In this document: piece after piece, positions 1-64,000 of the stretch
How positions within the stretch are numbered: the stretch's first letter is position 1
Layout of the letters: the number at the start of each line of letters is the position of its first letter
Source: a virus
Virus record (IMG/VR): IMGVR_UViG_3300032294_001352
Span: 1 to 64,000 of that record
DNA length: 64,000 nt
Reading direction: 5' to 3' (one strand)
Notes under the pieces: generated by a model
Database searches by the model: none
What the model was told of the DNA's origin: nothing
Seen by the model: the letters and a program-made list of their open reading frames with translations, nothing else
Made by a program: the position numbers and the translations under genes

Positions 1-329
1 TACTCCACATACCTGCCGCTTATCTCGTTCCATCCGGTATCCACAAACGAGTATGGACCACCGACCACATGCTTGTACCACTGGCGCGCAACGAACTCAG
101 GGCACTGCACGATGATACTGATAGGTGAGTGACGGAATGGCGACGTGTGTTCCTCACGCGCCAAAAAGGAAATCAACTTCTGTGACGGCTTCTCAGAATC
201 CTCATTCCCATAACTCACCCGTGCCGCCTGCGCCACTTTGTCTGATGGATCACGAAGCATAGCGTCATGGAAGATGATGAATCCGTGCTGGCCATCCACA
301 GGAAACGTTTCATTGAGTGGTACTGGCAT
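1..329 (-). CDS. thyX: Flavin-dependent thymidylate synthase ThyX (C-terminal part cut off by window)
   Basis: ThyX makes dTMP from dUMP using FAD, NADPH and methylene-tetrahydrofolate, so it supplies thymidine for phage replication. The visible 109 residues begin MPVPLNETFP and reach the family's diagnostic stretch: FRHSPISIIV near residue 73 followed by ARQWYKH and WNEISGRY near residues 99-106, which corresponds to the ThyX motif RH(R)x..NExSxRY. The start is fixed by AAGGAG five bases upstream. The rest of the gene runs off the left edge. It is the most downstream visible gene of a minus-strand cluster of small genes that starts near 1540. Confidence 0.93.
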   Translation of the reverse strand, partial: MPVPLNETFPVDGQHGFIIFHDAMLRDPSDKVAQAARVSYGNEDSEKPSQKLISFLAREEHTSPFRHSPISIIVQCPEFVARQWYKHVVGGPYSFVDTGWNEISGRYVE

Positions 330-337
330 GATGCTCC

Positions 338-658
338 TTATGCAGTGAGACGATTCAAATCAATCAATCGTGTAATAACATCCTTAGACGTGTGGCTATC
401 CCACGGATACTTTGCCGCAGGTACTTCCGGACATTGAAACAGATCCCAGTAGTCTTTGTGATAGTGGTTTGACACCTGACCAGTTGGCAGCATGGCCACC
501 ACGATAAAGTAATTCTCATCACCAAAGCAGCGCTCACCATCATGGTGAAAGAATGACTTGTGTACGTCATACAAGTGTTGCTTAGCCCACTCATTCACCA
601 GTAGTGAGTGATAGGCCATCCGAAAATCATACAACTCGTCAATGATACTGTTATCCAT
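338..658 (-). CDS. Hypothetical protein, 106 aa
   Basis: Not recognised. A soluble, aromatic-rich protein (many H, Y, W, D) with no membrane segment. Two adjacent ATG codons are possible; the second is chosen because it lies at better spacing from AGGTGA. It sits between thyX (9 bases downstream) and a 119-residue gene in the same direction, so it is probably co-transcribed from the promoter at 1572-1600. Confidence 0.7.
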   Translation of the reverse strand: MDNSIIDELYDFRMAYHSLLVNEWAKQHLYDVHKSFFHHDGERCFGDENYFIVVAMLPTGQVSNHYHKDYWDLFQCPEVPAAKYPWDSHTSKDVITRLIDLNRLTA

Positions 659-665
659 CATTCAC

Positions 666-1025
666 CTACATTTCATACGTATTCACGTCACGCTCAACCA
701 TGTCAACAGATTGCTCTGCCAATGACAGCACATGCCGCAGTTCTGCGTTGATATGCTTTTGCACATGTTTGAGCATGATGTAGATACTGGTGTCATTTGG
801 CGTGGCTTGGTATTGGCCGGTGAACGTCATACGACCATACTCCGTGGCGATTGCGTCTGGCTTGCGGCAAAACTGCACTTTGGCTTTCCAGTCTGCGTAG
901 TGCTCTTTGGTCTGGCCGTTATCTGTTTCCTGATGCACCGTGATTGTGATAGTGGCCACACCTAATCCCACATTGTTGATGTACGTGTACTCATCCTTAG
1001 ATGAGTGATACTGAATAAATCCCAT
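666..1025 (-). CDS. Hypothetical protein, 119 aa
   Basis: Not recognised. Starts MGFIQYHSSK and ends in a helical stretch (IMLKHVQKHINAELRHVL). An upstream in-frame start exists, but AGGAGG lies seven bases before the ATG used here, inside the end of the preceding gene, so this start is strongly preferred. The middle (GVATITITVHQE, MTFTGQYQAT) looks like beta strands. Part of the minus-strand operon ending in thyX. Confidence 0.75.
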   Translation of the reverse strand: MGFIQYHSSKDEYTYINNVGLGVATITITVHQETDNGQTKEHYADWKAKVQFCRKPDAIATEYGRMTFTGQYQATPNDTSIYIMLKHVQKHINAELRHVLSLAEQSVDMVERDVNTYEM

Positions 1026-1036
1026 AATCATTCCTC

Positions 1037-1540
1037 CTACGTTGTTGCCGCATTTCCCATCGTCTTGATAGCACGCCACGCACGCGCTCCAGACTTCTTT
1101 CCATTCAGTGCATCCATCACAAAATCCATGACTTCCAGTGTGACTCCTGGTCGGATCTTCAACCAGTGGTTCATCAGTAAGCGCAACTGCTGTGCTGTGG
1201 CCTGTGCAGCCGTCTTGGCCACGGATGTGGGGATAGCACGATTCTCATCCGCTCCGGCCACCAGTGGTAGCGTGTAGAACGTGTCCGTGTCAATGAACAA
1301 CCACATGCCGCCCACCCACTCATAGCCGTCTGCTGACTGAACCATCGGTGGATAATCTGATCGCCACACCAGTTTACCGGTGGTGCCAATCATGACGTGA
1401 ATCTCACGCACTCCGTTGGCAGCCGTATGCACACTTACCGTAATCTTGCGTGCTCTGGCATGAAACGGTACATTTGCCGCACGCGTGAGCATCCCATCAC
1501 TGGTGATAAGGATTTGCTCAGCAATATCTTCCGGATTCAT
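1037..1540 (-). CDS. Hypothetical protein, 167 aa
   Basis: Not recognised. First gene of the minus-strand thyX operon, beginning MNPEDIAEQI after a GAGAGGA site. N-terminal half is beta-rich (KITVSVHTA, REIHVMIGTTG), C-terminal half helical with basic residues (AQQLRLLMNHWLKIRP). Its promoter lies 30-60 bases upstream. Confidence 0.7.
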   Translation of the reverse strand: MNPEDIAEQILITSDGMLTRAANVPFHARARKITVSVHTAANGVREIHVMIGTTGKLVWRSDYPPMVQSADGYEWVGGMWLFIDTDTFYTLPLVAGADENRAIPTSVAKTAAQATAQQLRLLMNHWLKIRPGVTLEVMDFVMDALNGKKSGARAWRAIKTMGNAATT

Positions 1541-1571
1541 CATTCCTCTCTTCTACTCAGTGTCTGCGTTC

Positions 1572-1600
1572 AGTATAGTACTGATTAAAAATCTTTGCAA
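1572..1600 (-). promoter_or_regulatory. Sigma70-type promoter for the thyX-side operon
   Basis: On the minus strand TTGCAA (1595-1600) and TATACT (1572-1577) are separated by 17 bases. The -35 hexamer is palindromic and is also the -35 of the divergent promoter at 1595-1622. Confidence 0.7.
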
Positions 1601-1622
1601 TTTGTATAATTAGTAGTATACT
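1595..1622 (+). promoter_or_regulatory. Sigma70-type promoter, divergent, sharing its -35
   Basis: TTGCAA (1595-1600), 16-base AT-rich spacer, TATACT (1617-1622). The next start codon is at 1657 with AAAGGG just upstream. Because TTGCAA is self-complementary, the same six bases serve both directions. Confidence 0.7.
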
Positions 1623-1656
1623 CATATTGTCAGTATTGATAATGAAAGGGTGTGTC

Positions 1657-2016
1657 ATGACAGTCAAAGGAAGCCGTCGAAGTGCCGCAGAAACACCAGT
1701 CAAGCCGGTAGAACCAGTGCAAGAAGTGGTGGTGCAAGAAGCCGTAGTAGCACCAGTGCAGGAAGTGGTGACTAAGGCCATTCAAGCACAAGACTGGATT
1801 ATCTCATATCCGCTCAATGACTTGTATGCAGTGGGAATCACGCTGCCTAACGCCAACTTTGAGTCACAGGTGGTCTTGTTTGATCGCAACGGTGGCCAGT
1901 TGCCGCTTGCAACAATGGCAACTAGCAATCTCACGGAAACTGACATCCTGCGTGGGAGCAAACGATTGGTGTCAGCCATCCTGAACAATCTGGCACGATC
2001 CACCACGCTCATCTAG
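1657..2016 (+). CDS. Hypothetical protein, 119 aa, with Pro/Val/Glu repeat linker
   Basis: Not recognised. Starts MTVKGSRRSAAE, a basic N-terminus, followed by a repeated linker of PVEPVQEVVVQEAV type (residues about 12-38) and then a compact domain (DWIISYPLNDLYAVGI ... LVSAILNNLARS). The ATG at 1657 is chosen for its AAAGGG site. It is a single-gene unit between its own promoter and a strong terminator at 2045. Confidence 0.75.
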   Translation: MTVKGSRRSAAETPVKPVEPVQEVVVQEAVVAPVQEVVTKAIQAQDWIISYPLNDLYAVGITLPNANFESQVVLFDRNGGQLPLATMATSNLTETDILRGSKRLVSAILNNLARSTTLI

Positions 2017-2044
2017 CACACGCGCTGCTCATAACCATCCACAG

Positions 2045-2075
2045 ACGCACTAGGATTTTTTCCTAGTGCGTTTTT
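2045..2075 (+). terminator. Rho-independent terminator
   Basis: An 11-bp perfect stem (2045-2055 with 2061-2071), five-base T loop and a run of T. It closes the 1657-2016 transcript. Confidence 0.88.
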
Positions 2076-2121
2076 GTTGACGTGACTGCTATGCTATGAG
2101 TAGTACAGATAGGAGCACGTT

Positions 2122-2613
2122 ATGATTCAAATCCGTTCAGCATTACGCTTTGCCGCAAGTGCCACTCGATGGCTAGGTGGGGTGTTTGGTCGTATCACTG
2201 ACGCACCCAATGAGGGCTTTGAGCAACTTGGTCGTGCGTTGGATCGCTTCCCAGATGAACTGGCCAAAGAAACGGCCAAAGCACAGGAACAATCCATCGC
2301 CAATATGAAGACGGATTTGATGGCCTATCCGTCACAACGTTATGGCACTACATATCGCCGCACGTATCTACTCCGCTCTGGATGGGTAGGTGCGCCAATC
2401 ATCACTAGTAGTACCATTGATAGTGGCTTTCCGGCCAAAGTGACTTCCATTGAGAATCCAGTGCCATACGCAGGATGGGTGCAGCGTCGCTCAACACAAG
2501 CGTACTGGAATCGTGGGCGCTGGGCTACCGTGGAAGACGTTATTGCCAAACACTCACCATCTGTCGTGGATACCATCATCCGTGCTGTTACCATCTTGTC
2601 ACGATCGTTTTAG
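2122..2613 (+). CDS. HK97 gp10-like putative head-tail/tail component
   Basis: A 163-residue protein with the layout of gp10-like neck/tail-completion proteins: an N-terminal helix, then YRRTYLLRSGW near residue 77, a central strand pair, ENPVPYAGWVQ near residue 113 and a C-terminal helix (EDVIAKHSP). The 'L..SW ... NPVPYAGWVQ' pattern is typical of that family. It lies 16 kb before the main virion cluster, which is unusual. AGGAGC precedes the ATG. Assignment rests on pattern only. Confidence 0.5.
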   Translation: MIQIRSALRFAASATRWLGGVFGRITDAPNEGFEQLGRALDRFPDELAKETAKAQEQSIANMKTDLMAYPSQRYGTTYRRTYLLRSGWVGAPIITSSTIDSGFPAKVTSIENPVPYAGWVQRRSTQAYWNRGRWATVEDVIAKHSPSVVDTIIRAVTILSRSF

Positions 2614-2622
2614 GAGTGCGGC

Positions 2623-3546
2623 ATGGGCAGGAATCGACCAAAAGCAGGCGTTGGTGTGGTTCAGCAAGTGGTGAATCAAATCCCCACTGATGGGCAGCCG
2701 ATTGACACGGCCTATCCCTATGAGGATGGCACGTATTATTACTTGTACGGATTTCCTAAGGAAGTACAAGACATGATTATTGGTGGCGGCAATGAAGAAG
2801 CAGAGTATGTTCGGAATGCGTCACCAGAAGAGTATGAGATCCGTAAAGGAACGTACCAAAGTTTGGGTCTAGACATTGAGAATCGTGTGGACCAGCAGAT
2901 ATTTGCGGATCTTACGAGCATGTTTTCCCCAGCAAATGGAGTCATTGCACGGCGCAGCATCAATGTTGGCTACTGGAATCGTGATGAGATCAACATTGAA
3001 AATCTTTCATTTTCTACCACAAAGGAAACGCCAGACTACGTGGGCTTTGCCATGATTGCTCGGCAGGTGACTGCGGCACAGGAGATTGCACGTCGTACCG
3101 GAATGATTGTGCACATAGACGTGAATGCAGCACAGGGTGGTACATATTCCGGTTTCTCAGTCTGGCCAAAACTCGGTTATGACTTTGAGATTCCTGAGCA
3201 ACTACAAACACTTCTTGTAGAGGATTATGGATTCAAAGAGAATGAAGTAGACAAAGGCACTGCCGCATTTATGAGTACATACAATCGCAACGGCTATGAC
3301 GGATATAGCGTGTGGCGTGAAATCACGGAAAATCTCAATCTAAGTTACTCACCAAGTGGGCGCACAACCATCTATCCTGATGGCCGATCAACGCCAGCAC
3401 TGGAAGTGACAAAAGAATACGCACGTCAATTCTCTAAGTCTGTTAAGCGGCAACAGCAGGGTGTCTTTGGGAATGGCCAACTGAGTGACGAAGATGACGC
3501 TATCCTGCATGAGATTTGGATGAACATGCGCAACGCAAAGGATTGA
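2623..3546 (+). CDS. MGRN-family protein A, 307 aa, with GNAT-like domain
   Basis: Member of the phage's own family of proteins starting M-G-R-N-R-(K)-K-x-G-x-G. After a variable part come a short module (SLGLDIENR near 85), a domain at about 105-235 with GFAMIARQVTAAQEIARRTG and FSVWPKLGYDF, and the tail LSDEDDAILHEIW. The 'Gx..AM..RQ..AA...G ... VWPKLGY' signature resembles GNAT-type acetyltransferase domains seen in phage structural proteins; that is an inference. Full-length paralogues sit at 47740, 48571 and 49696. AGGAG lies before the ATG. Function unknown. Confidence 0.85.
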   Translation: MGRNRPKAGVGVVQQVVNQIPTDGQPIDTAYPYEDGTYYYLYGFPKEVQDMIIGGGNEEAEYVRNASPEEYEIRKGTYQSLGLDIENRVDQQIFADLTSMFSPANGVIARRSINVGYWNRDEINIENLSFSTTKETPDYVGFAMIARQVTAAQEIARRTGMIVHIDVNAAQGGTYSGFSVWPKLGYDFEIPEQLQTLLVEDYGFKENEVDKGTAAFMSTYNRNGYDGYSVWREITENLNLSYSPSGRTTIYPDGRSTPALEVTKEYARQFSKSVKRQQQGVFGNGQLSDEDDAILHEIWMNMRNAKD

Positions 3547-3548
3547 TG

Positions 3549-4097
3549 ATGGGGCGCAATCGGAAACGCACAAGTGCCAGTGTTGGAGCAGTCACCTACC
3601 GTATTGTTGAAAGCGGCAGTAGTGGTGACATCACCAAAGAACTTGGTGACTGGTCCACGTATCCACCACGCGCCAAATCCATGTTTCAAGACGGAGTAAG
3701 CACGTTGGCTGCGTTTGTTGCCAGTGATGAGCGATGGTCCAACTTAGTGCGTGACAAGTTTGGGCTTGATCCTGCCAATCCTGCACATCTTGAAGTTGTT
3801 GCGGCAGTCGCAGGAATCACCAGTGCAGAAGACTTAACGCTTGATGATGATGAGGAAAACACCATATTGTCATCTGGGCTTGATTCAAGTGGCCGTGTAT
3901 CTGTGTGGCCATCCGCTGATGGTACACGCATTGACGTGGATATTGGTACGTTTGCCAAATTACGGACATCCAATCAACCACGTCTAGCCTACGCAATGAT
4001 TCGACGCATGGTGTGGGGGATGCGGCAGTGGGCTGAGATACAGGGTGTTCCACCAGAGGGTGCTATTTACAGGCTGAGTCTGATGGAATGGCAATGA
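3549..4097 (+). CDS. MGRN-family protein B, N-terminal part (split gene)
   Basis: Starts MGRNRKRTSASVGAV and carries the family's middle module (FGLDPANPAHLEVVAAVAGI) and the first half of the GNAT-like domain (LAYAMIRRMVWGMRQWAE ... IYRLSLMEWQ), then stops at 4095-4097. In full-length paralogues the protein continues directly into a 'VWPKLGY' strand, which here is in another frame beginning at 4094. The TGA overlaps the next ATG as ATGA, so the two halves could be made by coupled translation; otherwise it is a frameshifted gene or a read error. Confidence 0.75.
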   Translation: MGRNRKRTSASVGAVTYRIVESGSSGDITKELGDWSTYPPRAKSMFQDGVSTLAAFVASDERWSNLVRDKFGLDPANPAHLEVVAAVAGITSAEDLTLDDDEENTILSSGLDSSGRVSVWPSADGTRIDVDIGTFAKLRTSNQPRLAYAMIRRMVWGMRQWAEIQGVPPEGAIYRLSLMEWQ

Positions 4098-4375
4098 ATG
4101 GAGTGGAAACATGGGCTAAACTCGGATTCAATTTCACGTTGCGTCGGGAACTCCGTAGTGCCGCAGAAGACGCAGGATTCAGTAGCACAAGCACACTGGA
4201 TCTAATGACGGAGCGGAATGCTAATGGTCAACTAGGCTTTGATGCGTGGAATAGCATTGTAGCCCAAGTGATTGCTGAGGATGGCAGCGCAGAAGCAGAT
4301 GGTGGATTCCAGATTGGAGATGGAAGCAGCAGTTTGCGTGTACTTCAACGATATGGTGAATTACAAGGCTATTAA
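4094..4375 (+). CDS. MGRN-family protein B, C-terminal part (split gene)
   Basis: Begins MNGVETWAKLGFNF, which aligns with the GFxVWPKLGYxF strand of the paralogues, followed by LMTERNANGQLGFDAW and the family tail SLRVLQRYGELQG. It has no MGRNRKK leader and overlaps the preceding stop codon by ATGA. It clearly completes the gene that starts at 3549. Whether it forms a separate working polypeptide cannot be told from the sequence. Confidence 0.7.
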   Translation: MNGVETWAKLGFNFTLRRELRSAAEDAGFSSTSTLDLMTERNANGQLGFDAWNSIVAQVIAEDGSAEADGGFQIGDGSSSLRVLQRYGELQGY

Positions 4376-4385
4376 GGAGTAGATG

Positions 4386-5042
4386 ATGGGAAGAAATCGT
4401 AAGAAGCGTGGTGTTGGGGCTGTGGAGGCTAAGATCTATGACGTTTTTGGGAACGTGATTGGAGAAACCACGCCAGAACCTGCGGCAACACCACCAGTGC
4501 AACCACAAACCGTAGAAGCACCAGCACCTGTAGCCAAAGTAAATGACTACATTGCCAATGTCACTGGTGATGGATTAACTAGTGCTACACGCTTGTCACT
4601 GAAAGAGTCAGAGTTTAACGACTTGACTCCTGATCAACGCACCAAGATGTTGCAAGATGTGACGAATGCAGCAGATGACATATCCGTAAAATTGGCTGAG
4701 CGGATTCTTGAACAAGGCGCACCACGCTTTGGTACACCAGAACGCACAGAGTTCCAGAACGCATTGAGCAACGTGGATGAACTGGGCAAAGTGGTATCAC
4801 TCTTGATGCGTGCTGACTTCCAAGATCAAAAGACAAGCCCAAGCAAGGCTGAGGCTGAGCGTGCCTATTTGCCGCAGTGGCGTGACTCATTCCGCTCATA
4901 CGTACTCCGAGAGATCCGTCAAGCCGTGCGCCAGATGGGTGACGCAGCACCAGCAGCACTCCGTGAATTGCGTGGCCAACAACGTGCTGTGGAAGAGGCA
5001 ATAGAGTTTGTACCGATTGCCGCACGGAATCGCGCACGATAG
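4386..5042 (+). CDS. MGRN-family protein C, 218 aa
   Basis: Starts MGRNRKKRGVGAV followed by the second shared module KIYDVFGNVIGE, also present in the proteins at 48571 and 49696. The rest differs: a Pro/Ala/Thr linker (about 30-55) and a helical, charged C-terminus (about 75-218) ending in Arg-rich RNRAR. It has no GNAT-like domain. Two adjacent ATGs occur; the second (4386) has better spacing from AAGGAG. It shows that the leader is shared by proteins with unrelated bodies. Confidence 0.82.
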   Translation: MGRNRKKRGVGAVEAKIYDVFGNVIGETTPEPAATPPVQPQTVEAPAPVAKVNDYIANVTGDGLTSATRLSLKESEFNDLTPDQRTKMLQDVTNAADDISVKLAERILEQGAPRFGTPERTEFQNALSNVDELGKVVSLLMRADFQDQKTSPSKAEAERAYLPQWRDSFRSYVLREIRQAVRQMGDAAPAALRELRGQQRAVEEAIEFVPIAARNRAR

Positions 5043-5095
5043 TATTGCTGATGCTTGTATGATACAAGTAAGTGGGATTGATAGGAGAATCAAAC

Positions 5096-6343
5096 ATGGG
5101 CCGTAATCGTAAAAAGGGTGGCGCAGGAGCAGGTGCAACGACGGCCACTCCAGTGCCGCAAGCAAACGCAGGAACAATCAATGGTTGGGAGCAAATTGGT
5201 GACAACGCAGACGGAACGCTTACCAAAGTGTTGCCAGATGGCACCGTCTTGACTATCTATCCAACGTCCTCTGGTCCAAATGATTTTGCGATTGACGTTG
5301 AGCAAGATCGAAGTGGTGGCGTTAGTGTGATTGCTGTAGAGGATGCACGCAACGCTGATGGCACGTTCAACATGGATGCAATTGCGGCAGCAGCACAACG
5401 CTACGCAGAAGCGTTGCAATCAGAAGAACCGTATTATGAGGATGAGGCAGAATTACAGTCAGGCCTTATTGACTTTCTCAATGAAATTGGTCGTGAAACT
5501 GGTGCACCTGGCTTCTTTGATCGCTTACTCCGTGGCGAACCAGTGCAGTCACCACAAGCCGTGGCTGAGTCACGCAAATTGGCTGATGAGTCCGCAAAGG
5601 CAGCAGATACGTTTGGTACGGTGGTGCAACGCATGGCACCGGACCAGATGAATGCACAACAGGCTGCTGCGGCACGTCAGGCCATTATCCAAGGCATTCA
5701 GGCTGCTGGTGGTGCACTGAGTAAGCAGGATTTGGCTGATATGCAGCGTATTGCTGGAATGCTCTCACCAAACTTTGTTGAGCGGCAACGGAATCGTGTG
5801 TTGGGTGGAATTGCTGCACTTGGCCGGATGCACGCAGACGTGGCCACGGCTTTGCGTCGTGGTACTAATGCTGGCATTCAGGAAGCGTTGGATCGCACGT
5901 CACGCGTAGAAGACGGCCTCCGTACTACGGTTGACACAGTGATGCAAGGTGCGCTGCAACAAGATGCGTTAGTGCGGCGCCTTAATGCACTATCCAAGCG
6001 TGCTGAGCGTCAGGGATTCCCAGAACCAGCACGTCAGGCCATCATTCAGGCTATCCGCTCATTACCACTTGTAGAACTGGAAAAATCAAGCAGTGGTGCT
6101 GTGGGAATGATTGCGCGCCTTGGTCGCAATGGCTTACTTCCAAGCGTACAAGCCGTAGCACAAGCACGCCAGTTGGGTGGGCGGCAAAACTTGCAGGCCA
6201 ATGTACAGGAAACGGCTGAGGGTATTGCGCGTGCAATCACTATCCGTCGTGAGCAACAAGGCCAGAAGTCACCTGCCAAACAAATCACTGATCGCCTACG
6301 CACGTTAGAGCGTGCCAGTGCTGTAGCACGCTCTGGTCGATAA
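5096..6343 (+). CDS. MGRN-family protein D, 415 aa, helical
   Basis: Starts MGRNRKKGGAGAG. Residues about 25-110 form a domain also found in the proteins at 16717 and, in part, 46369 (WEQIGDNADGTLT ... LPDGTVLTIYP ... DARNADGTFNMDAIAAAAQRY). From about 130 to the end it is long, Ala/Gln/Arg-rich and helical (AAAARQAIIQGIQAAGG, LNALSKRAERQGF), suggesting an elongated or oligomeric structure. AGGAG precedes the start. No catalytic motif seen. Confidence 0.83.
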   Translation: MGRNRKKGGAGAGATTATPVPQANAGTINGWEQIGDNADGTLTKVLPDGTVLTIYPTSSGPNDFAIDVEQDRSGGVSVIAVEDARNADGTFNMDAIAAAAQRYAEALQSEEPYYEDEAELQSGLIDFLNEIGRETGAPGFFDRLLRGEPVQSPQAVAESRKLADESAKAADTFGTVVQRMAPDQMNAQQAAAARQAIIQGIQAAGGALSKQDLADMQRIAGMLSPNFVERQRNRVLGGIAALGRMHADVATALRRGTNAGIQEALDRTSRVEDGLRTTVDTVMQGALQQDALVRRLNALSKRAERQGFPEPARQAIIQAIRSLPLVELEKSSSGAVGMIARLGRNGLLPSVQAVAQARQLGGRQNLQANVQETAEGIARAITIRREQQGQKSPAKQITDRLRTLERASAVARSGR

Positions 6344-6395
6344 GACTTGATGATGCATGTAGGATAAATCTAGAACGTAGCAAAGGAGAGATACC

Positions 6396-7346
6396 ATGGG
6401 CCGTAATCGAAAAAAGGGTGGTGGTGCTGGGGCTGTGGAAAATCGTGAACCAGAGTTGGATTCAGGTGGTGGCGGCAATAATCAACCGTTTATCAATCCA
6501 CCAGAACCACAAGAAGAAGTTCCTGTTGAACCGCAGCCACAACCACGTCAACGTATGACACCAGAGCAAGTGTTTGGTCCAGACATTTACGATCCAGGCA
6601 TTCCGCGTCAACTTGAACCAGGCGGCATTCGTACTGCGTGGAATAATGCAACGGCTGCACAACTTGGTCGTGCATTAGAAGATGCGCCAACTGCACAATC
6701 ATTTACGATGATGTACAATTTGCCAACCGCACGCGAGTATTTTGACATTCCATCTAAAGAGCGAGCACCACTCACAAAACGCGAAGTATTGCAGTTGGCT
6801 GACGTGATTGGTGGTTCAGAAATTGTACGAAATGATGGATATGATGCACTTCTTCGTGATCTTGGACTTGAGGGAATGCCGCGTGCAACGTCACGTACTA
6901 TCCGAGTTGGCCGTGACACCAAGCCAATGGTTACGCGCGTCAGTCGGTTAGCACGAAAGTTGCCAGGTATTGAAAATCTTAATCCTGAAGATCGTGCGCG
7001 CGTTGGTGCTATCTTAGACGTGATTGGTGGTATCTCATTGACGCGTGAGCGTGCATGGGAAACCATGATTTTGACTCGTGGTCAAACAACGCCAAAAGGC
7101 GAAGTGATGGGGCGGCAAGTCAAACGATTGATTGCTGAGGGGCGTCGATTGTCTAATGAAATCAATCGCATTATGGGTGATAACACGCCACCACGAAAAG
7201 ATGGACTTCCTAAGCCTGGCACACCTGGTGCACAAGTGTATGACGCTCTCTTCACTAAGGCTGGTCGTGGGCATGATTTCCGCGCACGCAATCACAAGGC
7301 ACCGATGTACGCAGATCGTGGTCTAGAACAAATCAACAACGACTAA
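6396..7346 (+). CDS. MGRN-family protein E, 316 aa
   Basis: Starts MGRNRKKGGGAGAVEN, then an acidic/Pro/Gln-rich linker (about 20-60) and a mainly helical body (about 65-316) with many Arg, for example RAWETMILTRGQTTP and RRLSNEINRIMGD. The C-terminus is basic and His-rich (RGHDFRARNHKAP). No known domain recognised. Last gene of the plus-strand MGRN block, ending 21 bases before a bidirectional terminator. A strong AAGGAG is present. Confidence 0.83.
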   Translation: MGRNRKKGGGAGAVENREPELDSGGGGNNQPFINPPEPQEEVPVEPQPQPRQRMTPEQVFGPDIYDPGIPRQLEPGGIRTAWNNATAAQLGRALEDAPTAQSFTMMYNLPTAREYFDIPSKERAPLTKREVLQLADVIGGSEIVRNDGYDALLRDLGLEGMPRATSRTIRVGRDTKPMVTRVSRLARKLPGIENLNPEDRARVGAILDVIGGISLTRERAWETMILTRGQTTPKGEVMGRQVKRLIAEGRRLSNEINRIMGDNTPPRKDGLPKPGTPGAQVYDALFTKAGRGHDFRARNHKAPMYADRGLEQINND

Positions 7347-7367
7347 CGCTACGCTACATGCGGCACT

Positions 7368-7397
7368 AAAGCCTCTGACTGGTTAGTCAGAGGCTTT
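7368..7397. terminator. Bidirectional terminator between convergent operons
   Basis: Perfect 13-bp stem with a GGTT loop; A-run on one side and T-run on the other make it work in both directions. It separates the plus-strand MGRN block from the minus-strand genes at 7411-8946. Confidence 0.88.
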
Positions 7398-7410
7398 GTG
7401 ATCAGGTAGA

Positions 7411-7785
7411 TTATTTCACGCACATCTCAATGAGCAACGCGCGGAGATGTGCATCTTGCATGGCCACACTTGCTTGGTCTGGTTGCACAGGCAGCATGGC
7501 AATGACTTTCCGGATAATCGCATCGGTGATGGGCAGCGTGTTTCCCTCACGATCTGCTGGACCAGTAATCACGGATGGACCAAACAGCGTGTGGCCAAAC
7601 AGTGCCACGATTCCCCAGTTCAATCCCATGCCTTGGCCAATCCCATCATCATTCACGAAGATGCTATATTGACGCTCTCCGAGCACGTCAAAGTATCCTC
7701 CAACGTGCTCTTGCAATGATTCCATCCCAATGTCAAACAATGGCACCCACTCTGCGTTATCGGTAATCTTGATTCCTTTAATCAT
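7411..7785 (-). CDS. DUF3846-like small protein, 124 aa
   Basis: The order EHVGGYFDVLG, YSIFVNDDGIGQG, LNWGIVALFGHTLFGPSVITG matches the layout of the DUF3846 family of phage and plasmid proteins (VGGYIE ... NDEG ... N ... GxxVIxG). Function of that family is unknown. Third gene of a minus-strand operon; its start overlaps the end of the gene at 7778 by eight bases. Confidence 0.65.
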   Translation of the reverse strand: MIKGIKITDNAEWVPLFDIGMESLQEHVGGYFDVLGERQYSIFVNDDGIGQGMGLNWGIVALFGHTLFGPSVITGPADREGNTLPITDAIIRKVIAMLPVQPDQASVAMQDAHLRALLIEMCVK

Positions 7786-8206
7786 CCTCTCGCTCCGTTT
7801 CTATTGGGGCATTGGTCGTCAACTGAATGAGTGTGTTCAGTGTGTCAATGCCTTGGGTGATGGCTGACTCAATGGCTTCCTCACGCGCACCAGTAAACCA
7901 TGCCAAAATGAATGGTTCATCATCTTCTACCAGTTCCACAGCCAATGGTCCGTCTACTATGTCTAACGCTCCGGTGCTTGGTTCTGGTAGGATTTCACGG
8001 TTTTCCACTTGTTTGCGAAGATCAACCAAGTGCAATGCTGCCAACTTGATGGCTTCCTCTTTGCTCGGAGCAACCGGACCAAGCCACTCAGCATCTTCCT
8101 CAAACACGTCACCGTCTGGAAATGATTCCGTCATTCGAGAAATCCATACCACACGATACTGACCATCTTTTACACGCACTGCTGCCATGGTTGTGTATTC
8201 AGCCAT
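7778..8206 (-). CDS. Hypothetical acidic protein, 142 aa
   Basis: Not recognised. Begins MAEYTTMAAVRVKDGQY and looks like a small alpha/beta protein: two N-terminal strands, a helix (SKEEAIKLAALHLVDLRKQ), more strands (PLAVELVED, FILAWFTG) and a C-terminal helix. Strongly acidic, like several neighbours. An AAGGAG site is present. Operon partner of the flanking genes. Confidence 0.72.
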   Translation of the reverse strand: MAEYTTMAAVRVKDGQYRVVWISRMTESFPDGDVFEEDAEWLGPVAPSKEEAIKLAALHLVDLRKQVENREILPEPSTGALDIVDGPLAVELVEDDEPFILAWFTGAREEAIESAITQGIDTLNTLIQLTTNAPIETEREDD

Positions 8207-8217
8207 GTGTTTTCTCC

Positions 8218-8946
8218 TTATTCCTCATCCTCAAAGTCATCATTCTCATCCTCACACGAGCAGCATGAATCACAGTAGCCACAGGTGTAGCACACGTCAT
8301 CACGCAACCGTGCATCACATGATTCACACTTTTCACCATCCGTAACGATGGTCAAGAAGTTCCCAAACACCAAGTCACCGTCATTCACTTCACAGGTGAA
8401 CTCTGTGGCCACCTCAAACTGAGGATATGAGGCCCAGCCACGCGTAAAGAACAAGGCCGGAGTGTCCGTCACTTCAATGATGGCGATAGTACCGGAATCC
8501 ACTCCGTACACCTTGTTATCACTTCCGACGTATGAACCGTCACCGTGTGCAGTTGGCAGAATCCACACCATTTTGCCATCACCGTATTCCACTGGGCGCT
8601 CACCGTCAAACGCACCATCAATGGTCAACAAGTTGTCATAGATTGGTCGGTCAAGCACGTAGCACGGATCGGCCACAACGTACTTGCCAGGCTTCATAAC
8701 GTACTCAGCACCACGCACACCGTTGATGACTGAGCGACCACCAAACTCAAACTCCACATATTCCATCATGACGGCCAAGGCAGCATGGTATGACGTGGTC
8801 GCACGCACTTTGGCGTACACCTCATTGGCTTGGTCACGCAGACCAGCCTGACGGAGCACGCTCTGCACACGCGCCACAATCGAAAACGTGTTCCCATCCA
8901 ACTGACTGGCGTTCATTACCGGCTTGGTGGCTACTACTGCTGACAT
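8218..8946 (-). CDS. Hypothetical protein with C-terminal zinc-ribbon-like cysteines, 242 aa
   Basis: First gene of a minus-strand operon. The central region (about 80-205) contains KYVVADPCYVL and VDSGTIAIIEV, a pattern met in phage proteins of unknown role. The end holds paired cysteines (CESCDARLRDDVC, CGYCDSCCSCED) that could bind zinc, followed by an acidic tail. Start set by TAAGGAGTT six to seven bases upstream. Its transcript begins with the AGGTTGA leader cassette. Confidence 0.75.
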   Translation of the reverse strand: MSAVVATKPVMNASQLDGNTFSIVARVQSVLRQAGLRDQANEVYAKVRATTSYHAALAVMMEYVEFEFGGRSVINGVRGAEYVMKPGKYVVADPCYVLDRPIYDNLLTIDGAFDGERPVEYGDGKMVWILPTAHGDGSYVGSDNKVYGVDSGTIAIIEVTDTPALFFTRGWASYPQFEVATEFTCEVNDGDLVFGNFLTIVTDGEKCESCDARLRDDVCYTCGYCDSCCSCEDENDDFEDEE

Positions 8947-8967
8947 AGGCAACTCCTTACTTGCGCT

Positions 8968-9011
8968 TCAACCTAAGATGGATCATAGCACGAAACTATT
9001 TATTTTGTCAA
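8968..9011 (-). promoter_or_regulatory. AGGTTGA-cassette promoter (minus)
   Basis: TTGACA (9006-9011), 18-base spacer, TATGAT (8982-8987), then AGGTTGA (8968-8974) at the expected transcript start and TAAGGAG before the gene at 8946. One of nine copies of this cassette. It is back to back with the plus promoter at 9019. Confidence 0.85.
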
Positions 9012-9018
9012 ATCGTGT

Positions 9019-9048
9019 TTGACAAAGTATATCAATTTGTGATACAAT
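9019..9048 (+). promoter_or_regulatory. Sigma70-type promoter (plus)
   Basis: TTGACA (9019-9024), 18-base spacer, TACAAT (9043-9048). Drives the operon starting at 9083. The two divergent -35 boxes are only seven bases apart. This one lacks the AGGTTGA leader. Confidence 0.82.
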
Positions 9049-9082
9049 CAGTTTTAAGAAGTCATGCTAGTAAGGAGCGCGT

Positions 9083-9427
9083 ATGGATTCAGTAGCACAG
9101 GCCAAAGTCACGGAAGCCCAAGTAACGTCGTCATTCAACTCTCACTGGTTCAATGATGATACTTACAACACGGTGTGGTTCATTGGCGAGCAACAGCCAA
9201 GCGAGGAACGGATTCGGGAAGTCTGTGAGTGGGCTGATGATAATGACTACGATGAGGGAAGCAATTCCTCACGCGTGGAGGCCATCCGGTTCTTTGATGA
9301 CATGAGCAACGCACGCAATGGTCATGTGGTCATTGACATGGCCAACAAGGCTATCTACGTTTGGCAGGATGGCCGACCGATTGTGAAAGAGTGGGCTATA
9401 GCAGAGTTTGGAGCGTTCATACAATGA
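9083..9427 (+). CDS. Hypothetical protein, 114 aa
   Basis: Not recognised. Asp/Asn-rich, with helices (SEERIREVCEWADDND, SRVEAIRFFDDM) and a C-terminal strand pair (HVVIDMANKAIYVWQDG). First gene of the operon that contains the deacetylase-like gene. AAGGAGCGCGT precedes the ATG and the stop overlaps the next start as ATGA. Confidence 0.75.
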   Translation: MDSVAQAKVTEAQVTSSFNSHWFNDDTYNTVWFIGEQQPSEERIREVCEWADDNDYDEGSNSSRVEAIRFFDDMSNARNGHVVIDMANKAIYVWQDGRPIVKEWAIAEFGAFIQ

Positions 9428-9771
9428 GTGCATTGATTATCCGCGCCAATGGCGCACACGAAGTCTTGCAGGGGCCTATCACGCTGCAACGCATTGAGCA
9501 GGCCCTTGGTGGCTGGGTGGTGGATGGTGTGACGGATTTGGGCTATCACGTCTGGGGTGCTGACATTGACGTGCTTGATGGCAATATTCCGGCCGATCCT
9601 GTGAAGTATCAGCCAAACATCCACGTATCACGCTTGTTTCGCCTTGTGATGTGGGGTGACGTGGTGGTCACTGGTTCACCGATTGCCAATTCACGGAGTA
9701 ATCGACTTGCGGCAGTGGATGAGAATCATTTGGCGTTGTTTATCAGTCATTTACCAAAGGAGCACGCATGA
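9424..9771 (+). CDS. DUF3846-like protein, 115 aa
   Basis: MSALIIRANGAHEVLQ ... TLQRIEQALGGWVV ... MWGDVVVTGSP follows the layout of DUF3846-type proteins (N-terminal strand, helix ending in GG, late VxGxxV strand), but the match is weaker than for 7411. The ATG overlaps the previous stop; an earlier in-frame start would overlap the upstream gene by 60 bases and has no ribosome site. Translationally coupled to both neighbours. Confidence 0.65.
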   Translation: MSALIIRANGAHEVLQGPITLQRIEQALGGWVVDGVTDLGYHVWGADIDVLDGNIPADPVKYQPNIHVSRLFRLVMWGDVVVTGSPIANSRSNRLAAVDENHLALFISHLPKEHA

Positions 9772-10679
9772 CCAAAATCTTTACCTACTTTGGTGGCGAT
9801 CGCCAATTTGATACCGTGGCAAAGAGTCAGGATATTGAGGCCACGCTGCACGCTCGTGGGCTTGGCCACTATATCCAGATGGCAAAGCCACTCACGCAAC
9901 AGCAGGCAGAAACGTATGGGCATACTGCGGCATATGTCAAAGCGTTGATGACTGGGAATCCGTACTATCTTGCGTCTAGCAGTGGTCTTGCGTGGAATGT
10001 GCACTACCGGAACGCAATCTTTGGCATGGCCGGAGCAATGCTTGAAGCCATGCAATACACGCTTGTCACCAACAAGCCATCGTTCGCCCTTGCGGCAGGA
10101 GCGCATCACGCTCGACCAGAGAAAGGCAAAGGCTTTTGCGCGCTCAACTCCGTGGCCATGGCAGCGTTGTACGCAGCGCGATCCACTGGCCGTCAGGTGT
10201 ACGTGCTTGACGTGGATGCACACGCTGGTGGTGGCACCCAAGCATTCATCAACAAAGAGTACAATGAAGACATTCATCATCTTGATTTGATTGTGCATCC
10301 ATTTGATGCGTATGCGCCTGATCGACCACAAGACGCACAGATCACGGTAGATGTGTACAACATGAATCCAGTGGACGCGTATTTCAGTGGCCTTGGTGAG
10401 TTGCTCTCATTTGTAGACACCTGCTATCCAACCATTCCTGGTGACATCTTGATTGTGAATGCTGGATGTGATGTGCATGAGCAATCAGCCATTGGTGGCT
10501 GGGAGGGAATGGATACAGCGATGATCGCGGTTCGTGAGTCATGGATCCGTGAGTGGGCAGCGGAGCGCGGATTACGGATGGTAGGATTGTTGGCCGGTGG
10601 CTATAGTGATGAGCAATTCACGCCACAGCATCTAGCAGACACGCACGTTGCATCTATTGGCACGTTGATGGGATTATAG
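9768..10679 (+). CDS. Histone-deacetylase / acetylpolyamine-amidohydrolase family enzyme, 303 aa
   Basis: Zinc-dependent deacetylase of the HDAC superfamily, which removes acetyl or acyl groups from lysine or polyamines. All active-site elements are visible: the His-His pair in GAHHARP (113-114), GFC (122-124), zinc ligands Asp150 and His152 in LDVDAHAGGGTQ, Asp235 in NAGCDVHEQ, and the Tyr of AGGYS (279). Length is normal for the bacterial branch. It is coupled by ATGA to the gene upstream. The substrate is unknown: host protein, polyamine, or a modified base precursor. Such enzymes are rare in phages. Confidence 0.9.
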   Translation: MTKIFTYFGGDRQFDTVAKSQDIEATLHARGLGHYIQMAKPLTQQQAETYGHTAAYVKALMTGNPYYLASSSGLAWNVHYRNAIFGMAGAMLEAMQYTLVTNKPSFALAAGAHHARPEKGKGFCALNSVAMAALYAARSTGRQVYVLDVDAHAGGGTQAFINKEYNEDIHHLDLIVHPFDAYAPDRPQDAQITVDVYNMNPVDAYFSGLGELLSFVDTCYPTIPGDILIVNAGCDVHEQSAIGGWEGMDTAMIAVRESWIREWAAERGLRMVGLLAGGYSDEQFTPQHLADTHVASIGTLMGL

Positions 10680-10688
10680 GAGAAAAGT

Positions 10689-10889
10689 ATGTTGCATCTC
10701 ACTGCTACGCGTGTGGATGGCCACGGAGTCATCACGTTGACGGAAAAGGATGTGCCCACGTTGCTCTATTGGGTGGTCCGTGCCATGAAAGAGCGCGGAT
10801 GGCTTGGGGCAGCCGTGGTGATCAGGAATGAAGCGCGTGAGATTGTGTTTGATTCCGTCGTTCCGGCCAATCTGCCAAAAGATTCCTAA
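10689..10889 (+). CDS. Hypothetical protein, 66 aa
   Basis: Not recognised. Small alpha/beta protein (MLHLTATRVDGHGVITL, helix PTLLYWVVRAMKER, strand AAVVIRNEAREIVFDS). Preceded by AGGAG nine bases after the deacetylase gene, so it is the last gene of that operon. Confidence 0.65.
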   Translation: MLHLTATRVDGHGVITLTEKDVPTLLYWVVRAMKERGWLGAAVVIRNEAREIVFDSVVPANLPKDS

Positions 10890-10898
10890 AATCCCTAC

Positions 10899-10941
10899 TT
10901 GACAAAGCGTCATACATACTATATAATTTGTCATAGGTTGA
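10899..10941 (+). promoter_or_regulatory. AGGTTGA-cassette promoter, consensus
   Basis: TTGACA (10899-10904), 17-base spacer, perfect TATAAT (10922-10927), AGGTTGA (10935-10941), then AGTAAGGAGC before the start at 10965. The best consensus promoter in the window. Confidence 0.93.
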
Positions 10942-10964
10942 TGATTCAGTAAGGAGCACCGCTT

Positions 10965-11438
10965 ATGACTACCACTTCAGTTGCTATGACGCTTGACCAA
11001 CTCAAAGACATGCTCGCCGAGTATGAGGCCAAAGTGGCGCGTAACGTGAGCAATCCGCTCATTCCTCACGGCTTCTGGTCTGACGTGGTGGCCGATCTCC
11101 GCGATCTCATCGCCAACGGTGGTGTGGTGGTTGAAGAGGCCTTGTTCACGCTTGACGGCCAGCATGTGGCCAACGCTGTGGTGCGTGAGCGTCAGAGCGA
11201 GTTTGGCCTCCGCAACACCACCTACAAGCAGTGGACATGGCAGGATGCTGATGGTGGCTACAATCGCGTGCCATACGCGCCAAAGCGTCGTTCCACGTTG
11301 GCCAACAAAGGCTACACTGAGGGTGAAATCACCTACGCTGTCACCGTGGAAGTGTGGGAAAACTACCACGGTATGCAGTTGGACATCAAGAAAGTCCATG
11401 AGATCAGCCGGATTACCGACATCTGGGAGGTGGAATAA
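10965..11438 (+). CDS. Hypothetical protein, 157 aa
   Basis: Not recognised. N-terminal helix (LDQLKDMLAEYEAKVAR), a middle with aromatic and basic residues (YKQWTWQDADGGYNRVPY) and a C-terminal beta region (ITYAVTVEVWENYHG). First gene behind the consensus cassette promoter, with AAGGAG. Ends TAATG overlapping the next gene. Expected to be strongly expressed early. Confidence 0.75.
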   Translation: MTTTSVAMTLDQLKDMLAEYEAKVARNVSNPLIPHGFWSDVVADLRDLIANGGVVVEEALFTLDGQHVANAVVRERQSEFGLRNTTYKQWTWQDADGGYNRVPYAPKRRSTLANKGYTEGEITYAVTVEVWENYHGMQLDIKKVHEISRITDIWEVE

Positions 11439-11716
11439 TGAGCACGTCAGAAGTCAATTACACGTTGTCATTTAACGTCAAGCCATTGGAAGATGGCAAA
11501 GTAGAGATTACCATGACCAAGCGTGAGTATCAGTATCTGGATACGAAGCAGCCAGCCGGTTGGCTGACGGATAATCCGGATTGGAGCGTAGTGATTACTG
11601 AGAAAGTGATTGTCACGCCACGCGCCTACGGTGGTGCATCATTCAACGTGCATATCACTGAGGAAATGAACGGATTTGAGTTTATTGGCGTGCAGGCCAA
11701 GTTGGCCAAGAAATAG
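11438..11716 (+). CDS. Hypothetical protein, 92 aa
   Basis: Not recognised. Beta-rich (NYTLSFNVKPLEDGKVEITMT; SVVITEKVIVTPR; ASFNVHITEEMNGFEF) with no membrane segment. Start overlaps the previous stop by one base, so translation is coupled. Confidence 0.72.
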   Translation: MSTSEVNYTLSFNVKPLEDGKVEITMTKREYQYLDTKQPAGWLTDNPDWSVVITEKVIVTPRAYGGASFNVHITEEMNGFEFIGVQAKLAKK

Positions 11717-11727
11717 GAGCAACGCAT

Positions 11728-12024
11728 ATGGGAATGAAGACGTATTTTTTGGAGTTGGTCATGCCTGGTCATCAGTTGGATGGCCAACGCACCGTGGTCC
11801 ATGCGTGGCACGATCAAGGCGCGGTTGAGAAAGCCTACAAGAGCATCACTGGCGAGAACAACATCACTGGTTGGCCAACGTGGGATTCTCAGACCAAGTG
11901 GGCAATCATGGATAAGCAGGAGCAATCACTGGATCATCCAGTAGCACACGTCAACATTCTCTATAAGCATCACACCAAGATGAGTGATGCAGCGTGGGGA
12001 AAGAAACTAATGAGTCTTCCCTGA
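11728..12024 (+). CDS. Hypothetical protein, 98 aa
   Basis: Not recognised. Starts MGMKTYFLELVMPGHQLDG with strand, then a helix (QGAVEKAYKSITGE) and a Trp-rich stretch (WPTWDSQTKWAIM). Strong AGGAG. Last gene of the 10965 operon; a T-run follows at about 12032 without a clear stem. Confidence 0.7.
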   Translation: MGMKTYFLELVMPGHQLDGQRTVVHAWHDQGAVEKAYKSITGENNITGWPTWDSQTKWAIMDKQEQSLDHPVAHVNILYKHHTKMSDAAWGKKLMSLP

Positions 12025-12052
12025 TCTGCTCTTTTTTTGCTCAAATTGAGTA

Positions 12053-12094
12053 TTGCAAAGTGTATAATTTTGTGATAGAATATCTCTAGGTTGA
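12053..12094 (+). promoter_or_regulatory. AGGTTGA-cassette promoter
   Basis: TTGCAA (12053-12058), 17-base AT-rich spacer, TAGAAT (12076-12081), AGGTTGA (12088-12094), AGCAAGGAGC before the start at 12118. Confidence 0.85.
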
Positions 12095-12117
12095 AGTGAT
12101 AGCAAGGAGCGTAGCCT

Positions 12118-12474
12118 ATGAACAACAATGTCATCGCCGGAATCATCATGACCAGCCACGGCCCAGTATTGAGTGAGAACCGCGCGGTTGCTCACGAGGC
12201 AGCCGTATTTGTCGGCTTCAGCGATCGCGACATCTTGACCATGTTGGATGTGGTCAACGATGCGTTCCCAATGGAGTTTGAGCACGCCACCGGTGAAATG
12301 GTGCCATCATTGGCCCAGGAACTGGTACTCCACACGGAGCGTGACACCATGGATGATGCGCTGGTCATGTTCCCAAACACCAACTGGATCATCATCAAAG
12401 GCCAGGGTGCCCATCATGTCAACAATCCATTTGCTGTGCAACCAGCATGGGTGATGGCACTGGGGGCCAAATAA
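12118..12474 (+). CDS. Hypothetical protein, 118 aa
   Basis: Not recognised. N-terminal strand (VIAGIIMTSHGPVLS), helices (DRDILTMLDVVNDAF; VPSLAQELVLH) and a C-terminal NTNWIIIKGQGAHH stretch. First of a chain of six genes to 14049 linked by TAATG or similar overlaps, all behind the cassette promoter at 12053. Confidence 0.72.
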   Translation: MNNNVIAGIIMTSHGPVLSENRAVAHEAAVFVGFSDRDILTMLDVVNDAFPMEFEHATGEMVPSLAQELVLHTERDTMDDALVMFPNTNWIIIKGQGAHHVNNPFAVQPAWVMALGAK

Positions 12475-12761
12475 TGAGCACGCTGAGCACTGCTACCGTC
12501 ATCGTGGTGCGTTATGGCATTCCTCATGTGCAATACGTGGGGATGCCAACGCCACCACCCACGCAGATCAACATGAATGGCCAACGCGCCTACGCTCTGG
12601 AAGCGTTTAAGCAGTTGTATCCAGATGCAGACGCACGCTGCGATTACCACGTTAATGGCGCATGGGAAATTATCTCCAACACGCTTCCGGTGAATGTGTT
12701 GGGTGTGGTGCTTCTTGAATCTGCTGAGCGTGCGAGCATGGTAGAAATGGAGTTGAAATAA
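12474..12761 (+). CDS. Hypothetical protein, 95 aa, paralogue of the gene at 13045
   Basis: Function unknown. Shares with the 13045 product the order G.PHVQYVGMPTPPP, GQRAYALEAF, LYPDADARCDYH and GAWEIIS, so the two arose by duplication, with one unrelated gene between them. The conserved MPTPPP and C.YH..GAWEII motifs suggest a fixed surface or binding loop. The start overlaps the previous stop (TAATG). Confidence 0.75.
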   Translation: MSTLSTATVIVVRYGIPHVQYVGMPTPPPTQINMNGQRAYALEAFKQLYPDADARCDYHVNGAWEIISNTLPVNVLGVVLLESAERASMVEMELK

Positions 12762-13045
12762 TGATTGAAGTGCTTGTGACATCCAAAGTTGATAACTATT
12801 ACTTGACGGTTGAACTAGATAGCACGTATCCAGCATCAGGATATACGTACTCAGTATGGATTTTCCACCATGATACAAGGCACATTTGGGCTGGTATTCA
12901 TACGTTTGAGCAGATCCCTACGCGCACGCAGTTGCATCAGTTGGCCACAATCTCACTGAAACATTTGCAAGCAAAACTGACAATGCTCATTGACTTCATG
13001 CCAATCGCCACGATGATTCCAGATGATTCACCGGAGGCAAAGTGA
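12761..13045 (+). CDS. Hypothetical protein, 94 aa
   Basis: Not recognised. Beta-rich N-terminus (VLVTSKVDNYYLTVEL, YTYSVWIFHHD) and helical C-terminus (LHQLATISLKHLQAKLTML). It lies between two paralogous genes and overlaps both by one base. Confidence 0.7.
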   Translation: MIEVLVTSKVDNYYLTVELDSTYPASGYTYSVWIFHHDTRHIWAGIHTFEQIPTRTQLHQLATISLKHLQAKLTMLIDFMPIATMIPDDSPEAK

Positions 13046-13368
13046 TGCGTAAAGAACGGATTGTCACTATCATCACGGTAAAAAATGGGCATCCTTACGT
13101 GCAGTTTGTGTACATGCCCACGCCACCACCTCACTTTACCGATGTGCGTGGCCAGCGAGAATATCCGCTCAGCGCATACCTGCTGCTATATCCGCACATG
13201 GATGGGCATGTGCAGTGCAACTATCATAGCCGAGCAAGTGGCGCATGGGAAATCATTAGCGAGGTGGGTGTGGTTGCCTATGCAATCTTTGACGTTGATA
13301 CGAGAGTGTGCGTTCATAATCCAAATCAGCCATTATGTGACATATGTCTGGATATGTATCATGAGTGA
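13045..13368 (+). CDS. Hypothetical protein, 107 aa, paralogue of the gene at 12474
   Basis: Starts MRKERIVTIITV and repeats the MPTPPP ... LYP ... C.YH ... GAWEIIS pattern of its paralogue. It then has an extra C-terminal segment with paired cysteines (CVHNPNQPLCDICLDMYH) that could bind a metal. An in-frame GTG one codon earlier is possible. Overlaps the next gene by eight bases. Confidence 0.73.
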   Translation: MRKERIVTIITVKNGHPYVQFVYMPTPPPHFTDVRGQREYPLSAYLLLYPHMDGHVQCNYHSRASGAWEIISEVGVVAYAIFDVDTRVCVHNPNQPLCDICLDMYHE

Positions 13369-13825
13369 TCCATGGACCAATCCAGCACGCTTGTGGCAGC
13401 CGATCAATGAGTTGGTTGGCCACACGCTCACCACTATCATCATTCACCAAGGCAAAAGCCGTGCGTTGTTTTACCGTGCTGATGGCAGCATCATTCATGT
13501 GCATCCCACACGGCCGTGCCAAATCAACTTTAGCCGGTGTCGGAAGTCCATTGAGTTCCGTGAGGCGCATGGTGATTTTACTGCGCTCATTGGCCAACCA
13601 CTGGCGATCGCAGAGTTTAGCACAGACATCAGTGCCCATGATATGCCAGTGTACAAAGTAATCCGTGCAAACACGTACTTCCGGTTTAGCATTGGTCCAG
13701 TACCACAGACGCGCCTATGGTTCACTACCTATGTGGAAGACAAGTATCCTAAGCAAATCCCACTCTGCTGGGATTGCCCACGCACCAACGGAATCACCGT
13801 AAGTGTAGAAAGAGAGGCCAAATAA
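13361..13825 (+). CDS. Hypothetical protein, 154 aa
   Basis: Not recognised. Starts MSDPWTNPARLWQPINELVGHTLT. Beta-rich with SRALFYRADGSIIHV and RFSIGPVPQTRLWFTTYVED, and a C-terminal CWDCPRTNG. A longer frame reaches upstream through the whole of the previous gene, but the short start fits the overlap-coupled layout and that gene's paralogue. Confidence 0.7.
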   Translation: MSDPWTNPARLWQPINELVGHTLTTIIIHQGKSRALFYRADGSIIHVHPTRPCQINFSRCRKSIEFREAHGDFTALIGQPLAIAEFSTDISAHDMPVYKVIRANTYFRFSIGPVPQTRLWFTTYVEDKYPKQIPLCWDCPRTNGITVSVEREAK

Positions 13826-14049
13826 TGAGCGGACGCGGAGGATTTAGCCGGAATGGCAAAGAGATGGCACGCTGGTCAGAGCGTGAGGAAAACACTCTGA
13901 AAGCCATGTACCTGAATGGCTTCCCATGGAACGACATTGCAGAGGCCATTGGGCGCAACAAGGCAGCGTGTATGCAGAAGTTGAATCAGTGCGCTGGTAT
14001 TTGGGGAATCCGTCGACGGCCACGCCGATCGCAGAAGCCACGCGCCTAA
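13825..14049 (+). CDS. Small helix-turn-helix (Myb/SANT-like) DNA-binding protein, 74 aa
   Basis: Basic protein with RWSEREENTLKAMYLNGFPWNDIAEAIGRN (written here as its helix 1, turn and helix 2 region, residues about 16-45) and a third helix KAACMQKLNQ, followed by an Arg-rich tail. The W-S-x-x-E-E ... W-x-x-I-A ... R pattern is that of Myb/SANT or GcrA-like three-helix folds, so DNA binding is likely. Last gene of the 12118 chain. Could be a regulator of the cassette promoters or of the nearby origin. Confidence 0.7.
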   Translation: MSGRGGFSRNGKEMARWSEREENTLKAMYLNGFPWNDIAEAIGRNKAACMQKLNQCAGIWGIRRRPRRSQKPRA

Positions 14050-14093
14050 CGTGTGGTATACTGGTGTCACCGTTTCGAAGACGGACATCTGGA

Positions 14094-14148
14094 CCAAATC
14101 CCTCAGCGTGTACGTGGCAGATAGCACGACTGGGGGATTGGTTTTTTT
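14094..14148 (+). terminator. Rho-independent terminator
   Basis: Stem of about 11 bp (14094-14106 with 14130-14141, one bulge and one G-U), a 22-base loop with its own GTG/CAC pairing, then seven T. Ends the 12118-14049 operon. The rest of 14050-14246 holds no gene I can support. Confidence 0.7.
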
Positions 14149-14246
14149 GTACGTTGTTCTCATATGTGAACTATATAAGATGACATGGTTTGTAGGTATC
14201 ATGCAAAATATTGATTTTTGATGGATTGTATGAGCGTAGGTGAGTG

Positions 14247-14483
14247 ATGCATATATTTTCTGTGGCCATCCGTGCTGGTGAGATGCCATTTGACGTGGTG
14301 TTTGAGGATAACGGTGTATCGGTGAGTGTGCGTTTGTGCCAGGTAGGTGGATCAGTGTGGCTAGGTGTGTGGCCAACTGCGACTGCCGCATTTTTTGGCA
14401 CGCAGGCAATCCTCTCACAACTCGGTGAAATCCGTCTTGCGCTCCCAGACCAGCCGTTGACGTGGCAGCATGTAGAATCCTAG
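14247..14483 (+). CDS. Hypothetical protein, 78 aa
   Basis: Not recognised. MHIFSVAIRAGEMPFDVVFEDNGVSVSVRL suggests a beta sandwich, then WLGVWPTATAAFFGTQ and a C-terminal helix. The ribosome site (AGGTGA) is weak and there is no clear promoter, so the call is cautious. It ends at the edge of the putative origin. Confidence 0.55.
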   Translation: MHIFSVAIRAGEMPFDVVFEDNGVSVSVRLCQVGGSVWLGVWPTATAAFFGTQAILSQLGEIRLALPDQPLTWQHVES

Positions 14484-14509
14484 GCCATCCGTTGCTCCGT
14501 GTGTCTGCA

Positions 14510-14629
14510 CTGCCGCATTTCTGTGTCCACGGCCGACCATTTGCGTAACGCCACGAAAATGGTCATGCACCACGATCAATTCCGTGACGTGCTGAAATTG
14601 AGCGGAGCGTGTTCTGCCGCATTTCTGTG
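14510..14629. repeat. 16-bp direct repeat pair
   Basis: Identical 16-mers at 14510-14525 and 14614-14629, 104 bp apart, each containing the abundant heptamer TGCCGCA followed by TTTCTGTG. They flank the two short inverted repeats of the origin region. Confidence 0.85.
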
Positions 14630-14779
14630 GGGCAAAGCGCACACATTATATACCAGTGAAAAAGACGCGCCAACACAGAGGGGATTGAAAAGGCGCAAAA
14701 AAGTGCGTCTGGTAATTTTCTGGGAAACAAAAGTATTTTGAAAAACAAAAGGCACTATCCAAAACAGGATAATGCCAAA

Positions 14780-14810
14780 TGTGGATAAAATGTGGATAAC
14801 TTGTGGATAA
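14780..14810. promoter_or_regulatory. Three phased DnaA boxes
   Basis: Three perfect copies of TGTGGATAA (complement of the DnaA box TTATCCACA) start at 14780, 14791 and 14802, exactly 11 bp apart, so all face the same side of the helix. Perfect boxes in this phasing are very unlikely by chance and point to binding of host DnaA. Confidence 0.9.
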
Positions 14811-14811
14811 A

Positions 14812-15054
14812 TCAGGAAAAAGTGGATTCATTGATGCCATTCAGCCAAAAAAGGATGGCCTCGGTTTCAATGATGGCTTGGTGGATGGATATGCGTGCCT
14901 GAGCGTCGCGCGTGGTGGCCAACTCCTGCGAGAGTGTCAGCAGATGGCGATCCACGCGCGTGTAGATAACAGGAATGACGTGCCTACATGGCTGCCCAAA
15001 GATGTCAATGGTTGGCTTGGTGTCAAGCCAGGTGGATGGGATGAGTGCAGTCAT
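14812..15054 (-). CDS. Hypothetical protein, 80 aa
   Basis: Not recognised. Starts MTALIPSTWLDTKPTIDIFG; C-terminal half is helical (RHLLTLSQELATTRDAQARISIHQAI). The ATG is seven bases after AAGGAG and overlaps the stop of the gene upstream. It ends two bases from the DnaA boxes, so it may act at the origin, but nothing in the sequence proves that. Confidence 0.65.
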   Translation of the reverse strand: MTALIPSTWLDTKPTIDIFGQPCRHVIPVIYTRVDRHLLTLSQELATTRDAQARISIHQAIIETEAILFWLNGINESTFS

Positions 15055-15158
15055 TACCATTCTCCTTTGAGTTTGGCAATGATACCGACGACAATCATCC
15101 AACCGAACGTGACAAACAAGACAATGAGAAAGTCACCCATTGCGGAATCCCAGTTCAT
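15054..15158 (-). CDS. Single-pass membrane peptide, 34 aa
   Basis: MNWDSAMGDF followed by one hydrophobic segment (about residues 10-29, LIVLFVTFGWMIVVGIIAKL) and a short KGEW end. Start set by AGTAAGGAGC behind a cassette promoter, so it is probably an early product. Such peptides often act on the host envelope; the exact role is unknown. Confidence 0.72.
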   Translation of the reverse strand: MNWDSAMGDFLIVLFVTFGWMIVVGIIAKLKGEW

Positions 15159-15178
15159 AGCGTGCTCCTTACTAATCA

Positions 15179-15221
15179 TCAACCTACGATAGAGTGTAGC
15201 ACACAATATATAGTTTGTCAA
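15179..15221 (-). promoter_or_regulatory. AGGTTGA-cassette promoter (minus)
   Basis: TTGACA (15216-15221), 17-base spacer, TACACT (15193-15198), AGGTTGA (15179-15185), AGTAAGGAGC. Drives the two small genes at 15158 and 15054. Confidence 0.85.
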
Positions 15222-15223
15222 TG

Positions 15224-15232
15224 TGCTATACT
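15224..15232 (+). promoter_or_regulatory. Extended -10 promoter (plus)
   Basis: TGC directly before TATACT (15227-15232), with no good -35. Lies 30 bases upstream of the gene at 15262. The same TGCTATACT is used at 18456 and 54944. Confidence 0.55.
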
Positions 15233-15261
15233 GTATGCATGATGAATGAATGGAGGATGAC

Positions 15262-15900
15262 ATGGGATTACTGTTGGCAAATCTCCCACCGAAGCAGGTG
15301 CTGGTCCGTCGTGAGTTCCTGATGGATTTCGCTGAGGGTGATGGGGAATACGTAGAGGGCTACTGGATTGCAGTGAAGAGCGTACCTGGTCGTGCATTGT
15401 ACTTCGAGACATATCTGCCTGCCTATGGGGCTGTATACGATAAGTTGCCATTACATGCGTTTGTTACAATGATTCACGCCGATCCTGCGCCAATGCTATC
15501 AGATGTGCAGTATTGGGATGCAATGGATTACGGAGTGACGGTGATAGAGAAAACATTCTTAAAGAACACGGTAGCAGAAGTGCGCCCACCAAATAATGAC
15601 ACGGTGCGTGGGCAATACTGGTTTACGATAGACTTCTATTCCCCAACTGACACCATGGTAGATTCCCAGTGGGCGCATGTACCAAGCGAGCATAAGGCCG
15701 TGAATATCATTGCATTAGATAACGGCCTCATTGTGGGCTATCCTAATAATCGATGTCGGTTCTTTGATGGATCGCTGAGTGGCCAACAGGTAGGCGCGCC
15801 ACGCTTGAAAGCCAGCACGCGCGTCTGGTCCGCTGATGCTGAGCGATCTCGGTACTCACGGTATGGTGATACGGATACATGGGAATACACCAAGGAGTAA
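15262..15900 (+). CDS. Hypothetical protein, 212 aa
   Basis: Not recognised. Starts MGLLLANLPPKQVLVRREFL; rich in aromatic residues and Asp, with alternating strands (GYWIAVKSVPGRALYFETYL; GQYWFTIDFYSPTDT; AVNIIALDNGLIVGY) and a basic C-terminus. Not a membrane protein. GGAGG precedes the ATG. Followed directly by the PAPS-reductase-like gene, so probably co-transcribed. Confidence 0.72.
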   Translation: MGLLLANLPPKQVLVRREFLMDFAEGDGEYVEGYWIAVKSVPGRALYFETYLPAYGAVYDKLPLHAFVTMIHADPAPMLSDVQYWDAMDYGVTVIEKTFLKNTVAEVRPPNNDTVRGQYWFTIDFYSPTDTMVDSQWAHVPSEHKAVNIIALDNGLIVGYPNNRCRFFDGSLSGQQVGAPRLKASTRVWSADAERSRYSRYGDTDTWEYTKE

Positions 15901-15904
15901 TGTG

Positions 15905-16708
15905 ATGCGTGTCTTTAGTTTCGGTGGTGGCGTGCAAAGCATGGCCGTCTTAGTACTCTCTGCCCAAAGCGTGCTGCCTTATACGCATTTCGTGTTGGCC
16001 AATGTCGGTGATGATAGTGAGAATCCGGCCACGCTTGACTATGTGCGCCATATTGCAATGCCTTACGCAGATGCACACGGCCTTCAAGTGGTAGAGATTA
16101 AGCGCCCACGAAAGCCAGAGCAAGACCAAACGTTGTTTGAGGATGCATGGAATGAGAATGGAAACATTCCGATCCCAGTGTATATGACCAATAGCGGGCC
16201 TGGTTCACGCAACTGCACATCTGTATGGAAGATTAAAGTGATTGAGCGCTGGATGCGTGACAACGCTGGTGCAACCAAGAAGAATCGCGTACCGTTAGGT
16301 GTGGGGATTAGTGTGGATGAATCGCACCGAATGCGTACTGATGATCCGGAGCGTGAACCCTATCTCTATAAAGAATATCCACTGATTGACTTGATGATGA
16401 CACGCAACAAGTGTCAAGACGCAATCATCAAAGCAGGTTTGCCGCTCGCTCCCAAGTCATCCTGCTGGTTCTGTCCATACAAGCGAAAAGCCGAGTGGTC
16501 CAAGATGCGTGCTGAGCAGCCGGATTTATGGAGTAAGGCCGTAGAGTTAGAGCAGCGAATCGTGGCCAAACGTGTACGTGCTGGCAAAGATCCGGCCTAT
16601 CTCACGGCCTACAACAAACCACTTGAAGACATTATCCCACTCATATCCGTCAACATGTTTGATGATGACGATCCGATGGCGTGCGAGTCAGGCTACTGCA
16701 TGACGTGA
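15905..16708 (+). CDS. PAPS-reductase / adenine nucleotide alpha-hydrolase family protein, 267 aa
   Basis: Begins MRVFSFGGGVQSMAVLVLS: FGGGVQS (residues 6-12) is the PP-loop variant that binds ATP or an adenylated substrate. Further family signs are GSRNCTSVWKIKVIERW (Cys104) and CWFCPYKRKAEW (Cys187, Cys190). In phages this family is labelled PAPS reductase, but relatives such as DndC handle sulfur transfer to DNA or tRNA, so the true substrate is open. Start fixed by AAGGAG in the end of the preceding gene. Confidence 0.85.
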   Translation: MRVFSFGGGVQSMAVLVLSAQSVLPYTHFVLANVGDDSENPATLDYVRHIAMPYADAHGLQVVEIKRPRKPEQDQTLFEDAWNENGNIPIPVYMTNSGPGSRNCTSVWKIKVIERWMRDNAGATKKNRVPLGVGISVDESHRMRTDDPEREPYLYKEYPLIDLMMTRNKCQDAIIKAGLPLAPKSSCWFCPYKRKAEWSKMRAEQPDLWSKAVELEQRIVAKRVRAGKDPAYLTAYNKPLEDIIPLISVNMFDDDDPMACESGYCMT

Positions 16709-16716
16709 TAACCAGA

Positions 16717-17349
16717 CTACGGAGCATTGAGTGTGCGCTCATACGTTGCCTTAGCGCGTTCTAAATCTTGCCGCAGTCGATACACTTTGTATTGATCTCG
16801 TGGTGATGGTACGCCAATCGGTGGGCGCATCAACCGATCAATCTGTTGCTCTAACCTACCAATCTTTTCTGATAGGTTCTGCAACTTCGTTTCTTTTGAT
16901 GTACTTGTAGCAGATGCACGTTGCGTTTGACGCGGTTTTGGCTGCTCAGTAGGTGCTGGCGTGGCCGGTGTTGATGTTTCCGCACGTTCTGTTGGTTCAT
17001 ATTGATAACGTTGAATGTTTTGTCTAGACCATTGATCCATTGCGTCTGATACAACGTTCCAGTTGACTGTTCCATTGACGTTTCGGCTATTAGGAATTGT
17101 GACTAATCCCTCATCTGACATTGTTGTACCGGTACCTTCAACTTCCCATGCGTACAAATCAGGATCAGCAGAATTATTAGCAGTCTGAACAAGTAACTGT
17201 GTGCGATCAGGAAATCTGCGAATAATGCTGTCACCAGAATCATCAAATGGCTTCCAATTTGCATTCATATTCATTGTGTTGGTTGCCGCATTAGTGGGTG
17301 CTTCCGGTGATACTGCACCTGATCCTGCTTTCTTTCGATTACGGCCCAT
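16717..17349 (-). CDS. MGRN-family protein F, 210 aa (only minus-strand member)
   Basis: Starts MGRNRKKAGSGAVSPE. Residues about 30-105 match the N-terminal domain of the protein at 5096: W.PFDDSGDSIIRRFPDRTQLL, YAWEVEG and SRNVNGTVNWNVVSDAM. Then a Thr/Pro/Ala linker and a C-terminal coiled coil (KLQNLSEKIGRLEQQIDRLM). The presence of a member on the opposite strand shows that the family is dispersed. AGAGGTG lies before the start; a large inverted repeat lies upstream. Confidence 0.83.
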   Translation of the reverse strand: MGRNRKKAGSGAVSPEAPTNAATNTMNMNANWKPFDDSGDSIIRRFPDRTQLLVQTANNSADPDLYAWEVEGTGTTMSDEGLVTIPNSRNVNGTVNWNVVSDAMDQWSRQNIQRYQYEPTERAETSTPATPAPTEQPKPRQTQRASATSTSKETKLQNLSEKIGRLEQQIDRLMRPPIGVPSPRDQYKVYRLRQDLERAKATYERTLNAP

Positions 17350-17368
17350 GATTTGCACCTCTTATAGA

Positions 17369-17412
17369 CACTTGTTGGCCATCTATCACTACAATAGCAT
17401 GGCCAACAAGTG
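17369..17412. repeat. Large inverted repeat upstream of MGRN gene F
   Basis: Perfect 14-bp arms (17369-17382 and 17399-17412) with a further four pairs inside the 16-base loop. No T-run follows on either strand, so it is more likely an operator, an RNA hairpin in the leader or a processing site than a simple terminator. Confidence 0.8.
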
Positions 17413-17425
17413 CAAATCCGTGATA

Positions 17426-17623
17426 TTACTGGCGCTTCTTTTGCTCGCTCACGTCAATCCACGCTTGCCGCAGTGCCTTGTCATCAATCTCATCAAGCAG
17501 CCACCGATCACCCTGAGGCTTTGGCTTCTTGGCCTGACGAAACGCTTCTGCAGCGCGTGCGTCTTTGGCCTTTTGTGCATCTGGTGACAACGGTGCTGGT
17601 GCTTTCAGTGACTTCTTCTTCAT
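17426..17623 (-). CDS. Hypothetical basic protein, 65 aa
   Basis: Lys/Ala-rich (MKKKSLKAPAPLSPDAQKAKDARAAEAF), predicted helical with a disordered, basic start; could bind nucleic acid. AGGAGG precedes the ATG. It overlaps the end of the upstream gene by four bases. Confidence 0.68.
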   Translation of the reverse strand: MKKKSLKAPAPLSPDAQKAKDARAAEAFRQAKKPKPQGDRWLLDEIDDKALRQAWIDVSEQKKRQ

Positions 17624-18027
17624 ACTTCGCCTCCTATCTTACGCTTCCATTCCTCAATGACTTCCGGCTTTCCTGCCCACACACACCACTTGTTTGGCCA
17701 TATGGTGCATTCATACGATTGTGCCCAGTGTTGGAGCGTGTCCAAGGCCTGGTCTATATGGTCTATTGCGTCACTGTGATCCGTCACGTAGCATCGATAG
17801 TGCTGTGGCAGAATCATGTTGACGTTGGCCACGTACACCCACGCAGTCCGCTTCTGTGCCGCAAGGACCACGTCTTTGGCGTTGAGTCCGTTCCGAAACC
17901 AACTGAGTCGTGGTCGACCAGACATCCGATCCCAGACGTGTGACACGTCAACCACCGGAGTGGGCAGATTTGATGCGTACACGCTCTGCCACAGTGCAAT
18001 GATTTCCGCTTGTGATTTCATGTTCAT
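17620..18027 (-). CDS. Hypothetical protein, 135 aa
   Basis: Not recognised. Starts MNMKSQAEIIALWQSVYASN; contains several Trp and Cys (HWAQSYECTIWPNKWCVWAG). GGGAG precedes the start. Coupled to the 65-residue gene downstream by overlap. Confidence 0.68.
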   Translation of the reverse strand: MNMKSQAEIIALWQSVYASNLPTPVVDVSHVWDRMSGRPRLSWFRNGLNAKDVVLAAQKRTAWVYVANVNMILPQHYRCYVTDHSDAIDHIDQALDTLQHWAQSYECTIWPNKWCVWAGKPEVIEEWKRKIGGEV

Positions 18028-18064
18028 GTGTGTTTCTCCCTTGCAAAAATACTATACCACTCCA

Positions 18065-18301
18065 CTATGCCAATTCATAGTGGAGTGGTTCATCTACCAG
18101 ACCAACAGACTCATAGTAGCGCGTCATGTCAGCGTCGTACTCTGGCGAAGCCTGCTCAGCCACCCAGCAGTCAACGCAGATGACACTCTTGGAGTCATGC
18201 TCACGGCCACACGTTGAGCAAATCTCCTTGATCCCCAACTCAGTGTCAACCGCTGCCATCTCATCCGCGCTCATCAAGGCCTCAACAAGTACATGGTGCA
18301 T
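18065..18301 (-). CDS. Small zinc-finger-like protein, 78 aa
   Basis: Helical N-terminus (VLVEALMSADEMAAVDTEL) and four cysteines in CSTCG and CVDC spaced for one zinc site (about residues 29-46), then an acidic tail. Start at MHHV is set by AAAGGGGA. Controlled by a cassette promoter. A regulatory role is plausible but unproven. Confidence 0.72.
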   Translation of the reverse strand: MHHVLVEALMSADEMAAVDTELGIKEICSTCGREHDSKSVICVDCWVAEQASPEYDADMTRYYESVGLVDEPLHYELA

Positions 18302-18322
18302 AGGCAATCCCCTTTCATCACT

Positions 18323-18365
18323 TCAACCTGTGCGTATTCTAGCACAAAACTATATACTTTGTCAA
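18323..18365 (-). promoter_or_regulatory. AGGTTGA-cassette promoter (minus)
   Basis: TTGACA (18360-18365), 18-base spacer with TATATAG, TAGAAT (18336-18341), AGGTTGA (18323-18329), then AAAGGGGA. Confidence 0.85.
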
Positions 18366-18438
18366 ACACAATATTATTTTGTCAATATTGTATGATGTTT
18401 CAATAGTGCAATTTGCATCTGAATCATCATTTCCAAAA

Positions 18439-18464
18439 ATTACTATTGACAAAAATGCTATACT
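18439..18464 (+). promoter_or_regulatory. Extended -10 promoter for the virion gene cluster
   Basis: TGC-TATACT (18456-18464) with a poor -35 near 18440; a TTGACA (18446) lies too close to act as -35. Candidate late promoter in front of the protease-capsid operon. It lacks the AGGTTGA leader. Confidence 0.5.
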
Positions 18465-18495
18465 TTGAGTGAATCAATGAGTGGATGATCACGTC

Positions 18496-21417
18496 ATGAG
18501 CAAACCGGAATCATTTGCGCCACCAATCGAAGTCAAGAACAACGCACGCAAAGCGTTGGAGTATCGCGCCAAACTGCCACCAAGTAAGCGTGGTATGACG
18601 GCTGTAGGGATTGCACGCGCACGGGATCTCTCCATTGGTCGTCCACAGTCACTTGACACCATTCAACGGATGGTATCTTTTTTTGCACGTCACGCAGTTG
18701 ACAAGCAGGCTGAGAATTGGGAAGTTGGCAGCAAAGGCTGGCAGGCTTGGATGGGATGGGGTGGTGATGCTGGTCGTCGATGGGCTGAGCGGATTCTCGC
18801 TACGGCCATGAAAGATGAATCCACCGTCAAGAAAGAAGCAACACCTGCGGCATCTGTGAATCCAACACCTGCTCCGTCACCAACTCCGACACCAAAGCCA
18901 ACCGATCCTACACCAACCAAACCTGCTGAACCTGAGGGTGGTATGGCGATTGGCCAACTCCGCGCCATTGCGGACAAGGCCACGCTACTGGCCAACCTGC
19001 TTACTCCAGAAAGCACGCTTGAACCGTGGGTGCTCTCGCTGATCAGCGTGGCTGAGTATCAGGTGGATGCAGTGTCCGATTACTTCAAGTATTCAGGTGC
19101 TGGCAGCCCAGCATCTCAAACATTGACTGCGGCAACGAACCAAGAAGCAAAGAAAGGGCTAGGTATGCAGAAGACATTGCGACCAGTGCCCAGTGACATC
19201 ATTGAAAAGTCACTGACTAGCACTATCACGAAGCGTCAAAAGACGTTTGGTGGTGAACAACGTGAGGATCTGCGTGATGATGATTTCGTCATTGCAGAGG
19301 AACGCAAGTTCCCTATCATGACTGCGGCAGATGTAAGTGATGCTGTCAGTTCATGGGGCCGATATGCAGGTGGGAAGAATGCACGGATCACATTTGACAC
19401 GTTCAAAGATCGCCTTACTGCTTTGGCCACGAAAAAAGGCTTTAAGGATGCACTTCCTGATACGTGGCTAGCAGAAATGGAGGAAGATGACGTGTCACCA
19501 GACAAAGAAGCGTTTGCGAAGTACTACTTCTTTAAGGCTGCCAATCCTGAGCAGCGAGTAGTCGTCGGCTACGCATCATCAGAGCGGATTGATGGCCAAA
19601 ATGACATTGTAGACTCAGAGGCCTTACAACAGGCACTTGATGACTACATGCAATGGGCCAACCTGCGTGAGATGCATCAGCCAAAGGCCGTGGGCAAAGT
19701 GTTGCAGGCCACCCCAGTCAAAGGAAAGATCCGCTTAAGCGATGGTACGGTGCTGGTGAATCCGCTCCGAATCATTGCAAAGATTGTGGATGAGGATGCG
19801 TGGCAAAAAGTCAAGTCAGGCATTCTCAAAGGCTTCTCGATTGGCGGCAAGGTGTTGAACTCTGTCACACAGAAAGTCAACGGTAAGGATGTTCGACGAA
19901 TCACCGGCCTCTCACTCAATGAGATCAGTCTGGTGGATCGTCCGGCCAATCCAGATGCGCGCATCGTCATGATGAAACGTGATAGCAGCATGACGCAGGA
20001 TGACGTGGCCAAGATGGTTAAAGGCGGCATGGTTGATGACTTAATCATGAAAGCCAAGATGGCCGATCCACAAGAAATCCTGCCTATGATTCAGCAACTC
20101 CGCAACCAAGCAGAAGTTGATGGCGATCTTGACACGGCTGAACGCTACAACGAAGTTATCACGCTCATGCTTGAAGCCATGGGGATTATTCCTACTGGCA
20201 CGGTGCGTGAGTTGGATGATATGGAGTCACCGGACATCCTAGACAACACTCCTGAGGATGACATGGATGCCATGGTGGACATGGAAGCGATTTACGGTGA
20301 GAGTGGTGAGGAAGAATCCAAGGCACTCAAACGTCGCAACACCATCATGTACGCTGACCAGCCTGACGATCTTTTGAAGATTGGCCGTGCTATCAGTAAG
20401 AGCAACATGGATACGCTCGCAGACATCCTCACTGCCGCCAACATCATCCGTACTCTGTGTGCCAAACTCGGTTTGGAACTGAAAGAAGAGGCTGATGAGA
20501 ATGAGGGTGGTGAGGAAGCGCATGAGCACAGTGAGGGTGAGGGTGCTATCGCCGTAGCCGTCAAGCCCATTGCCGCAGAAGTCACCACGGTAGAAGAGTC
20601 AATGACACCGACCATTCCAGCCAGCAAAGAGCAGGCCGTGTTGGATGCCATTGAAAACGCACCAAAGAAGATGATGCCAGGCAATAACACTGGATCACCT
20701 ATCCATACGCCAATGAATCCGAACGCGCCAGCCCAAAACGTGACTGGTGGCTATCCGATTCAACGGAACGCACAGAATGGCGATTTGCAAAAGCAGGATG
20801 CTGCTGATGCTGTCGATATAACCGGTTTAGAAAAGGAGATGCAATCAATGGAGCAGACCATTGAGAACGCACCTGTTCAACCTGCCGAGGAAACGCCTAT
20901 TGCCGCACCAGAGGAAACTGCAACCGAAAAGGCAGATACCCCACCGGCTATTGACGTATCAGCAGCGTTACAGGATGTCATCGCCAAGTCGCTACAAGGC
21001 GCATTGGCAGGCACGTTTGCCCAGTTGGACACCGTAGCCAAGGCCGTAGAGCGGATTGAGACGAAGAGCACTGAGTCAAATGCCGCACTCACCGAGTCAA
21101 TCGACGCCACCAAGAAGATGGTTGAACCACTGGTAGAAAAAGTGAGCGCACTTGAAGCCGTGGCAGCCGAAGTCAAAGCCTTGGGTGAGCGATTGCAGGC
21201 CATTGAGTCACAACCTGAGAGTGGTGGTCCGGTGTTGCGTGGCCAATCAGTGAACAAGGCCTTGGGTGTAGGTGGCAATAGCACTGAGGAACCACAAGAC
21301 GAAATCGGTACGCTCCAGAAGATGATTGATGATACGCACGATCCGTTGGTTCGCACCCGACTTCGTGAGCGATTGGCCCATCTGGAAACCAAGAAAGCCC
21401 TCTTTGGGCGCATTTAG
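18496..21417 (+). CDS. Prohead serine protease (XkdF-like) fused to scaffold, 973 aa
   Basis: Capsid maturation protease with extra domains. Order: N-terminal helical domain (about 1-105, with RKALEYRAKLPPSKRG), Pro/Thr linker, a DUF6582-like stretch (RKFPIMTAADVSDAVSSW, about 275-325), the XkdF-type protease (about 338-495) with candidate catalytic His in MREMHQP, Ser in GFSIGG and Glu/Asp in SLNEISLVDRPANP, then a long acidic, Gln/Ala-rich part ending in a coiled coil that fits a scaffold. An in-frame ATG at 19165 has a fair ribosome site, and one at 20848 a very good one. A GTG five codons upstream is a possible alternative start. Confidence 0.88.
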   Translation: MSKPESFAPPIEVKNNARKALEYRAKLPPSKRGMTAVGIARARDLSIGRPQSLDTIQRMVSFFARHAVDKQAENWEVGSKGWQAWMGWGGDAGRRWAERILATAMKDESTVKKEATPAASVNPTPAPSPTPTPKPTDPTPTKPAEPEGGMAIGQLRAIADKATLLANLLTPESTLEPWVLSLISVAEYQVDAVSDYFKYSGAGSPASQTLTAATNQEAKKGLGMQKTLRPVPSDIIEKSLTSTITKRQKTFGGEQREDLRDDDFVIAEERKFPIMTAADVSDAVSSWGRYAGGKNARITFDTFKDRLTALATKKGFKDALPDTWLAEMEEDDVSPDKEAFAKYYFFKAANPEQRVVVGYASSERIDGQNDIVDSEALQQALDDYMQWANLREMHQPKAVGKVLQATPVKGKIRLSDGTVLVNPLRIIAKIVDEDAWQKVKSGILKGFSIGGKVLNSVTQKVNGKDVRRITGLSLNEISLVDRPANPDARIVMMKRDSSMTQDDVAKMVKGGMVDDLIMKAKMADPQEILPMIQQLRNQAEVDGDLDTAERYNEVITLMLEAMGIIPTGTVRELDDMESPDILDNTPEDDMDAMVDMEAIYGESGEEESKALKRRNTIMYADQPDDLLKIGRAISKSNMDTLADILTAANIIRTLCAKLGLELKEEADENEGGEEAHEHSEGEGAIAVAVKPIAAEVTTVEESMTPTIPASKEQAVLDAIENAPKKMMPGNNTGSPIHTPMNPNAPAQNVTGGYPIQRNAQNGDLQKQDAADAVDITGLEKEMQSMEQTIENAPVQPAEETPIAAPEETATEKADTPPAIDVSAALQDVIAKSLQGALAGTFAQLDTVAKAVERIETKSTESNAALTESIDATKKMVEPLVEKVSALEAVAAEVKALGERLQAIESQPESGGPVLRGQSVNKALGVGGNSTEEPQDEIGTLQKMIDDTHDPLVRTRLRERLAHLETKKALFGRI
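20848..21417 (+). CDS. Nested in-frame scaffold protein, 189 aa
   Basis: Inside the protease gene and in the same frame, AAGGAG (20833-20838) lies nine bases before an ATG, giving MEQTIENAPVQPAEE and a product that is acidic, then a coiled coil (ALAGTFAQLDTVAKAVERIE; KVSALEAVAAEVKALGERL) and a basic C-terminus (RTRLRERLAHLETKK), as expected for a capsid scaffold. The layout copies lambda C/Nu3. It ends 16 bases before the capsid gene. Confidence 0.68.
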   Translation: MEQTIENAPVQPAEETPIAAPEETATEKADTPPAIDVSAALQDVIAKSLQGALAGTFAQLDTVAKAVERIETKSTESNAALTESIDATKKMVEPLVEKVSALEAVAAEVKALGERLQAIESQPESGGPVLRGQSVNKALGVGGNSTEEPQDEIGTLQKMIDDTHDPLVRTRLRERLAHLETKKALFGRI

Positions 21418-21433
21418 GAGGAAGTAGCACACA

Positions 21434-22927
21434 ATGGCAAACATCACTGAAGACACCCTTAATTTGATTAAGGCGGCACATGCCCAGCAGGGTGACAACA
21501 TCAGCAAGAGCATTACCACTGCCAATAATTTGGTGGCGTATGACTTGCAGGCACCGGCTAAGAATCTCTATCCGGTACAGACTCCTATCCGCAACACGTT
21601 GCCACGCACCGGTGGTATCGGTACGGCCACCAACTGGCGCACCGTGCGAAACATCATCGGTTCTGGCTTTGATGCCATGGGCTGGGTGCCGGAAGGCCAG
21701 CGCAGTGGTCGCATGTCGTACTTGACGCAATCACTCAGTGCATCGTATAAGACGATGGGTGAGGAAGATCAAGCAACGTACGAAGCCATTAGTGCTGGTC
21801 GTGGCTTCGAAGACATTCGCGCTCGCATGACCATGCGCTTGTTGCAGAAGTTGATGCTCAAAGAGGAAGCAGCCATCATTGGCGGCAACACTTCGGTTTC
21901 ATTGAGCGCTCCGGCTGCGCCAACCGTCAGTGCTGGTGCCTCAGGTGGTACCGTTGCTGCGGATAACTACTACGTCTGGTGTGTTGCGCTCACCTATGAG
22001 GGGTATCGCAACTCAAGCGTTGCCAGTGGCGTGGCCACGAGTCAGACCATCACCGGTGCTGACGGCCTCACCTACACGTTGAGTGGTGGTTCAAGTGCGG
22101 CATCAGCCATCTCATTGGTCCAAGCCATCACCCTTGGTCAGACGCTCCGTGCATCTGTTCCTGTGGTCAACGGTGCGATTGGCTATGCATGGTACGTGTC
22201 AAAGACCAACAACACGGCTGGTACTGCGTTCTTGCAGGCCATCACCACAATCAACTCAGTGGAGTTCACTGCACCAGTGGTTACGAGCGGCACGCAGTTG
22301 GTTACGGCTATCACGGCCAACAACTCAACCAACACCTTGGCCTTTGACGGCTTGATGTATCAGGCATTCAACACGTCAAGTGGTGCCTACGTGCAGCCAT
22401 TGGCCACCGGTACGGCCGGTACTGGCACTCCGTTGACGGCCAGTGGTCGTGGTTCAGTAGAAGAGATTGACGACATGTTGGTCACGATGTGGAACAACAA
22501 CCAGTTGTCACCCACCGTCATCTACTGTAACGCTCAGGAAATCCGCAACATCTCAAACAAGGTGTTGAGTGGCGGCACCAATGCTCCGTTGGTCCGTTAC
22601 AACCTGAACAATGAGCAATCAATGGCTATCGGTGCTAGCCCATTCATTGACTCATACTTCAATCCAATCACCAAGCAGCCATTGAAGGTGGAAGTGCATC
22701 CAAACGTTCCTCCTGGCACGATCTTGGCCTGGGCTGACAACTTGCCAGCACAGTATCAGTCAAGTGAAGTACCAAACGTGGCTGAAATCCGCGCACGTCA
22801 AGACTACTACCAGATTGACTGGCCTGTCACCAGCCGTCAACAACAGGTTGGCGTGTACGCTGAGGAAGTCTTGGTTGTCTACGCTCCGTTTGCGATTGGT
22901 ATCATCACCAACATCGCCAACGGTTAG
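21434..22927 (+). CDS. Major capsid protein, HK97 fold with Ig-like insertion, 497 aa
   Basis: Forms the head shell. Position after protease/scaffold, the N-terminal helix, the segment RMSYLTQSLSASYKTMGEED and the C-terminal part (SPTVIYCNAQEIRNIS; PVTSRQQQVGVYAEEVLVVYAPFAIGII) fit an HK97-type capsid protein. Residues about 155-295 are an insertion of Thr/Ser/Ala-rich beta structure (YYVWCVALTYEGYRNSS) that looks like an Ig/fibronectin-like domain, probably displayed on the capsid surface. A clean AGGAGG is present. Confidence 0.9.
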   Translation: MANITEDTLNLIKAAHAQQGDNISKSITTANNLVAYDLQAPAKNLYPVQTPIRNTLPRTGGIGTATNWRTVRNIIGSGFDAMGWVPEGQRSGRMSYLTQSLSASYKTMGEEDQATYEAISAGRGFEDIRARMTMRLLQKLMLKEEAAIIGGNTSVSLSAPAAPTVSAGASGGTVAADNYYVWCVALTYEGYRNSSVASGVATSQTITGADGLTYTLSGGSSAASAISLVQAITLGQTLRASVPVVNGAIGYAWYVSKTNNTAGTAFLQAITTINSVEFTAPVVTSGTQLVTAITANNSTNTLAFDGLMYQAFNTSSGAYVQPLATGTAGTGTPLTASGRGSVEEIDDMLVTMWNNNQLSPTVIYCNAQEIRNISNKVLSGGTNAPLVRYNLNNEQSMAIGASPFIDSYFNPITKQPLKVEVHPNVPPGTILAWADNLPAQYQSSEVPNVAEIRARQDYYQIDWPVTSRQQQVGVYAEEVLVVYAPFAIGIITNIANG

Positions 22928-22947
22928 TCACGAAAAGGGCGGCACCT

Positions 22948-23556
22948 ATGCCAATAGATTACACAACTGCTCAGTCAGTGTTTGACTATGGAAAGGTGCA
23001 AACGCCAACCGTTGCAGAAACAGCAGTAATGAGTGATATTATTACTGCTGTTTCTCGCAAGGCCGATAAAACGTGCGTGCAAAAACTTTCCTACACCACA
23101 TACACCAACTACATTCTGACACCACGCATTGATGTTGAGGGAACGATTATCATCTATCTTCCCTCACCTACCGTTGCCGCACTCACCAGTGTGACATTCC
23201 GAGTAGGCAACACTCCGCTCACGCAGCCAATCAACTTCATTCAGTCTGGTGTCCAGTACGACATTGTAGAAAACAGTTTTGGATCCAAAGTCACCATCTA
23301 CGGATACGCTACTGGTGGCTATCGTGAGCGTGTACTCCGTGCCTACGTCAGTTGGACAGGTGGCTGGGTGAATCTCAGTCAGGTACCGACTGACTTTCAG
23401 TTTGCTATGGATCGCTGGTGTTGGTTTGCGTTTAAGCAGCGTGAGGCACCATTTGATCGCACGGCCATTCCGGAGTTAGGTATCATCACCATTCCTGGTG
23501 CAATCCCAGGTGACGTGACTGACGTGCTGAATCGCTATACGTGGTACTATCGGTGA
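22948..23556 (+). CDS. Head-tail connector protein, 202 aa
   Basis: Occupies the slot after the capsid gene where connector (gp6-like) proteins lie. Helical N-terminus (VAETAVMSDIITAVSRKADKTC), a beta middle (TPRIDVEGTIIIYLPS; VTIYGYATGGYRERV) and a helix-rich C-terminus (DFQFAMDRWCWFAFKQRE) follow that family's layout. Direct residue similarity to known connectors was not testable. Confidence 0.65.
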   Translation: MPIDYTTAQSVFDYGKVQTPTVAETAVMSDIITAVSRKADKTCVQKLSYTTYTNYILTPRIDVEGTIIIYLPSPTVAALTSVTFRVGNTPLTQPINFIQSGVQYDIVENSFGSKVTIYGYATGGYRERVLRAYVSWTGGWVNLSQVPTDFQFAMDRWCWFAFKQREAPFDRTAIPELGIITIPGAIPGDVTDVLNRYTWYYR

Positions 23557-23560
23557 ACCT

Positions 23561-24061
23561 ATGAGCATTGCAACGACAACACAGTATCTCATCAATCTAT
23601 TCAGCGCCATGACGCCTCAGCCAAATGTGGTCTACGATTTGCCAATGGAAGATGTCAGTGCCGCAGAATTCCCACTCGTACTCGTGACACTTGCTCCACA
23701 GGCCAATCACGTCTGGACACTAGAAGCCAGCAACTATGCACGCCACACGTACACGCTCTCCGTGTATGTATTCACTAGCCTCCGCAACTCAGGTGTCTAT
23801 CACGCCTATGAAGACATCTTGGATTGGCCAGAGGGATTGGCGACTGCACTCTTTCGTGATATGACGCTAGGCGGCAATGTTACATTTATAGGTGCTGGGG
23901 GGCAAATCTTTGACTACCGATATGGAGAAATCGTATGGGGAGAAAGTCGACTGTGGGGCCTCGTAATCAACCTGACAGTAGTGGAGAAAATCCCGTTACA
24001 GACGGGCCAGTATCCACCAGTGATACCAACACCACCACCTACGCCACCACCGACACCGTAA
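23561..24061 (+). CDS. Tail terminator-like protein, 166 aa
   Basis: Caps the tail tube and joins it to the head in siphoviruses. Position between connector and major tail protein and length fit. Helix (QYLINLFSAM), strands (FPLVLVTLAPQANHVW; YTLSVYVF), helix (YHAYEDILDWPEGLATALF), late strand (GLVINLTVVEK). The C-terminus is a Pro/Thr repeat (PVIPTPPPTPPPTP), whose DNA also encodes the overlapping gene at 23935. Confidence 0.68.
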   Translation: MSIATTTQYLINLFSAMTPQPNVVYDLPMEDVSAAEFPLVLVTLAPQANHVWTLEASNYARHTYTLSVYVFTSLRNSGVYHAYEDILDWPEGLATALFRDMTLGGNVTFIGAGGQIFDYRYGEIVWGESRLWGLVINLTVVEKIPLQTGQYPPVIPTPPPTPPPTP

Positions 24062-24327
24062 AGTACGTGGGGAATGGTCGGTTCTTGCTTGGTGTCCCTG
24101 CCGCAGACATGACGGTGGAACAGGCAAATCAGTATGGTGGGGCAGATGTATTGGTCAAGACAAAGTTGTATGTAATGGAGGAAGCACATGGCACTACCAT
24201 CATCGGCGGGAACACCAGGAATCAAGTCGCTGCAGAAGATTCAGATTGGTCTGGAAGCAGCGGGAGCGAACGGAACAGCAGTACCAGCGACGAAGATTCT
24301 TCGAGTACCTGGGGGGATGCTGAGTGA
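23935..24327 (+). CDS. Overlapping small virion-region gene, 130 aa
   Basis: A frame that overlaps the ends of both neighbours but owns the 126 bases between them. Its middle (KYVGNGRFLLGVPAADMTVEQANQYGG ... LVKTKLYV, about residues 43-82) matches a pattern common in small phage head-tail genes (YVGNGxFxPGVPARDLTxEE). The N-terminus MGRKSTVGPRNQ recalls the MGRN leader. GGAG lies nine bases before the start. The Ser/Asp-rich end reads over the start of the major tail gene. Confidence 0.6.
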   Translation: MGRKSTVGPRNQPDSSGENPVTDGPVSTSDTNTTTYATTDTVKYVGNGRFLLGVPAADMTVEQANQYGGADVLVKTKLYVMEEAHGTTIIGGNTRNQVAAEDSDWSGSSGSERNSSTSDEDSSSTWGDAE

Positions 24328-25360
24328 CGATCGTCAAGTCACCATGGTTGATGAAATGGTCGGTATCATCAACGGTACGGATCGTTCGTACATTGCTGCT
24401 GCCCAAGGATCCATCAGTGTGGATAGCAGTCCACTGACTCCGCAACAGTTTCCTATCTTGCTTGCGGCATCACTTGGATTTGACTATGCCACTACACCAA
24501 CTGCGTACACGGAGGGTGAGCAGGAGGGAACTGGTACGGCCTATCGCTACAAAGTGACGATGCCTACCACGACCACGCCAAATGCAAGTATCACTGGCGC
24601 ATCAAACGTATCCTACACCTTTGAGGCTGGAGATAACTTTGAGGCTGAACAGATGACGTATGGCAAATGCACCAACGTGTCGGTGAGCGGCAGTAGTGGT
24701 GGTCCAATCTCCATGCAAGGATCGTTCATTGGCCAGTACGTGCGCTATCTCGGTGCATTCACTAGCCTATCCACCATTGATACCGTGGAAGATCTCATCT
24801 TTGCACGCTCACGCTTGTATTTGGCTGAACCAACTGGTCCAACGCCAACGTTCACGGCCGTGGATAGCACGTTCCTCGGCTTTGACGTAGGCATTGATTG
24901 TTCATGGGTGCCGAAGTTCACTGGCCAAGGCAACGCATCTGGTACGGTACCGACGTGGGAGTTTGCGTTGTTCACTAACTACTCCGTGAGCGGATCGTTC
25001 ACGTTGGAGCATAACCAGTGGACAAGCGGCACGGCCAATGGTTTGAAGACCAAGTGGCGCAATCAGGAAACACTCATCATGCGTATTGACTGTTGGGGCA
25101 GCAAGACTCCGCTCTTGACCACCACTGGCAGCACGTTCAACAATCCGATTGCTCCGTTTCAGCCCACTCCGTTGCTGACCAATCCTACCTATGCAGGTGT
25201 GCGCTTTGAGTTCCCCATCAAGATTCAACAGATTTCGCCGCTCTCAGACAATGATGGGAATGACATCGTTAGCGTGTCATGGGTAGCACGGTATAATAGT
25301 ACGTATGGCAGCACTGGATATATCCTGACCATCAGCGACTTGCCAGACTGCGTGAATTAG
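24188..25360 (+). CDS. Major tail (tube) protein, 390 aa
   Basis: Position before the frameshifted chaperone pair and beta-rich composition identify the tube protein: KSLQKIQIGLEAAGANGTAV, QFPILLAASLGF, an EGTGTAYRYKVTMP strand and a late FEFPIKIQQISPLSDNDGNDI segment. Similar to the group annotated as major tail proteins with TTxxNAS loops. GGAGG precedes the ATG. It is longer than lambda-type tube proteins, so an added domain is likely. Confidence 0.75.
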   Translation: MALPSSAGTPGIKSLQKIQIGLEAAGANGTAVPATKILRVPGGMLSDDRQVTMVDEMVGIINGTDRSYIAAAQGSISVDSSPLTPQQFPILLAASLGFDYATTPTAYTEGEQEGTGTAYRYKVTMPTTTTPNASITGASNVSYTFEAGDNFEAEQMTYGKCTNVSVSGSSGGPISMQGSFIGQYVRYLGAFTSLSTIDTVEDLIFARSRLYLAEPTGPTPTFTAVDSTFLGFDVGIDCSWVPKFTGQGNASGTVPTWEFALFTNYSVSGSFTLEHNQWTSGTANGLKTKWRNQETLIMRIDCWGSKTPLLTTTGSTFNNPIAPFQPTPLLTNPTYAGVRFEFPIKIQQISPLSDNDGNDIVSVSWVARYNSTYGSTGYILTISDLPDCVN

Positions 25361-25386
25361 TATGAGTACCTGTAAGGGGGAAACCA

Positions 25387-25653
25387 ATGTTTGTTGAAGA
25401 CAATACCAACGATGCCGCACCAAAGAAAATCCAAGTAGACTTGAAGCGTCTGCGTCTGCGTGACATGACCATGCTTGAAAAGTTGCGTGACGGGAACACG
25501 GATTTTTCTGTCATGGTGCCAGTGTTTGCGCGCGTGTGCAACCTGACTGAGGATGAGGTGTGGGATTGGGATTTTGAAACGCTCATGACGGTGCAGCACC
25601 ACATGAACACTGCGATGGACGACGTGCTAAAAAAAACGAACGGCGGCAGTTAG
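25387..25653 (+). CDS. Tail assembly chaperone (G-like), 88 aa
   Basis: Small acidic/helical protein between tube and tape measure genes, the place of lambda gpG. Begins MFVEDNTNDAAPKKIQVDL and ends KKTNGGS. Its mRNA carries an eight-A slip site (25629-25636) just before the stop, which lets part of the ribosomes make the longer G-T product. AAGGGGGAAA is the ribosome site. Confidence 0.82.
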   Translation: MFVEDNTNDAAPKKIQVDLKRLRLRDMTMLEKLRDGNTDFSVMVPVFARVCNLTEDEVWDWDFETLMTVQHHMNTAMDDVLKKTNGGS

Positions 25654-25871
25654 CGTTATACATCCAATACGACAACACCAAACTTCCCAACTGGGTAACG
25701 TTCTTGGAGTTGGCTGAGATGTGGCACGTACCACCATGGCAGTTAGAAGAAGCGGATGACCAAGGGCTTCTGATGCAATGGGCAGTACGTGCCTTTGCGT
25801 GGCGAGATGCCAAGAATAAGAGAGAGGATCGGATAGCAAATGGCCGAAGTATCAGTAAGCGTCATTGGTAA
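25387..25871 (+). CDS. Tail assembly chaperone G-T fusion by programmed -1 frameshift
   Basis: Joined reading: 25387-25635, then one base back, continuing from 25635 to the TAA at 25869-25871. The slip site reads CTA AAA AAA ACG in frame 0; after -1 slippage the protein continues NERRQLALYIQYD ... LAEMWHVPPWQLEEAD ... WAVRAFAWRDAKNK, a normal T-domain with the W..PPW motif. There is no start or ribosome site for this part alone. It overlaps the tape measure start by 32 bases. The mechanism is the standard one for long-tailed phages. Confidence 0.85.
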
Positions 25872-28800
25872 AGACATGCTATCAGCATCGTTTGGTACGA
25901 TGCGCAACACGGTAGCAGGCCTATCCTCAGAGATTCTCTCACTGGGCAATCGCGCCGTGAGTCCAGTCACCATTGCGTTGGGCAACTTGCTCTCTGACGT
26001 GGTCAAGAATGGTGTCAACGCACTCAACAATCTCAAAGGCACCATTGAGTCGTTCAACTTCATTAAGTTGAATATGGAAATGGAAATGACACGATCCTCA
26101 TTCACCACGCTGCTTAAATCTGGTGATGAGGCGAACAAGATGTTGGAAACACTGCGGCAGTATGCGAACTTCACTCCGTTTGAGTTTGGCCAGTTGACGG
26201 CTGCCACCAAAAAGATGTTGGCCTTTGGATTTAGTGCCAAAGAAATCACCACGGATTTCATGGGAATCGGTACTGGATTGCTTGACGTGGTGGGAAATGC
26301 GTCATCCGCGCTTGGTGCTGGTCAAGAGGGTATTGATCGCATCACGCGTGCGCTTGGCCAGATGCGTGGTCTAGCGCGTGTGTCTGCTGAGGATATGAAC
26401 CAACTCATTGACGTGGGTGTCCAAGGCTACCAGATTCTTGCTGAGCAATTAGGCATGACGGTGAAAGAAGTCCGTGATGCCATGCAAAAGGGTGCGCTTG
26501 ATGCTGAAACCGGTATCAAAGCGTTGCTCCAAGGTATGATGCAGCAGTATGGAGGCGGCATGGCTTCATTCTCTCAGACGGCTGAGGGTATGTCATCCAC
26601 ACTCAATGACTACCTGAAAGACATTCAGCGCACGTTTGGTGAGGTGGCCTACAAAGAGTATCGACTGTTGCTTACGGAAATCAATCGCTTGGTGTCATCA
26701 CCAGCCTTTGTTAAGTTTGCAGCAATGCTCGGTGTGCAGTTCGGTGGTGCTATCAAACGGTTGAATGAACAGATCTTGATTCCGGCCATTGGGCGCATGA
26801 CGACGTTTGTGAATAAACTCGGTGAAACAGACGAGGCCATGCAAACGTTCTTCAACAACATATCAGCCAAGATCTATCCACTTGCTGCATTCTTCCGAGA
26901 GTTAGGTAACGCACTCAAAACCGTCATTGACATCTCAGCCCAGTTCATCCGTGCGCTGCTTGCTACCAGTGATGCACAACAAGCCATTCAGTGGATGGGC
27001 AGGCAGTTGGCCAAAGCCACGGAGGGATTGTTTGACTTCGCCAATGGTACGCGCGTATCTGGCGATGCAATGACCAACTTTGCAGAGCGTGTCGTTGCCG
27101 CACTTAAGCCAGGTGCAGTGGCTATCGTACGATTCACTCCGGTGCTCAAAGAGTTAATCATGATCCTGATGTCCATTGGCAAAGAGATGTTCCAACTCAA
27201 TGCCACGCAATCCATCATCCGGACCATCATTGACACCTACGTGAATCTGGCTGGTACGTTTGATAGCCTTGTGCCACGGCTACGCTCATTCCGTGAGGCC
27301 ATTCCGGCCATGACGCAGGATTTGATTGCGGCATTGGCACCAGCACGCAACACACTCAGTGGATTCATTGACGTGCTTGTCAGTTCTGGTCGGTTCATCA
27401 AAGTGTTCATCTCAGAGTTGCTTGGCCTGCGTCAGACAAAAGAAGCCATTGGCAGCATTCCGGAAGCACTCAACTCCTTTGCAGATGCACTCCGCAGCCT
27501 TGCCGCACGCATAGACACACTCACTGCACGACTACCAGGATTCTTTGACTACCTAGAAAACCTGCCCAATCTTATCCGATCCACCATCCAGAGCATGTTT
27601 CCACTCTCCAATCTGGTGGACCAGTTGAAGTCGTATCTGGCAGGCCTCGTAGATGAGGCAGTGCAGTTTGTCATCAAGTTTACGATCATTGGACGCGTCT
27701 TGAATACCGTCAATGAGGTGTTCAAGCGTGTATCTACGTCACTTGCTCCGTTTGTGCAGTTCCTGATGGATATGGTCCGTGCGTTGCTTCAAGCCATGGG
27801 CATTAGCACCAATGCTCGATCGTTCTTTGACTCACTCGCAGCCGGAGTAACAGCCGTACTCGCAGCCATTGCGCGTGCGTTACCGTCGTACAATCAGATG
27901 CTCACGGTGTTTCAAGCCATCGTCAATCTGGTGAAAGCAGCATTTCCGGTGGTGATTTCCATCATCCAAGAAGTGGTGGCCGTGATTGTGTCACTGGCGC
28001 GGCAAATCACTGGCCAACTGCCTGCCATCAAGCCGATTGTGATGGACATCATTGACATCATCAAGACGCTTGCCATGACCATCATTGGCCTCATTCCTCA
28101 GATTACTGGCATTGTGTCGCAGATCACGACGACCATCAAAAGCATCATCTCTGGTCTTGAACCGTTTGTTGGGCCTATTGCGGCAGTGGTGAGTAAAGTC
28201 ATCTCCTACATTCAAGACTTGGTGAGCATGGTGCTCAGCAACGCTGGGGCTATTGGAAACGTGGCCGGAACGATTCTGGGCACCGTTGGCCGTGTCATTG
28301 ACGAAGTGTTCACGTTGCTGCCTACCATCGGTTCTAACATTCAGTCACTACTTGGATCGCTCATGAACGTGGTTGATGCAGTGCTGCCATTCAAGAATCT
28401 GGTAGTACCAGCCATTGAAGCGTTTATCCGTGTTATGGCCATTATGAGTGGTGGTGCGATTGTTGGTACACTGGCCGTCTTTGCGTCGCTTGGCCACCAT
28501 CTTGACACCATCCGTAAAGCCTTTGACATGCTAGTGAGTGCGGCAGCCGAAGCCATATCTATCATGTCTAATTTTAGTGCTGCACTTGCACCCACCGTGG
28601 CCGGATTATTGCCATCACTTCAAAACGTGATTCAGTTTGCATTAGAGTTTGCCAAAGTGTTCGGTGATAATCTGATTCCCGTGATTAACATTCTGGCGCA
28701 AACACTCACTCCGGTGCTTGACGCAGTCATTCGATTTGGTCGCGCGTTACTTCCTTTGACCAAAGCACTGTCAGAAGTGACGGTAGCAATCATCAAGTTT

Positions 28801-30816
28801 GCCGCACCATTCACCAATAGCGCACTCATCGCTGCACTAGACTGGTTGTCACGCGCAGCAGGATCGCTCACCAACTTCCTGCTTGTGGTTCGTGATGCAA
28901 TCAACACTGGCGATTTTTCTACGCTCGGAAACATGATTGGTAACTTTGCACGTACTGCCGCAGAAGGCCTCAGTACACTGCTTGGGAACTTGTTGTCACC
29001 AGAGAATGTGACATATGCACTCGTGACTGGCAAAACAGTACTGATTGACTTCATTATCCGCACGCTCTCAGAGATCCTGACTGGTGCCATCAATGCAGTT
29101 AGTCAGAACCTGCCTCAGTGGGTGCAAAATGGTAGCGCATATCTTCGTGAGTTAGTGCCGCTCTTAATCCAGTCACTCAAAGACTCATGGAACACGCTCT
29201 CAAGCACCATTCAACTCTCTGGTGACGGTTTGGCCAACGCACTAGGCAACCTGTGGAACACCATCAAATCCATCTCAGGATTGGAGGGTGACAATGTTGC
29301 ATCTATGATTGGCAATCTTCCGAACCAGATTGCAACATTGTGGACTGAGAATCTTCCTGCCATTCAAGATGGTATGAATGGCATCATGAATGCAGTCATC
29401 AATGGCTACAACACTACGTGGGATTGGATTAAGTCAAACATTGGCAGCCGTGAGCAATTCACCCAGTTGTCTAACGATCTGAGTGTGTCATTCCAAAACT
29501 TCTACCGAGAAACGGTAGACAAAGGCTATGAGATGCTTGGGAACTTCATTGGCGCAATCACCACGTTCCTAACTGGACCACAGTTGGCTGCCGCAATGAA
29601 GAAGGTGCAGGAAAACCTTGGCTGGGGTGCGGAAGAGTTGGGCTTCCGAATTGGCGTAATCATTGGCGACTTGATTGAAACCATCATGGTGAATGGGCGC
29701 ACGGCCGTGTTGAACTTTGTGCAACTCATTCTCAATGAAGGGCCATCACTCATTGCCGCACTCCTTTCCTTTGTAGAATCCATTCTTGCAACACTGAATA
29801 TCACCATCTTGCGTGCCATTCAGGGATTGATTGAGGGTATTCTTGCGTCACTTGGTCTTACTGACTGGATTCCGGCCGTCAGTGCGTTCTTTGATGGCCT
29901 TGTACGCATGATTAGTGAAAACTCACGGATGGTCCAAGACATCTTGAACAACTTTGCCAACTGGTGGCGATCGCTTGAACTTGGCACAATGCTCCGCAAC
30001 TTCATTGAGTTTGCCACGAACTTTGCATCACAAGTTATGCCGCGCATTCTGGCGATTATGGGGCGCATTCCGGAACTGCTGATTAACATGACATCCGTCA
30101 GTATTAAATCAGCCATGACGGATATGATTACCACGCTCCAGAACGCAGTGACGGCCATCACTGATAACATTGGATTAGATTCCGTATCCAACTATGTACG
30201 CAACTCATTCCAAAACATCCGTGATAGCATTAACAATCTTGGTGGTCCGATTGAAGCCCAGATGGATTTTGTGCGGCAGTTTAATGAGTATGTACGTGAC
30301 ATTGGAATGCAAAACCAGCAACTGATGCAGCAGTATGGATTCTCCAATGCGAGCAGCACACGCGCGATGAGCAACACGATTGAGCGTGCAGCAACCACCA
30401 TCTCCAAGGCTACGGCCACCGTCAACAAGGCCGATCTTGGTGAGTTTGCACAGAATCTTTCCAACAGTCAGGGGCAGATGCGTAACGCACTGGTGCAAAT
30501 CTCCAATACACTCAGTGGTGAGGCCGTGTCGCTCTTCACTCCGGTAGGTACACGCATCGCTCAGGGTGTGCTTGACGGATTCCTGCTCTCCATGCCAGCC
30601 GTAGAATCAGCCATGCGCAACGCACTAGACGGTATCTCAAACAATCTCAGTTTGTCTACCGGTGCCGCAGGTCCGTCAAGCCGTGGGATTAGCAGCATTA
30701 GCACCGTGAACAACAAGAATGTCATGCTAAACTTGACAGTAAATCAGACTGCACCACAGTCACTGGTGGAAAACATCCGGTACGCACAAGCACTCGCAAC
30801 GTCACGGATCTATTAG
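25840..30816 (+). CDS. Tape measure protein, 1658 aa
   Basis: Sets tail length and travels down the tube during assembly. Residues about 60-230 hold the classic tape measure domain (SSFTTLLKSGDEANKML; LTAATKKMLAFGFSA; RITRALGQMRGLARVSAEDMNQL; GMMQQYGGGM). The rest is a very long helical chain with hydrophobic stretches (for example IIQEVVAVIVSLARQI) that may contact the membrane at infection. At about 1.5 angstrom per residue the tail would be near 250 nm; this is a rule-of-thumb estimate. Confidence 0.94.
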   Translation: MAEVSVSVIGKDMLSASFGTMRNTVAGLSSEILSLGNRAVSPVTIALGNLLSDVVKNGVNALNNLKGTIESFNFIKLNMEMEMTRSSFTTLLKSGDEANKMLETLRQYANFTPFEFGQLTAATKKMLAFGFSAKEITTDFMGIGTGLLDVVGNASSALGAGQEGIDRITRALGQMRGLARVSAEDMNQLIDVGVQGYQILAEQLGMTVKEVRDAMQKGALDAETGIKALLQGMMQQYGGGMASFSQTAEGMSSTLNDYLKDIQRTFGEVAYKEYRLLLTEINRLVSSPAFVKFAAMLGVQFGGAIKRLNEQILIPAIGRMTTFVNKLGETDEAMQTFFNNISAKIYPLAAFFRELGNALKTVIDISAQFIRALLATSDAQQAIQWMGRQLAKATEGLFDFANGTRVSGDAMTNFAERVVAALKPGAVAIVRFTPVLKELIMILMSIGKEMFQLNATQSIIRTIIDTYVNLAGTFDSLVPRLRSFREAIPAMTQDLIAALAPARNTLSGFIDVLVSSGRFIKVFISELLGLRQTKEAIGSIPEALNSFADALRSLAARIDTLTARLPGFFDYLENLPNLIRSTIQSMFPLSNLVDQLKSYLAGLVDEAVQFVIKFTIIGRVLNTVNEVFKRVSTSLAPFVQFLMDMVRALLQAMGISTNARSFFDSLAAGVTAVLAAIARALPSYNQMLTVFQAIVNLVKAAFPVVISIIQEVVAVIVSLARQITGQLPAIKPIVMDIIDIIKTLAMTIIGLIPQITGIVSQITTTIKSIISGLEPFVGPIAAVVSKVISYIQDLVSMVLSNAGAIGNVAGTILGTVGRVIDEVFTLLPTIGSNIQSLLGSLMNVVDAVLPFKNLVVPAIEAFIRVMAIMSGGAIVGTLAVFASLGHHLDTIRKAFDMLVSAAAEAISIMSNFSAALAPTVAGLLPSLQNVIQFALEFAKVFGDNLIPVINILAQTLTPVLDAVIRFGRALLPLTKALSEVTVAIIKFAAPFTNSALIAALDWLSRAAGSLTNFLLVVRDAINTGDFSTLGNMIGNFARTAAEGLSTLLGNLLSPENVTYALVTGKTVLIDFIIRTLSEILTGAINAVSQNLPQWVQNGSAYLRELVPLLIQSLKDSWNTLSSTIQLSGDGLANALGNLWNTIKSISGLEGDNVASMIGNLPNQIATLWTENLPAIQDGMNGIMNAVINGYNTTWDWIKSNIGSREQFTQLSNDLSVSFQNFYRETVDKGYEMLGNFIGAITTFLTGPQLAAAMKKVQENLGWGAEELGFRIGVIIGDLIETIMVNGRTAVLNFVQLILNEGPSLIAALLSFVESILATLNITILRAIQGLIEGILASLGLTDWIPAVSAFFDGLVRMISENSRMVQDILNNFANWWRSLELGTMLRNFIEFATNFASQVMPRILAIMGRIPELLINMTSVSIKSAMTDMITTLQNAVTAITDNIGLDSVSNYVRNSFQNIRDSINNLGGPIEAQMDFVRQFNEYVRDIGMQNQQLMQQYGFSNASSTRAMSNTIERAATTISKATATVNKADLGEFAQNLSNSQGQMRNALVQISNTLSGEAVSLFTPVGTRIAQGVLDGFLLSMPAVESAMRNALDGISNNLSLSTGAAGPSSRGISSISTVNNKNVMLNLTVNQTAPQSLVENIRYAQALATSRIY

Positions 30817-30829
30817 GAGGCAATCACGT

Positions 30830-33800
30830 ATGCCGCAGTATACCAAGTGGGAAATGCTCGTACCACAGTCACCCAACGTGGTGCATAATCTTATCCGCAA
30901 TCCCTCATTTGAGTACAACGACCAGTATTTTGCTGGCACGCATCAGTATTGGTGGTACTACGATAGCACTGGCACGAAAGTAAGTTCCACTGCCGCATAT
31001 CCCACGCAGGTAGGCACGTGGTCCAGTTACGGAAAGAACAGTCTTGCGCTCGCACTTGATGGCACCACGTTTCGTCACGCTGAGTATTGGCCACGCGTTG
31101 CGACCATGGAATCGCTCAACAACACGCTCGGTGTCACACTCGCAGCCATAGACGCACCGACTGGTGGGAATTACACGGCCACGAACTATCCAACTGGTAC
31201 ACACTATGCATGTGCATTTCTTCTCACTCCATATGGAAACAGTCTTGCATCTACTAGTGATGTAGTGCCGCAGGAAACCGGTACAGCGCCACAGATAGAA
31301 GTGATTCAACCTGAGGGCTACAACGTCATGGATTTGATGCGTGGCCACAGTAAGCCGTTCTTTAGCAGCGGATTATCCTACACGGCTGGTACTGGTCGCA
31401 TTCAAGCAACCATCTCATTCCCTACTGGATTGGCTACGGAGTATCCGAGCGGCAGTTATGGTGTGGTGCTCTTTTGGTCACGGCCAAATGATACGCATCC
31501 GGTGACTGGAGCGCGTGCGTGGCGTTGTGTCATGGTTCGACCAGCATGGGCAATACCAACCAACATCACGTTTGTGTTGCCAGAAGTGGGCACCATCAAC
31601 AACTGGGAGCGCGGATCAACCGTGTTCTACACCAACACAAGCCCAACGTTCAACACGTTTAGCATCATGCAGGAAAACGGAGCAAGTGTAGATGCCGCAT
31701 ATATCGGTATTGACAGCAGTCAGCCATCTTTAGCACTCACGCCAACTGGCACTCCGTGGAATCTTGGTACGACGTACAACCATCATCTCTATCTGGATTG
31801 GTACGTAGACACCAACTATGATGCAGCCACGTCACCATTCATTGCGTGTGCGTGTGACTATGCAGTAACACTCATAGACAATCTCACCGGTACGGTATAT
31901 ACACCAGTCAATCCTGATACTGGAAACAATCGACTTGCGGCAGTGCCATCTAATCGCAGTCAAGATGCACGCACTGGCCGTACCAAGTTCTTGATTGCAC
32001 CACCCAACAACTCCGTCAACGCAAATGCTGGATTGGATCTTCGGCTACGTATCAGTATCGTGTCACCAACTGGCACGTACACCAATAATGCGGCAGTGCT
32101 CTACATTGACGGATTACAGTTGATTGACATCCGGTACAAAGGCCAAGATGAACTAGACTGGGATGATGTGGAGTTCACCTATCTGGATGGTGATGTGGCC
32201 GGAGCGGAGTGGGAAGACTTTGCACCGTCGTATACGAGTATTACTGGCACACCGACCAATGGGATTTATCCAGCATCCATTTGGCTTGGTACGACCAACG
32301 CAGGTTGGGGCACGTCATTCTCTATGCCATTCCGGAATCGGTTGCTCAATGCTGATACCGTTGATGTACAGACGTATGGCGGCACGACGTATCGTGGCTA
32401 TGCGCAGTCTGCAATGAAAACATTCAGCAGTGAAGTAGGCACGTACTATCCGATTGACGCAGATCATCTTGGTGCATCCGTCAACGTCACTACGACTGGT
32501 GTTGGTATGCCTGAGATTACTACCGTCACGCAGCAGTATGGTGTGGTGGATGGTGGGCTAGTACAGCGGCAAGTAGCGAGTATGCGTACCATGCAACTGG
32601 CCATTGACATCGTGGGCAGCAGCATGGCCAACCTACACGATCGCCGACGCAAACTCATTAACGCACTGAAGTTTGACCAGTTGGCGCAGCAGGGTGATAG
32701 AATCATCCGCTACTCAGGAAGTGGCATTCCGGTGATCTACCGTGTCACGTACACGGCCGGATTGGAGTTCACTGGGAATGTTGGCGTATCGTTCACGGAA
32801 GCGGCATCTATTCAGTTTGTGTGTGCTGATCCATACGTCTACGCAGAGCGCCCAGTTGGCACACGTCTGACACTCAACAGTCAACTGCAAGATCTTCGCA
32901 CGTTCATGGCCTACAAGCAGGGTGATAACCAGCCGTGGGTGTACACTGGCATGAAAGAGTATTCTGACTACTTTCAGGGGAATGGATCAATCTCCAACTC
33001 CACTAACTCACTGACCGCTCAGTCATCCAACGGTACACTCACTTGCTCTATCACGGCTAACACCACGCTCACGATAAGCGGCAATACGGTGACGGCTGGT
33101 GCTGCGTTCTTCTTTGGTACTACGGATGACTTTGGTCGTACGATTTATGCCAAAAGTGGAGGCAATATCTTTGTAGTTGGTGTTATCTCATCATCCACGT
33201 CTACTACGATAGCGACCACACAAGCCACGCCAGTCGGTGGTGACGCTACGTACACAGCCGGTAACTGGTGGGTGAGTAATCGCTTTGCCATCAATAGCAC
33301 TGGTACACTTAATGCCAATCGTATTGGAAACTATCTCGTAATTGGTGCTGCATCAAACGTCACCTACACCGTGCTTGGGAAGATTATAGCCACTACAGCA
33401 AACAAGATTACACTTGATACATACTACTTTGGCGTATCAACATCCGCAACAATCCCCAATACAGCCGTTGCCGCAGGGTCATGGTATACCGTTGGCTATC
33501 AGGGAAGTGGTACCGTAGGAACAATCACTGGCACGAACACTGCGTTAGTCACACAACAGGCTGGTATGATTGTGTACCGATCCAGTGGAGCATATGTGAA
33601 TCCGCTCGGCAAACTGACGGCCGTGAGTACCACTACTTCTGGATCGCTAGACATTGACATTCTCTGTCCAGGCACGATTAGTATTCCAGCGAGTACTGGC
33701 GGCAGTGCAACGGTTACTGGGAGCAGCACACGATTCACGTCTGCTGACGTAGGAAGACTCATCATCACCAAAGATGGCCAACCAATCGGAATCATTGCAA

Positions 33801-36160
33801 GTGTCGCCAGTGCAACAAGTGTCACGCTTGTCACGACAGTGGTAGGTGGCTATCCATTGGAAGTGCCAGCAGGTACGCAGTTCCGGCTAGTGTTGAGTGC
33901 CGCAATATCGTCCACGTCATGGTGGCTTGAATCTGCTCCGCTCAACTGGTCCGGTGGCTACTTCAAGTACCACATGGGATTCATTCAGAGTCCGGTAAGC
34001 AACAGTGTGTCTATCATCGTGGGTGGTTTTGACAATGGTCGACCAGCACCTGGCTATGGAATGAGTCAGTATTTGGCGATCATTGACATGGATGCAAAAC
34101 AGAATATAAGTGGCGGCAATACCACTACTGGCACACCTACAAGCACGCGCAATATCACGGCCAATGCAACAGATGGGCTAATCACCTGCAGCACAGCGAG
34201 TGCAGTGGTGACAACCAATCAAGCGTACACGTTCTGGCCAAGTGATGTAGGGCTTGATTTGCATGATGTATCAACCATATCAGCATCTTCCTACATTGGC
34301 AGGATCAAGTCATGGGATTCTCCAACGCAAGTCACGCTTTGGGCAAATGCGGCATTGAACGTCAGTAACAAAGTGGCGTTTAAGCGATTCAACAACAACG
34401 TCATCAATCCAGACTTTGCCTCAGTGCGCCCACTCTTCAACATGGTGCAGACACGGAATGTTAATCCATATCAGACCATCATTCCTACTGGGCCAATTAC
34501 GTGTATCTATCAAGAAAATCCTACGACGGTATTGATAGCAGGATCGTTCCGAGGCTACAACACAAGTGGTGGTGGTACGACGGATATCCGGATTATCCGT
34601 GTACGTGGATGGATGAGGCGGCAAGGAACAACAGATACGGCTGGTGCTCCGGCTGCATCAGACCAAAACGTGGTGGATGTGGAAGTGGTGGCCAGAGATG
34701 CAACTGCTGGATGGGGCACACCAACCATTCACTGTATGACTACCGATCCGTTTGGGAACATCTACGTAGGTGGCCAAAACATGACCACGAGTCACGTCTG
34801 GTACATTGGCCGTGCTAATGATGGTTCATATGCGCTCACCTACGCTCCACTCGGTACGTATCAATCATCATCAGTTATTTCACTCATCACGGATACCAAG
34901 TTTCCGGTAGTGAATCTGTATGCGGCAACGACAGCACCAAACTTCTTGAAAGTGTATCCGTTCTTTAATGCACGCAGCAGTGCTGGTACGTGGTACGATC
35001 CGTCATCACTTAGCGTCAATGGTAGTTTGTACATACAAACACCAAATAATCCTATCTATCAGTTCTTACGCACGCAGGCCGGAGATATTCTTGCGTGTGG
35101 CGCGTTCAACGTCTGGGGCGCCACATTTGTCAACGGTATCGTGCGTTTTGTGCCAAAAGTTGGGAACTCAGCCACTGATAATCCGGTTGTAGTGACTGCG
35201 GCAGTACCGGTGGCTGGATCATTTGCACAGCCTGGTATTGCTGACATTGCGACATTTGGATCGTATGTAGGTACGATGTCTGACGTATCATACAACACTA
35301 TGGCGAGTGCCTACGCAGGTACTGGTGAGCGGTTGGCCTTTGGTGGAAGTTTTGTGACGTTTGCTGATGGTCGCGTGTCACTTTCCATGGGATACCTAGA
35401 GGGCAGCGGTGCCGCATCTTCCGTCAGACGTATGATTACCAGTGATTTAGGGCTAGAACCACCGGCTGCCTCTGAAAACTATCCAGTCATTCAGAAGATT
35501 GCCAGTACGTCACGGAGTCGATTGTACTATGCCAACAATCAGGTGTCTAAGACGGATAATCTCATTGGACCAACCTATGCCGCACTTATGACACAAGCCG
35601 ACGGTTCATCATTTAGCAGCGGTTCAGCCGTGTTTCGTACCGGCTATGGTCCAAACGCAAGTACCAACACGGTGGCCATTCCTCAGATGGTCAATGTGAC
35701 GGTGAATGTGCGTGGCAACGCAAACGTCTATCCGATCTTTACGTTTACGCTCACGGCCAACACGTCAATCTTTGAGATTATCCAGACGGAAACTGGTGCA
35801 CACATCCGCTTTGACGACTTGTATGGATTGCGCGGCATTCCGGTGTTTACAGGAAATCCGGAAGTAGTCACGCTTGATACGCGTCCAGGCTTCCGATCGG
35901 TGACAAGCAACCTGCGTGGTAGCCTTATGCAGTTCGTATCACCAGAGTCAAACTTTGGTGACTTTTATCTTCTTGCTCCGTTCACGTCACAAGTGAATCT
36001 AGACACGTACCGGCCAAACACGCTCATAGTCCGGTATAGCATTACCAACAGTGCATCAGTACAACAGCAGCCACTCATTGATATCACATATACGCCACGC
36101 TTCTGGTCATTTGATGCGTCTAAGTTGTTCACAGATGAACCGAACACACCACTCATGTAA
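30830..36160 (+). CDS. Giant distal tail / tail tip protein, 1776 aa
   Basis: Follows the tape measure gene, the place of the distal tail protein. Three regions: about 15-155, a carbohydrate-binding-like jelly roll (VVHNLIRNPSFEYN ... YGKNSLALAL); about 540-690, a Dit-like domain (RTMQLAIDIVGSSMANLHDR, RRKLINALKF, ASIQFVCADPYVYAE); about 1215-1525, repeats such as TTVLIAGSFRGY, GNIYVGGQN, DILACGAFNVWG and LAFGGSF that suggest a beta propeller. So a Dit hub is fused to binding domains for host surface sugars. The role in adsorption is inferred. Confidence 0.78.
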   Translation: MPQYTKWEMLVPQSPNVVHNLIRNPSFEYNDQYFAGTHQYWWYYDSTGTKVSSTAAYPTQVGTWSSYGKNSLALALDGTTFRHAEYWPRVATMESLNNTLGVTLAAIDAPTGGNYTATNYPTGTHYACAFLLTPYGNSLASTSDVVPQETGTAPQIEVIQPEGYNVMDLMRGHSKPFFSSGLSYTAGTGRIQATISFPTGLATEYPSGSYGVVLFWSRPNDTHPVTGARAWRCVMVRPAWAIPTNITFVLPEVGTINNWERGSTVFYTNTSPTFNTFSIMQENGASVDAAYIGIDSSQPSLALTPTGTPWNLGTTYNHHLYLDWYVDTNYDAATSPFIACACDYAVTLIDNLTGTVYTPVNPDTGNNRLAAVPSNRSQDARTGRTKFLIAPPNNSVNANAGLDLRLRISIVSPTGTYTNNAAVLYIDGLQLIDIRYKGQDELDWDDVEFTYLDGDVAGAEWEDFAPSYTSITGTPTNGIYPASIWLGTTNAGWGTSFSMPFRNRLLNADTVDVQTYGGTTYRGYAQSAMKTFSSEVGTYYPIDADHLGASVNVTTTGVGMPEITTVTQQYGVVDGGLVQRQVASMRTMQLAIDIVGSSMANLHDRRRKLINALKFDQLAQQGDRIIRYSGSGIPVIYRVTYTAGLEFTGNVGVSFTEAASIQFVCADPYVYAERPVGTRLTLNSQLQDLRTFMAYKQGDNQPWVYTGMKEYSDYFQGNGSISNSTNSLTAQSSNGTLTCSITANTTLTISGNTVTAGAAFFFGTTDDFGRTIYAKSGGNIFVVGVISSSTSTTIATTQATPVGGDATYTAGNWWVSNRFAINSTGTLNANRIGNYLVIGAASNVTYTVLGKIIATTANKITLDTYYFGVSTSATIPNTAVAAGSWYTVGYQGSGTVGTITGTNTALVTQQAGMIVYRSSGAYVNPLGKLTAVSTTTSGSLDIDILCPGTISIPASTGGSATVTGSSTRFTSADVGRLIITKDGQPIGIIASVASATSVTLVTTVVGGYPLEVPAGTQFRLVLSAAISSTSWWLESAPLNWSGGYFKYHMGFIQSPVSNSVSIIVGGFDNGRPAPGYGMSQYLAIIDMDAKQNISGGNTTTGTPTSTRNITANATDGLITCSTASAVVTTNQAYTFWPSDVGLDLHDVSTISASSYIGRIKSWDSPTQVTLWANAALNVSNKVAFKRFNNNVINPDFASVRPLFNMVQTRNVNPYQTIIPTGPITCIYQENPTTVLIAGSFRGYNTSGGGTTDIRIIRVRGWMRRQGTTDTAGAPAASDQNVVDVEVVARDATAGWGTPTIHCMTTDPFGNIYVGGQNMTTSHVWYIGRANDGSYALTYAPLGTYQSSSVISLITDTKFPVVNLYAATTAPNFLKVYPFFNARSSAGTWYDPSSLSVNGSLYIQTPNNPIYQFLRTQAGDILACGAFNVWGATFVNGIVRFVPKVGNSATDNPVVVTAAVPVAGSFAQPGIADIATFGSYVGTMSDVSYNTMASAYAGTGERLAFGGSFVTFADGRVSLSMGYLEGSGAASSVRRMITSDLGLEPPAASENYPVIQKIASTSRSRLYYANNQVSKTDNLIGPTYAALMTQADGSSFSSGSAVFRTGYGPNASTNTVAIPQMVNVTVNVRGNANVYPIFTFTLTANTSIFEIIQTETGAHIRFDDLYGLRGIPVFTGNPEVVTLDTRPGFRSVTSNLRGSLMQFVSPESNFGDFYLLAPFTSQVNLDTYRPNTLIVRYSITNSASVQQQPLIDITYTPRFWSFDASKLFTDEPNTPLM

Positions 36161-36174
36161 GGAGAGGGCGGCAG

Positions 36175-37359
36175 ATGCAATATACCAACGCACGCTACGC
36201 TGTGTATCTGAATGACTCATTTGGGAATCGGATAGCAGAATTGAACACAGCAGATACCAACCAGTTCATCCGCTTTCGTGCAGTTCGCTCTGTCAACAAC
36301 GTGGGCGCACTCACCATCACGTTTACTGGCGGCAGTCAGGAACCTGCATTCCTGCCTCTACTTGAACGCTTTGGCCTACTCCGCAAAGACTGCATCATTG
36401 AAGTCTGGCGCACCACATCCTTTGTATCAAGTCTGCTGCTTGATACCGTCTGGTTTGTCCGCTCCGTGCAACGCACACTTGCCGCAAACGGTACAATCAC
36501 CGTGGAAATCACGGCCTTTGATCCACTCTACCTGTTGGCTGGTCGATTGTGCTTGAATCTCGGCAGCCGAACACAGACGCAGTTGATTGTGACTGGTAAT
36601 GTGTCAAAAATCATCACGGAGTTGGTCTACTTCAATATCCGTTCCACAAACCTGCTTGGATCAGCACGACGCATTCCAAATCTTACTGCACCCATTAACT
36701 CATTGAATGATATAACACAGGTATCCGTTGACGTGTCAAAGGCAAATCTTCTTGCCGCAATTCAAAACCTGAGTGAGATTAGCATCGCTAACGGTGAACC
36801 AATCTACTTTGACATTGAGTGCAACGCAGCCAACAGTATGCTCTTTAACGTGTATGCTGACCAGCGTGGAGTGGATCGTCGCTCCTTTGAGTCTGGTGGT
36901 GATGGTCGCAGTGCCATTATTAACACGTCAAGCGGCATTATTCGTGAGATGACCATGAATGCTGACTGGACCGATGAAGTGACGGCCGTCTATCCGTGGG
37001 GCAATAACGGTACCACGGCCATTGGCTTCCTCACCGATCCTATCAACCAAGTGGCAGCCTACACCACTCCATACAGTTGGCGTGAGGCCATCAGTGAATC
37101 CGGTAACGCCAACAGTGAAGATGCCGCATTCATGGCCTATAGCATGTTGCAGAATCGACGTGGATCATGGAACGTATCAGCCACACTCCAAGACACCAGT
37201 GACTTCCTATATGGCCGTGACTGGGGATTTGGCGATCGTATCTACATCAATGCGTTTGGTGCTATCATGGATACACGTATCAATTCCATTGAGTTTGTGG
37301 TAGAAGATAAGCAGGAAGTTATCCGGATGGCACTCTCGGTCACAGAGGATTATGTATGA
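36175..37359 (+). CDS. ReqiPepy6 Gp37-like tail hub protein, 394 aa
   Basis: The layout YAVYLNDSFGNRIAEL ... FIRFRAVRSVNNVGALTITFTG ... CIIEVWRTTS ... DTVWFVRSVQRTLAANGTITVEITAFDPLYLLAGR matches the siphovirus ReqiPepy6 Gp37-like family, a baseplate/tail hub protein of actinophages and relatives. The later FDIECNAANSMLFNVYADQRG and DWGFGDRI parts fit too. AAGGAG at the start; the stop overlaps the next gene as ATGA. Confidence 0.85.
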   Translation: MQYTNARYAVYLNDSFGNRIAELNTADTNQFIRFRAVRSVNNVGALTITFTGGSQEPAFLPLLERFGLLRKDCIIEVWRTTSFVSSLLLDTVWFVRSVQRTLAANGTITVEITAFDPLYLLAGRLCLNLGSRTQTQLIVTGNVSKIITELVYFNIRSTNLLGSARRIPNLTAPINSLNDITQVSVDVSKANLLAAIQNLSEISIANGEPIYFDIECNAANSMLFNVYADQRGVDRRSFESGGDGRSAIINTSSGIIREMTMNADWTDEVTAVYPWGNNGTTAIGFLTDPINQVAAYTTPYSWREAISESGNANSEDAAFMAYSMLQNRRGSWNVSATLQDTSDFLYGRDWGFGDRIYINAFGAIMDTRINSIEFVVEDKQEVIRMALSVTEDYV

Positions 37360-38435
37360 CCAACAATCGCCAGAATCAATCACTCAATCTGCATTCATCA
37401 ACCATCACTACAACGAGTGCGTTGCAGCGTCGCTCATCTGTGTTTCCGATTATTGAGTTCATTGGAAAAAACCAAACACTGTCTGCTGGTGCTAGTACCG
37501 TTATTTTGTGGAATCAGATATTGCGGCAAACTGATCAGCCAATCACATCATGGATACCAGGCAACCAAAACAATACCACATCAAACTTTGTGTGGCCAGT
37601 GTTTGTGAATCCAAGTCTTGGCTTGGTGGATTATCGTATCAAGTTCAATGTGAGCGGATATTACCATATCAGTCTTTCAACGGTACTGGTAAGTGCGTCT
37701 ATTGCAACGCTGACGTTGGTATTGATTGATGGAAGTTATACGTCTGCACCGATTATGCAAACATCTACTCAGACATTCCCATCACAAACGCAGCAAGTCT
37801 TCACTATCATGTTGTACATTGAGGCCGGATGGTCACTTGAATGCTATATCACGTCTACACTGGCCAACACACTCGTTACCAGTGGACTCTATCAAACCGT
37901 TGGTCCATCTCCGCGCCTCACGATTGCTCAGATTGCCCAATTTGAAGACGTGAACGTGGGGAAAATGTCACGCGCAACGAGCAATACCACGATTGCAACA
38001 ACCACAGCCACGCCAACGGTGGTGACATCACTCAGTGTGCCACCTGCGGCACCGGAAGATCCGATTTTAGGATATGTGTACAATGCTGGTGGTGGGAATC
38101 AACTGAATATTTTTGATGGAAGAACCAATAATCGCTTAATCATCTCACAGTCAGGTATCTATCTGATTCACGGACAAATTACGCTCCGAAATGAGAATAC
38201 ATCAGTTGGTACACGGCTTATTGTGTTAGCAGCAAATAACGCTACCGTACTTGCGAGTCAGTCACTTGCCGCAAATGCAAACGCTGGTCGATGGCTAAAC
38301 ATATCAGTCATTTTTCCGTTGAATGCTGGTGATTATCTCCAAGTCTATGGTCTACAAAACAGTGGTGGAAATATTGATATGGTTACATTTGGCATAAGTC
38401 ATAGCATATCTGCCACGCTACTCACTGCAACGTAG
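37356..38435 (+). CDS. Tail fibre with two C1q/TNF-like jelly-roll domains, 359 aa
   Basis: Two copies of a C1q-like beta sandwich: about 85-190 (SGYYHISLSTVLVSASIATL) and about 235-355 (SGIYLIHGQITLRNENTSVGTRLIVL ... LNAGDYLQVYGLQNSGG). The pattern 'GxYxIxxxxxxR...LxxGDxLxV' is typical of trimeric phage receptor-binding domains. Probably a host-binding fibre. Thr-rich linker between the domains. Confidence 0.72.
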   Translation: MTNNRQNQSLNLHSSTITTTSALQRRSSVFPIIEFIGKNQTLSAGASTVILWNQILRQTDQPITSWIPGNQNNTTSNFVWPVFVNPSLGLVDYRIKFNVSGYYHISLSTVLVSASIATLTLVLIDGSYTSAPIMQTSTQTFPSQTQQVFTIMLYIEAGWSLECYITSTLANTLVTSGLYQTVGPSPRLTIAQIAQFEDVNVGKMSRATSNTTIATTTATPTVVTSLSVPPAAPEDPILGYVYNAGGGNQLNIFDGRTNNRLIISQSGIYLIHGQITLRNENTSVGTRLIVLAANNATVLASQSLAANANAGRWLNISVIFPLNAGDYLQVYGLQNSGGNIDMVTFGISHSISATLLTAT

Positions 38436-38444
38436 GAGTCTGGT

Positions 38445-38918
38445 ATGGCATATTTATTCTTACAAGGCACTGCGGTATTAGGAAATCAAGTCATTCCGGC
38501 CAATACGTACACCATAGCACAGTATACTGCACAATTCTTTATTGATGATACGTATCTAGATGCTGGATTGACACCGTATTCCACTGTGACTGTGCTAAAA
38601 CAATCTGCGTATTTTATGACGGCCGGATTAGCGTGGAATGCGGCAGCAGACGTTGGAGTGAGTAACATTTACATTCAAGTCAAGCGTGCAAGAACAGTCA
38701 ACTGGATTCCGATTGCTGGTAATACAACCACCAGAGCGTCTACTGAGGGAACAGGCGTGTACAAGACTGCTAACGTTTCTTGTGCCGCACGTCTGTTTGA
38801 GAACGATCAAGTGCGCGTAGTGTACTTTTGTACCACAACCACTACTATTCCCTATGCAGAAGGGCTGTCAACGGCCCGTCATCGGCCATATTTCTCTTTT
38901 CATACCAATATTCCGTGA
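38445..38918 (+). CDS. C1q-like fibre or tip protein, 157 aa
   Basis: One jelly-roll domain: AYFMTAGLAWNAAADVGVSN, YIQVKRARTVNWIPI, then LFENDQVRVVYFCTTT, the same strand order as in the neighbouring genes. Probably arose by duplication. AGGAG is three codons before the start. Confidence 0.68.
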   Translation: MAYLFLQGTAVLGNQVIPANTYTIAQYTAQFFIDDTYLDAGLTPYSTVTVLKQSAYFMTAGLAWNAAADVGVSNIYIQVKRARTVNWIPIAGNTTTRASTEGTGVYKTANVSCAARLFENDQVRVVYFCTTTTTIPYAEGLSTARHRPYFSFHTNIP

Positions 38919-38924
38919 GGCATT

Positions 38925-39449
38925 ATGATTACAACTGTGAGTAGAACCGGTAGTGGTCAAGTGTTTCCATCACAACCTGGTGGCACTGGTGCGTTTGTGC
39001 AGTTCAACACGATTGTGAGCAACGATCTTGGTACTGAATCATTTGTGCAGAGAGAGTTTGATCCATTTTTGAATCTCACGATTTCATTCCCATACACATT
39101 TCCTGATGATGGGATTCGGATTACGTTTTCCGGATTGTACTACATCACGGCCGGAATCTCTTTTGCTGCACAAACGCAATTAGGAATCAATCGCCTTTTG
39201 TACATTTGGCGCTCAGACATCACGCAAAATCGGTCAGCAGCCTACTATGCCGCATCCTCCCACACCACAATCAATAACACGTCAGTGCATCTGATGAATG
39301 TCAGTACGTCTATGCAGTTATTTGAGGGTGATGTTTTGCGCGTGTTTGTTTCTCAAGCGTCATCTGTGACCACTACCACTACATCAGCCACATCTGCCAC
39401 CACAGGATGTTTTGACGCATTTCTTACTGCTGCACTAATTATCCAGTAG
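38925..39449 (+). CDS. C1q-like fibre or tip protein, 174 aa
   Basis: Third gene with the same fold: SGLYYITAGISFAAQTQLGINRLLYIW ... LFEGDVLRVFVSQASS (residues about 65-150) with a long Thr/Ser linker near the end. GAGGC precedes the ATG. Last virion gene before a convergent minus-strand block. Confidence 0.7.
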   Translation: MITTVSRTGSGQVFPSQPGGTGAFVQFNTIVSNDLGTESFVQREFDPFLNLTISFPYTFPDDGIRITFSGLYYITAGISFAAQTQLGINRLLYIWRSDITQNRSAAYYAASSHTTINNTSVHLMNVSTSMQLFEGDVLRVFVSQASSVTTTTTSATSATTGCFDAFLTAALIIQ

Positions 39450-39486
39450 GTATCTCACACGTCATTGTGCAAGACACCTACTGGAT
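39443..39486. terminator. Hairpin between convergent gene blocks
   Basis: Perfect 10-bp arms (39443-39452 and 39477-39486) that include the stop codon of the last fibre gene, with an inner CACA/TGTG hairpin. No T-run directly follows, so efficiency as a terminator is uncertain. Confidence 0.55.
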
Positions 39487-39495
39487 TGAGCGATC

Positions 39496-42400
39496 CTACT
39501 TTTTTTTTCCGGCCGGTGGATAGGTGTTCTTGGCCGGTGCCTGCAAGTCACGCTTCTTTCCCTGCTTGACTCCAATAGATGGCACGAACGCAGACGTGAT
39601 GTCTTTTTTCATGCCAGCCTTTTGCCGCAGTACTTCCGCTCCGGTGGATTGGTTCTTGGGTGACATGATGTTCTTGGGCATGGCCGTAGTATCACTCATG
39701 GCCTTACTCACTTTGCGTGCAGCCGTGCTACGACCACCAGACGTGTTGACGCGCACCGTTGACGTGCTGTGTGTGCCAGCACCGTAGCCAGGTACAGACC
39801 ACGCAAGATCACTTCCTTTGCCGCCAACATAACTTGGGCCTTGGTCCGTGGCCACTCGACCAGTGTACGTTCCTTTTGGCGTTGGCACTGGTGTGCTTTG
39901 TGGGGGCACAGCGCGCTTCTTCACAGGAGTAGCACGCTTTGCCATCTTCTGTGTGCCAATCAAATCCACAGGATCAGCAAACGTCTTTTGCTCCGTGCTC
40001 AGTTTTGGTTGTGACGTGCTTGCCGCACGCTTCTTCATAGGAGTAGCAGCCTTTTTCATGTTCACTCCGTGTTTTGATGATAACGCTTGTAAGTCTGACT
40101 GGGCTTTGCTGATGGCAGCCTGCTTCTTTAAGTCAGAGGAAATAGCACTGAGCGCAATCTGACGATCGTATCCGGTGCGTTTTGGACCACGATCACTCAC
40201 ACCCTTTGACGGTGGGGCTGTGTAGCGTGTTGGTTCTGGCTTTGAGGCAACCGTTGGCGTAGGTGCTGGTGTTGCTGCAGGTGTAGGAGTAGGCGCACTA
40301 GGCATGTTGGCCTCACCTGCACTTGGCGTAGGTGCTGGTGTTGGCGTAGTGGCAGGCTTTGGCGTAGCATATTGCTTGGCCTTGTTCTTGTTCCATGACG
40401 CAGTGCGCTTGGACCACTCTTCATAGGCCTTCCGATTGGCTTCCATCTGTGCAGCCGTTGGTCCAGGCTTGGTTGACGGTGGCTGAGTTGTACCAGTTGG
40501 CTTTGCCGCACTTCCTGATGTCATTGGGCCTTTTGGCAGTGACGTGTACGGTGGCGCAGGCCGTGCCTTTTCCTTTGGTGTTGACGTGGCCACAGGTGGC
40601 TTCCCAGACGTAGCAGGTGCACTCGGCTTTGTACCAGTTGGCTGTGCGGAACTGGTTGGTTTAGTCGTTGACGTAGCAACAGGTGGCCGTGTGGTAGACG
40701 TAGGAGCACCTAATCCCACATCACCGGCTGCCGCAGTTGGCCGTGGCGTGTACGTAGGAATGCTAGTGCCAGTTGGTCGTGGACTACTCGTTGGCACAGA
40801 AGTACTTGTTGGCTGCTTTGTGCTGGTTGATCGTGGCGTACTTGTGGCCAGATTCCCACCGGATTTTGGCGTTGCTGTGGTGGTCAAGCCGACATCACCG
40901 GCTGCCGCAGTCGGACGCGGAGTACTGCTCGGCTGAATGGTGCTTGTTGGCCGTGGCGTATTGGTCGGAATCGTCGTGCTTGACGGCCGTGGTGTGCTTG
41001 TTGGCTGCGGAGTATTGGTTGACGTGCGCGTGCTTGTTGCAGTACGCGTGTTACTGGCTGTTGGAGTCTGAGTGATGATGGTTGGTTCAATCAAATCAGA
41101 CTCAACTTCTTCAATGGTACGAGTATTGGTGGCCGTTGGCGAACGTGTGCCAGTCGCGGTTGACGTGGCCGTGGCTGTCGGCGAGCGAGTACCAGTTACT
41201 GTGGCTGTCGGTGTTTCCGTGGCACCAGTAGGTGTTGGCGTGCGTGTTCCTCGGGTGGCCAGTTCCGTTTCTGCCGCACGTACTTTCCCTTTTTCCTGCT
41301 CATACCGGCCTTGCGATCCGTAGATGTCATAGTAGGAAGTACCGTATGGCACTTCAATGTTTCGTGTGGGATACGCAGTGCGCGTAGCCGTGGCCGTAGG
41401 AGTGGATGTTGGCGTGCTAGTAGCCGTGGCAGTTTCCGTTGACGTAGCCGTTGGCGTTGGTGTGAACGTCATACCTGGCGGCAAACCAGTATCTTCCGTA
41501 GGTGATGGTGTAGCCGTTGGTGTAGCCGTTGGTGTAGTCGTTGGTGTGGCTGTGGTTGCTGATGTAGCCGTAGCCGGTAAGCCATCATCAGACATCCGAC
41601 TGCGACCACTTCGTGCGCTATAGCGTTGCGTGGTCTTTGCTGGTCGTGCCTTGGTCACCTGCTTGGCTTTGGCCATCTTTGGAGTCATTGGTACGTTCAT
41701 GGACCACTCAATCGTTGGTTCTGCCGCACCCATGCGTGTGACGTGACGATCCTCACGCTCTTTCTTGAAGTCTTTGACTGACTTTGGTGTGTTGAGTTTG
41801 ACACCCTTTTTCATGGTGGTAGCCTTTGCACTGAGCGCAATCTGACGATCATATCCAGTACGCTTTGGACCACGGTCACTCACGCCTTTAGGAGCAGGAG
41901 CACCGGTGGTCAACCGAGTGCGTGGTGGTGTGGGATTAGCAGCCGGAGTTGGCGTGGGAGCAGGTGCTAGAGCAGTTGTTGCCGCAGGTGCTGGTGCTGG
42001 AGCGGATGGCTTATCAATTCCTACATCACCAGACGCAGCCGACGGCTTGGGTGCAGCGTACTGTTGTGACTTTGTTTTGTTCCATGTAGCAGTGCGCTTT
42101 GCCCATGACTCATAGGCCTTACGGTTGGCCTCCATTTGCTCCGGTGTTGGACTAGGCTTAGATGCGCCAGTTCCTGGCCGATCTGACTTTGGACCTGCCG
42201 CAGTAGCAGAGTAATCACTAGGTGAGCGCCCACTTGCATTTGGCGTGGCCGTTGGCGTGGCCGTAGATGGTGGCTGTGTACCTGATCGTTTTGCAGGAGC
42301 ACGAGTGGCAGTACGTGTTGGCGTACGAGTAGGAGTTCGTGTTTTGGCTTGTGCTGTCTGCGTCTTTTGCCGCACAGCCGTCTGTGTCTTCTGCGGATTA

Positions 42401-42861
42401 GTTTGAGTAGCAGTACGAGTAGCAGTACGAGTAGCCGTGCGTGAGGCCGTTGGCGTAAACGTTGGGGCTACCGTGGTCGCTGTGAGTGACGGTGTTGATG
42501 TTGTAGTTGGCGTAGCCGTATCCGTAGGCACACGCGTGTACGTAGGTGACGGTGTGCGTGTGCTGGTTGGTGTGGTGGTAGGCGTACCAGTAGCCGTAGC
42601 CGTGTTAGTCGGTGTACTAGTACTTGTAGCCGTATTGGTAGCCGTGGCCGTTGTTGACGGAGTTGGCGTGGATGACGGAGTAGGAGTGGAAGTGCTTTGC
42701 ACTGGTGGTTTGGATGTTGGTCGCGGTGCCCATCGTGGTGCCGCAATTCCACTATCAGGAGTTGGTGTGATTGTTGACGGTGGCTGCGTTGATCCAATAG
42801 TAGCAGACCGACGCACTACTTTCCGTTTTTGCACCTTAGCGTTTGAAAGTGTCTTCTTCAT
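39496..42861 (-). CDS. Giant Thr/Pro/Ala/Ser repeat protein, 1121 aa
   Basis: Starts MKKTLSNAKVQKRKVVRR (GGACAG upstream), then long TPT/TAT/TST repeats broken by short conserved blocks. Two blocks occur twice: QMEANRKAYE.W.KRTA.WNK followed by Q.A.PKP, and KGVSDRGPKRTGYDRQIALSA. The peptide AAAGDVGL also recurs. So the protein is built of two duplicated arms. The C-terminus is basic (KQGKKRDLQAPAKNTYPPAGKKK). Such repeats are typical of extracellular linkers in Chloroflexota. Not a known fibre; no signal peptide. Possibly a flexible virion or packaged protein. Confidence 0.8.
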   Translation of the reverse strand: MKKTLSNAKVQKRKVVRRSATIGSTQPPSTITPTPDSGIAAPRWAPRPTSKPPVQSTSTPTPSSTPTPSTTATATNTATSTSTPTNTATATGTPTTTPTSTRTPSPTYTRVPTDTATPTTTSTPSLTATTVAPTFTPTASRTATRTATRTATQTNPQKTQTAVRQKTQTAQAKTRTPTRTPTRTATRAPAKRSGTQPPSTATPTATPNASGRSPSDYSATAAGPKSDRPGTGASKPSPTPEQMEANRKAYESWAKRTATWNKTKSQQYAAPKPSAASGDVGIDKPSAPAPAPAATTALAPAPTPTPAANPTPPRTRLTTGAPAPKGVSDRGPKRTGYDRQIALSAKATTMKKGVKLNTPKSVKDFKKEREDRHVTRMGAAEPTIEWSMNVPMTPKMAKAKQVTKARPAKTTQRYSARSGRSRMSDDGLPATATSATTATPTTTPTATPTATPSPTEDTGLPPGMTFTPTPTATSTETATATSTPTSTPTATATRTAYPTRNIEVPYGTSYYDIYGSQGRYEQEKGKVRAAETELATRGTRTPTPTGATETPTATVTGTRSPTATATSTATGTRSPTATNTRTIEEVESDLIEPTIITQTPTASNTRTATSTRTSTNTPQPTSTPRPSSTTIPTNTPRPTSTIQPSSTPRPTAAAGDVGLTTTATPKSGGNLATSTPRSTSTKQPTSTSVPTSSPRPTGTSIPTYTPRPTAAAGDVGLGAPTSTTRPPVATSTTKPTSSAQPTGTKPSAPATSGKPPVATSTPKEKARPAPPYTSLPKGPMTSGSAAKPTGTTQPPSTKPGPTAAQMEANRKAYEEWSKRTASWNKNKAKQYATPKPATTPTPAPTPSAGEANMPSAPTPTPAATPAPTPTVASKPEPTRYTAPPSKGVSDRGPKRTGYDRQIALSAISSDLKKQAAISKAQSDLQALSSKHGVNMKKAATPMKKRAASTSQPKLSTEQKTFADPVDLIGTQKMAKRATPVKKRAVPPQSTPVPTPKGTYTGRVATDQGPSYVGGKGSDLAWSVPGYGAGTHSTSTVRVNTSGGRSTAARKVSKAMSDTTAMPKNIMSPKNQSTGAEVLRQKAGMKKDITSAFVPSIGVKQGKKRDLQAPAKNTYPPAGKKK

Positions 42862-42935
42862 ATCTGTCCTTTGTGCAACAGGGGAATCAGCACTCAAGCC
42901 GACTCCCCTGCTACCGTTGCCGCACTTAATGCTAC

Positions 42936-43928
42936 TTATTCACTCTTGCGACGTTTGCTCATCTTGCGAACTGGTGGCTTTATGTTTGGCACAGGCATCG
43001 TGGTATCTGGTCGCCGAGTTGGCGTTGGCTTTGGATACACAGGCATTGTGGTATCCGGCTTGCGAGTTGGCTTGGGCATTGGTGGTGGAGGAAGTGCCTT
43101 GCTCATCTTCTTTGCCGCACTACCCTTGCTGCCAACGTTCTTGGCACTTGTTGGTCGGCCCATGATGGCACCAGATGGCATTTGCTCTACGACCATGGGC
43201 TTCTTTGCATTAGCAGCCGACATCATAGGAGCAGCATCATTCCATCGCTGCGCATCAATTTTGTCTTTGTTGCCTTTGCTCATCATGCCTTTTTTCGTAT
43301 TGAACATGACCAACTTCTTGTCAATCTCGCTTTTGGTTGACTTGCCGCCCTTACTCATCTTAGTCGGATGTGACTCAGGTGCTTTCTGGCCATCAATGTA
43401 CGCGCCTTGGCCTTTACCCATTCCCATTCCACGACTCATTCCAACTGGTTTGCCGCCACTCATGACTGGTCGTGTGATAGGTTTTGGTGCTGGCATTGGT
43501 CGTGGCTGATTTGGCATTCCAGGCATAGGCATTCCAGGCTTTGGTGGCATTGTCACCTTGCTCATACCCTTGGCCATCTTACCCATCCCACCACACTTAC
43601 ACATAGCACCCTTGCGCATCTTACTGCCGCACTCAGGACAACTCATACCCTTGGCCATTTTGCCATAGGTATCCATCTCCACAAGGAGATCTGGATCGTA
43701 ATCACGGATAACATCCTTTTCACTGCGATACGCAGCATCCTCTTTCTTCTTACGAGGCATGGGCTTTCCTTTCTGAAACGGATTCATTCCGCTCCGCAAA
43801 TCCACCGGTGGCGTGCGCATCAGTGATGAACTGGTGTTGAACACGCCTGACTGCGGCATTGGACTAGATACTATCGTGCCACGAAGTGGCGTACGATACA
43901 GTGGAGATTGATCACGACGCTTATTCAT
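42936..43928 (-). CDS. Basic Met/Lys/Gly/Pro-rich protein with zinc-ribbon motif, 330 aa
   Basis: Low-complexity and very basic. Contains CPECGSKMRKGAMCKCGG (two Cys pairs), MPMPGMPN repeats and the module RPTSAKNVGSKGSAAKKM with QRWNDAAPMMSAANAKKP, both also in the gene at 44137. The end has PKPTPTRRPDTTMPV repeats. The start at 43928 overlaps the upstream gene and has no good ribosome site; ATGs at 43790 or 43760 (after AAGGAAAG) are possible alternatives. Function unknown. Confidence 0.68.
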   Translation of the reverse strand: MNKRRDQSPLYRTPLRGTIVSSPMPQSGVFNTSSSLMRTPPVDLRSGMNPFQKGKPMPRKKKEDAAYRSEKDVIRDYDPDLLVEMDTYGKMAKGMSCPECGSKMRKGAMCKCGGMGKMAKGMSKVTMPPKPGMPMPGMPNQPRPMPAPKPITRPVMSGGKPVGMSRGMGMGKGQGAYIDGQKAPESHPTKMSKGGKSTKSEIDKKLVMFNTKKGMMSKGNKDKIDAQRWNDAAPMMSAANAKKPMVVEQMPSGAIMGRPTSAKNVGSKGSAAKKMSKALPPPPMPKPTRKPDTTMPVYPKPTPTRRPDTTMPVPNIKPPVRKMSKRRKSE

Positions 43929-44133
43929 CCCAGTGCTTTCGTGGGCGCTGGTATGAACCAACTTGCAAGTGCTTGACGGACACCTCACGCAGTTTCTCTG
44001 GAAACGTGTCAAACGTCTGTGCCTTTGGTGGTGTCCGGTAGTTGGGCGCACGTTGGCCAAATGCATTGGCCTCATTGTACGTGCTGGCTTGCGGCACCTT
44101 GGTGTTAGCAGTCGTGCTTGATGGCTTAGACAT
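43921..44133 (-). CDS. Small basic protein with VGSY motif, 70 aa
   Basis: Disordered, Thr/Ser/Lys-rich. Near the end it has VSVKHLQVGSYQR, the same peptide type as SVSRLQVGSYKT and ISRLEVGSYEAG in the gene at 44794. No domain recognised. AAGG lies before the start. Confidence 0.65.
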   Translation of the reverse strand: MSKPSSTTANTKVPQASTYNEANAFGQRAPNYRTPPKAQTFDTFPEKLREVSVKHLQVGSYQRPRKHWDE

Positions 44134-44136
44134 CTG

Positions 44137-44781
44137 CTAGCCTTTCTTGCGTGGGCGCATCGCCTTGGTCAGATCTGCACTTGCAGGCTTCCCATTGATG
44201 AATGCGCCTTGGCCTTTTGCCATCTTCTGTGAAGTACTTCCTTTGCTGCCCACGTTCTTTGCGCTAGTTGGCCGAGCAAGGATTTTTCCTTTGTTTGGGC
44301 CTTTGCTATCTAGGCTAGATGGCTGCATGGTAACGACAAGTGGACCTTGCTTTGCATTTGCCGCACTCATATTGTTGGCTGTGTTGGCCCATTGTTGTGC
44401 ATCTTGCATTGCTTGACCACGAGGCGTTCGTTTGATTCCACCCCAGTACACCTCAGTGTCTTTGGGATTTTGAGGAATATTCACGACTTTACTGACTTTG
44501 CGATTTGATGACGTTGATGATGCCGCACTCTTGACCATTCCTTTGGTTCGTCCACGATTAGGTTTGGCGCGCGACTCAAACATCATTGGTTCTTTCTCAG
44601 TGTAATACCGAGTACCAGTCTGATTGGAGATAGCGCGTGCTGGAACTTCTTGCATCATCATTCCAGCCGTGTTCTTTCCCTCAAGTTTTGCACCTGCAGC
44701 AGCCCAGTTCCTTGCCTCTTGCCGCACGCGTGGCAGTGGCGTTGCATCCTCAATAGGTTCAGTATTGCGTCGCTTCTTCAT
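44137..44781 (-). CDS. Basic low-complexity protein, 214 aa
   Basis: Starts MKKRRNTEPIEDATPL behind GTGGAG. Residues about 130-200 carry QQWANTANNMSAANAKQ and ARPTSAKNVGSKGSTSQKMAKGQGAFINGK; the gene at 42936 has close copies in the same order, including KGQGAYIDGQ. So these proteins share building blocks. Predicted mostly disordered. Function unknown. Confidence 0.7.
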   Translation of the reverse strand: MKKRRNTEPIEDATPLPRVRQEARNWAAAGAKLEGKNTAGMMMQEVPARAISNQTGTRYYTEKEPMMFESRAKPNRGRTKGMVKSAASSTSSNRKVSKVVNIPQNPKDTEVYWGGIKRTPRGQAMQDAQQWANTANNMSAANAKQGPLVVTMQPSSLDSKGPNKGKILARPTSAKNVGSKGSTSQKMAKGQGAFINGKPASADLTKAMRPRKKG

Positions 44782-44793
44782 TGTGCTCTCCAC

Positions 44794-45744
44794 TTATTTC
44801 TCTGACGGAGTGTTACCAGCCTTGGGATTGGTCTTGTATGAACCAACCTGCAGCCGTGACACGCTCACATCCTTAAAGCCACGATCCGGCACGTTGTCAT
44901 TGGTTTCCGTGTACTGCGTCTTCTTTGCGGCATTCAAGCCTTTGGTCCACGGACCACGACCAGTCTGCGTCTTTCCGGCCTCATACGAACCAACTTCCAA
45001 CCGGCTAATGCTTGGAGTCTTAGCATCCGTTGGATTGGCAATCTTCTGAATACGATCCCCGTTACCCATGGTGGTCATTCCTTTCTTGATGGTAGCAGTA
45101 CGCTGCCCAGTTGTCATACCTTTTTCCATCTTTGCCGCATCTTTACCACGAGGCATTCTGATGGGTGGAAGTATATCCCGATATTTGGTGTGCAACTCAT
45201 AAAAGTTGTACTTCCCTGGCTTGATGGTAACACCCTTGAATGTTACCGGTTTCTTCAGTTCAAAATTACCCCTGTCATCTGGTTGCGTAGCGATTGGTTT
45301 TAACCACGCTGGTAATTGTGGAAACTTAGATGGTTTTGGTCGTGGATTATTTGGATTCCAAAGATTCCTATCATCTTGTGCCGCAGGTTTAGGTGCACTT
45401 ACACTTGCACTTGATGATGGCTTAGGAGCAGGTGTTGACGTTGGCTTTGGAGCGGATACCGTTGACGTTGGTGTACTTACTCGTGGTGGTGTCATGCGTG
45501 ATGCAACCGTAGGAGCAGGAGTAACTGCCGCTTGCACAGTAGGCTTGGGTAACTGTGGAGTTGCAGATGGCATTGACTGAGATGGTTTGGCTGGCTGAAA
45601 TGGGAGCAACGGCTTTCCATACTGGGGCTTGGTTGATCCCTGATTCATAGGTATTGCAGCGTTCTTGTGCATCCGCTTGTTCGCACAGGTGCAATTCTTC
45701 ATGCCGCATACCGGACAAATCCCCTTGCGCGTATGTTTGGCCAA
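44794..45744 (-). CDS. Pro/Thr/Ser-rich protein with Cys motif, 316 aa, TTG start
   Basis: First gene of the minus-strand island. Starts at TTG (no in-frame ATG fits; GGGGGTGA lies upstream) and reads MAKHTRKGICPVCGMKNCTCANKRM, a possible zinc site. A Pro/Thr/Ser linker (about 60-130) follows, then a small folded part (FELKKPVTFKGVTIKPGKYNFYELHTKYRD, about 165-195) and two copies of the RL.VGSY peptide near the end. Confidence 0.72.
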   Translation of the reverse strand: MAKHTRKGICPVCGMKNCTCANKRMHKNAAIPMNQGSTKPQYGKPLLPFQPAKPSQSMPSATPQLPKPTVQAAVTPAPTVASRMTPPRVSTPTSTVSAPKPTSTPAPKPSSSASVSAPKPAAQDDRNLWNPNNPRPKPSKFPQLPAWLKPIATQPDDRGNFELKKPVTFKGVTIKPGKYNFYELHTKYRDILPPIRMPRGKDAAKMEKGMTTGQRTATIKKGMTTMGNGDRIQKIANPTDAKTPSISRLEVGSYEAGKTQTGRGPWTKGLNAAKKTQYTETNDNVPDRGFKDVSVSRLQVGSYKTNPKAGNTPSEK

Positions 45745-45763
45745 AGCATCACCCCCTTTCAGT

Positions 45764-45790
45764 GAATTGTACTCTATACGTATAATAAAT
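45764..45790. promoter_or_regulatory. AT-rich divergent promoter region
   Basis: Plus strand has a perfect TATAAT (45781-45786) but only a weak -35. Minus strand has TTGACG with TATAGA 16 bases on. The segment separates the minus-strand island from the terminase-like gene, so it probably fires both ways. Confidence 0.5.
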
Positions 45791-45820
45791 CATACGTCAA
45801 TAGATTGTATGGAGGAATAG

Positions 45821-46366
45821 ATGGCAAAGCAGCAGAAAACATCACCAAAAGCCATAAAAGCAGCAGAAACTGCGTTGCGTGCCTTGGAACTGCGTAAGGC
45901 CGGAGCAACCTACGAAACCATAGCCCAGATGCTCGGCTATGCGTCTAAGTCAACGGCTTTCACGGCTGTCAACAGAATCATGAGTCAAACCAAACGCGAG
46001 GCAACCAAAGAAGCGTTTGAGATGGAACTGCGGCGCCTAGATGATTTGATGATGACGCTCTGGCCACTGGCGCGTGCTGGTGACAACATGGCTGCCATTG
46101 ATCGAGTGCTCAGAATCATGGAACGTCGTGCCAAACTGCTTGGCCTAGACGCACCTGAGAAATCACAGCAGCAGATTCAGCAGATTATCCGTGTGCAGTA
46201 TGAAGACGTACAATTCCAGCCCACGGAGTTTGAACCAGATGTTCCACTGCCGCAGTTAAACGCACCAACCGTAGAAGTGGTCTACGAGGATGAGGCTGAA
46301 GAAACACTTGATGATGAGCATATGATAGAAGAAGATGAACAAGATGATGACGATCGTGAGGATTGA
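45821..46366 (+). CDS. Terminase small subunit-like DNA-binding protein, 181 aa
   Basis: N-terminal helix-turn-helix (about 20-60: LELRKAGATYETIAQMLGYASKSTAFTAVNRIM) and a helical part with RRLDDLMMTLWPLARAGDNMAAIDRVLRIMERRAKLLGLD, the layout of small terminase proteins that recognise the packaging site. The last 50 residues are strongly acidic. The large subunit is not next to it and not seen in the window. A phage HTH regulator is the alternative. GGAGG precedes the ATG. Confidence 0.65.
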   Translation: MAKQQKTSPKAIKAAETALRALELRKAGATYETIAQMLGYASKSTAFTAVNRIMSQTKREATKEAFEMELRRLDDLMMTLWPLARAGDNMAAIDRVLRIMERRAKLLGLDAPEKSQQQIQQIIRVQYEDVQFQPTEFEPDVPLPQLNAPTVEVVYEDEAEETLDDEHMIEEDEQDDDDRED

Positions 46367-46368
46367 TT

Positions 46369-46827
46369 ATGGGGCGCAATCGAAAAAAGTCTGGCGTAGG
46401 CGCAGTGACTGCGGCACCGGCACCACCGGAGCGTGGTGGTGAGCGTGTGCGAATGGATCGTGCGTTCAATCAACTTCCGGTGGATCGCATCATTCAAGAA
46501 CTGCGTGACAACGTCAGTTTTAACCTACCAGACGTAGAAGACACGTACCGTGAGCGTGACACCGGATTCTCTATAGATAACCGTCAGGAAATGCAAGACT
46601 TCATTGACCAGTTGATGAGTGCGAAGCGGCAAGATGGTTCATGGGATATGAACGCACTGGATGCAGCAGCGCAATACTTCCAAGACGCTCCGTCACGCGA
46701 AGTGTTTTTCCCTGATAATAAAGCAAGAATTGGTGACTTTGGTGAGGAACTGGCTGGCTTCTTACGAGATGTGCGGCAAGCGTATGAACGTGGTGGTGAC
46801 GAGGCAGTTCGTCAGTTAGGAGTGTAG
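46369..46827 (+). CDS. MGRN-family protein G, 152 aa
   Basis: Starts MGRNRKKSGVGAVTAAPAPP. The middle SAKRQDGSWDMNALDAAAQYFQDAP corresponds to DARNADGTFNMDAIAAAAQRY in the protein at 5096, and the later FGEELAGFLRDVRQAYERGG to its next helix, so it is a short version of that protein. Start overlaps the end of the acidic terminase-like gene region; GAGGATTG is the ribosome site. Confidence 0.82.
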   Translation: MGRNRKKSGVGAVTAAPAPPERGGERVRMDRAFNQLPVDRIIQELRDNVSFNLPDVEDTYRERDTGFSIDNRQEMQDFIDQLMSAKRQDGSWDMNALDAAAQYFQDAPSREVFFPDNKARIGDFGEELAGFLRDVRQAYERGGDEAVRQLGV

Positions 46828-46828
46828 T

Positions 46829-47725
46829 ATGCCATTTGTGATGCAAGAGCGACCAGACGGCCGGATTAACGTCGTCAATCCAATTACTGGGGAAGTCAAA
46901 GGCACGCACAAGAACAAGCGGCAAGCGTTGGCACAGATGCGTGCGTTGTACGCCAATGTACCAGATGCAATGCAGAAGCGTCGTAACAATGAACCGACCA
47001 ATCCGCAACTGTGGATGCAGGCCAAGAACCAGGCTAAGCGTCGATTCACGGTGTATCCATCAGCCTATGCCAATGCGTGGGCAGCACGGTGGTATAAGGA
47101 GCATGGAGGTGGATGGAAAGAAGCATCATCACCACCGACGGAAACGCGTGATCCACGGAGCGTACAGAAAGATCTGCGTGAGTGGTTTAAGGAAGACTGG
47201 GTGGACATCTCTAAGCCTATCCGTGAGAACGGAAAGATTGTTGGCTATGAGCAATGCGGCAGGGCTGAGGCTGAGGCCTCTGAGGGTGGTTATCCCAAGT
47301 GTCTGCCCAAAGCCAAAGCAATGAAGTTGTCAGAGATGGACCGGTTGAAACTGATTGCACGGAAGCGTCGTGCTGGTACGCCAACGGATGGCAAACCTAT
47401 CATGACAAGCAGCATGACGAAGAAAGCGGCAACGGCTAAGGCACTCTTACAGAAGATGCAGCGGATGTATCAACCTGAGGAATGGGTGGACATTACCAAG
47501 CCTATCCGTGACAACGCAGGATTGATTGTGGGCTTTCAAGATGTCACCTACAAAAAGGAAGCCAAGTTTCCTATGCGTCGTCAGCAGGCTGTCAAGATGA
47601 CGGAGCAAGAGCGGCAAGCACTTATCCGCAATCGCTTTGGCCACATGCTTACGGATGATGGTGTACCAGTTGCGTCAAAGAAAGAAAAGACCATGAAGAA
47701 GTATGGTCGGTACAAGCGTCAGTAG
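46829..47725 (+). CDS. DUF5872-like basic protein, 298 aa
   Basis: Contains TVYPSAYANAWAARWYKEHGGGWK (about 72-92), EDWVDISKPIRENGKIVGYEQCGRAEA (about 126-152) and GGYPKCLPKAKAMKLSEMDR, the order seen in DUF5872 proteins of phages and large viruses (Trp/Asp, CGR, YPxCxP). The WVDI.KPIR block is repeated at about 213-224. Function of the family is unknown. Very basic C-terminus. AGGAG present. Confidence 0.65.
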   Translation: MPFVMQERPDGRINVVNPITGEVKGTHKNKRQALAQMRALYANVPDAMQKRRNNEPTNPQLWMQAKNQAKRRFTVYPSAYANAWAARWYKEHGGGWKEASSPPTETRDPRSVQKDLREWFKEDWVDISKPIRENGKIVGYEQCGRAEAEASEGGYPKCLPKAKAMKLSEMDRLKLIARKRRAGTPTDGKPIMTSSMTKKAATAKALLQKMQRMYQPEEWVDITKPIRDNAGLIVGFQDVTYKKEAKFPMRRQQAVKMTEQERQALIRNRFGHMLTDDGVPVASKKEKTMKKYGRYKRQ

Positions 47726-47739
47726 CACTGAGGAAACAC

Positions 47740-48567
47740 ATGGGAAGAAATCGCAAACCATCTCGGGAAGTTGCAGCACCTGCGGCAAGTGTGGAGTCCG
47801 TGAGCAAACGGATTAACACCACGCTTGAAGACGCACTCTGGTCCATGTCCACACAAGGCCTCATCTATGATGGCGAGTACGTGGTGCGTGACAATCTGGC
47901 CGACGAAGCCTTTCGAGATGGAATGCGTTATCTGGGGCTGAATCCAGATCGGCCTCGCGATGTGGAGATTATTGCGGCAGCCATAGGAATCTTTGGCGAG
48001 GAAGAAAGTGACATCTACGTGCGCCCAGCAGATGCTCAGTACGATATGGGAATCATATCCATGAGCATGGCTGCAGAAGCCCAACGTGGATTCAAAGTGC
48101 TGCCAGATAAAGTGGTCGTGGAAAACGTGTCATTTGCCAAAGGCCTCACTCCGTCAGACAACATTGGCTATGCAATGCTCGTGCGGCAAGCGTGGGCACT
48201 CCGAAAGATCGGTGAGCGATTAGGCAAACCAGTGGTAGTCAGCACGTCAGCACTCAGTGATGATGACTACTGGAAAGGCGTGCAAGTGTGGCCAAAGATG
48301 GGCTACAACTTCCCACTCACAGGTATTATCCGTGAGCGTGCCATGGCCAATGGCTTCCAAGCACGCAACACTCCGGAACTGATGACTGAAGTCAATGCCG
48401 CAGGCGAAACAGGATACGATGCGTGGGGCAGGATCGTTAGTGAGGCGTTGAAATACATGCCAGACAAAGAACTCCGTATCCGTGGCAGCATGACGGTGAC
48501 GGATGACAATGATACTGGACTTCAGGTGTTGTTGAACTATGGGCGGCAAAAAGGAATATTGGAGTAG
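47740..48567 (+). CDS. MGRN-family protein H, 275 aa, with GNAT-like domain
   Basis: Starts MGRNRKPSREVAAPA. Shares MRYLGLNPDRPRDVEIIAAAIGI with the 3549 protein and the domain IGYAMLVRQAWALRKIGERLG ... VQVWPKMGYNF ... LMTEVNAAGETGYDAW with the other members. It ends GLQVLLNYGRQKGILE, as in the protein at 49696. GAGG precedes the start. First of three tandem full-length copies. Confidence 0.83.
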   Translation: MGRNRKPSREVAAPAASVESVSKRINTTLEDALWSMSTQGLIYDGEYVVRDNLADEAFRDGMRYLGLNPDRPRDVEIIAAAIGIFGEEESDIYVRPADAQYDMGIISMSMAAEAQRGFKVLPDKVVVENVSFAKGLTPSDNIGYAMLVRQAWALRKIGERLGKPVVVSTSALSDDDYWKGVQVWPKMGYNFPLTGIIRERAMANGFQARNTPELMTEVNAAGETGYDAWGRIVSEALKYMPDKELRIRGSMTVTDDNDTGLQVLLNYGRQKGILE

Positions 48568-48570
48568 CAC

Positions 48571-49692
48571 ATGGGCAGGAATCGACGTAAAGCCGGAGTA
48601 GGTGCTGTGGAGCGTGCAGTCTATGACATCTTTGGCAACATCATTGGCCAAGAAGATGACGTTGCTCCTACTCCTACGGAAACCATCACTACCATATCCG
48701 ATCCTGACTTTGAACACGTAGATACCACCGTGTTCAATCCTGTGGCATACTCTGCAACGTTACAAACTATGCTCAAAGAGCAATATGCTGATATGAATCA
48801 AGTGATCTCTATAGGAATGGAGTATTTGAAATCTATATCTGGCAATTCTCAGGATGACTGGATAATAAATAACATGCCGCAAGTACAAACTGTAAAAGGA
48901 ATGATTGCATTAGGATTAGATCCTCAAGTACCGTCTGATAGACGTTTATATACTGATTTAATATCAGGAACAAGCAATTTTTATTCAGGTAAGTGGAATC
49001 CCTCACCTGAAGAAAGAAAGGAAATGCGAAAGCAAGATGCATCTGTACCTGATACTGGAGATGTAGAGTTTGAAGTAGGATTCAGCAGACGCATTAAAGT
49101 AGATAATCCAACAAAAGTAGTAATATCCAATGTGTCATTTTCAGCATCAAAGACTGCTCCTCCAGGAATTGGCTATATGATGATTGCACGTCAGATTAGT
49201 GCCGCGCGTCAACTTGCAAAAAAATTAGGAAAACCAGTAGAGATTGAAACAACTGCTCATAACTCAGAACAATCACAAAAAACAAAGAAGGGTAATACCG
49301 GTTTTCACGTTTGGCCAAAACTTGGCTATGTCTTTGAGATTCCTGAAACCGTCAAAGTTGAATTGCGTCGCATGGGATTTACAGACAAACAAATGAACAA
49401 TTCAGCAACACTGATGCAAAGCCGAAATCCACAAGGCCAACTTGGTTTTGACGTGTGGAGTAAAGCACTAGTAGCAGAAGGTGATAGTAAGTGGGCTGTG
49501 AATGGAAGAACAGTCATAAATCCGAATGCATCAACACCATCACCTGCTGAGCAAGTCACGATTGCCTACGGAAAGCGCAAAGGCTATCTCAAAATGCAGC
49601 AGAATAAGCGGCAAAACAATGACGTGTTCCTCAGTTCAGAAGATGACGCAATCCTACGTGACGTGTGGGCTTCCATGGGAAGATTGGAGTAG
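48571..49692 (+). CDS. MGRN-family protein I, 373 aa, AT-rich core
   Basis: Starts MGRNRRKAGVGAVERAVYDIFGNIIGQ and ends SSEDDAILRDVWASMG, matching its neighbours. The central part (about 48760-49330) is clearly richer in A/T and uses codons such as AGA, TTA and ATA that neighbours avoid, so it may come from another phage by recombination. It holds the GNAT-like signature (IGYMMIARQISAARQLAKKLG ... FHVWPKLGYVF). AGTAGC with GGAG upstream. Confidence 0.85.
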   Translation: MGRNRRKAGVGAVERAVYDIFGNIIGQEDDVAPTPTETITTISDPDFEHVDTTVFNPVAYSATLQTMLKEQYADMNQVISIGMEYLKSISGNSQDDWIINNMPQVQTVKGMIALGLDPQVPSDRRLYTDLISGTSNFYSGKWNPSPEERKEMRKQDASVPDTGDVEFEVGFSRRIKVDNPTKVVISNVSFSASKTAPPGIGYMMIARQISAARQLAKKLGKPVEIETTAHNSEQSQKTKKGNTGFHVWPKLGYVFEIPETVKVELRRMGFTDKQMNNSATLMQSRNPQGQLGFDVWSKALVAEGDSKWAVNGRTVINPNASTPSPAEQVTIAYGKRKGYLKMQQNKRQNNDVFLSSEDDAILRDVWASMGRLE

Positions 49693-49695
49693 CAG

Positions 49696-50769
49696 ATGGG
49701 CAGAAACCGGAAAAAGGCTGGTGTGGGCGCGGTTGAACGTGCTATCTACGATATTTTTGGCAACGTGATTGGCCAAGAAGATGAGAATGCGGCACCTGCT
49801 CCGGTGAGCGATCAACCAGTCATTCTTACCGGAGCGGAACTCACGCGCCAGTTAGGTGACACCAGTGGATTCTCACCCAATGTCCGGAAGTTGTTCACTG
49901 ACGTGGAATCACCTATCGTCACCAATGATCCGCGCGTACAAAAGAACATGCGGCAACTGGGATTGGATGACACCAATCCTGAGCATCGCCGAATCTTTCG
50001 CATTCTGTTTGGCTTACATGAAGGCACTGGGAAAATGGAGCATCCCAATCCGGCCATCTTGGTGAATGATGACCAAGAGATTATAGACGCCGATGCCGCA
50101 TTCTCCGTTGGATCACGTGGGAAGTTCGCAGGTGTGGATCGTGCAGCAAACTCCACAATGCGTCTGGCCATCATCAAAGGCGATAACGTCATCATTGAGA
50201 ATCACACCTACGTGATGACGGATCCGAATGAGCAGATGCAAGGTGCTGGCTATGCCATGCTCCGGATGCAGGCCTATGCCGCACGCAGACTCAATGAGAT
50301 AACTGGGCGCAACGTCACCATCCGGACCACAGCACTCTCACGAGATGCACGGCTTGATCCGAATGGGATAGAGTGGGTGGGTGCGCATACGTGGCCAAAG
50401 TTAGGCTATGACTTTGACTTCAACGATCCGCGCGTGCCTAGTGATTTGGTGGAATCACTCCGTGCCGCAGGCTTCAAGAGTATGCGTAGCAGCGACTTGA
50501 TGAGTGAAGTCAACGCAGATGGTGAGCGTGGCTATGACGTGTGGCCGTTCATTGTGGATGAGATTCTAAGCATTGATGGCCAACTGAGCATGAAAGGCAC
50601 CATGAACGTCACCAATGACAACGATCGTGGACTCCAAGTCATGCAGAACTATGGGCGGCAAAAGGGAATCGTTAAGGGTGGCACGACGCGCAACGTGGGT
50701 GGCGTGGATGGGATTACACTGACTGGGATGGATAACGATATTCTTCGCCAACTGTGGCAGCAGATATAG
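49696..50769 (+). CDS. MGRN-family protein J, 357 aa, with GNAT-like domain
   Basis: Starts MGRNRKKAGVGAVERAIYDIFGNVIGQEDE, nearly the same first 30 residues as the previous gene. Then LGLDDTNPEHRRIFRILFGL, GAGYAMLRMQAYAARRLNEITG, HTWPKLGYDFDF, LMSEVNADGERGYDVW and GLQVMQNYGRQKGIV, followed by the tail GMDNDILRQLWQQI. It is the most complete example of the family's modules. Strong GGAG. Confidence 0.85.
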   Translation: MGRNRKKAGVGAVERAIYDIFGNVIGQEDENAAPAPVSDQPVILTGAELTRQLGDTSGFSPNVRKLFTDVESPIVTNDPRVQKNMRQLGLDDTNPEHRRIFRILFGLHEGTGKMEHPNPAILVNDDQEIIDADAAFSVGSRGKFAGVDRAANSTMRLAIIKGDNVIIENHTYVMTDPNEQMQGAGYAMLRMQAYAARRLNEITGRNVTIRTTALSRDARLDPNGIEWVGAHTWPKLGYDFDFNDPRVPSDLVESLRAAGFKSMRSSDLMSEVNADGERGYDVWPFIVDEILSIDGQLSMKGTMNVTNDNDRGLQVMQNYGRQKGIVKGGTTRNVGGVDGITLTGMDNDILRQLWQQI

Positions 50770-50793
50770 GCGGCATGTAGATAGGAGATTGCT

Positions 50794-51948
50794 ATGAGTT
50801 TTGCGATTGACATCCGACAGTGGAAGACGGTAGAAGCCTTTGAGGCGCATCTGAATGCACACGATCCTGCTATCTGTGATTGGGTGCAAGGCATCGTGAT
50901 TCATCATACGTGGCGACCACTGCCCAGTCAGTGGCGTGGCCGATCGTCGATTGAGGGAATGAAAGCGTACTATGAGCGGCAGTCACCACCGTGGACTGCT
51001 GGACCACACTTGTTCATTGTGACTGGCAGCCCTAATCCGTCTGATGACGGTATCTGGCAGATGACTCCGCTCAACATGGTGGGTGTACACGCTACGGTGT
51101 GTAATCCAACAACGTGGGGCATTGAAGTGGTGGGTGACTATGATGATGAACCGTGGACATTTTCTACCAAGCAGTTGGCGGTTGGTGCTGCTGCGGCATT
51201 GGCCAAGTGGCGCGGAATCATCATCTCACCTCAGACGGTAAAAGGCCATCGGGATTGTAAGAGCAGCAAGTCATGTCCAGGCAATGCCATCAACATGCAG
51301 CAGGTGCGTGACTGGATTAACGCAGAGATCAATGGCACACCAGCGCGTGAACCAATCACGGCTGACAGTCAGATCCTTGCGGCACCACGATGCAGCATGG
51401 AAACTGCGTTGGATTACATCATGAACCGGAATCCACGGCCTGCGTACACGCTGAGTGATTTCTCTATTCATATCCTGCCTGCATACTGGCAGTTAGGCAA
51501 ACTGACTGGTGTTGATCCGTGTATTGCCATTGCCCAAGCAATCCATGAAACGGCCAACTTTAGCAGTTGGTGGTCGTTGCGCCCACGACGCAATCCTGCT
51601 GGGATCGGGGTGACAGGCCAATCTAGCCGAACCGCGCCACATCCTGAGGAAGTCAACAAGTGGGCATATGACAAAGACGTGAACCTGTGGAAGTTCGGTT
51701 TATCGTTCCCATCATGGCAGGTGAGTGCATTGGCACACATGGGCCGATTATGTGCATACGCAACCAAGCCTGCTGAACGCTCACCAGAGCAACAGAAGAT
51801 TGTAGAACAAGCATTGATGATGCGATCGCTTCCATTGGCCTTACAGGGAAGCGCGCCGGTGCTCTTTGGCCTTAATGGGAAGTGGGCTTATCCTGGCACC
51901 ACGTATGCCCAACGGATTGCTGCCATAGCCACAGAGATGGCATTCTAG
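50794..51948 (+). CDS. Endolysin: amidase plus glucosaminidase-like domain, 384 aa
   Basis: Degrades the host wall at lysis. N-terminal Amidase_2 domain (about 25-165) with zinc ligands in GIVIHHTWR (His34/35), GVHATV (near 97) and the Cys of SKSCPG, cutting the MurNAc-L-Ala bond. C-terminal domain (about 200-384) with AQAIHETANFSSWWS, RNPAGIGVTG and YAQRIAAIA looks like an endo-beta-N-acetylglucosaminidase. No signal peptide, so it needs a holin or other export; none is evident next to it. Confidence 0.88.
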   Translation: MSFAIDIRQWKTVEAFEAHLNAHDPAICDWVQGIVIHHTWRPLPSQWRGRSSIEGMKAYYERQSPPWTAGPHLFIVTGSPNPSDDGIWQMTPLNMVGVHATVCNPTTWGIEVVGDYDDEPWTFSTKQLAVGAAAALAKWRGIIISPQTVKGHRDCKSSKSCPGNAINMQQVRDWINAEINGTPAREPITADSQILAAPRCSMETALDYIMNRNPRPAYTLSDFSIHILPAYWQLGKLTGVDPCIAIAQAIHETANFSSWWSLRPRRNPAGIGVTGQSSRTAPHPEEVNKWAYDKDVNLWKFGLSFPSWQVSALAHMGRLCAYATKPAERSPEQQKIVEQALMMRSLPLALQGSAPVLFGLNGKWAYPGTTYAQRIAAIATEMAF

Positions 51949-52033
51949 CAGCCGGATGCTCCGTGATCAGGCTAATAACCATCTGATTCCAACGCGGAAA
52001 ATCACCAATTTTCTGTGATTCTCAAATTGGTAC

Positions 52034-52062
52034 TTGACAAACTATACATTTTGTCTTACAAT
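52034..52062 (+). promoter_or_regulatory. Promoter of the RNA locus
   Basis: TTGACA (52034-52039), 17-base spacer, TACAAT (52057-52062). The predicted start is about 52069, just before the folded RNA. No AGGTTGA leader, in keeping with a non-coding transcript. Region 51949-52033 holds only a weak hairpin (CCAATTT/AAATTGG). Confidence 0.85.
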
Positions 52063-52082
52063 GACTGACATGAGGGAATGGC

Positions 52083-52361
52083 GTGTGGGGAGAGAAAAAA
52101 CCGTGACTGACACTCACGAGTACCTCACACTTAATGGTGAGAGATGGTAGTGGTTGCCATCCAGATGTGTTGACTCGCAATCAACATGTTGACACCAGCC
52201 GTAGGTGGTGCGACCACCTCAGCAGACCTACAAGCATTATCGGACTCCGTGCGCTGGTAATGTGGAAGGCGGGCACCTCGAAGAAAGAAAGCGTCGCACA
52301 GGAACTGGTACTCGGTATTACACTGAGTAGGTGGGCAACCTGCCAAATAGCCCACCGTTAT
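52083..52361 (+). ncRNA. Unclassified structured RNA upstream of the tmRNA
   Basis: About 280 bases with no gene but many pairings: GTGTGGGG with CCTCACAC around a GTGA/TCAC hairpin; GATGG/CCATC with a nine-base loop; a nine-pair hairpin with seven-base loop CTCGCAA; a three-way junction closed by ACCAGC/GCTGGT with arms GTAGG/CCTAC, GGTGG/CCACC and CGG/CCG; ACTCGGT/ACTGAGT; GGTGGGC/GCCCACC. It begins at a strong promoter and reads into the tmRNA. It is not a tRNA (no cloverleaf) and I could not match it to a known class. Confidence 0.65.
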
Positions 52362-52494
52362 GGGGATGCTCTGGTATTGACAGGGTGATTTGGCAATCAG
52401 TAGCGATAACTGCCCACGGGAAGACGCGAACGCTGCCTGCCTTTAATGGTGATAATCATTCTGGACTGCGGTTCGACTCCGCACATCTCCACCA
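52362..52494 (+). ncRNA. ssrA: Very short tmRNA (133 nt)
   Basis: tmRNA rescues stalled ribosomes. Acceptor stem GGGGATG (52362-52368) pairs with CATCTCC (52484-52490), with a G-U at the third pair, the alanine identity signal; A and CCA follow. T-arm TGCGG/CCGCA with loop TTCGACT; the D-region CTCTGGTATTGACAGGG matches the tmRNA consensus; helix P2 is GGGTGATT with AATCATTC (52454-52461). The possible tag frame ends at TAA (52444) with further in-frame stops at 52450 and 52453; it reads ...EDANAACL, not the usual LAA end. Most tmRNAs are 300-400 nt with four pseudoknots, which are absent here. Confidence 0.85.
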
Positions 52495-52496
52495 AT

Positions 52497-52658
52497 GCTC
52501 AGGTTTCGTTTGGGAAGTTTGACAGGGAGCGCAATCCTAGGATGTTATCGCCGATCCGGCCAATCGGATAGTGGAATCCCGACGGGGATAGAGTGAGAAA
52601 TCATCCGCTCACCAAATTGCGCCCACATACGCAGGTTCAATTCCTGCCCTGAGCACCA
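52497..52658 (+). ncRNA. Second tmRNA-like RNA (162 nt), non-alanine acceptor
   Basis: Starts two bases after the CCA of the tmRNA. Acceptor GCTCAGG (52497-52503) pairs perfectly with CCTGAGC (52648-52654), then A and CCA. T-arm GCAGG/CCTGC with loop TTCAATT. GTTTGACAGGG matches the D-region of the first RNA, and helix GGG(a)GCGCAAT (52525-52535) pairs with ATTGCGCCC (52616-52624) like P2. Inside are hairpins ATCCG/CGGAT, ATCCC/GGGAT and GTGAG/CTCAC. The third acceptor pair is T-A, so alanine charging is not expected. No tag frame is obvious. Confidence 0.72.
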
Positions 52659-52694
52659 CTACTACTATTACTCGCTGACCAGTAAGGAGCGCCC

Positions 52695-53009
52695 ATGAAC
52701 AAGCACAAGTCACTGAATGAGATGATGGCTGAGAAAAACATCAAGATGGTCGTGAATAATTTCATGGTTGGTGATTTATCCGTGCGCGTGGTGGCCAACA
52801 ACATGGGCCATGACTTTGAGCGGATGGCGAACAACCAGTGCAACATGGCCATCTACATCATCCGTGAGCGTGATTGGGATGAGGAGCAAATCATCATGCT
52901 TGGTGGTGAGTCACTGGTGATGGATATTGAAGACCATGACCAAGTGCTGGTCCATGCAAAACTGTTGCTTAGCCGTCTGATGTTGTCGCTGCTTGATGCA
53001 ATACAGTAG
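52695..53009 (+). CDS. Hypothetical protein, 104 aa
   Basis: Not recognised. Starts MNKHKSLNEMMAEKNIKMV; N-terminal helices, a strand pair (MAIYIIRERDWDEEQIIML) and a hydrophobic C-terminal helix (AKLLLSRLMLSLLDAI). The AGTAAGGAGC site matches cassette leaders, but the gene follows the RNA locus. It may be on the same transcript as the tmRNA. Confidence 0.72.
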   Translation: MNKHKSLNEMMAEKNIKMVVNNFMVGDLSVRVVANNMGHDFERMANNQCNMAIYIIRERDWDEEQIIMLGGESLVMDIEDHDQVLVHAKLLLSRLMLSLLDAIQ

Positions 53010-53018
53010 GAGGCGCGT

Positions 53019-53207
53019 ATGAAGATTGTTTCGTGCTCATGCCCACAGTGTCGCGCGTTGATGCGTTCAAAGCATGAAAGCCGTGCATTGACCAAAGTCA
53101 CGCGCGCTGCTCGCCGAAACGCAAAGCAGGCCGTTGATCGCATGACACGCACACGCAACTGGGATATGGACATCCCGACCAAAATCAGCATCCCACCTAT
53201 TGGCTAA
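53019..53207 (+). CDS. Small basic Cys-containing protein, 62 aa
   Basis: MKIVSCSCPQCRALMRSKHESR, with C-x-C-x-x-C, followed by a very basic helix (TKVTRAARRNAKQAVDRMTR). Could bind zinc and nucleic acid. AGGAGG precedes the start; a terminator follows. Confidence 0.68.
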   Translation: MKIVSCSCPQCRALMRSKHESRALTKVTRAARRNAKQAVDRMTRTRNWDMDIPTKISIPPIG

Positions 53208-53226
53208 TCAATCAGCCTGATCGACC

Positions 53227-53254
53227 ATCCCTCACATGATACGTGGGGGATTTT
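53227..53254 (+). terminator. Rho-independent terminator
   Basis: Nine-pair stem with one G-U (53227-53235 and 53243-53251), seven-base loop, then TTTT. Ends the transcript of the genes at 52695-53207. Confidence 0.75.
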
Positions 53255-53295
53255 GGCGTGTAATCAAATTGTCATCTTATTTTCAATAAAAACAC

Positions 53296-53337
53296 TTGCA
53301 AATTATATAGTTTTCTGCTAGAATGATTTTAGGTTGA
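53296..53337 (+). promoter_or_regulatory. AGGTTGA-cassette promoter
   Basis: TTGCAA (53296-53301), 17-base spacer with TATATAG, TAGAAT (53319-53324), AGGTTGA (53331-53337), then AAGTAAGGAG before the start at 53360. Confidence 0.86.
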
Positions 53338-53359
53338 ATTGCAAGTAAGGAGAACGCTT

Positions 53360-53644
53360 ATGACCATGACTGTTACACCAGCCCAAATCGCTCGCCAAGC
53401 CTTCGTGGCTGCCCAGGTGGCCATCATCCGCGCTAGCGAGCATCCTCAGGCATCACGATGGGTGAATGCTGTTATCCGCGCCGGTGAGGCCTTTGCGACG
53501 CGCGCTGGTCGCAAGGAGATGGCTGAGCGTTGCGCCACGTACAAGACCACGGTGGCCTCATGTGAGTGTGAGGCGAGTTCCCATGGCAATCCATGTAAGC
53601 ACCGTGCGTTCGTTCGCTTGGTCCAGAAGTGGGAGGAAGAATAA
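53360..53644 (+). CDS. SWIM-type zinc-finger-like protein, 94 aa
   Basis: Helical N-terminus (PAQIARQAFVAAQVAIIRA, WVNAVIRAGEAFATRAG) and C-terminal CECEASSHGNPCKH (about 68-81), the CxC...CxH pattern of SWIM zinc fingers, which bind DNA or proteins. First gene of a five- to six-gene run of small genes to 54858. Start set by AAGGAG. Confidence 0.75.
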   Translation: MTMTVTPAQIARQAFVAAQVAIIRASEHPQASRWVNAVIRAGEAFATRAGRKEMAERCATYKTTVASCECEASSHGNPCKHRAFVRLVQKWEEE

Positions 53645-53872
53645 ATGAACTTTGATGTCATGGACTTTTCGATGCGTGAGATGTGGAGCAAACTGACGAT
53701 GGATGAGCGTCGTCAGTTGCTCCAAGAGCATAAGATGTGGCCTGGTTTCGTAGAACAAGCACCACGGCCAAGCAACCAAGATTGCTCGGCTGAGTTCACC
53801 AGTGCTGTGGCGTTGCGTGTCAGTCAGAAGCGGAAAGCAGCAGAAGCCAAAGGAAAAATCAATGCCAAATGA
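53645..53872 (+). CDS. Hypothetical protein, 75 aa
   Basis: Not recognised. MNFDVMDFSMREMWSKLTMDERRQLLQEHK, helical, with a basic C-terminus (VSQKRKAAEAKGKINAK). Starts directly after the previous stop, with GGAGGAAG as ribosome site; overlaps the next gene by 11 bases. Confidence 0.7.
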   Translation: MNFDVMDFSMREMWSKLTMDERRQLLQEHKMWPGFVEQAPRPSNQDCSAEFTSAVALRVSQKRKAAEAKGKINAK

Positions 53873-54107
53873 GCAACCACCACTACGCACACCCACGACC
53901 ACGGATTTTGCGCTAGTCAACTTCGCTCGAAACTTAATCGCAGACATGGTAGTGCCTCTCAGCCATGAGGGGCTTCTACTTGAATCTGTGGTCCGTCTGG
54001 TGGCCAAAGAAGAGGGATTGGATGACAATCACACGGCCTTTCTGATAGCCCTAGCACTAGGGAATGTCACTGAGGATAATTGGGAATCAACCTACATACC
54101 GTTTTAG
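53862..54107 (+). CDS. Hypothetical protein, 81 aa
   Basis: Not recognised. Pro/Thr-rich start, then helices (FALVNFARNLIADMVVPLS; SVVRLVAKEEGLD; TAFLIALALG). The start at 53862 is favoured by AAAGGAAAA; the upstream in-frame codons overlap the previous gene. Confidence 0.65.
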   Translation: MPNEQPPLRTPTTTDFALVNFARNLIADMVVPLSHEGLLLESVVRLVAKEEGLDDNHTAFLIALALGNVTEDNWESTYIPF

Positions 54108-54118
54108 GAGGATCACGG

Positions 54119-54331
54119 ATGCAACACTGGGGATGGATAGGAAATTACACCATTGTACGCACTGGCAGCCACGCAGGCGCAATGGTCAACGGTTCTGTGA
54201 CGTTTGATCCACAGATGTGTATGTGGAAGTGGCTAGTGATGGCAGATAATGTCAAAGTGCGTGAGGGAATGACGGTGACTGCGCGGATGGCCGTGCAACA
54301 GGTTGATACGTATTTTGAGGAGGAAGTGTAA
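54119..54331 (+). CDS. Hypothetical protein, 70 aa
   Basis: Not recognised. Starts MQHWGWIGNYTIVRTGSHAG; beta-rich with a C-terminal helix (TVTARMAVQQVDTYF). AGGAGG precedes the ATG; its stop overlaps the next start (TAATG). Confidence 0.68.
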   Translation: MQHWGWIGNYTIVRTGSHAGAMVNGSVTFDPQMCMWKWLVMADNVKVREGMTVTARMAVQQVDTYFEEEV

Positions 54332-54528
54332 TGACCACGATGAAAGACAAGACTAAAGGCGGCAACAAGAAGTTGAAGACCATTCAGATGACACCAGACT
54401 TTGAGCGGAATCTGGCGATCCTGCGTAAGTTTGGCCACACGACGGATGCTAAGGCCATCCGTGACGCTGTGAAGACGTTGGCTATGGAGCGCACTGGGGA
54501 GTTGACGATTACCAAGCGACAGGGATAG
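54331..54528 (+). CDS. Ribbon-helix-helix-like DNA-binding protein, 65 aa
   Basis: Basic N-terminus (MKDKTKGGNKKLK), strand TIQMTPDF, helix ERNLAILRKFG and helix TDAKAIRDAVKTLAME fit the Arc/MetJ ribbon-helix-helix fold. It is the nearest candidate to bind the repeated operator 330 bases downstream (54858-54928). Function inferred from pattern only. Confidence 0.66.
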   Translation: MTTMKDKTKGGNKKLKTIQMTPDFERNLAILRKFGHTTDAKAIRDAVKTLAMERTGELTITKRQG

Positions 54529-54531
54529 ACC

Positions 54532-54858
54532 ATGAGCGTGTTGAAAGATGAGTGCGGCAAAGATGTAGCCATTGTGGATCGGAATGAACACGGTGGCTAC
54601 ATTGTACGCTTCCAAGTGCATGGCCTTTGGTTTGACATCTCATCGGTGTGCAACCAGCACAATGATTTGATGTATCAACGCTGCATAGAAAAAGCCATGC
54701 TCCAACTAGAATGGTATGCAGGATGTGATGACGTGCTGAACCGACGTGCGGCACTGCAGATCAAGTCAATCACCACTGGACCAGTACCACCAATGATGAG
54801 CAGCACCGTGATGAGCGTGCTGAGCATGTGGCGAGATTTTCAGCGATCAGGTAGGTGA
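54532..54858 (+). CDS. Hypothetical protein, 108 aa
   Basis: Not recognised. Starts MSVLKDECGKDVAIVDRNEHGGY; a strand-rich first half and helical second half with LEWYAGCDDVLNRRAALQI and a Met/Ser-rich end. Weak ribosome site (AGGGA). Ends exactly at the start of the operator repeats. Confidence 0.66.
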   Translation: MSVLKDECGKDVAIVDRNEHGGYIVRFQVHGLWFDISSVCNQHNDLMYQRCIEKAMLQLEWYAGCDDVLNRRAALQIKSITTGPVPPMMSSTVMSVLSMWRDFQRSGR

Positions 54859-54928
54859 TTTGCAAAAAATGCAATTCATTTGCGATTATCGCAATTCATT
54901 TGCAAAAAGTGCAAAGAAACATTTGCAT
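54858..54928. repeat. Tandem palindromic operator repeats
   Basis: Three units beginning ATTTGC at 54858, 54878 and 54898 and a part unit at 54921. The first two are 20 bp, the third 23. Each unit holds a palindrome of TTTGC and GCAA with a six- to seven-base AT centre. The last unit overlaps the -35 of the promoter at 54923. This is the layout of a cooperative repressor or activator site for the replication genes. Confidence 0.8.
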
Positions 54929-54952
54929 TTTATATATTGTATGTGCTATACT
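54923..54952 (+). promoter_or_regulatory. Promoter of the recombination/replication operon
   Basis: TTGCAT (54923-54928), 18-base spacer, TGC-TATACT (extended -10, 54944-54952). Overlaps the operator repeats. The leader lacks AGGTTGA, so this operon is controlled differently from the cassette genes. Confidence 0.75.
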
Positions 54953-55002
54953 ACGAACGTGGTCATGCACCACTAGTCAACTAATCAGTTAAGGAGAAAG
55001 CC

Positions 55003-55734
55003 ATGAGTTTCGAGATGTTGCGTGAACCGTTCCACCCTGACCAGTTGGAGTTCAAGGTGGAAGTCAAGAGCAAAGACGGCCAGAAAGGCCAAGCCAGCAC
55101 CTACGTTGATCCTCGGCGCTATCAGGAGCGTCTGGATGATGCGTTTGGTCCGGAGAACTGGGATGTGGAATATCGTCCACTTGGGGCTAACGTGAGTGGT
55201 TCAGTCACTGAGGATGGCGAGAAACGCAGTGCATCAGGCGCGGTTATCGCACGTCTGACCATCCGCTACAACGGCCAAACCGTGGTCCGTGAGGAAGTGG
55301 GAGAGTTTGGTGGTGAGGGAAAGTCACAGTATCCAACGGCTACAGCCCAAGCGTTTAAGCGTGCGTGTGCTGCCTTTGGCCTTGGTCGCTACTTGTACTT
55401 CCTGCCAAAGATGTGGGGAGCAATCAACCAGTATCGCCAGTTTGAGGAAGCCGAGATTGAGCGCTTCAAGAAGATGTGCCCAGCACCGGCCAAAAGCCCA
55501 CAGAACAAGCCACAAGCCACGGAAAAGGCACAACCTGCACGCACCTACCCACAAGGCCAGGAAAGCGTACAGCAGGCCAAAGCAGTGGCACGCTTGGGGC
55601 AGTTGCTCCAACAGGCTGATGACATGGGAGCGCATTTCTCATACGTGCCAGAAAACTGGCGCACGCTCGGCTACCAAGAGTTGGTCCAACTTGGTCAGCG
55701 GATTGGGAAAGATCTTGCAGACATGAAAGAGTAG
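55003..55734 (+). CDS. Rad52-like single-strand annealing protein, 243 aa
   Basis: Anneals complementary strands in phage recombination. Family signs: YVDPRRYQERLDDAFGPENWDVEY (about 32-57), VIARLTIRYNGQTVVREEVGEFG (about 83-106) and ATAQAFKRACAAFGLGRYLYFLP (about 113-136), the typical Rad52/Sak-type block. The C-terminal third is a Pro/Gln linker with a small helical end. First gene of the replication operon, AAGGAG. Confidence 0.85.
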   Translation: MSFEMLREPFHPDQLEFKVEVKSKDGQKGQASTYVDPRRYQERLDDAFGPENWDVEYRPLGANVSGSVTEDGEKRSASGAVIARLTIRYNGQTVVREEVGEFGGEGKSQYPTATAQAFKRACAAFGLGRYLYFLPKMWGAINQYRQFEEAEIERFKKMCPAPAKSPQNKPQATEKAQPARTYPQGQESVQQAKAVARLGQLLQQADDMGAHFSYVPENWRTLGYQELVQLGQRIGKDLADMKE

Positions 55735-55737
55735 ACC

Positions 55738-56439
55738 ATGATTCCAAGTCAGTTATACGCAGATATACCTGACTTGACGGATACGGAGTTGCGCATCATC
55801 CTCGTGGTGATTGGCCACCAAGGCATCATGACGATGGGTGATGTGCAACAACGTACAGGGAGAAATCGACAGGTGTATGACGCAGTGAAGTCATTAGAGC
55901 AAAAGGGATGGTTAATGCGGCACAAAGTGGCATCGCTTGGTCCAGTGGCGTGGCGTTGGGAAATCCTCCGCTACACCGTTGCACCGATCACCCCACCAGT
56001 GCCAGAACCACCTGCACTGACTGAACCACCAGTCATCACGCAGGCAGCAGAAGATGCGGCAGTGAGTGTGAGTACCGTGGAATCCACTCCGGTGAATCCA
56101 CCAAAACCATCCAAGGCCAAAGCCAAAGCACCAAAGCCGGTGACAGCACAACACCACCCAGCCGTGGTGGCATACATGGAAATCACCCGTCGTCGACCGA
56201 CACATGCGGCAGCAGAGTTAATTGCAGCGCACGTTGCTGATGTGGATCGTTGGCGTGAGGCCGTTAAGTCGTACATTGTGCGTGGATGGAATCCCATGAA
56301 TGTCAACGGAATGATCCAAGTCTACAATGGTGATTTGGTTGTGAAGCGCGGGCGGCATAGCACAATCATTCCCCACCAATCACCAGACGTGGCAAAGGCA
56401 GCATGGGATGAGTATCTGAGCAAGGGGGAAGATGAATGA
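55738..56439 (+). CDS. Winged-helix replication protein (initiator-like), 233 aa
   Basis: N-terminal winged helix (about 15-75: DTELRIILVVIGHQGIMTM, GRNRQVYDAVKSLEQKGWL), Pro/Lys-rich linker (about 85-140), and a C-terminal helical domain (RWREAVKSYIVRGWNPMNVNGMIQVY, about 170-198) as in phage replication proteins that sit before a DnaC-type loader. Probably binds the origin or delivers the loader. Overlaps the next gene by four bases. Confidence 0.68.
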   Translation: MIPSQLYADIPDLTDTELRIILVVIGHQGIMTMGDVQQRTGRNRQVYDAVKSLEQKGWLMRHKVASLGPVAWRWEILRYTVAPITPPVPEPPALTEPPVITQAAEDAAVSVSTVESTPVNPPKPSKAKAKAPKPVTAQHHPAVVAYMEITRRRPTHAAAELIAAHVADVDRWREAVKSYIVRGWNPMNVNGMIQVYNGDLVVKRGRHSTIIPHQSPDVAKAAWDEYLSKGEDE

Positions 56440-57155
56440 CAATGGTTGACGTGCAATGCTGTGATGGGAGCGGATGGTACAAAAAGGAAGTTCCGTTTGG
56501 CCATCCTGACTGGGGAAAGTTGTTTCGGTGTGAGTGCGGCAAGGCTGGCGATCCGGAAGCGCGGATGAATGCGTTGCATGATGCACTCAAATCCTATGGC
56601 GAGTGTCGGTTTGACAACTGGTTTACCGATCGACCACTAGAACCAAACACATGGGGTGGCGTGACGTACAAGACGGAAGATCAGTACAAGGCCTTACGGA
56701 TTGCTACCAAGCGCGCCAAAGCCTATGCTGACGATCCTGAGGGAATGCTCTTTATCTTTGGCAGTTTCGGTGCTGGTAAGACGCACTTGGCTGCAGCCAT
56801 AGGCTACGCATGTGCAGAGCGGAATCTGCGTGTGCAGTATCACAACATCACTAATCTCGTAAGCAAACTGCGGCAAGCAGCAGGTGACTTTGATGTGGAG
56901 TCAATCATGCAACCACTGTTGACTGCTGACGTGCTGATCTTGGATGACATCGGTGCTGAGGAATCAATGTCAGCCTTTATCCAGTCACAAATCTATCGCT
57001 TGATTGATGAGCGATTGCATTTGGCCACCGTTATCACGTCAAATCTGGATGTGCAGTCACTCACGGACAAGATCGGTGGGCGCACGCAATCTCGATTACA
57101 AATGGCCCAGACCATCTGGTTGCCAGTATCTGATTACCGGAAGCAGAAGAAGTAG
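56436..57155 (+). CDS. DnaC/DnaI-like helicase loader ATPase, 239 aa
   Basis: AAA+ ATPase that loads replicative helicase. Walker A GSFGAGKTH (about 109-117), Walker B VLILDDIGAE (about 166-175), sensor ITSNLD near 213. The N-terminus has CCDGSGW and RCECGK, a zinc-binding type found in DnaC-like proteins. A helicase gene is not seen in this window, so host DnaB or an outside gene would be the partner. ATGA overlap with the gene upstream. Confidence 0.88.
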   Translation: MTMVDVQCCDGSGWYKKEVPFGHPDWGKLFRCECGKAGDPEARMNALHDALKSYGECRFDNWFTDRPLEPNTWGGVTYKTEDQYKALRIATKRAKAYADDPEGMLFIFGSFGAGKTHLAAAIGYACAERNLRVQYHNITNLVSKLRQAAGDFDVESIMQPLLTADVLILDDIGAEESMSAFIQSQIYRLIDERLHLATVITSNLDVQSLTDKIGGRTQSRLQMAQTIWLPVSDYRKQKK

Positions 57156-57156
57156 C

Positions 57157-58341
57157 ATGGACATTCAACGCAAAGCCAAAATTGCGGCACAACAGACGTT
57201 GTTTGATGTGCAACCAAACTGGAAAGACTTCTGGTGGGATATGCCTGCCTTTGAGCAGCAGGATGCAAGAGCAACCAAGACCATCAGTGTTCACTTCCTG
57301 ACCATGGATGACTTCTATGAGTTTTGTGCGGCACTTGATGTGAAGTTGACTCCGAAGTCACTCTCACTCTGGTACCCACCACAGCAACGGATGAATGGTG
57401 AGTATCTGTACACTGGACCACAGGTAGATGCACGCTATCCGGTGTGCATTCCATCCAAGGGGCGCTGGGATAACCACAAGACTGCGGCAGCACTTGATCG
57501 GATGGGTGTGTCATACCGGTTCTTTGTAGAAGACACAGAGGCTGATGCGTACATCAACGCACTTGGGGCTGAGCGTGTGGTGGTCATGCCATTCCATGAT
57601 CTTGGCCAAGGCAGCATTCCGGCCAGAAACTTTATCTGGGAATGGGCAGTCACGCATGGATATAGGCGGCATTGGGTGATGGATGACAACATCGTCAACT
57701 TCAAGCGGATCACTAACAATCGACGAGTGAGAGTTCGCACTGGCATGTTTTTCCGTGCCATTGAGGATTTCGTGGATCGCTATGACAACATTGCGTTGGC
57801 TGGTCCGCACCATGACGGTTTCGTCAAAGATCGCTATCCTCACAAGCCACCAGTCATCTTTAATCGCCGCATCTACTCATGCATCCTGATAGACTCCACA
57901 CTTCCATACCGGTGGCGTGGAAAGTACAACGAGGATACCGATTTGAGTCTGCGTGTGCTAAAAGATGGCTACTGCACAGCCTTGTTTGCTGCGCTCACCA
58001 TGCACAAGCCCACGACTGCTGGCGGCAAGGGGAAACCGATGAAAGGGGGAAACACCGATACCGTTTATAACACGACTGATTACCGATTGGCCTTTGCTCA
58101 GTCACTGAAAGAGCAACACCCTGACGTGGTGGAAGTGACGTGGAAGTTTAATCGCTGGCACCACCATGTGGATTACACACCGTTCAAGAACAACCAGCCT
58201 ATACTCAGAGCGGACATCACGCCAAAGCCTGGCACCAATGAGTATGAGATGCGTTTAGTCCGTGCGGCAAGTGGTGACATTGACGTGGATCTTGATGACG
58301 ATATTGATACTGACATGATAGAAGATGAGGATGACGTATGA
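57157..58341 (+). CDS. TET-associated glycosyltransferase-like protein, 394 aa
   Basis: Central domain (about 90-330): YPVCIPSKGRWDN, YRFFVEDTEAD, IPARNFIWEWA and WVMDDNIVNFKR (a DD pair suited to sugar-nucleotide binding), then YNEDTDLSLRVLKDG. This matches glycosyltransferases of the TAGT type, which in phages attach sugars to modified bases. A short N-terminal part (DFWWDMPAFEQQD ... SLWYPP) is common in phage ParB-neighbour proteins. The end is acidic. No TET/JBP oxidase is in the window, so the acceptor is unclear. The ATG at 57157 follows AGAAGAAG. Confidence 0.7.
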   Translation: MDIQRKAKIAAQQTLFDVQPNWKDFWWDMPAFEQQDARATKTISVHFLTMDDFYEFCAALDVKLTPKSLSLWYPPQQRMNGEYLYTGPQVDARYPVCIPSKGRWDNHKTAAALDRMGVSYRFFVEDTEADAYINALGAERVVVMPFHDLGQGSIPARNFIWEWAVTHGYRRHWVMDDNIVNFKRITNNRRVRVRTGMFFRAIEDFVDRYDNIALAGPHHDGFVKDRYPHKPPVIFNRRIYSCILIDSTLPYRWRGKYNEDTDLSLRVLKDGYCTALFAALTMHKPTTAGGKGKPMKGGNTDTVYNTTDYRLAFAQSLKEQHPDVVEVTWKFNRWHHHVDYTPFKNNQPILRADITPKPGTNEYEMRLVRAASGDIDVDLDDDIDTDMIEDEDDV

Positions 58342-59438
58342 AGTTCGTAGTACACCGTGACAATCTCCGTAAGGCCATCTCTATGGTTGGTCATGCCATT
58401 CCGAGTAAGACATCACTTCCGGTGTTGGCCAACATCTTGGTTCAGTCTGATGGTGACACGCGCCTCCGTGTTGCGGCAACGAACTTGGAGTTGGGGATTA
58501 CCTGCTGGATTCCGGCCACCATCACGGAGCGTGGTCAAATCACCGTACCTGGCAAGTTAGGTGGTGACTTGGTCAACAACCTGCCCAGTGAACCTATCCA
58601 TGTGAATGTGGATGCTACCAGTATCCGAATGCAATGCGGCAAGTTTGACAACACCATCATGGGATTGTCAGCAGAAGATTTCCCCACGCTGCCCAAAATC
58701 ACGCATCCATCCATCACGCTCCCACGCGCGTTTGTGGATGCGATTGATCATGTCATTGTGGCTGCAGCCACGGATGACTCTCGACCAGTGCTCACGGCCG
58801 TGCGTATCGTGGTGAATGAGCACTCCGTGGAACTGGTCTGTGCTGACGGATTCCGTTTGGCACGCACCACGTTCACACTGAGCGAACCTGCGGCACCTAC
58901 GGAGATTCTTGTACCTGCACGCACCATGGCTGAAGTGCTGCGGATTATGGGCAATGCTGAGTCTATCACCATGGCCATTAGCCCCAACAACAACCAAGTG
59001 GCGTTCATCTCTGAGGATGTGGAGATAGTCAGCCGTGTCATTGAGGGAAAGTATCCTGACGTGGCGCGTGTCATTCCCACGGAGTTCCAGTCACAGTTCG
59101 TCTTTGAGATTGATGAACTGCGTCGTGCTTCTAAAGTTGCGGCATTGATGAATCCTGCGTCTGGTGTCAAGTTGATGATCACGCCAATGCACATTGCACT
59201 CATTAGCAGTGGCCAGAGCATCGGTACTGGTCAAGCATTGATTGGTGGAGTCCACGAAGGTGCGCCACATGACATCAACCTGAACGTCAAGTACTTGCAG
59301 GATGCGTTGAATGCAGTGCAGAGCGCAGGCGGCACCCAAGCAGTGTTGCGGACCACGAGTAGCACTGCCCCAGCCATTCTTCAAGCCGTAGGCAATACCA
59401 ACTACGTTCACGTTGTAATGCCGATGATGGTCCGATAA
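58338..59438 (+). CDS. dnaN: DNA polymerase sliding clamp (beta subunit), 366 aa
   Basis: Full-length three-domain clamp: MKFVVHRDNLRKAISMVGHAIPSKTSLPVLANILV at the start, ADGFRLARTTF in the middle, and IEGKYPDVARVIP with a final NTNYVHVVMPMMVR. Length equals bacterial DnaN. The first codon overlaps the previous stop (ATGA). Keeps the polymerase on DNA; the polymerase itself is not in the window. Confidence 0.93.
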   Translation: MKFVVHRDNLRKAISMVGHAIPSKTSLPVLANILVQSDGDTRLRVAATNLELGITCWIPATITERGQITVPGKLGGDLVNNLPSEPIHVNVDATSIRMQCGKFDNTIMGLSAEDFPTLPKITHPSITLPRAFVDAIDHVIVAAATDDSRPVLTAVRIVVNEHSVELVCADGFRLARTTFTLSEPAAPTEILVPARTMAEVLRIMGNAESITMAISPNNNQVAFISEDVEIVSRVIEGKYPDVARVIPTEFQSQFVFEIDELRRASKVAALMNPASGVKLMITPMHIALISSGQSIGTGQALIGGVHEGAPHDINLNVKYLQDALNAVQSAGGTQAVLRTTSSTAPAILQAVGNTNYVHVVMPMMVR

Positions 59439-59496
59439 TCAGTGAATGCATGGGTGGCTACGCTGCATGGTGTGGCCACCCACAGGAGCAATACAT

Positions 59497-60450
59497 ATGT
59501 CATGGCAAAACCGGATTGTTGGCTATGCTAACGTACCAACCAATGAGTTGCAGGCCAATCCACGCAACTGGCGCGTGCATAATAAGCGGCAAGAAGACAC
59601 ACTGGCTGATGTACTCGGCGAAGTCGGGATCGTACAGAACATTGTGGTCAATCAACGTACTGGCCTCGTGGTAGACGGCCATCTCCGTTTGGCACTTGCG
59701 ACCAAACAAGGCCAAGCGGAAGTACCAGTCACGTACATTGATGTGACTGAGGAAGAAGAAGCCATCATCATGGCCACGTTTGATCCAGTTGGTTCACTTG
59801 CGGCAACGGATAAACAGTTGCTCCAAAACCTGCTTGATACCATGCCAGCACTGCCAACGTGGCAGGAGATGTTTGACACCATCATTCCACCAGTGATTCC
59901 GATGGATCTTCCACCACTTGTGCCAATCACCTACGATAACGCTGCGGAGCGGCAACCAGTAGACAAGTCAAAGAACCTGCTTGGTGATGCACTCAGTACC
60001 ACGTACAAAGAACCAAAGGAAGCCAAACCGGCCAAGCAGCCGTGGGAATATGATTACGAGAAAGACGATCCTGATGATGACGTGGATGATGAACCGTCAC
60101 TTAGTGGCCAACCAGCCAAACTGAATCCCTCATACACGCCACGGATCGGCGAAGTGTGGATGATTGACACCTGCCATCGAGTGTTTGTGACGGACAATGC
60201 GGCAAACGTGAAATGGATTGATCCTGACTGGCGACCAATCAAGCCAAACAAGTCACCTCACCGGATGATTGACTTGATGCATCGGATGTACCTAGACACG
60301 CAGATAGATGCGATTGCGGAGTGGCGCGTGGTGTCATGCACCGATGCACAGAAGCGGCATACGTGGTATCAGGTGGCCTTACGACCAGACCAAGCAGCCA
60401 TGCTCATTGCACTTGCGGATGACATGCGTATTTCATCGGAGATGATGTGA
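59497..60450 (+). CDS. ParB-like nuclease-domain protein with methylase-linker remnant, 317 aa
   Basis: N-terminal ParB/sulfiredoxin-like domain (about 10-105: LQANPRNWRVHNKRQEDTL, GIVQNIVVNQRTGLVVDGHLRLALA). A long acidic linker follows. At about 213-230 PRIGEVWMIDTCHRVFVTDNA matches the start of the DNA methylase that is usually fused behind this domain ('GDVWxLGxHRLxxGD'), but the methylase motifs are missing and only a short novel end remains. So it may be a degenerate ParB-methylase fusion. AGGAG is eight bases before the start. Confidence 0.78.
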   Translation: MSWQNRIVGYANVPTNELQANPRNWRVHNKRQEDTLADVLGEVGIVQNIVVNQRTGLVVDGHLRLALATKQGQAEVPVTYIDVTEEEEAIIMATFDPVGSLAATDKQLLQNLLDTMPALPTWQEMFDTIIPPVIPMDLPPLVPITYDNAAERQPVDKSKNLLGDALSTTYKEPKEAKPAKQPWEYDYEKDDPDDDVDDEPSLSGQPAKLNPSYTPRIGEVWMIDTCHRVFVTDNAANVKWIDPDWRPIKPNKSPHRMIDLMHRMYLDTQIDAIAEWRVVSCTDAQKRHTWYQVALRPDQAAMLIALADDMRISSEMM

Positions 60451-60728
60451 TGGAACTTAGACAAGTAGCAAAGCGCACGGCCACGTTTTACGAGTATCTG
60501 TATCACTACAAGGGATATGATGTGATCGTGTGGAACGCCAAGATAGCAAATGCGGCACCGACAAACCAGAGCAGCAAAGATGACTGGTCATTTTCCGTAG
60601 TCAAGCATGAGCGTCTGCACATCTCGCTACCGAACAGTGGCTTCCGTACACGCAAAGAAGCGCTCAGTGCTATTCCGGCCTATGTGGAGCAAGTGATTGC
60701 GTTTTATGCGGCAATGAAAGTAAGATAA
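60450..60728 (+). CDS. Hypothetical protein, 92 aa
   Basis: Not recognised. MELRQVAKRTATFYEYLYHYKGYDVIVWN, beta/alpha with a C-terminal helix. Start overlaps the previous stop (TGATG). Last gene of the replication operon. Confidence 0.68.
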   Translation: MELRQVAKRTATFYEYLYHYKGYDVIVWNAKIANAAPTNQSSKDDWSFSVVKHERLHISLPNSGFRTRKEALSAIPAYVEQVIAFYAAMKVR

Positions 60729-60743
60729 GATGCAACAAAAAAT

Positions 60744-60776
60744 GGCGCACCCCTGCTGGTGGTACAGGAGTGCGCC
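60744..60776. terminator. Terminator of the replication operon
   Basis: Twelve-pair stem with one mismatch (60744-60755 and 60765-60776), nine-base loop, A-run before and TTTA after. Works for the plus operon and probably for the convergent gene at 60786. Confidence 0.8.
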
Positions 60777-60785
60777 TTTAGTGTA

Positions 60786-61139
60786 TCAAATATTTTGATC
60801 AGTTTCAAATTGAGTCATAACGTAGGCTTTGAAGCCAGCATTTACCAGTGCACGTTGGAACGTGTGCGCCCACACACGCTTGGAGCGTATATGCGGCATT
60901 GGTGATGACTTCATTGCAACGGCCATCCACTTCCACGGAACAACTTCAGCCGGAGCAAAGAGCAGACCAGCATCCACCGGTTCTGCACCCAACTTGATGG
61001 CCACAGACATGCAGCGCGGAGGAACGTCAGTCACTACTACGCAGTCACCACGCAGCCGTGGATCGTCACGTTCGTATGCAGCAACGGTAGCCTGCTGATT
61101 GGCCATCACCAACAACTCTCGAAATACACTAGACTTCAT
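60786..61139 (-). CDS. Hypothetical protein, 117 aa
   Basis: Not recognised. Starts MKSSVFRELLVMANQQATVAAYE; contains DDPRLRGDCVVVTDVPPRCMS and a C-terminal helix/strand. GAGGGA is the ribosome site. Driven by a cassette promoter on the minus strand. Confidence 0.7.
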   Translation of the reverse strand: MKSSVFRELLVMANQQATVAAYERDDPRLRGDCVVVTDVPPRCMSVAIKLGAEPVDAGLLFAPAEVVPWKWMAVAMKSSPMPHIRSKRVWAHTFQRALVNAGFKAYVMTQFETDQNI

Positions 61140-61159
61140 ACGAATCCCTCTCTTTCACT

Positions 61160-61201
61160 TCAACCTACGTCTATCATATCACCATTTGATATAGTGTGCA
61201 A
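61160..61201 (-). promoter_or_regulatory. AGGTTGA-cassette promoter (minus)
   Basis: TTGCAC (61196-61201), 17-base spacer, TATGAT (61173-61178), AGGTTGA (61160-61166), then AGAGAGGGA. Confidence 0.8.
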
Positions 61202-61210
61202 TACAATTTA

Positions 61211-61239
61211 TTGACAAATACAACATGGTGTAGTACTAT
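61211..61239 (+). promoter_or_regulatory. Sigma70-type promoter (plus)
   Basis: TTGACA (61211-61216), 17-base spacer, TACTAT (61234-61239). Divergent from the minus promoter just before it. Serves the genes at 61269 and 61754. Confidence 0.75.
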
Positions 61240-61268
61240 GCCAAAGAGTTTACTGAAAGGAGTACCGG

Positions 61269-61742
61269 ATGAATCTGATTCTGAGCACTATTCTACTGTA
61301 TATCACCTGCCAAGGGAACATCTGTCACGTCATTGATGTCACACCAGAGGCTGCTGCGGTTGCGGCATGTGAGTCTGGTGATACGGTGACGTTAGGATCA
61401 GTCAAGTGGAATGCGATTGGCTACAATGGCACATGGTCCACGGATGGTGGTGCATGGCAGTTTAACTCATATTGGATTTGGAATCCGAGCAACTTGTGGG
61501 CACTGAATCAGGTTGCACCACAGTTCGGTATGACTGGTGCGGAACTGGCAGAGTTGTATCCGAGTGCGGCAGTGGCACCAGCACATGTTCAGTACACATT
61601 GTTTGAGATAATCTGGAATGACGGCTATGGCTGGCGCAACTGGTCCGCGTCACAGCCGTGCTGGTCGCAGTGGCTGACGATCAATGAGCGTGACCAGGCC
61701 GTCTGGCGCACGGATGTTTTATTACCAAAAATTGCTCACTAA
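61269..61742 (+). CDS. Secreted Rpf/transglycosylase-like lytic protein, 157 aa
   Basis: N-terminal hydrophobic segment (MNLILSTILLYITCQGN) suggests export. Then AACESGDTVTLGSVKWN, with the Glu of CESG in the position of the catalytic residue of resuscitation-promoting-factor-like transglycosylases, DGGAWQFNSYWIWNP (compare GGLQF) and EIIWNDGYGWRNW. Probably cleaves peptidoglycan from outside or in the periplasm. Separate from the endolysin; it may help late lysis or block other phages. AAGGAG start. Confidence 0.7.
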   Translation: MNLILSTILLYITCQGNICHVIDVTPEAAAVAACESGDTVTLGSVKWNAIGYNGTWSTDGGAWQFNSYWIWNPSNLWALNQVAPQFGMTGAELAELYPSAAVAPAHVQYTLFEIIWNDGYGWRNWSASQPCWSQWLTINERDQAVWRTDVLLPKIAH

Positions 61743-61753
61743 GGAGGAACACC

Positions 61754-62440
61754 ATGGATGATGATGCACAAAAGTTTTTTCGTGAGTTCACACACATCAA
61801 TGCTGAGATGCAACGAGAGATGACAAAGTCAATGAAGGTGTTCTTTGACGCAATGGGAAAGCCAATCAATGAGGATGCCAATCCAGATACGGTGATATGG
61901 CAGCAAGTGAAACAAGATATGCCACGCTTGTGGCACAAGATGGTTGGGAACTTCCACGCAACGCATGGGAAGCACGTTGCACTGGTGCAAGAAAACATGA
62001 AATACATGGCCACGGTAATGCCAGAGCAGCATGACGCACTGATAAATGCTGCATATCATCATGACAGATCAAAGTTAATTGAACCAGAGTTCACTCCATA
62101 CGTGTGGCGATACTACCGGACAACGTGGCGCGCCCAAGGTGAGCAAGACACGCAGGTAACTACATTCATGGCCGATCCTACGCTCGATCAGGCTATTCGA
62201 GATGCTGTGGTGCATCATGTGACGCACAATCGCCATCATCCTGAATGGCACTTAGATCCAGATGATATGACCACGTTAGACATCGTAGAGATGTGCTGTG
62301 ACTGGTATGCAATGAGTCAGGAGCATGGCACAAGCATTGATGCGTGGGTGGAAAACGTCATCCCTCGCCGATACGCATTTGGCCAAAAGAAAGCCACGGT
62401 GCTGCTAGTGATCAACCTGCTAAAACATCAGCATTCCTAG
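61754..62440 (+). CDS. DUF5662-like protein, 228 aa
   Basis: Contains HKMVGNFHATHGKHVALVQENMKYM, AAYHHDRSKLIEPEF (about 100-114), HHVTHNRHHPEWH (about 155-167) and TTLDIVEMCCDWYAM, the His/Asp-rich order of DUF5662 phage proteins (H..HDxSK...HHxxNxHHPE...D..EM..DW). The pattern of His and Asp suggests a metal site, perhaps an HD-type hydrolase; the substrate is unknown. AAGGAGG precedes the start. Confidence 0.78.
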   Translation: MDDDAQKFFREFTHINAEMQREMTKSMKVFFDAMGKPINEDANPDTVIWQQVKQDMPRLWHKMVGNFHATHGKHVALVQENMKYMATVMPEQHDALINAAYHHDRSKLIEPEFTPYVWRYYRTTWRAQGEQDTQVTTFMADPTLDQAIRDAVVHHVTHNRHHPEWHLDPDDMTTLDIVEMCCDWYAMSQEHGTSIDAWVENVIPRRYAFGQKKATVLLVINLLKHQHS

Positions 62441-62467
62441 GGAATTGATTTTGATGCAATATTTTAT

Positions 62468-62510
62468 TTGACAAAGTATATAGTTTTGTGCTATGATCAT
62501 CTCAGGTTGA
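62468..62510 (+). promoter_or_regulatory. AGGTTGA-cassette promoter
   Basis: TTGACA (62468-62473), 18-base spacer with TATATAG, TATGAT (62492-62497), AGGTTGA (62504-62510), AGTAAGGAGA. Confidence 0.9.
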
Positions 62511-62531
62511 TTTGAGTAAGGAGAGTAGCCT

Positions 62532-62768
62532 ATGTCACAGCAGTCACAGCCTCAGTTGCGTATCCGCGTTTCTATCCGTGGTTTTGATACTTTTACTGTC
62601 ACATCCTACCGGATTGTGGATGGGCAGGAAGTGTTGGCCGGTGAGATTACCTACAACGCTCACGACTTTGACGGCTTCATTGACTTGGATAGCCACGACG
62701 TGGATTTCTGCGTGGCCGGCGACGGTTCGCCGATTGCCATCAGCCAACGTGACGATCACCAAGACTAA
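62532..62768 (+). CDS. Hypothetical protein, 78 aa
   Basis: Not recognised. All-beta look (LRIRVSIRGFDTFTVTSYRI; VLAGEITYNAHDFDGF) and an acidic end. First gene behind a cassette promoter. Confidence 0.7.
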   Translation: MSQQSQPQLRIRVSIRGFDTFTVTSYRIVDGQEVLAGEITYNAHDFDGFIDLDSHDVDFCVAGDGSPIAISQRDDHQD

Positions 62769-62784
62769 AGAAAGGAACCTGCAT

Positions 62785-63051
62785 ATGATGAACGTAGAAA
62801 AAGTGACTGTAGAGATTGTGGCCAAGGATAATGAGTGGCATGTGACCATCACCTGCCCAACCACCGGCTGGCAGGTATCAGAAGTGAAGAAGTTAGAAGA
62901 TCACGCACGCTGGTTTGCATGTCATACGCTGATGACCAAGTGGGCTTCTGGTTGTGTGACGTTCACTAAGCCGATGGAATGCGTCAACATGAACTTGATA
63001 ACCGCGATTCTGGAAGAATATCACCGTGCAAGTAAGGAGTTTCAGTTATGA
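62785..63051 (+). CDS. Hypothetical protein, 88 aa
   Basis: Not recognised. Starts MMNVEKVTVEIVAKDNEWHVTI; beta-rich first half, then helices (EDHARWFACHTLMTKWA; LITAILEEYHRA). AAAGGAAC precedes two adjacent ATGs. Overlaps the next gene (ATGA). Confidence 0.7.
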   Translation: MMNVEKVTVEIVAKDNEWHVTITCPTTGWQVSEVKKLEDHARWFACHTLMTKWASGCVTFTKPMECVNMNLITAILEEYHRASKEFQL

Positions 63052-63263
63052 GATTACGCACAATTAACGCTGAGCAAATGGCTGCCATCATCACGGAGAT
63101 CCATGAGTGCATGACTAACGTGATGGATTCCTCACCAATGGCCGTGGTGGCGATCGTAGAGAGCAGCATTCACGAAGATGCACATTGGGATGATGATGCA
63201 CCAGTGACCACAGCATCCATCCTGCAGGCCATAGACGCATGGAAAGCCACGCAACGCGCATAG
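63048..63263 (+). CDS. Hypothetical protein, 71 aa
   Basis: Not recognised. Helical and acidic (AEQMAAIITEIHECMTNVMD; SILQAIDAWKATQ). Coupled by ATGA to the gene upstream, with AAGGAG inside that gene. A terminator hairpin follows. Confidence 0.68.
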   Translation: MRLRTINAEQMAAIITEIHECMTNVMDSSPMAVVAIVESSIHEDAHWDDDAPVTTASILQAIDAWKATQRA

Positions 63264-63288
63264 AATCCCAGTAAAGCCTTTGACGCAT

Positions 63289-63316
63289 AAGGAAGCCAAG
63301 CAATCTGGCTTCCTTT
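63289..63316 (+). terminator. Terminator hairpin
   Basis: Perfect 10-bp stem (AAGGAAGCCA with TGGCTTCCTT), seven-base loop, then TTTACTA. Ends the 62532-63263 transcript. Confidence 0.7.
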
Positions 63317-63372
63317 ACTAATTTCTTTACTAGTGCTTTACTAGCAGATCGGGATGATGCGTTTTTAGTAAA
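63314..63372. repeat. Phased TTTACTA repeats
   Basis: Direct copies of TTTACTA at 63314, 63326 and 63337 (12 and 11 bp apart, one helix turn) and an inverted copy at 63366. They lie 50-80 bp before the next promoter, a place for an activator or repressor. Confidence 0.65.
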
Positions 63373-63392
63373 GAAGATATGCAATATTCTAT

Positions 63393-63435
63393 TTGACAAA
63401 TTATATAGTTTCATGGTAGAATACTTCTAGGTTGA
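63393..63435 (+). promoter_or_regulatory. AGGTTGA-cassette promoter
   Basis: TTGACA (63393-63398), 18-base spacer with TATATAG, TAGAAT (63417-63422), AGGTTGA (63429-63435), AGCAAGGAGC. Confidence 0.9.
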
Positions 63436-63456
63436 TTTGAGCAAGGAGCAACGCAT

Positions 63457-63756
63457 ATGGCCAACACAGCAGAAGTACGGATTTTTGAACCAGGCCTCGG
63501 ATACACCACCATTCCAGCAGCGTGGGTGCCCACGGAGTCACTCCAAGAGTGTCTGACGTGGCTTGACGGTGGTGACTGTATGCGTGAGGCCTTCAAAGAG
63601 TGGGTGCGTAAGTTTGGTGAGCGTGGCAGTGGTGAGTACCACATCAGCCTGCACGTTGACAATGAGCAAATTGGACCAACGGAGATGATTGAGTGGTCAT
63701 TTGCTGATGATGAAATCCAAGGCTTTGATTGGGATGATCGTCGCGATGATGAATAA
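63457..63756 (+). CDS. Hypothetical acidic protein, 99 aa
   Basis: Not recognised. Starts MANTAEVRIFEPGLGYTTIP; alpha/beta with a helix (REAFKEWVRKFGERG), a strand (EYHISLHVDNEQ) and a strongly acidic end. Behind a cassette promoter. Confidence 0.7.
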   Translation: MANTAEVRIFEPGLGYTTIPAAWVPTESLQECLTWLDGGDCMREAFKEWVRKFGERGSGEYHISLHVDNEQIGPTEMIEWSFADDEIQGFDWDDRRDDE

Positions 63757-63955
63757 TCCCATGCATCGATACCATCAGTGGGCAGCAGAGCGGATGAGTG
63801 CCATGCCCACTGATGCGTTAAAAACACTGTTGGTCCGTTATCGTTCTATGGCCAAAGACTTCCCATGGACTGACGCAAAAGAGTACGTAGCGATTGTAGA
63901 GCAAGAATTGGTGACGCGCTCACCCAAGAAACGACGGAGTACAAAACATGGATAA
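63746..63955 (+). CDS. Hypothetical protein, 69 aa
   Basis: Not recognised. MMNNPMHRYHQWAAERMSAMP, helical, basic C-terminus (TRSPKKRRSTKHG). Start uncertain among 63746, 63749 and 63761; it overlaps the previous gene. Confidence 0.6.
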   Translation: MMNNPMHRYHQWAAERMSAMPTDALKTLLVRYRSMAKDFPWTDAKEYVAIVEQELVTRSPKKRRSTKHG

Positions 63956-64000
63956 GCAACAGCAGATTGACGAAGTGGTCCAGATGGTTCGTGAGCAACA
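63948..64000 (+). CDS. Gene cut by the right edge (start only)
   Basis: MDKQQQIDEVVQMVREQ and onward. The ATG lies within the last codons of the previous gene, in the overlap-coupled style of this cluster. Too short to identify. Confidence 0.5.
   Translation, partial: MDKQQQIDEVVQMVREQ

What the first reader, a model, noticed from the sequence alone, without database searches (positions are those of the whole stretch)
14484..14811. Putative phage origin with three perfect DnaA boxes spaced 11 bp
Three perfect TGTGGATAA sites, exactly one helical turn apart, sit beside a hairpin, an A-rich tract, two inverted repeats with equal 14-base loops and a 16-base direct repeat, all in non-coding DNA. 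Most phages use their own initiator; a DnaA-dependent origin fits the DnaC-like loader and dnaN found at 56-59 kb.
Basis: partly seen in the sequence, partly recalled or inferred. Interest (0 to 1): 0.8.

Follow-up and report, generated by a model that had tools for sequence, protein, structure and literature searches.

The report
Phage's three-box host DnaA docking site
An 88-kb phage genome carries, at one single place, three perfect binding sites for the host's replication-starting protein DnaA in a row; the sites are real and of a kind found in many phages and in bacterial origins, but whether this is where the phage starts copying its DNA is unproven.

Summary
TGTGGATAA occurs at 14780, 14791 and 14802 (+), 11 bp apart. 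These are the only perfect DnaA boxes in the complete 87,753-bp circular map, and about 2e-11 such triples are expected by chance. The same triple occurs in at least 119 viral contigs (reversed control: 1), with a sharp preference for 11- and 12-bp spacing. It also occurs in at least 118 bacterial loci, 54 of them with dnaA or dnaN on the fetched stretch. Host DnaA binding is therefore very likely (about 0.85).

The origin reading is only partly supported. The hairpin at 14751-14776 is the intrinsic terminator of a leftward two-gene operon, and the array lies exactly between that operon's stop codon and the terminator. There is no DnaA-trio and no skew turn. The array lies about 41 kb from the phage's own winged-helix/DnaC-like loader/clamp operon, and it is absent from relatives. 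Viral arrays generally lack the AT-rich flanks of bacterial ones and sit near terminase genes or genome ends. In favour: no recognisable phage polymerase or DnaB, a phage loader and clamp, and a flank among the least stable 1% of its DNA.

Verdict: new member of a known kind, a host-DnaA docking array; origin role about 0.4.

The parts
14780..14788 (+). perfect DnaA box 1 (TGTGGATAA)
14791..14799 (+). perfect DnaA box 2
14802..14810 (+). perfect DnaA box 3
   Evidence: fold z -4.3
14812..15054 (-). 80-aa gene of unknown function; ATG after a GGAG site; stop codon 1 bp from the array
   Evidence: no Pfam match
15054..15158 (-). 34-aa putative single-pass membrane protein gene, first gene of the same operon
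15193..15221 (-). sigma-70-like promoter of the leftward operon (TTGACA-17-TACACT, TG before the -10)
   Evidence: consensus match only
14690..14779 (.). A-rich, low-stability flank of the array (best 100-bp window 14713-14812, 70% AT, least stable 0.6% of the genome; it overlaps the boxes themselves)
14510..14525 (+). direct repeat CTGCCGCATTTCTGTG, copy 1
14614..14629 (+). direct repeat, copy 2; the two copies flank both inverted repeats with 9-bp gaps
14535..14564 (.). inverted repeat GACCATTT-N14-AAATGGTC
14573..14604 (.). inverted repeat CGATCAATT-N14-AATTGAGCG (8 of 9 pairs)
14244..14483 (+). 79-aa gene that bounds the interval on the left (positive codon-usage score)
55738..56439 (+). 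winged-helix protein directly upstream of the loader; candidate phage-encoded initiator (rival to DnaA)
   Evidence: weak TrmB/HTH match; AlphaFold model too poor to use
56436..57155 (+). DnaC/DnaI-like helicase loader
58338..59438 (+). DnaN-like sliding clamp

Best explanation
The 31-bp array at 14780-14810 is a docking site for the host's DnaA protein. Host DnaA molecules bind the three same-facing high-affinity boxes side by side and cooperatively, because 9-bp boxes with 2-bp spacers put neighbouring molecules on nearly the same face of the helix. The most likely use is to help start phage replication with host machinery: the DnaA filament destabilises the A-rich flank at about 14.70-14.78 kb, and the phage's DnaC-like loader, with its clamp, brings in host DnaB and the host polymerase there. 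Shown here: the boxes, their non-randomness, their uniqueness in the genome, the low-stability flank, the loader and clamp, and the absence of recognisable DnaB and polymerase genes. Inferred: DnaA binding. Only proposed: melting, helicase loading and initiation at this place.
For: Three perfect boxes, unique in the genome, about 2e-11 expected. At least 119 viral contigs hold the exact triple against 1 for the reversed control; across 101 non-redundant loci spacing peaks at 11 and 12 bp (72 and 68 cases, against 0 at 10 and 4 at 13), with smaller peaks near 21-22 and at 33. The same arrays occur in bacterial genomes, 54 of 118 loci also holding dnaA or dnaN. E. coli oriC arrays are built with 2-bp gaps (PMC6727663). 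The 100-bp flank is among the least stable 0.6% of the genome, the 50- and 80-bp ones among the least stable 0.9%. Loader and clamp present; no match in the record to DnaB_C, DNA_pol_A, DNA_pol_B or DNA_pol3_alpha, nor to DnaA domain IV, so DnaA would have to be the host's.
Against: No DnaA-trio on either side, although this test did not separate bacterial arrays from shuffles either. No skew turn at the array. A winged-helix gene next to the loader about 41 kb away looks like a dedicated initiator-loader pair. The array is missing from 80 relative loci and 20 relatives' records, though most of those are fragments. Viral arrays in general lack AT-rich flanks and lie near terminase genes rather than replication genes. 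The A-rich flank is partly a terminator's T-tract. A dozen other places in the genome are less stable.
Confidence: 0.4

Rival explanations
1. DnaA sink or regulatory site. The array binds host DnaA but does not start replication: many phage copies titrate DnaA away from oriC, or bound DnaA acts on transcription of the leftward operon whose 3' end it occupies (DnaA as a roadblock before the terminator).
For: The array lies exactly between the operon's stop codon (14812) and its terminator stem (14776). Viral arrays lack the AT-rich flanks that bacterial arrays have. Most other viral arrays carry further same-facing boxes nearby (134 same against 18 opposite; 75 of 119 loci), as a sink would.
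Against: Three boxes per genome is a small sink next to a host chromosome. The terminator already ends the transcript, so a roadblock would be redundant. Nothing tested here shows regulation.
Confidence: 0.25
2. Genome-end or DNA-entry element. As proposed for T5, DnaA bound at the array handles incoming or terminal phage DNA, for example pausing injection.
For: T5's injection stop region is described as holding repeats, inverted repeats, palindromes and DnaA boxes (PMC13250531). Arrays in T5-like phages, Berlinvirus P483/A7, Siara (inside its terminal repeat), Arthrobacter phage Tiff81 and Vibrio BD1 lie in end-proximal non-coding DNA. Terminase large subunit families are the commonest near viral arrays (9 of 104 proteins). 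The direct and inverted repeats beside this array resemble the T5 description.
Against: Here the terminase gene (record 74454-75788) is about 27 kb away on the circular map, and no physical end is known near 14.5 kb. The record's own 123-bp repeat marks another place.
Confidence: 0.15
3. The phage's real origin is in or near the replication operon at 54.9-57.2 kb and is recognised by the winged-helix protein (55738-56439) as in lambda O/P; the DnaA array is at most an accessory.
For: Winged-helix gene directly before a DnaC-like loader. Three tandem 20-bp dyad repeats at 54858-54917 in AT-rich DNA just before the operon. Degenerate repeats in the proline-rich linker of the winged-helix gene.
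Against: The dyad TTGCR-N5-YGCAA recurs at record 81982, 82000, 86404, 86447, 86490 and 86510, which looks like a repressor regulon rather than iterons. The in-gene repeats are weak. The winged-helix protein has no match in known phages and its model was unusable.
Confidence: 0.35
4. Chance or relic: three boxes without present function.
For: Array absent from relatives, inside an accessory block.
Against: About 2e-11 expected by chance; all three copies perfect; strong spacing preference across unrelated viruses.
Confidence: 0.07

Closest known systems
Bacterial oriC DnaA-box arrays (e.g. E. coli oriC; PMC6727663)
   Same: same-facing 9-bp boxes separated by 2 bp; the exact triple occurs in bacterial loci with dnaA/dnaN
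   Different: no trio, no skew turn, no dnaA nearby; all three boxes are perfect consensus (E. coli's arrayed sites are low-affinity); no further boxes around
DnaA boxes of T5-like phages (proposed injection stop region; PMC13250531)
   Same: phage-borne closely spaced DnaA boxes in non-coding DNA with other repeats
   Different: T5 arrays lie in the pre-early end region; here no end is known nearby; T5's own replication genes are recalled, not tested
End-proximal DnaA arrays of Berlinvirus P483/A7, Stenotrophomonas phage Siara, Arthrobacter phages, Vibrio BD1
   Same: matching box arrays in non-coding DNA
   Different: near genome ends or terminase; here in an accessory block far from terminase
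P1 and other plasmid-type replicons with DnaA boxes beside initiator iterons (recalled from general knowledge)
   Same: host DnaA boxes used by a mobile replicon
   Different: no iterons and no Rep gene next to this array
Lambda-type phage origin (O iterons, P loader; recalled from general knowledge)
   Same: phage loader and a possible initiator in one operon
   Different: that operon is about 41 kb away; the array is not iterons

Membership tests
DnaA-dependent (oriC-type) origin | cluster of high-affinity DnaA boxes | tested here: met
   three perfect boxes, unique in the genome
DnaA-dependent (oriC-type) origin | adjacent AT-rich unwinding element | tested here: inconclusive
   flank among the least stable 0.6-0.9% of the genome but not unique, and partly terminator T-tract and the boxes themselves
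DnaA-dependent (oriC-type) origin | DnaA-trio (3'-[G/A]A[T/A]-5' repeats, more than 3) next to the boxes (PMC7561715) | tested here: not met
   none within 60 bp on either side; the test has little power, since bacterial arrays score 7% against 4% in shuffles
DnaA-dependent (oriC-type) origin | GC-skew turn at the site | tested here: not met
   detrended minimum at 40.1 kb and maximum at 76.4 kb; third-position skew follows genes, not position
DnaA-dependent (oriC-type) origin | DnaA binding, unwinding and autonomous replication | not testable with these tools
   needs bench work
Lambda-type origin (initiator iterons) | iterons in or beside the initiator gene | tested here: inconclusive
   dyad repeats at 54858-54917 look like operators; in-gene repeats weak; none at 14.5 kb
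T5-type injection stop region | end-proximal position | tested here: inconclusive
   physical ends of this phage unknown; terminase about 27 kb away
T5-type injection stop region | repeats, inverted repeats and DnaA boxes together | tested here: met
DnaA titration/regulatory site (datA/DARS type) | DnaA sequestration or nucleotide exchange | not testable with these tools
   no assay possible

The most novel reading that the evidence does not exclude
Tandem DnaA-box arrays are a recurrent, probably convergent device by which unrelated phages capture host DnaA for a purpose other than oriC-like melting, such as handling genome ends or entry, or curbing host initiation. Their lack of AT-rich flanks and their closeness to terminase genes and genome ends would be its signature, and this phage would be one user.
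Probability: 0.2. Interest if true: 0.65.

Novelty: new member of a known kind. Interest (0 to 1): 0.38.

Why it matters
DnaA boxes in tailed phages have been reported piecemeal. Here one clean, minimal case (three boxes, nothing else, one place in a complete genome) is set against at least 119 viral contigs with the same phased array. That gives a small, testable substrate for asking what phages use host DnaA for: starting replication, blocking it, or handling genome ends.

Tried and rejected
Close relatives through the clamp, the loader and the 15250-15900 protein gave none in viral contigs. BLASTN of 13.0-16.7 kb against phages gave only a 122-bp Synechococcus phage match; BLASTN of 14484-15240 against plasmids gave only a box-level match. 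DnaA-trio content does not separate bacterial arrays from shuffles, so it was given little weight. The dyad repeats at 54.9 kb were first read as iterons, then set aside as operators because they recur at three loci. A structure for the winged-helix protein (single sequence) had mean pLDDT 43.5 and was not used. RNA folds of 14484-14720 on either strand were not significant; no Rfam family reached its gathering score there. No phage integrase or resolvase family matched, so an attP reading of the repeats has no support. PubMed Central searches found no paper on phage tandem DnaA arrays beyond the T5 remark.

Full report
Setting. The window is part of a virus record of 87,876 bases. Its first and last 123 bases are identical, so the record is very likely complete, with a circular map of 87,753 bp; whether the repeat is a true terminal repeat or an assembly overlap cannot be told. 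The phage encodes terminase, portal and head proteins, an Erf-like annealing protein, a winged-helix protein, a DnaC/DnaI-like loader, a DnaN-like clamp, a TET-associated glycosyltransferase and ParB-like proteins (the portal at record 75785-77899 is inferred from size and position beside the terminase, not from a family match). No match was found in the record for DnaA domain IV, DnaB_C, DNA polymerase A or B, DNA polymerase III alpha, phage integrase or resolvase.

The observation. Chance is excluded: 1.8e-11 expected. The 16-base direct repeat and the two 14-base-loop inverted repeats exist. The direct repeat is beyond simulation; the inverted repeats are suggestive only, since the loop length was picked after seeing it. 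The repeats form a regular block (repeat, hairpin, hairpin, repeat, with gaps of 8-9 bp) about 150 bp left of the boxes, which I could not explain.

What surrounds it. The hairpin beside the boxes is the intrinsic terminator of a leftward operon: stem 14776-14751 on the minus strand, all ten pairs formed with one G-U, T-rich tail, fold z -4.3. The operon has a good promoter match at 15221-15193 and two small genes, each behind a Shine-Dalgarno-like site, ending at 14812. The array fills the space between the stop codon and the terminator, 1 bp from one and 3 bp from the other. The interval is thus intergenic between convergent genes. Among 34 viral contigs with enough flank that is the rarest arrangement (2 of 34).

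How common such arrays are. In a sample taken without fixing the spacing, 101 non-redundant loci gave 72 neighbours at 11 bp and 68 at 12 bp, 0 at 10 and 4 at 13, with smaller peaks at 21-22 and 33. This helical phasing in unrelated sequence contexts is strong evidence that the arrays are bound by DnaA. The same triple is in at least 118 bacterial loci, 54 of which also hold dnaA or dnaN on the fetched stretch. A review of E. coli oriC states that its low-affinity sites lie in arrays with 2-bp gaps that favour cooperative binding (PMC6727663).

Is it an origin? For: the above, the low-stability flank, the loader and clamp, and no recognisable helicase or polymerase of its own. Against: bacterial arrays are flanked by AT-rich DNA, viral ones are not. 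The families most often found near viral arrays are terminase large subunit and portal, with few replication genes. In named phages the arrays lie in non-coding DNA, often at ends: Berlinvirus P483 and A7 next to the terminase and end region, Siara within its terminal repeat, Arthrobacter phage Tiff81 and Vibrio BD1 within about 50-80 bp of the record end. Others lie in long gaps between gene clusters (phiL47, Kamaji). For T5 the region with DnaA boxes has been proposed as an injection stop signal (PMC13250531). No trio and no skew turn were found, but both tests are weak. The phage's own replication operon lies about 41 kb away. The dyad repeats before it look like repressor operators because the same dyad recurs at two other clusters.

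Relatives. The major head protein has relatives at up to 85% identity in viral contigs and at 40% in two Brevundimonas phages. None of 80 relative loci (0.93 Mb) or 20 relatives' records, four of them complete phage genomes, carries paired or tripled boxes. In this phage the usual terminase-portal-protease-head order is split by a block of about 28 kb (record 77.9 kb to 18.4 kb), and the array lies in that block (compare). The array is therefore not an inherited feature of the group, as far as these fragments show.

Judgement. Host DnaA docking is very likely (0.85). An origin role at this site is the best single mechanism, but only at 0.4. The rivals are a DnaA sink or regulatory site, an end or entry element, or an origin at the replication operon with this array as an accessory; these overlap and their probabilities are not exclusive. 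The finding is a clean member of a known and widespread kind.

Noticed in passing
window 52362-52494 +: tmRNA-like gene: Rfam tmRNA 68 bits, E 4e-26, model ends 1-374 matched but only 133 nt long; acceptor end, T-arm and CCA present, the mRNA-like and pseudoknot part shrunk to a short insert; a short tag frame starting GCA and ending TAA can be read by eye. ARAGORN does not call it, and a very short stretch (261 bases) missed it at the gathering threshold. A phage-borne, pseudoknot-less tmRNA would be unusual.
   Followed up: partly
record 54860, 54880, 54900 (window); 81982, 82000, 86404, 86447, 86490, 86510: Repeated dyad TTGCR-N5-YGCAA in three clusters, one in AT-rich DNA just before the replication operon: looks like operators of a phage repressor.
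   Followed up: partly
window 14510-14629: Regular block of two 16-bp direct repeats flanking two 14-base-loop inverted repeats with 8-9 bp gaps; function unknown.
   Followed up: partly
window 14560-14573 and 54960-54973: Shared 14-mer TGGTCATGCACCAC, in the interval and in the leader of the replication operon (there part of the dyad GTGGT-N5-ACCAC); about 0.2 expected by chance.
   Followed up: no
record 1-123 and 87754-87876: Exact 123-bp direct repeat at the record ends: circular or terminally redundant complete genome.
   Followed up: no
viral array loci L002-L120: Tandem DnaA-box arrays in viral contigs lie near terminase and portal genes more often than near replication genes, and extra boxes nearby are mostly same-facing, 134 against 18.
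   Followed up: partly
window 57004-58341; record 72518-73189, 69833-70408, 77984-79633: TET-associated glycosyltransferase, Mom-like protein, dCTP deaminase-like protein and DNA methyltransferase: suggests modified phage DNA.
   Followed up: no
record 77.9 kb to 18.4 kb: Accessory block of about 28 kb inserted between terminase/portal and head protease genes that are close together in relatives; includes ferredoxin-family and PAPS-reductase-like phage auxiliary genes at 15250-16708.
   Followed up: no

What the first reader, a model, noticed from the sequence alone, without database searches (positions are those of the whole stretch)
52083..52361. Unclassified folded RNA with its own consensus promoter
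Almost every segment of these 280 bases can pair locally, including a three-way junction closed by ACCAGC/GCTGGT and a nine-pair hairpin with a seven-base loop. It starts at a TTGACA-17-TACAAT promoter, codes for nothing and precedes tmRNA genes. Large ornate phage RNAs such as GOLLD and ROOL are also found next to tRNA genes, but this one is much shorter and I cannot assign it to them.
Basis: partly seen in the sequence, partly recalled or inferred. Interest (0 to 1): 0.8.

Follow-up and report, generated by a model that had tools for sequence, protein, structure and literature searches.

The report
Unconserved leader before phage mini-tmRNA
The stretch is a transcribed, non-coding lead-in to a shortened phage version of a bacterial ribosome-rescue RNA; its folding is no stronger than chance and no relative seen carries it, whereas the shortened rescue RNA behind it is a real, conserved and more interesting feature.

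Summary
The promoter (TTGACA-17-TACAAT), the absence of coding and the tmRNA just downstream are confirmed. The claim that structure marks the 279 bases as an ornate RNA is not. Folding energy is ordinary (z about -1.6; 14 of 80 background windows of the same phage are as low). The named ACCAGC/GCTGGT junction has pairing probability 0.015. No Rfam family, phage, plasmid or related viral record matches. Four other viral records (three distinct sequences) carry the same 133-nt tmRNA and none has the leader. In three, a promoter's -10 box ends exactly 10 nt before the tmRNA; here the gap is 299 nt. The segment is best read as a lineage-specific 5' leader, co-transcribed with the RNA genes and probably removed by RNase P; whether the freed leader does anything is open. 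The firmer discovery is downstream: a family of 133/134-nt phage tmRNAs without a conserved tag, supported by covariation (16 of 40 pairs with both-side changes; 0 of 500 shuffles). It resembles mycobacteriophage DS6A's tRNA-domain-only tmRNA, a kind reported to inhibit tmRNA, perhaps by titrating SmpB. A second tmRNA-like element follows it. Unexplained: 24 bases of the leader recur exactly once, inside an ORF.

The parts
52034..52062 (+). sigma-70-type phage promoter TTGACA-17-TACAAT; start of transcription inferred at about 52069
   Evidence: similar promoter copies at record positions 70457-70505 (+) and 84598-84647 (-)
52070..52361 (+). transcribed (inferred) non-coding 5' leader (the finding); not found in any relative
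   Evidence: relatives without it
52083..52130 (+). predicted 5' hairpin GTGTGGGG/CCTCACAC
   Evidence: predicted only, mean pair probability 0.99
52132..52360 (+). predicted multibranch domain closed by 52132-52158 with 52334-52360 (8+1+5+7 pairs)
   Evidence: predicted only, main helices 0.97, 0.89 and 0.92; long-range pairing reached by 39 of 500 shuffles and 7 of 319 background windows
52304..52327 (+). 24-nt exact repeat of 44596-44619 (-); overlaps a predicted hairpin 52309-52329
44596..44619 (-). other copy of the 24-nt repeat, inside the ORF 44137-44793 (-), same sense as the ORF
52362..52494 (+). 133-nt mini-tmRNA: tRNA-like domain, P2 and a conserved core, no conserved tag frame
   Evidence: Rfam RF00023 68 bits; alignment A2 and covariation; tag frames
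52497..52658 (+). second tmRNA-like element: acceptor GCTCAGG/CCTGAGC plus ACCA, T-arm, P2-like GGGAGCGCAAT/ATTGCGCCC, three hairpins in place of an mRNA domain
   Evidence: sequence; fold z -1.84, z -2.26; 13.3 bits to the mini-tmRNA model over 901 bases, E 0.1 over the record; no tmRNA family match in Rfam
52695..53009 (+). first protein gene downstream, 104 aa, unknown; no terminator-like site found between it and the RNA genes on the + strand
   Evidence: coding score 0.352

Best explanation
The 279 bases are most of the roughly 292-nt 5' leader of a phage non-coding RNA operon. One sigma-70-type promoter makes a transcript containing this leader, a 133-nt tmRNA with no conserved tag and a second tmRNA-like RNA, and reads on into protein genes. 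The leader entered (or was kept) only in this lineage between the promoter and the tmRNA. The host's RNase P presumably cuts at the tmRNA 5' end and releases the leader. The functional products are most likely the tmRNA-like RNAs, which by analogy with the DS6A type would bind SmpB and/or alanyl-tRNA synthetase and interfere with host ribosome rescue. The leader is then a by-product, or at most a cis element affecting folding or yield of the tmRNA. Shown from sequence: promoter match, order of elements, non-coding leader, conserved tmRNA structure, absence of the leader in the relatives seen. Inferred: transcription, RNase P cleavage, inhibition of rescue, insertion here rather than loss elsewhere.
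For: Same-type promoter copies stand before genes elsewhere in the record. No second promoter or + strand terminator-like site was found between 52062 and 52362. In 3 of 4 other mini-tmRNA loci (L138, L146, L148; L146 and L148 are identical over the RNA) a TATAAT box ends 10 nt before the tmRNA; in the fourth (L150) the tmRNA directly follows an ORF. Of 30 related records searched with the leader, 29 had no match and one had a 17-nt match at E 0.03. Its folding is ordinary and it does not code. Mini-tmRNA: 95.6% of cells paired, 16 of 40 pairs changed on both sides, 0 of 500 shuffles as high.
Against: The long-range closing stem has more confident pairs than 312 of 319 background windows. Predicted leader-tmRNA pairing (62.5 expected pairs) is at least as high as with 56 of 60 shuffled leaders. 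Both fit a functional leader, though neither passes a strict test. Folded alone, the mini-tmRNA's covariation-supported P2 gets only 0.14, so weak thermodynamics cannot exclude a real leader structure. The relatives are distant, so a leader in closer kin may simply not be in the collections.
Confidence: 0.6

Rival explanations
1. An independent, phage-specific structured ncRNA: the leader is released and acts in trans (decoy, sponge or scaffold), as supposed for ornate phage RNAs.
For: Confident long-range stem closing a multibranch domain; promoter-proximal position; the predicted domain ends one base before the tmRNA acceptor stem.
Against: z about -1.6 and unexceptional in its genome; no Rfam family; no homologue to show conservation; missing beside the same tmRNA in four other records.
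Confidence: 0.17
2. A cis-acting leader that controls the tmRNA: its 3' part pairs with the tmRNA interior (for example 52341-52353 with 52383-52395) and delays folding or processing.
For: Inverted repeat of 13 nt, 85% complementary; predicted leader-tmRNA pairing above the mean of shuffled leaders (62.5 against 33.2, sd 18.8).
Against: Exceeded by 4 of 60 shuffled leaders, so within chance; downstream sequence alone also upsets the predicted tmRNA fold.
Confidence: 0.13
3. An eroded protein gene: as at the other copies of this promoter, a gene once followed, and only a ribosome-site-like GGGGAG and a short GTG ORF (52103-52150) remain.
For: The two other promoter copies are followed by AAGGAG and ATG; in L150 an ORF sits exactly where the leader sits here.
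Against: No frame has coding character; no convincing protein similarity in six frames to loci or window, or of the ORFs to phage records.
Confidence: 0.1

Closest known systems
Mycobacteriophage DS6A tmRNA (tRNA-like domain only; PMC4131195 and PMC11915505, passages read)
   Same: Phage-encoded tmRNA without a tag reading frame; here the 133-nt tmRNA behind the leader keeps the acceptor stem with a G-U third pair, T-arm, D-region and P2.
   Different: DS6A is described as little more than the tRNA-like domain. The present family adds a conserved core of about 32 nt with further helices, some covarying, and the window has a second tmRNA-like RNA. Inhibition of host tmRNA is untested.
GOLLD and ROOL RNAs (PMC12286853, passages read)
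   Same: Phage non-coding RNA beside tRNA-type genes.
   Different: No covariance-model match even at E 10; about a third of the length of GOLLD RNAs, many of which exceed 800 nt; no conservation and no excess of structure shown.
Processed 5' leaders of bacterial tRNA and tmRNA precursors (recalled, no call)
   Same: Transcribed sequence upstream of a tRNA-type 5' end, with RNase P expected to cut there.
   Different: About 292 nt is long for a leader read from its own promoter; three relatives have 10 nt between -10 box and tmRNA.

Membership tests
Any Rfam family, GOLLD and ROOL included (for 52066-52361) | Score at or above the family's gathering threshold | tested here: not met
   the only match in the leader is Xist_exon1 at 8.9 bits, E 6
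GOLLD/ROOL-like ornate RNA | Structure supported by covariation | not testable with these tools
   No homologue of the leader found
Independent structured ncRNA | Folding stability beyond that of shuffles and genomic background | tested here: not met
   z -1.62, -1.57 and -0.80; 14 of 80 background windows as low
Independent structured ncRNA | Conserved in relatives with the same neighbours | tested here: not met
   0 of 4 other mini-tmRNA loci have it
5' leader of a tmRNA transcript | Same promoter can drive both, no terminator or second promoter between | tested here: met
   (consensus scans only)
5' leader of a tmRNA transcript | Cleaved by RNase P at 52361/52362 | not testable with these tools
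   Needs RNA ends from infected cells
Phage tmRNA without tag (DS6A type), for 52362-52494 | tmRNA tRNA-like domain with P2 | tested here: met
   RF00023 68 bits over the full model; acceptor, P2 and T-arm 100% paired in 4 distinct sequences
Phage tmRNA without tag (DS6A type), for 52362-52494 | No tag reading frame | tested here: met
   Frames compared: the frame with the shared DNCP stretch ends at different stops (5 to 14 residues counted from D), none like the usual tag end (recalled); a very short tag is not strictly excluded
Phage tmRNA without tag (DS6A type), for 52362-52494 | G-U third acceptor pair (alanine identity, recalled) | tested here: met
   GU in 4 of 4 distinct sequences
Phage tmRNA without tag (DS6A type), for 52362-52494 | Inhibits host trans-translation | not testable with these tools
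   Experiment needed
Second tmRNA-like element 52497-52658 | Significant match to a tmRNA model | tested here: inconclusive
   13.3 bits, E 0.001 in 901 bases but E 0.1 in the record; no tmRNA family match in Rfam; third acceptor pair U-A, not G-U (sequence)

The most novel reading that the evidence does not exclude
The phage encodes a three-part RNA device against host ribosome rescue: two tagless tmRNA mimics plus a newly arisen structured leader that holds the first mimic inactive, or acts as a third RNA in trans, until cut free.
Probability: 0.12. Interest if true: 0.75.

Novelty: new variant of a known kind. Interest (0 to 1): 0.4.

Why it matters
As a separate ornate RNA the segment has no support beyond prediction, so it should not enter lists of new RNA families. 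The locus still matters: it shows a family of 133/134-nt phage tmRNAs with a conserved core, covarying helices and no conserved tag, in uncultured phages, which makes the idea that phages jam ribosome rescue with tmRNA mimics testable beyond the DS6A case.

Tried and rejected
Homologues of the leader: a 16-nt leader pattern in viral contigs gave 10 records, none with any Rfam match; the best extension, in L050, is 70% over 74 nt and no RNA gene was found there. The neighbouring amidase gave 41 relatives, matching mostly its N-terminal half, none encoding the neighbouring genes. The 104-aa gene and the DnaC-like gene gave none. Phage and plasmid blastn gave nothing beyond chance.

Coding: the 84-aa and 41-aa ORFs, two reverse ORFs and the 26-codon ORF at 52070 were tested and rejected. 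A tmRNA-like domain inside the leader: best 4.0 bits, E 0.49. Two-segment duplex energy as a test of the long-range stem was uninformative (619 of 2000 shuffles and 125 of 399 background windows as good). Matches of the tmRNA-core pattern in L147 and L149 have no Rfam match and lie in coding-like sequence, judged by eye; they were dropped. One search matches L151-L155 and the three bacterial matches were judged by eye not to be mini-tmRNAs. The 34-bit match in the record of L071 is among tRNA genes. Replication origin: no turn of GC skew near 52 kb. ARAGORN found no gene in the window, although Rfam finds the tmRNA.

Full report
What the window is. The window is bases 1-64000 of an 87,876-base IMG/VR virus record. 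It encodes a phage with Erf-like, DnaC-like and endolysin-like genes and a gene similar to phage sliding clamps; a 1658-aa ORF has the size of a tape-measure protein (my reading). Its capsid-like protein is 85% identical to one on a short contig and at most 40% identical to those of isolated phages. The host is unknown.

The observation. The promoter is real in sequence: TTGACA, 17 nt, TACAAT at 52034-52062. Two more copies of the type, with the same GACTGACAT after the -10 box, stand before genes at record positions 70457 and 84647. The segment is not coding: in all six frames it scores like wrong frames of known genes (leader frames -0.372 to 0.044; correct 84-codon chunks mean 0.285; wrong frames mean -0.135). 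A tmRNA starts at 52362.

Structure against chance. The fold of -92 kcal/mol has z -1.62 against 200 shuffles, -1.57 in a repeat and -0.80 from 52070. Of 80 windows along the same phage, 14 are as low as -1.57 (mean -0.57, sd 1.10). That almost every segment pairs is thus what sequence of this composition does anyway. The model prefers a stem of 52132-52158 with 52334-52360 around hairpins at 52164-52190, 52203-52219, 52234-52263 and 52309-52329. Its 17 confident long-range pairs are matched by 39 of 500 shuffles and by 7 of 319 background windows. This is the strongest point in favour of structure, and it is weak. Thermodynamics is a poor judge both ways: the mini-tmRNA's own P2, supported by covariation, gets only 0.14 when folded alone.

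Relatives. Patterns from the tmRNA led to four other records with the same RNA: L138, L150, L146 and L148, 66-73 bits to RF00023, with L146 and L148 identical over the RNA. None has the leader. In L138, L146 and L148 a TATAAT box ends 10 nt before GGGGATG; in L150 the RNA directly follows an ORF. In the window the gap is 299 nt. A search of 30 related records with the leader gave one 17-nt match at E 0.03 and nothing in the other 29. The leader is thus private to this phage as far as these collections show. Insertion here is simpler than loss in three distinct relatives, but the sample is small.

The tmRNA family. Across four distinct sequences the 40-pair structure holds in 95.6% of cells; 16 pairs have changes on both sides, and 0 of 500 shuffles reach any of the five measures; sliding the partners destroys it. 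The alignment is small, and the structure was derived from it, which favours it in the sliding control. The acceptor is invariant with a G-U third pair. P2, P3, the side hairpin at columns 78-91 and the T-arm covary, and a core AGTARYGATAACTGCCCAYGGNAAGACRYGAA is nearly invariant. No frame gives a consistent tag. Published passages describe DS6A's tRNA-domain-only phage tmRNA and report that such a molecule strongly inhibits tmRNA, perhaps by titrating SmpB (PMC4131195, passages; PMC11915505, passages). My searches for phage tmRNA literature (listings only, apart from passages of those two papers) showed no description of this 133-nt family; most subscription papers are not held, so this is no proof that it is unpublished. 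A pattern for the core plus T-arm found three places in 84,980 bacterial and archaeal species genomes, none a mini-tmRNA by eye.

The second RNA. Bases 52497-52658 have a 7-bp acceptor followed by ACCA, a T-arm, a P2-like stem and three internal hairpins. They match the mini-tmRNA model weakly (13.3 bits) and no tmRNA family in Rfam. They have no match in the nine related records searched.

How it probably works. One transcript carries leader, mini-tmRNA, second tmRNA-like RNA and then protein genes. RNase P should free the tmRNA 5' end. The tmRNA-like products probably compete with host tmRNA for SmpB or alanyl-tRNA synthetase. The leader is probably a by-product or a modest cis element; a trans function cannot be excluded. 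All of this beyond the order of elements is inference.

The odd repeat. Bases 52304-52327 are identical to 44619-44596, inside an ORF on the minus strand and in that ORF's sense; an 18-base part of it occurs nowhere else in the record within 3 mismatches. The flanks do not match. A recent copy event or a shared binding site are both possible.

Noticed in passing
52362-52494; L138 5772-5905 (+), L150 1089-1221 (-), L146 173-305 (-), L148 78-210 (-): A family of 133/134-nt phage tmRNAs with no conserved tag, a conserved core and covarying helices; probably the real feature of interest at this locus.
   Followed up: yes
52497-52658: Second tmRNA-like element with tRNA-type ends and a structured insert, not recognised by ARAGORN or as tmRNA by Rfam.
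   Followed up: partly
52304-52327 (+) and 44596-44619 (-): Exact 24-base repeat with a near-palindromic part, shared by the leader and an ORF, in the same sense in both.
   Followed up: partly
2623-7346, 16717-17358, 46363-46827, 47740-50769: Repeated family of ORFs that contain MGRNRKK-like starts, many of them next to each other.
   Followed up: no
39496-42897 (-): Long ORF of 1133 aa very rich in Thr, Pro and Ser, in a region of strong AT skew.
   Followed up: no
L138 7096-7395: Array of TTTGCAAAAAATGCAAATCG-like direct repeats about 1.2 kb downstream of the tmRNA in the relative.
   Followed up: no

What the first reader, a model, noticed from the sequence alone, without database searches (positions are those of the whole stretch)
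52362..52658. Two tandem miniature tmRNA-like genes, one alanine-type and one not
The first RNA (133 nt) has all tRNA-like hallmarks of tmRNA including the G3-U70 pair. The second (162 nt), two bases downstream, repeats the tmRNA-type D-region (GACAGGG), T-arm, P2-like helix and encoded CCA, but has a perfect seven-pair acceptor without G-U. tmRNAs this short, lacking the pseudoknot ring, and a tandem partner with different identity are, to my knowledge, not described. The second could be charged with another amino acid, act as a decoy for SmpB or tRNA enzymes, or be a diverged copy.
Basis: partly seen in the sequence, partly recalled or inferred. Interest (0 to 1): 0.9.

Follow-up and report, generated by a model that had tools for sequence, protein, structure and literature searches.

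The report
Tagless mini-tmRNA with tRNA-like partner
A virus of bacteria carries two small structured RNAs side by side: a stripped-down version of tmRNA, the RNA bacteria use to free stuck ribosomes, without its usual protein-tagging part, and a second unfamiliar tRNA-like RNA; other viruses carry the first and one other carries the same pair, which suggests that such viruses interfere with, or reuse, the host's ribosome-rescue system.

Summary
RNA1 (52362-52494, 133 nt) scores 68 bits with Rfam tmRNA (cut-off 47) and keeps G3-U70. RNA2 (52497-52658, 162 nt) follows two bases later. A strict acceptor + T-arm descriptor finds exactly these two in the window and none in 30 randomised windows. 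Pattern scans revealed a family of 107-143-nt tmRNA-like RNAs in phage contigs. Six sequences of RNA1's own subgroup share a covarying structure (19 of 32 pairs with changes on both sides): acceptor, T-arm, P2, a second stem ending in a conserved 19-nt loop, and a small hairpin. No tag reading frame is conserved and the pseudoknots are absent. One other phage, sharing only 4 proteins (about 40% identity), has the same pair with identical lengths; its RNA2 confirms every modelled pair, 9 with compensatory changes. RNA2 is not a diverged RNA1: its interior differs. Tagless phage tmRNA is not unprecedented (mycobacteriophage DS6A, TLD only; a similar molecule inhibits tmRNA in E. coli), but the conserved loop, the breadth and the RNA2 partner look new. 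Most likely RNA1 engages host SmpB and blocks or diverts peptide tagging; untagged rescue is the main rival. RNA2's role is open. No expression data.

The parts
52034..52062 (+). promoter-like element TTGACA-17-TACAAT, about 300 bases before RNA1; one of five such elements in the 84 kb of the virus read
   Evidence: the same hexamers and spacing stand about 230 bases before the pair in L270; consensus match only
52063..52361 (+). leader between promoter and RNA1; no credible gene; not similar to the leader of the other phage
   Evidence: (z -0.9)
52362..52494 (+). RNA1, tagless mini-tmRNA, 133 nt
   Evidence: RF00023 68 bits; homologues; covariation
52362..52368 (+). RNA1 acceptor 5' strand GGGGATG (G3 at 52364 pairs with T at 52488)
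52382..52390 (+). RNA1 P2 helix 5' strand, pairs with 52454-52462
   Evidence: 5 of 9 pairs with changes on both sides
52392..52395 (+). RNA1 second helix (P3) 5' strand, pairs with 52434-52437
   Evidence: all 4 pairs with changes on both sides
52403..52427 (+). RNA1 apical hairpin: 3-bp stem 52403-52405/52425-52427 closing the conserved 19-nt loop 52406-52424 (ATAACTGCCCACGGGAAGA)
   Evidence: stem kept in all six, 2 of 3 pairs with changes on both sides; ATAACTGCC and AGA invariant
52438..52451 (+). RNA1 small hairpin (stem TGCC/GGTG), loop TTTAAT
52467..52483 (+). RNA1 T-arm TGCGG-TTCGACT-CCGCA
52484..52494 (+). RNA1 acceptor 3' strand CATCTCC, A73 and encoded CCA
52497..52658 (+). RNA2, tRNA-like RNA with an enlarged interior, 162 nt
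   Evidence: fold z -2.4; homologue L244:6725-6886 of equal length; 29 pairs kept, 9 compensatory
52497..52503 (+). RNA2 acceptor 5' strand GCTCAGG, pairs with 52648-52654
   Evidence: 3 compensatory pairs against L244
52504..52517 (+). RNA2 D-arm-like element TTTC-GTTTGG-GAAG
   Evidence: folds; GTTGG kept in L244
52529..52535 (+). RNA2 long helix 5' strand GCGCAAT, pairs with 52616-52622
   Evidence: 3 compensatory pairs
52551..52567 (+). RNA2 hairpin of 5 pairs and a 7-nt loop CCGGCCA (TTGGCCA in L244)
   Evidence: 2 compensatory pairs, all 5 kept
52576..52589 (+). RNA2 hairpin ATCCC-GACG-GGGAT, sequence conserved in L244
   Evidence: no variation, so no test
52593..52612 (+). RNA2 hairpin GTGAG...CTCAC
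   Evidence: fold; not in register in L244
52631..52658 (+). RNA2 T-arm GCAGG-TTCAATT-CCTGC (52631-52647), acceptor 3' strand CCTGAGC, A73 and encoded CCA

Best explanation
RNA1 is a phage-encoded tagless mini-tmRNA. Shown by comparison: it keeps the tRNA-like domain (acceptor with G3-U70, T-arm, CCA, tmRNA D-region), has a P2 helix, and replaces the tag and pseudoknots by a short branched domain that ends in a conserved 19-nt loop. Inferred: the host trims it with its tRNA enzymes, alanyl-tRNA synthetase charges it, and host SmpB binds it (no SmpB gene was found in the phages). It competes with host tmRNA on stalled ribosomes, so that peptides are not tagged for proteolysis during infection; the conserved loop would sit where the resume region lies, or bind the ribosome directly. 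RNA2 is a separate, non-alanine tRNA-like RNA probably made from the same transcript. I take it to be a helper or a decoy for tRNA-binding factors; its function is the weakest part.
For: Identity: RF00023 68 bits; homologues above the Rfam cut-off in unrelated phage contigs. Covariation: 97.4% of cells paired, 19 pairs with changes on both sides against 10.4 in shuffles, slid controls 42-50% paired; RNAalifold finds the same helices without prompting. G3-U70 is kept in L244, which was found through the loop and not through the acceptor. No tag: frames differ between relatives and none ends in a usual tag. No SmpB in 13 phage records while the control rings in 10 genomes. Precedent: DS6A has a TLD-only tmRNA; a similar molecule strongly inhibits tmRNA in E. 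coli, perhaps by titrating SmpB (PMC4131195, PMC11915505). RNA2. The pair is kept in two phages that share only about 4 proteins.
Against: A pure SmpB decoy would need only the TLD, yet the inner 19-nt loop is as conserved as the TLD, so the inner domain must do something more. No expression, charging or binding data. RNA2 was found in only one other phage, and the other subgroup phages lack it in the sequence held. The host is unknown.
Confidence: 0.5

Rival explanations
1. Tagless rescue: RNA1 is active on the ribosome, accepts the peptide on alanine, and its loop region offers a stop (UAR-YGA-UAA is conserved in one frame in the subgroup) or lets a release factor act, so the ribosome is freed without a degradation tag. 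The phage profits from free ribosomes and intact proteins.
For: The UAR and UAA triplets of AGUAR-YGAUAAC stand in all six relatives; the loop ATAACTGC resembles the stretch before the resume codon in the Rfam cyanobacterial and permuted tmRNA consensus; mitochondrial tmRNAs without a tag are conserved together with SmpB (PMC11915505).
Against: The stops are not kept in one frame relative to the loop in the other subgroups. One of the stop positions is also fixed by base pairing. A 19-nt loop is tight for the decoding channel.
Confidence: 0.25
2. RNA1 and RNA2 are decoys or spare substrates for host factors that attack or modify tRNA (anticodon nucleases, RNase P, CCA enzyme, EF-Tu), unrelated to trans-translation.
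For: Both have acceptor, T-arm and CCA; RNA2 has a 5-bp stem with 7-nt loop like an anticodon arm; several mini-tmRNAs lie inside phage tRNA clusters; T4 makes tandem RNAs of unknown function (PMC9697503).
Against: RNA1 keeps tmRNA-specific traits (G3-U70, GAC D-region, P2) beyond what a tRNA decoy needs. RNA2's loop has C at position 33 (window) and 37 (both), unusual for an anticodon loop.
Confidence: 0.1
3. RNA1 is a working mini-tmRNA that encodes a short tag (for example ...SSDNCPREDANAACL).
For: In the window that frame ends at UAA with further in-frame stops just behind it; ARAGORN calls a tag in the related L126.
Against: The frame stops early in L131 and L140 and runs on differently in L133, L135 and L244; no pseudoknots; no usual tag ending.
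Confidence: 0.04
4. Both are decaying copies of tmRNA and tRNA genes without function.
For: Phages often carry broken tRNA genes (general knowledge); RNA1 folded alone is not better than shuffles.
Against: Compensatory changes in nearly every helix, equal lengths, and conservation across phages with little else in common.
Confidence: 0.03

Closest known systems
Mycobacteriophage DS6A tmRNA (TLD only; PMC4131195, PMC11915505)
   Same: phage-encoded tmRNA without tag; a similar molecule inhibits host tmRNA
   Different: DS6A is described as little more than the TLD; RNA1 has P2 and a branched inner domain with a conserved loop, and a partner RNA. DS6A's sequence could not be fetched here
Jakobid and other mitochondrial tmRNAs, Mallomonadaceae plastid tmRNAs
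   Same: no tag reading frame, TLD kept
   Different: organellar; the plastid forms are about 65 bp; no tandem partner known to me
One-piece bacterial tmRNA (RF00023)
   Same: acceptor with G3-U70, D-region, T-arm, P2, CCA
   Different: 133 nt instead of about 350; no tag, no pseudoknots
Permuted phage tmRNAs (RF04321; BUCTxx99, S-CRM01, Melnitz)
   Same: phage-borne, same TLD
   Different: those are circularly permuted and encode tags (PMC9004378)
Phage T4 RNA C and RNA D
   Same: two tandem stable RNAs of 139 and 119 nt, C with a T-arm, unknown function (PMC9697503)
   Different: neither scores as tmRNA; no sequence relation to RNA1 or RNA2 seen
Phage tRNAs
   Same: RNA2 has acceptor, T-arm, D-arm-like loop and CCA
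   Different: 162 nt, branched interior, no Rfam tRNA hit

Membership tests
tmRNA (RF00023) | covariance score above the family cut-off | tested here: met
   RNA1 68.0 bits against 47. RNA2 has no tmRNA hit of its own, apart from a partial RF04321 match across the RNA1/RNA2 boundary, below cut-off
tmRNA (RF00023) | acceptor stem with G3-U70 and CCA | tested here: met
   RNA1 and all five aligned relatives; for most relatives the search pattern demanded it, L244 is the independent case
tmRNA (RF00023) | P2 helix below the TLD | tested here: met
   9 pairs, 5 with changes on both sides
tmRNA (RF00023) | tag reading frame with resume codon and stop | tested here: not met
   no frame conserved among relatives
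tmRNA (RF00023) | pseudoknot ring | tested here: not met
   only about 80 nt between D-region and T-arm, filled by nested covarying helices
tmRNA (RF00023) | alanylation and SmpB binding | not testable with these tools
   needs biochemistry
Tagless (TLD-only) phage tmRNA, DS6A kind | phage-borne tmRNA TLD without tag | tested here: met
   the virus record is an IMG/VR contig
Tagless (TLD-only) phage tmRNA, DS6A kind | inhibits host tmRNA | not testable with these tools
   known only for a similar molecule (PMC4131195)
tRNA (for RNA2) | acceptor, D-arm, T-arm, CCA | tested here: met
   D-arm short
tRNA (for RNA2) | anticodon arm joined in the cloverleaf and Rfam tRNA score | tested here: not met
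   no RF00005 hit; the arm with 7-nt loop lies inside a branched domain
T4 RNA C/D (for the pair) | sequence or profile relation | tested here: not met
   model R1 gives no hit at T4 rnaC or rnaD; R2 gives 25 bits at rnaC, in the range of tRNA hits

The most novel reading that the evidence does not exclude
RNA1 and RNA2 form a two-RNA phage device for ribosome rescue without tagging: RNA1 brings alanine and a resume-like GCC in its loop, and RNA2, whose 7-nt loop shows GGC in both phages, acts with it on the ribosome, so that peptides are released untagged.
Probability: 0.07. Interest if true: 0.95.

Novelty: new variant of a known kind. Interest (0 to 1): 0.72.

Why it matters
It suggests that tagless tmRNAs are not a single oddity of DS6A but a scattered family in phages, missed by ARAGORN in nearly every case. 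That makes a question testable: do phages switch off or redirect the host's protein-tagging and ribosome-rescue system with an RNA? The conserved inner loop predicts a specific contact, and RNA2 is an unassigned structured RNA with clear covariation. A natural tagless tmRNA would also show which parts of tmRNA are needed for binding a stalled ribosome.

Tried and rejected
Tag-encoding tmRNA: frames not conserved. Permuted tmRNA spanning RNA1 and RNA2: the RF04321 match (25 bits) is only the shared T-arm region. RNA2 as a diverged RNA1: interiors do not align and the GACAGGG of RNA2 is absent in its homologue. T4 RNA C/D as relatives: no tmRNA score, no R1 hit. Most of the 85 bacterial pattern matches are tRNAs behind chance GGGG, or the 3' part of ordinary or permuted tmRNAs (read by eye); the Chloroflexi ones proved to be inner parts of full tmRNAs. 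Relatives through the phrog_13692 gene and the lysin gene gave no tmRNA match. Named phages: no DNA-level match to the minis. RNA2 pattern scan: besides L244 no convincing relative. Host guess from HIP1 palindromes: not decisive. One scan was lost to a wrongly spaced pattern. DS6A itself was not in the collection. Kissing between the loops of RNA1 and RNA2: read by eye, no more than three pairs.

Full report
What is there. The window is part of an IMG/VR virus record of 87,876 bases. Behind an amidase/glucosaminidase lysin gene (50794-51948) lies a non-coding stretch with a near-consensus promoter TTGACA-17-TACAAT at 52034, one of five of that type in 84 kb of the virus. About 300 bases on come two structured RNAs, RNA1 (52362-52494) and RNA2 (52497-52658), then a small gene at 52695.

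RNA1 is tmRNA-like. Rfam RF00023 matches it end to end with 68.0 bits, E 2.3e-24, cut-off 47, with most of the middle of the model missing. ARAGORN misses it. A descriptor asking for a 7-bp acceptor and a 5-bp T-arm with a normal T-loop finds only RNA1 and RNA2 in the window and nothing in 30 randomised windows.

A family in phages. A gapped pattern (tmRNA 5' end, 60-90 bases, T-arm) found seven viral stretches, all over the tmRNA cut-off. A looser version found 28; a version for longer RNAs found more, mixed with parts of full tmRNAs. About 15 sequence types of 107-143 nt remain by my count. Several stand in tRNA clusters (L138, L139, L143, L144, L148, L156). Three bacterial assemblies (L157, L176, L228) carry such a mini besides a normal tmRNA. 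Most searches demanded the G3-U70 acceptor, so its constancy there is built in. L244 was found through the inner loop alone, and its acceptor (GGGGGCG/CGCCTCC) keeps G3-U70 while two neighbouring pairs have changed on both sides.

Structure of RNA1. Six relatives (window, L131, L133, L135, L140, L244) share acceptor, T-arm, a 9-pair P2, a second stem, a 3-pair apical stem with a 19-nt loop, and a small hairpin. Of 192 cells 97.4% are paired; 19 of 32 pairs have changes on both sides (shuffles 10.4 +- 1.9, none of 500 reach it); sliding the partners drops pairing to 42-50%. The structure was drawn by hand on this alignment, which favours it, but RNAalifold gives the same helices. In the loop ATAACTGCC and AGA are invariant. 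Other subgroups show a comparable loop with (A)AAGGCNCA (by eye). No reading frame is conserved: the only tag-like frame of the window (SSDNCPREDANAACL) stops early or runs differently in the relatives. The loop resembles the stretch before the resume codon in Rfam's cyanobacterial and permuted consensus (AUAACUGC), a weak likeness.

RNA2 and the pair. L244 (72.8-kb record) has, one base behind its RNA1, an RNA of exactly 162 nt with an RNA2-like interior. The 29 pairs modelled on the two sequences are all standard in both; 9 are compensatory (shuffles 4.5, 1 of 500 reaches 9; slid partners 34-54% paired). Two sequences are few, and the structure was drawn from them. RNA2 has a perfect acceptor without G-U, a short D-arm-like element, a long helix, a hairpin with 7-nt loop CCGGCCA/TTGGCCA, a conserved ATCCC-GACG-GGGAT hairpin, T-arm and CCA. 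Rfam sees neither a tRNA nor a tmRNA. Model R1 finds no RNA2 in the sequence held from the other subgroup phages. L125 and L128 have other tRNA-like RNAs directly behind their minis, not recognisably homologous.

Ancestry. The phages of L131, L133/L145, L135 and L244 are related (22 to 73 shared proteins in pairwise comparison); L140's and the window's are not, sharing between one and eight proteins with the rest where any. Mini-tmRNA and, in L244, the pair are thus kept or exchanged between phages with little else in common, which speaks for function.

Mechanism. Shown: homology to the TLD of tmRNA, loss of tag and pseudoknots, constraint on the structure. Inferred: maturation, alanylation, SmpB binding (no phage SmpB was found; the control rang in 10 of 14 genomes), competition with host tmRNA. 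Precedent from the literature: DS6A carries a TLD-only tmRNA, and a similar molecule strongly inhibits tmRNA, perhaps by titrating SmpB (PMC4131195; PMC11915505; the original, Mao et al. 2009, could not be read). The conserved loop is not explained by titration alone, hence the rival of untagged rescue at 0.25.

Known and new. Short, tagless phage tmRNA is known in one case, tagless organellar tmRNA in several; T4 makes two tandem stable RNAs of unknown function (PMC9697503). New to my knowledge: the breadth of the phage family, its inner hairpin, and RNA2. Literature searches for tagless, truncated or inhibitory phage tmRNA gave nothing beyond DS6A, but the library lacks most subscription papers.

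Limits. No expression data, unknown host, pattern-based sampling, rough E-values of the home-made models.

Noticed in passing
L082 (OR529408.1, Stenotrophomonas phage BUCTxx99), 1441-1766; L083 (HQ615693.1, Synechococcus phage S-CRM01), 1440-1749: Unannotated permuted tmRNA genes with predicted tags ANDDVYVVALAA and ANNVVKFRRTAVTSLVAAL.
   Followed up: partly
L270 1698-1910 and L129 upstream of 3424: The gene before the mini-tmRNA reads into it, its stop lying inside the RNA; cutting out the RNA would leave a non-stop mRNA (L129 by reading).
   Followed up: no
L125 (11166-11322 and 10867-11018, minus strand); L128 4580-4716, minus strand: Further tRNA-like RNAs of about 120-155 nt next to mini-tmRNAs, not called as tRNA by ARAGORN.
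   Followed up: partly
L267 11302-11441 minus strand (same phage as L145): Another oversized tRNA-like element with T-arm and long helix.
   Followed up: no
L283 1587-1719 minus strand: A leucine-tRNA-like gene of 133 nt with an extra inner segment.
   Followed up: no
L157, L176, L228: Mini-tmRNAs in assemblies called Syntrophomonadaceae, Berkelbacteria and Cloacimonadota, each beside a full tmRNA elsewhere in the assembly; perhaps phage contigs.
   Followed up: partly
window 9019, 10899, 52034; L273 about 6467 and 8180: Five similar promoter-like elements TTGACA-16/18-TAYAAT; 52034 and the first of L273 share flanks too.
   Followed up: no
L273 8518-9186 and window 57004-58341: Mom-like protein and TET-associated glycosyltransferase: the phage probably modifies its DNA.
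   Followed up: no
L254-L272 (phages of L131, L133, L135, L140, L145, L244): Strong avoidance of CGATCG (0 found, 6-13 expected) and in three of them of GGCC, as if under restriction pressure.
   Followed up: no
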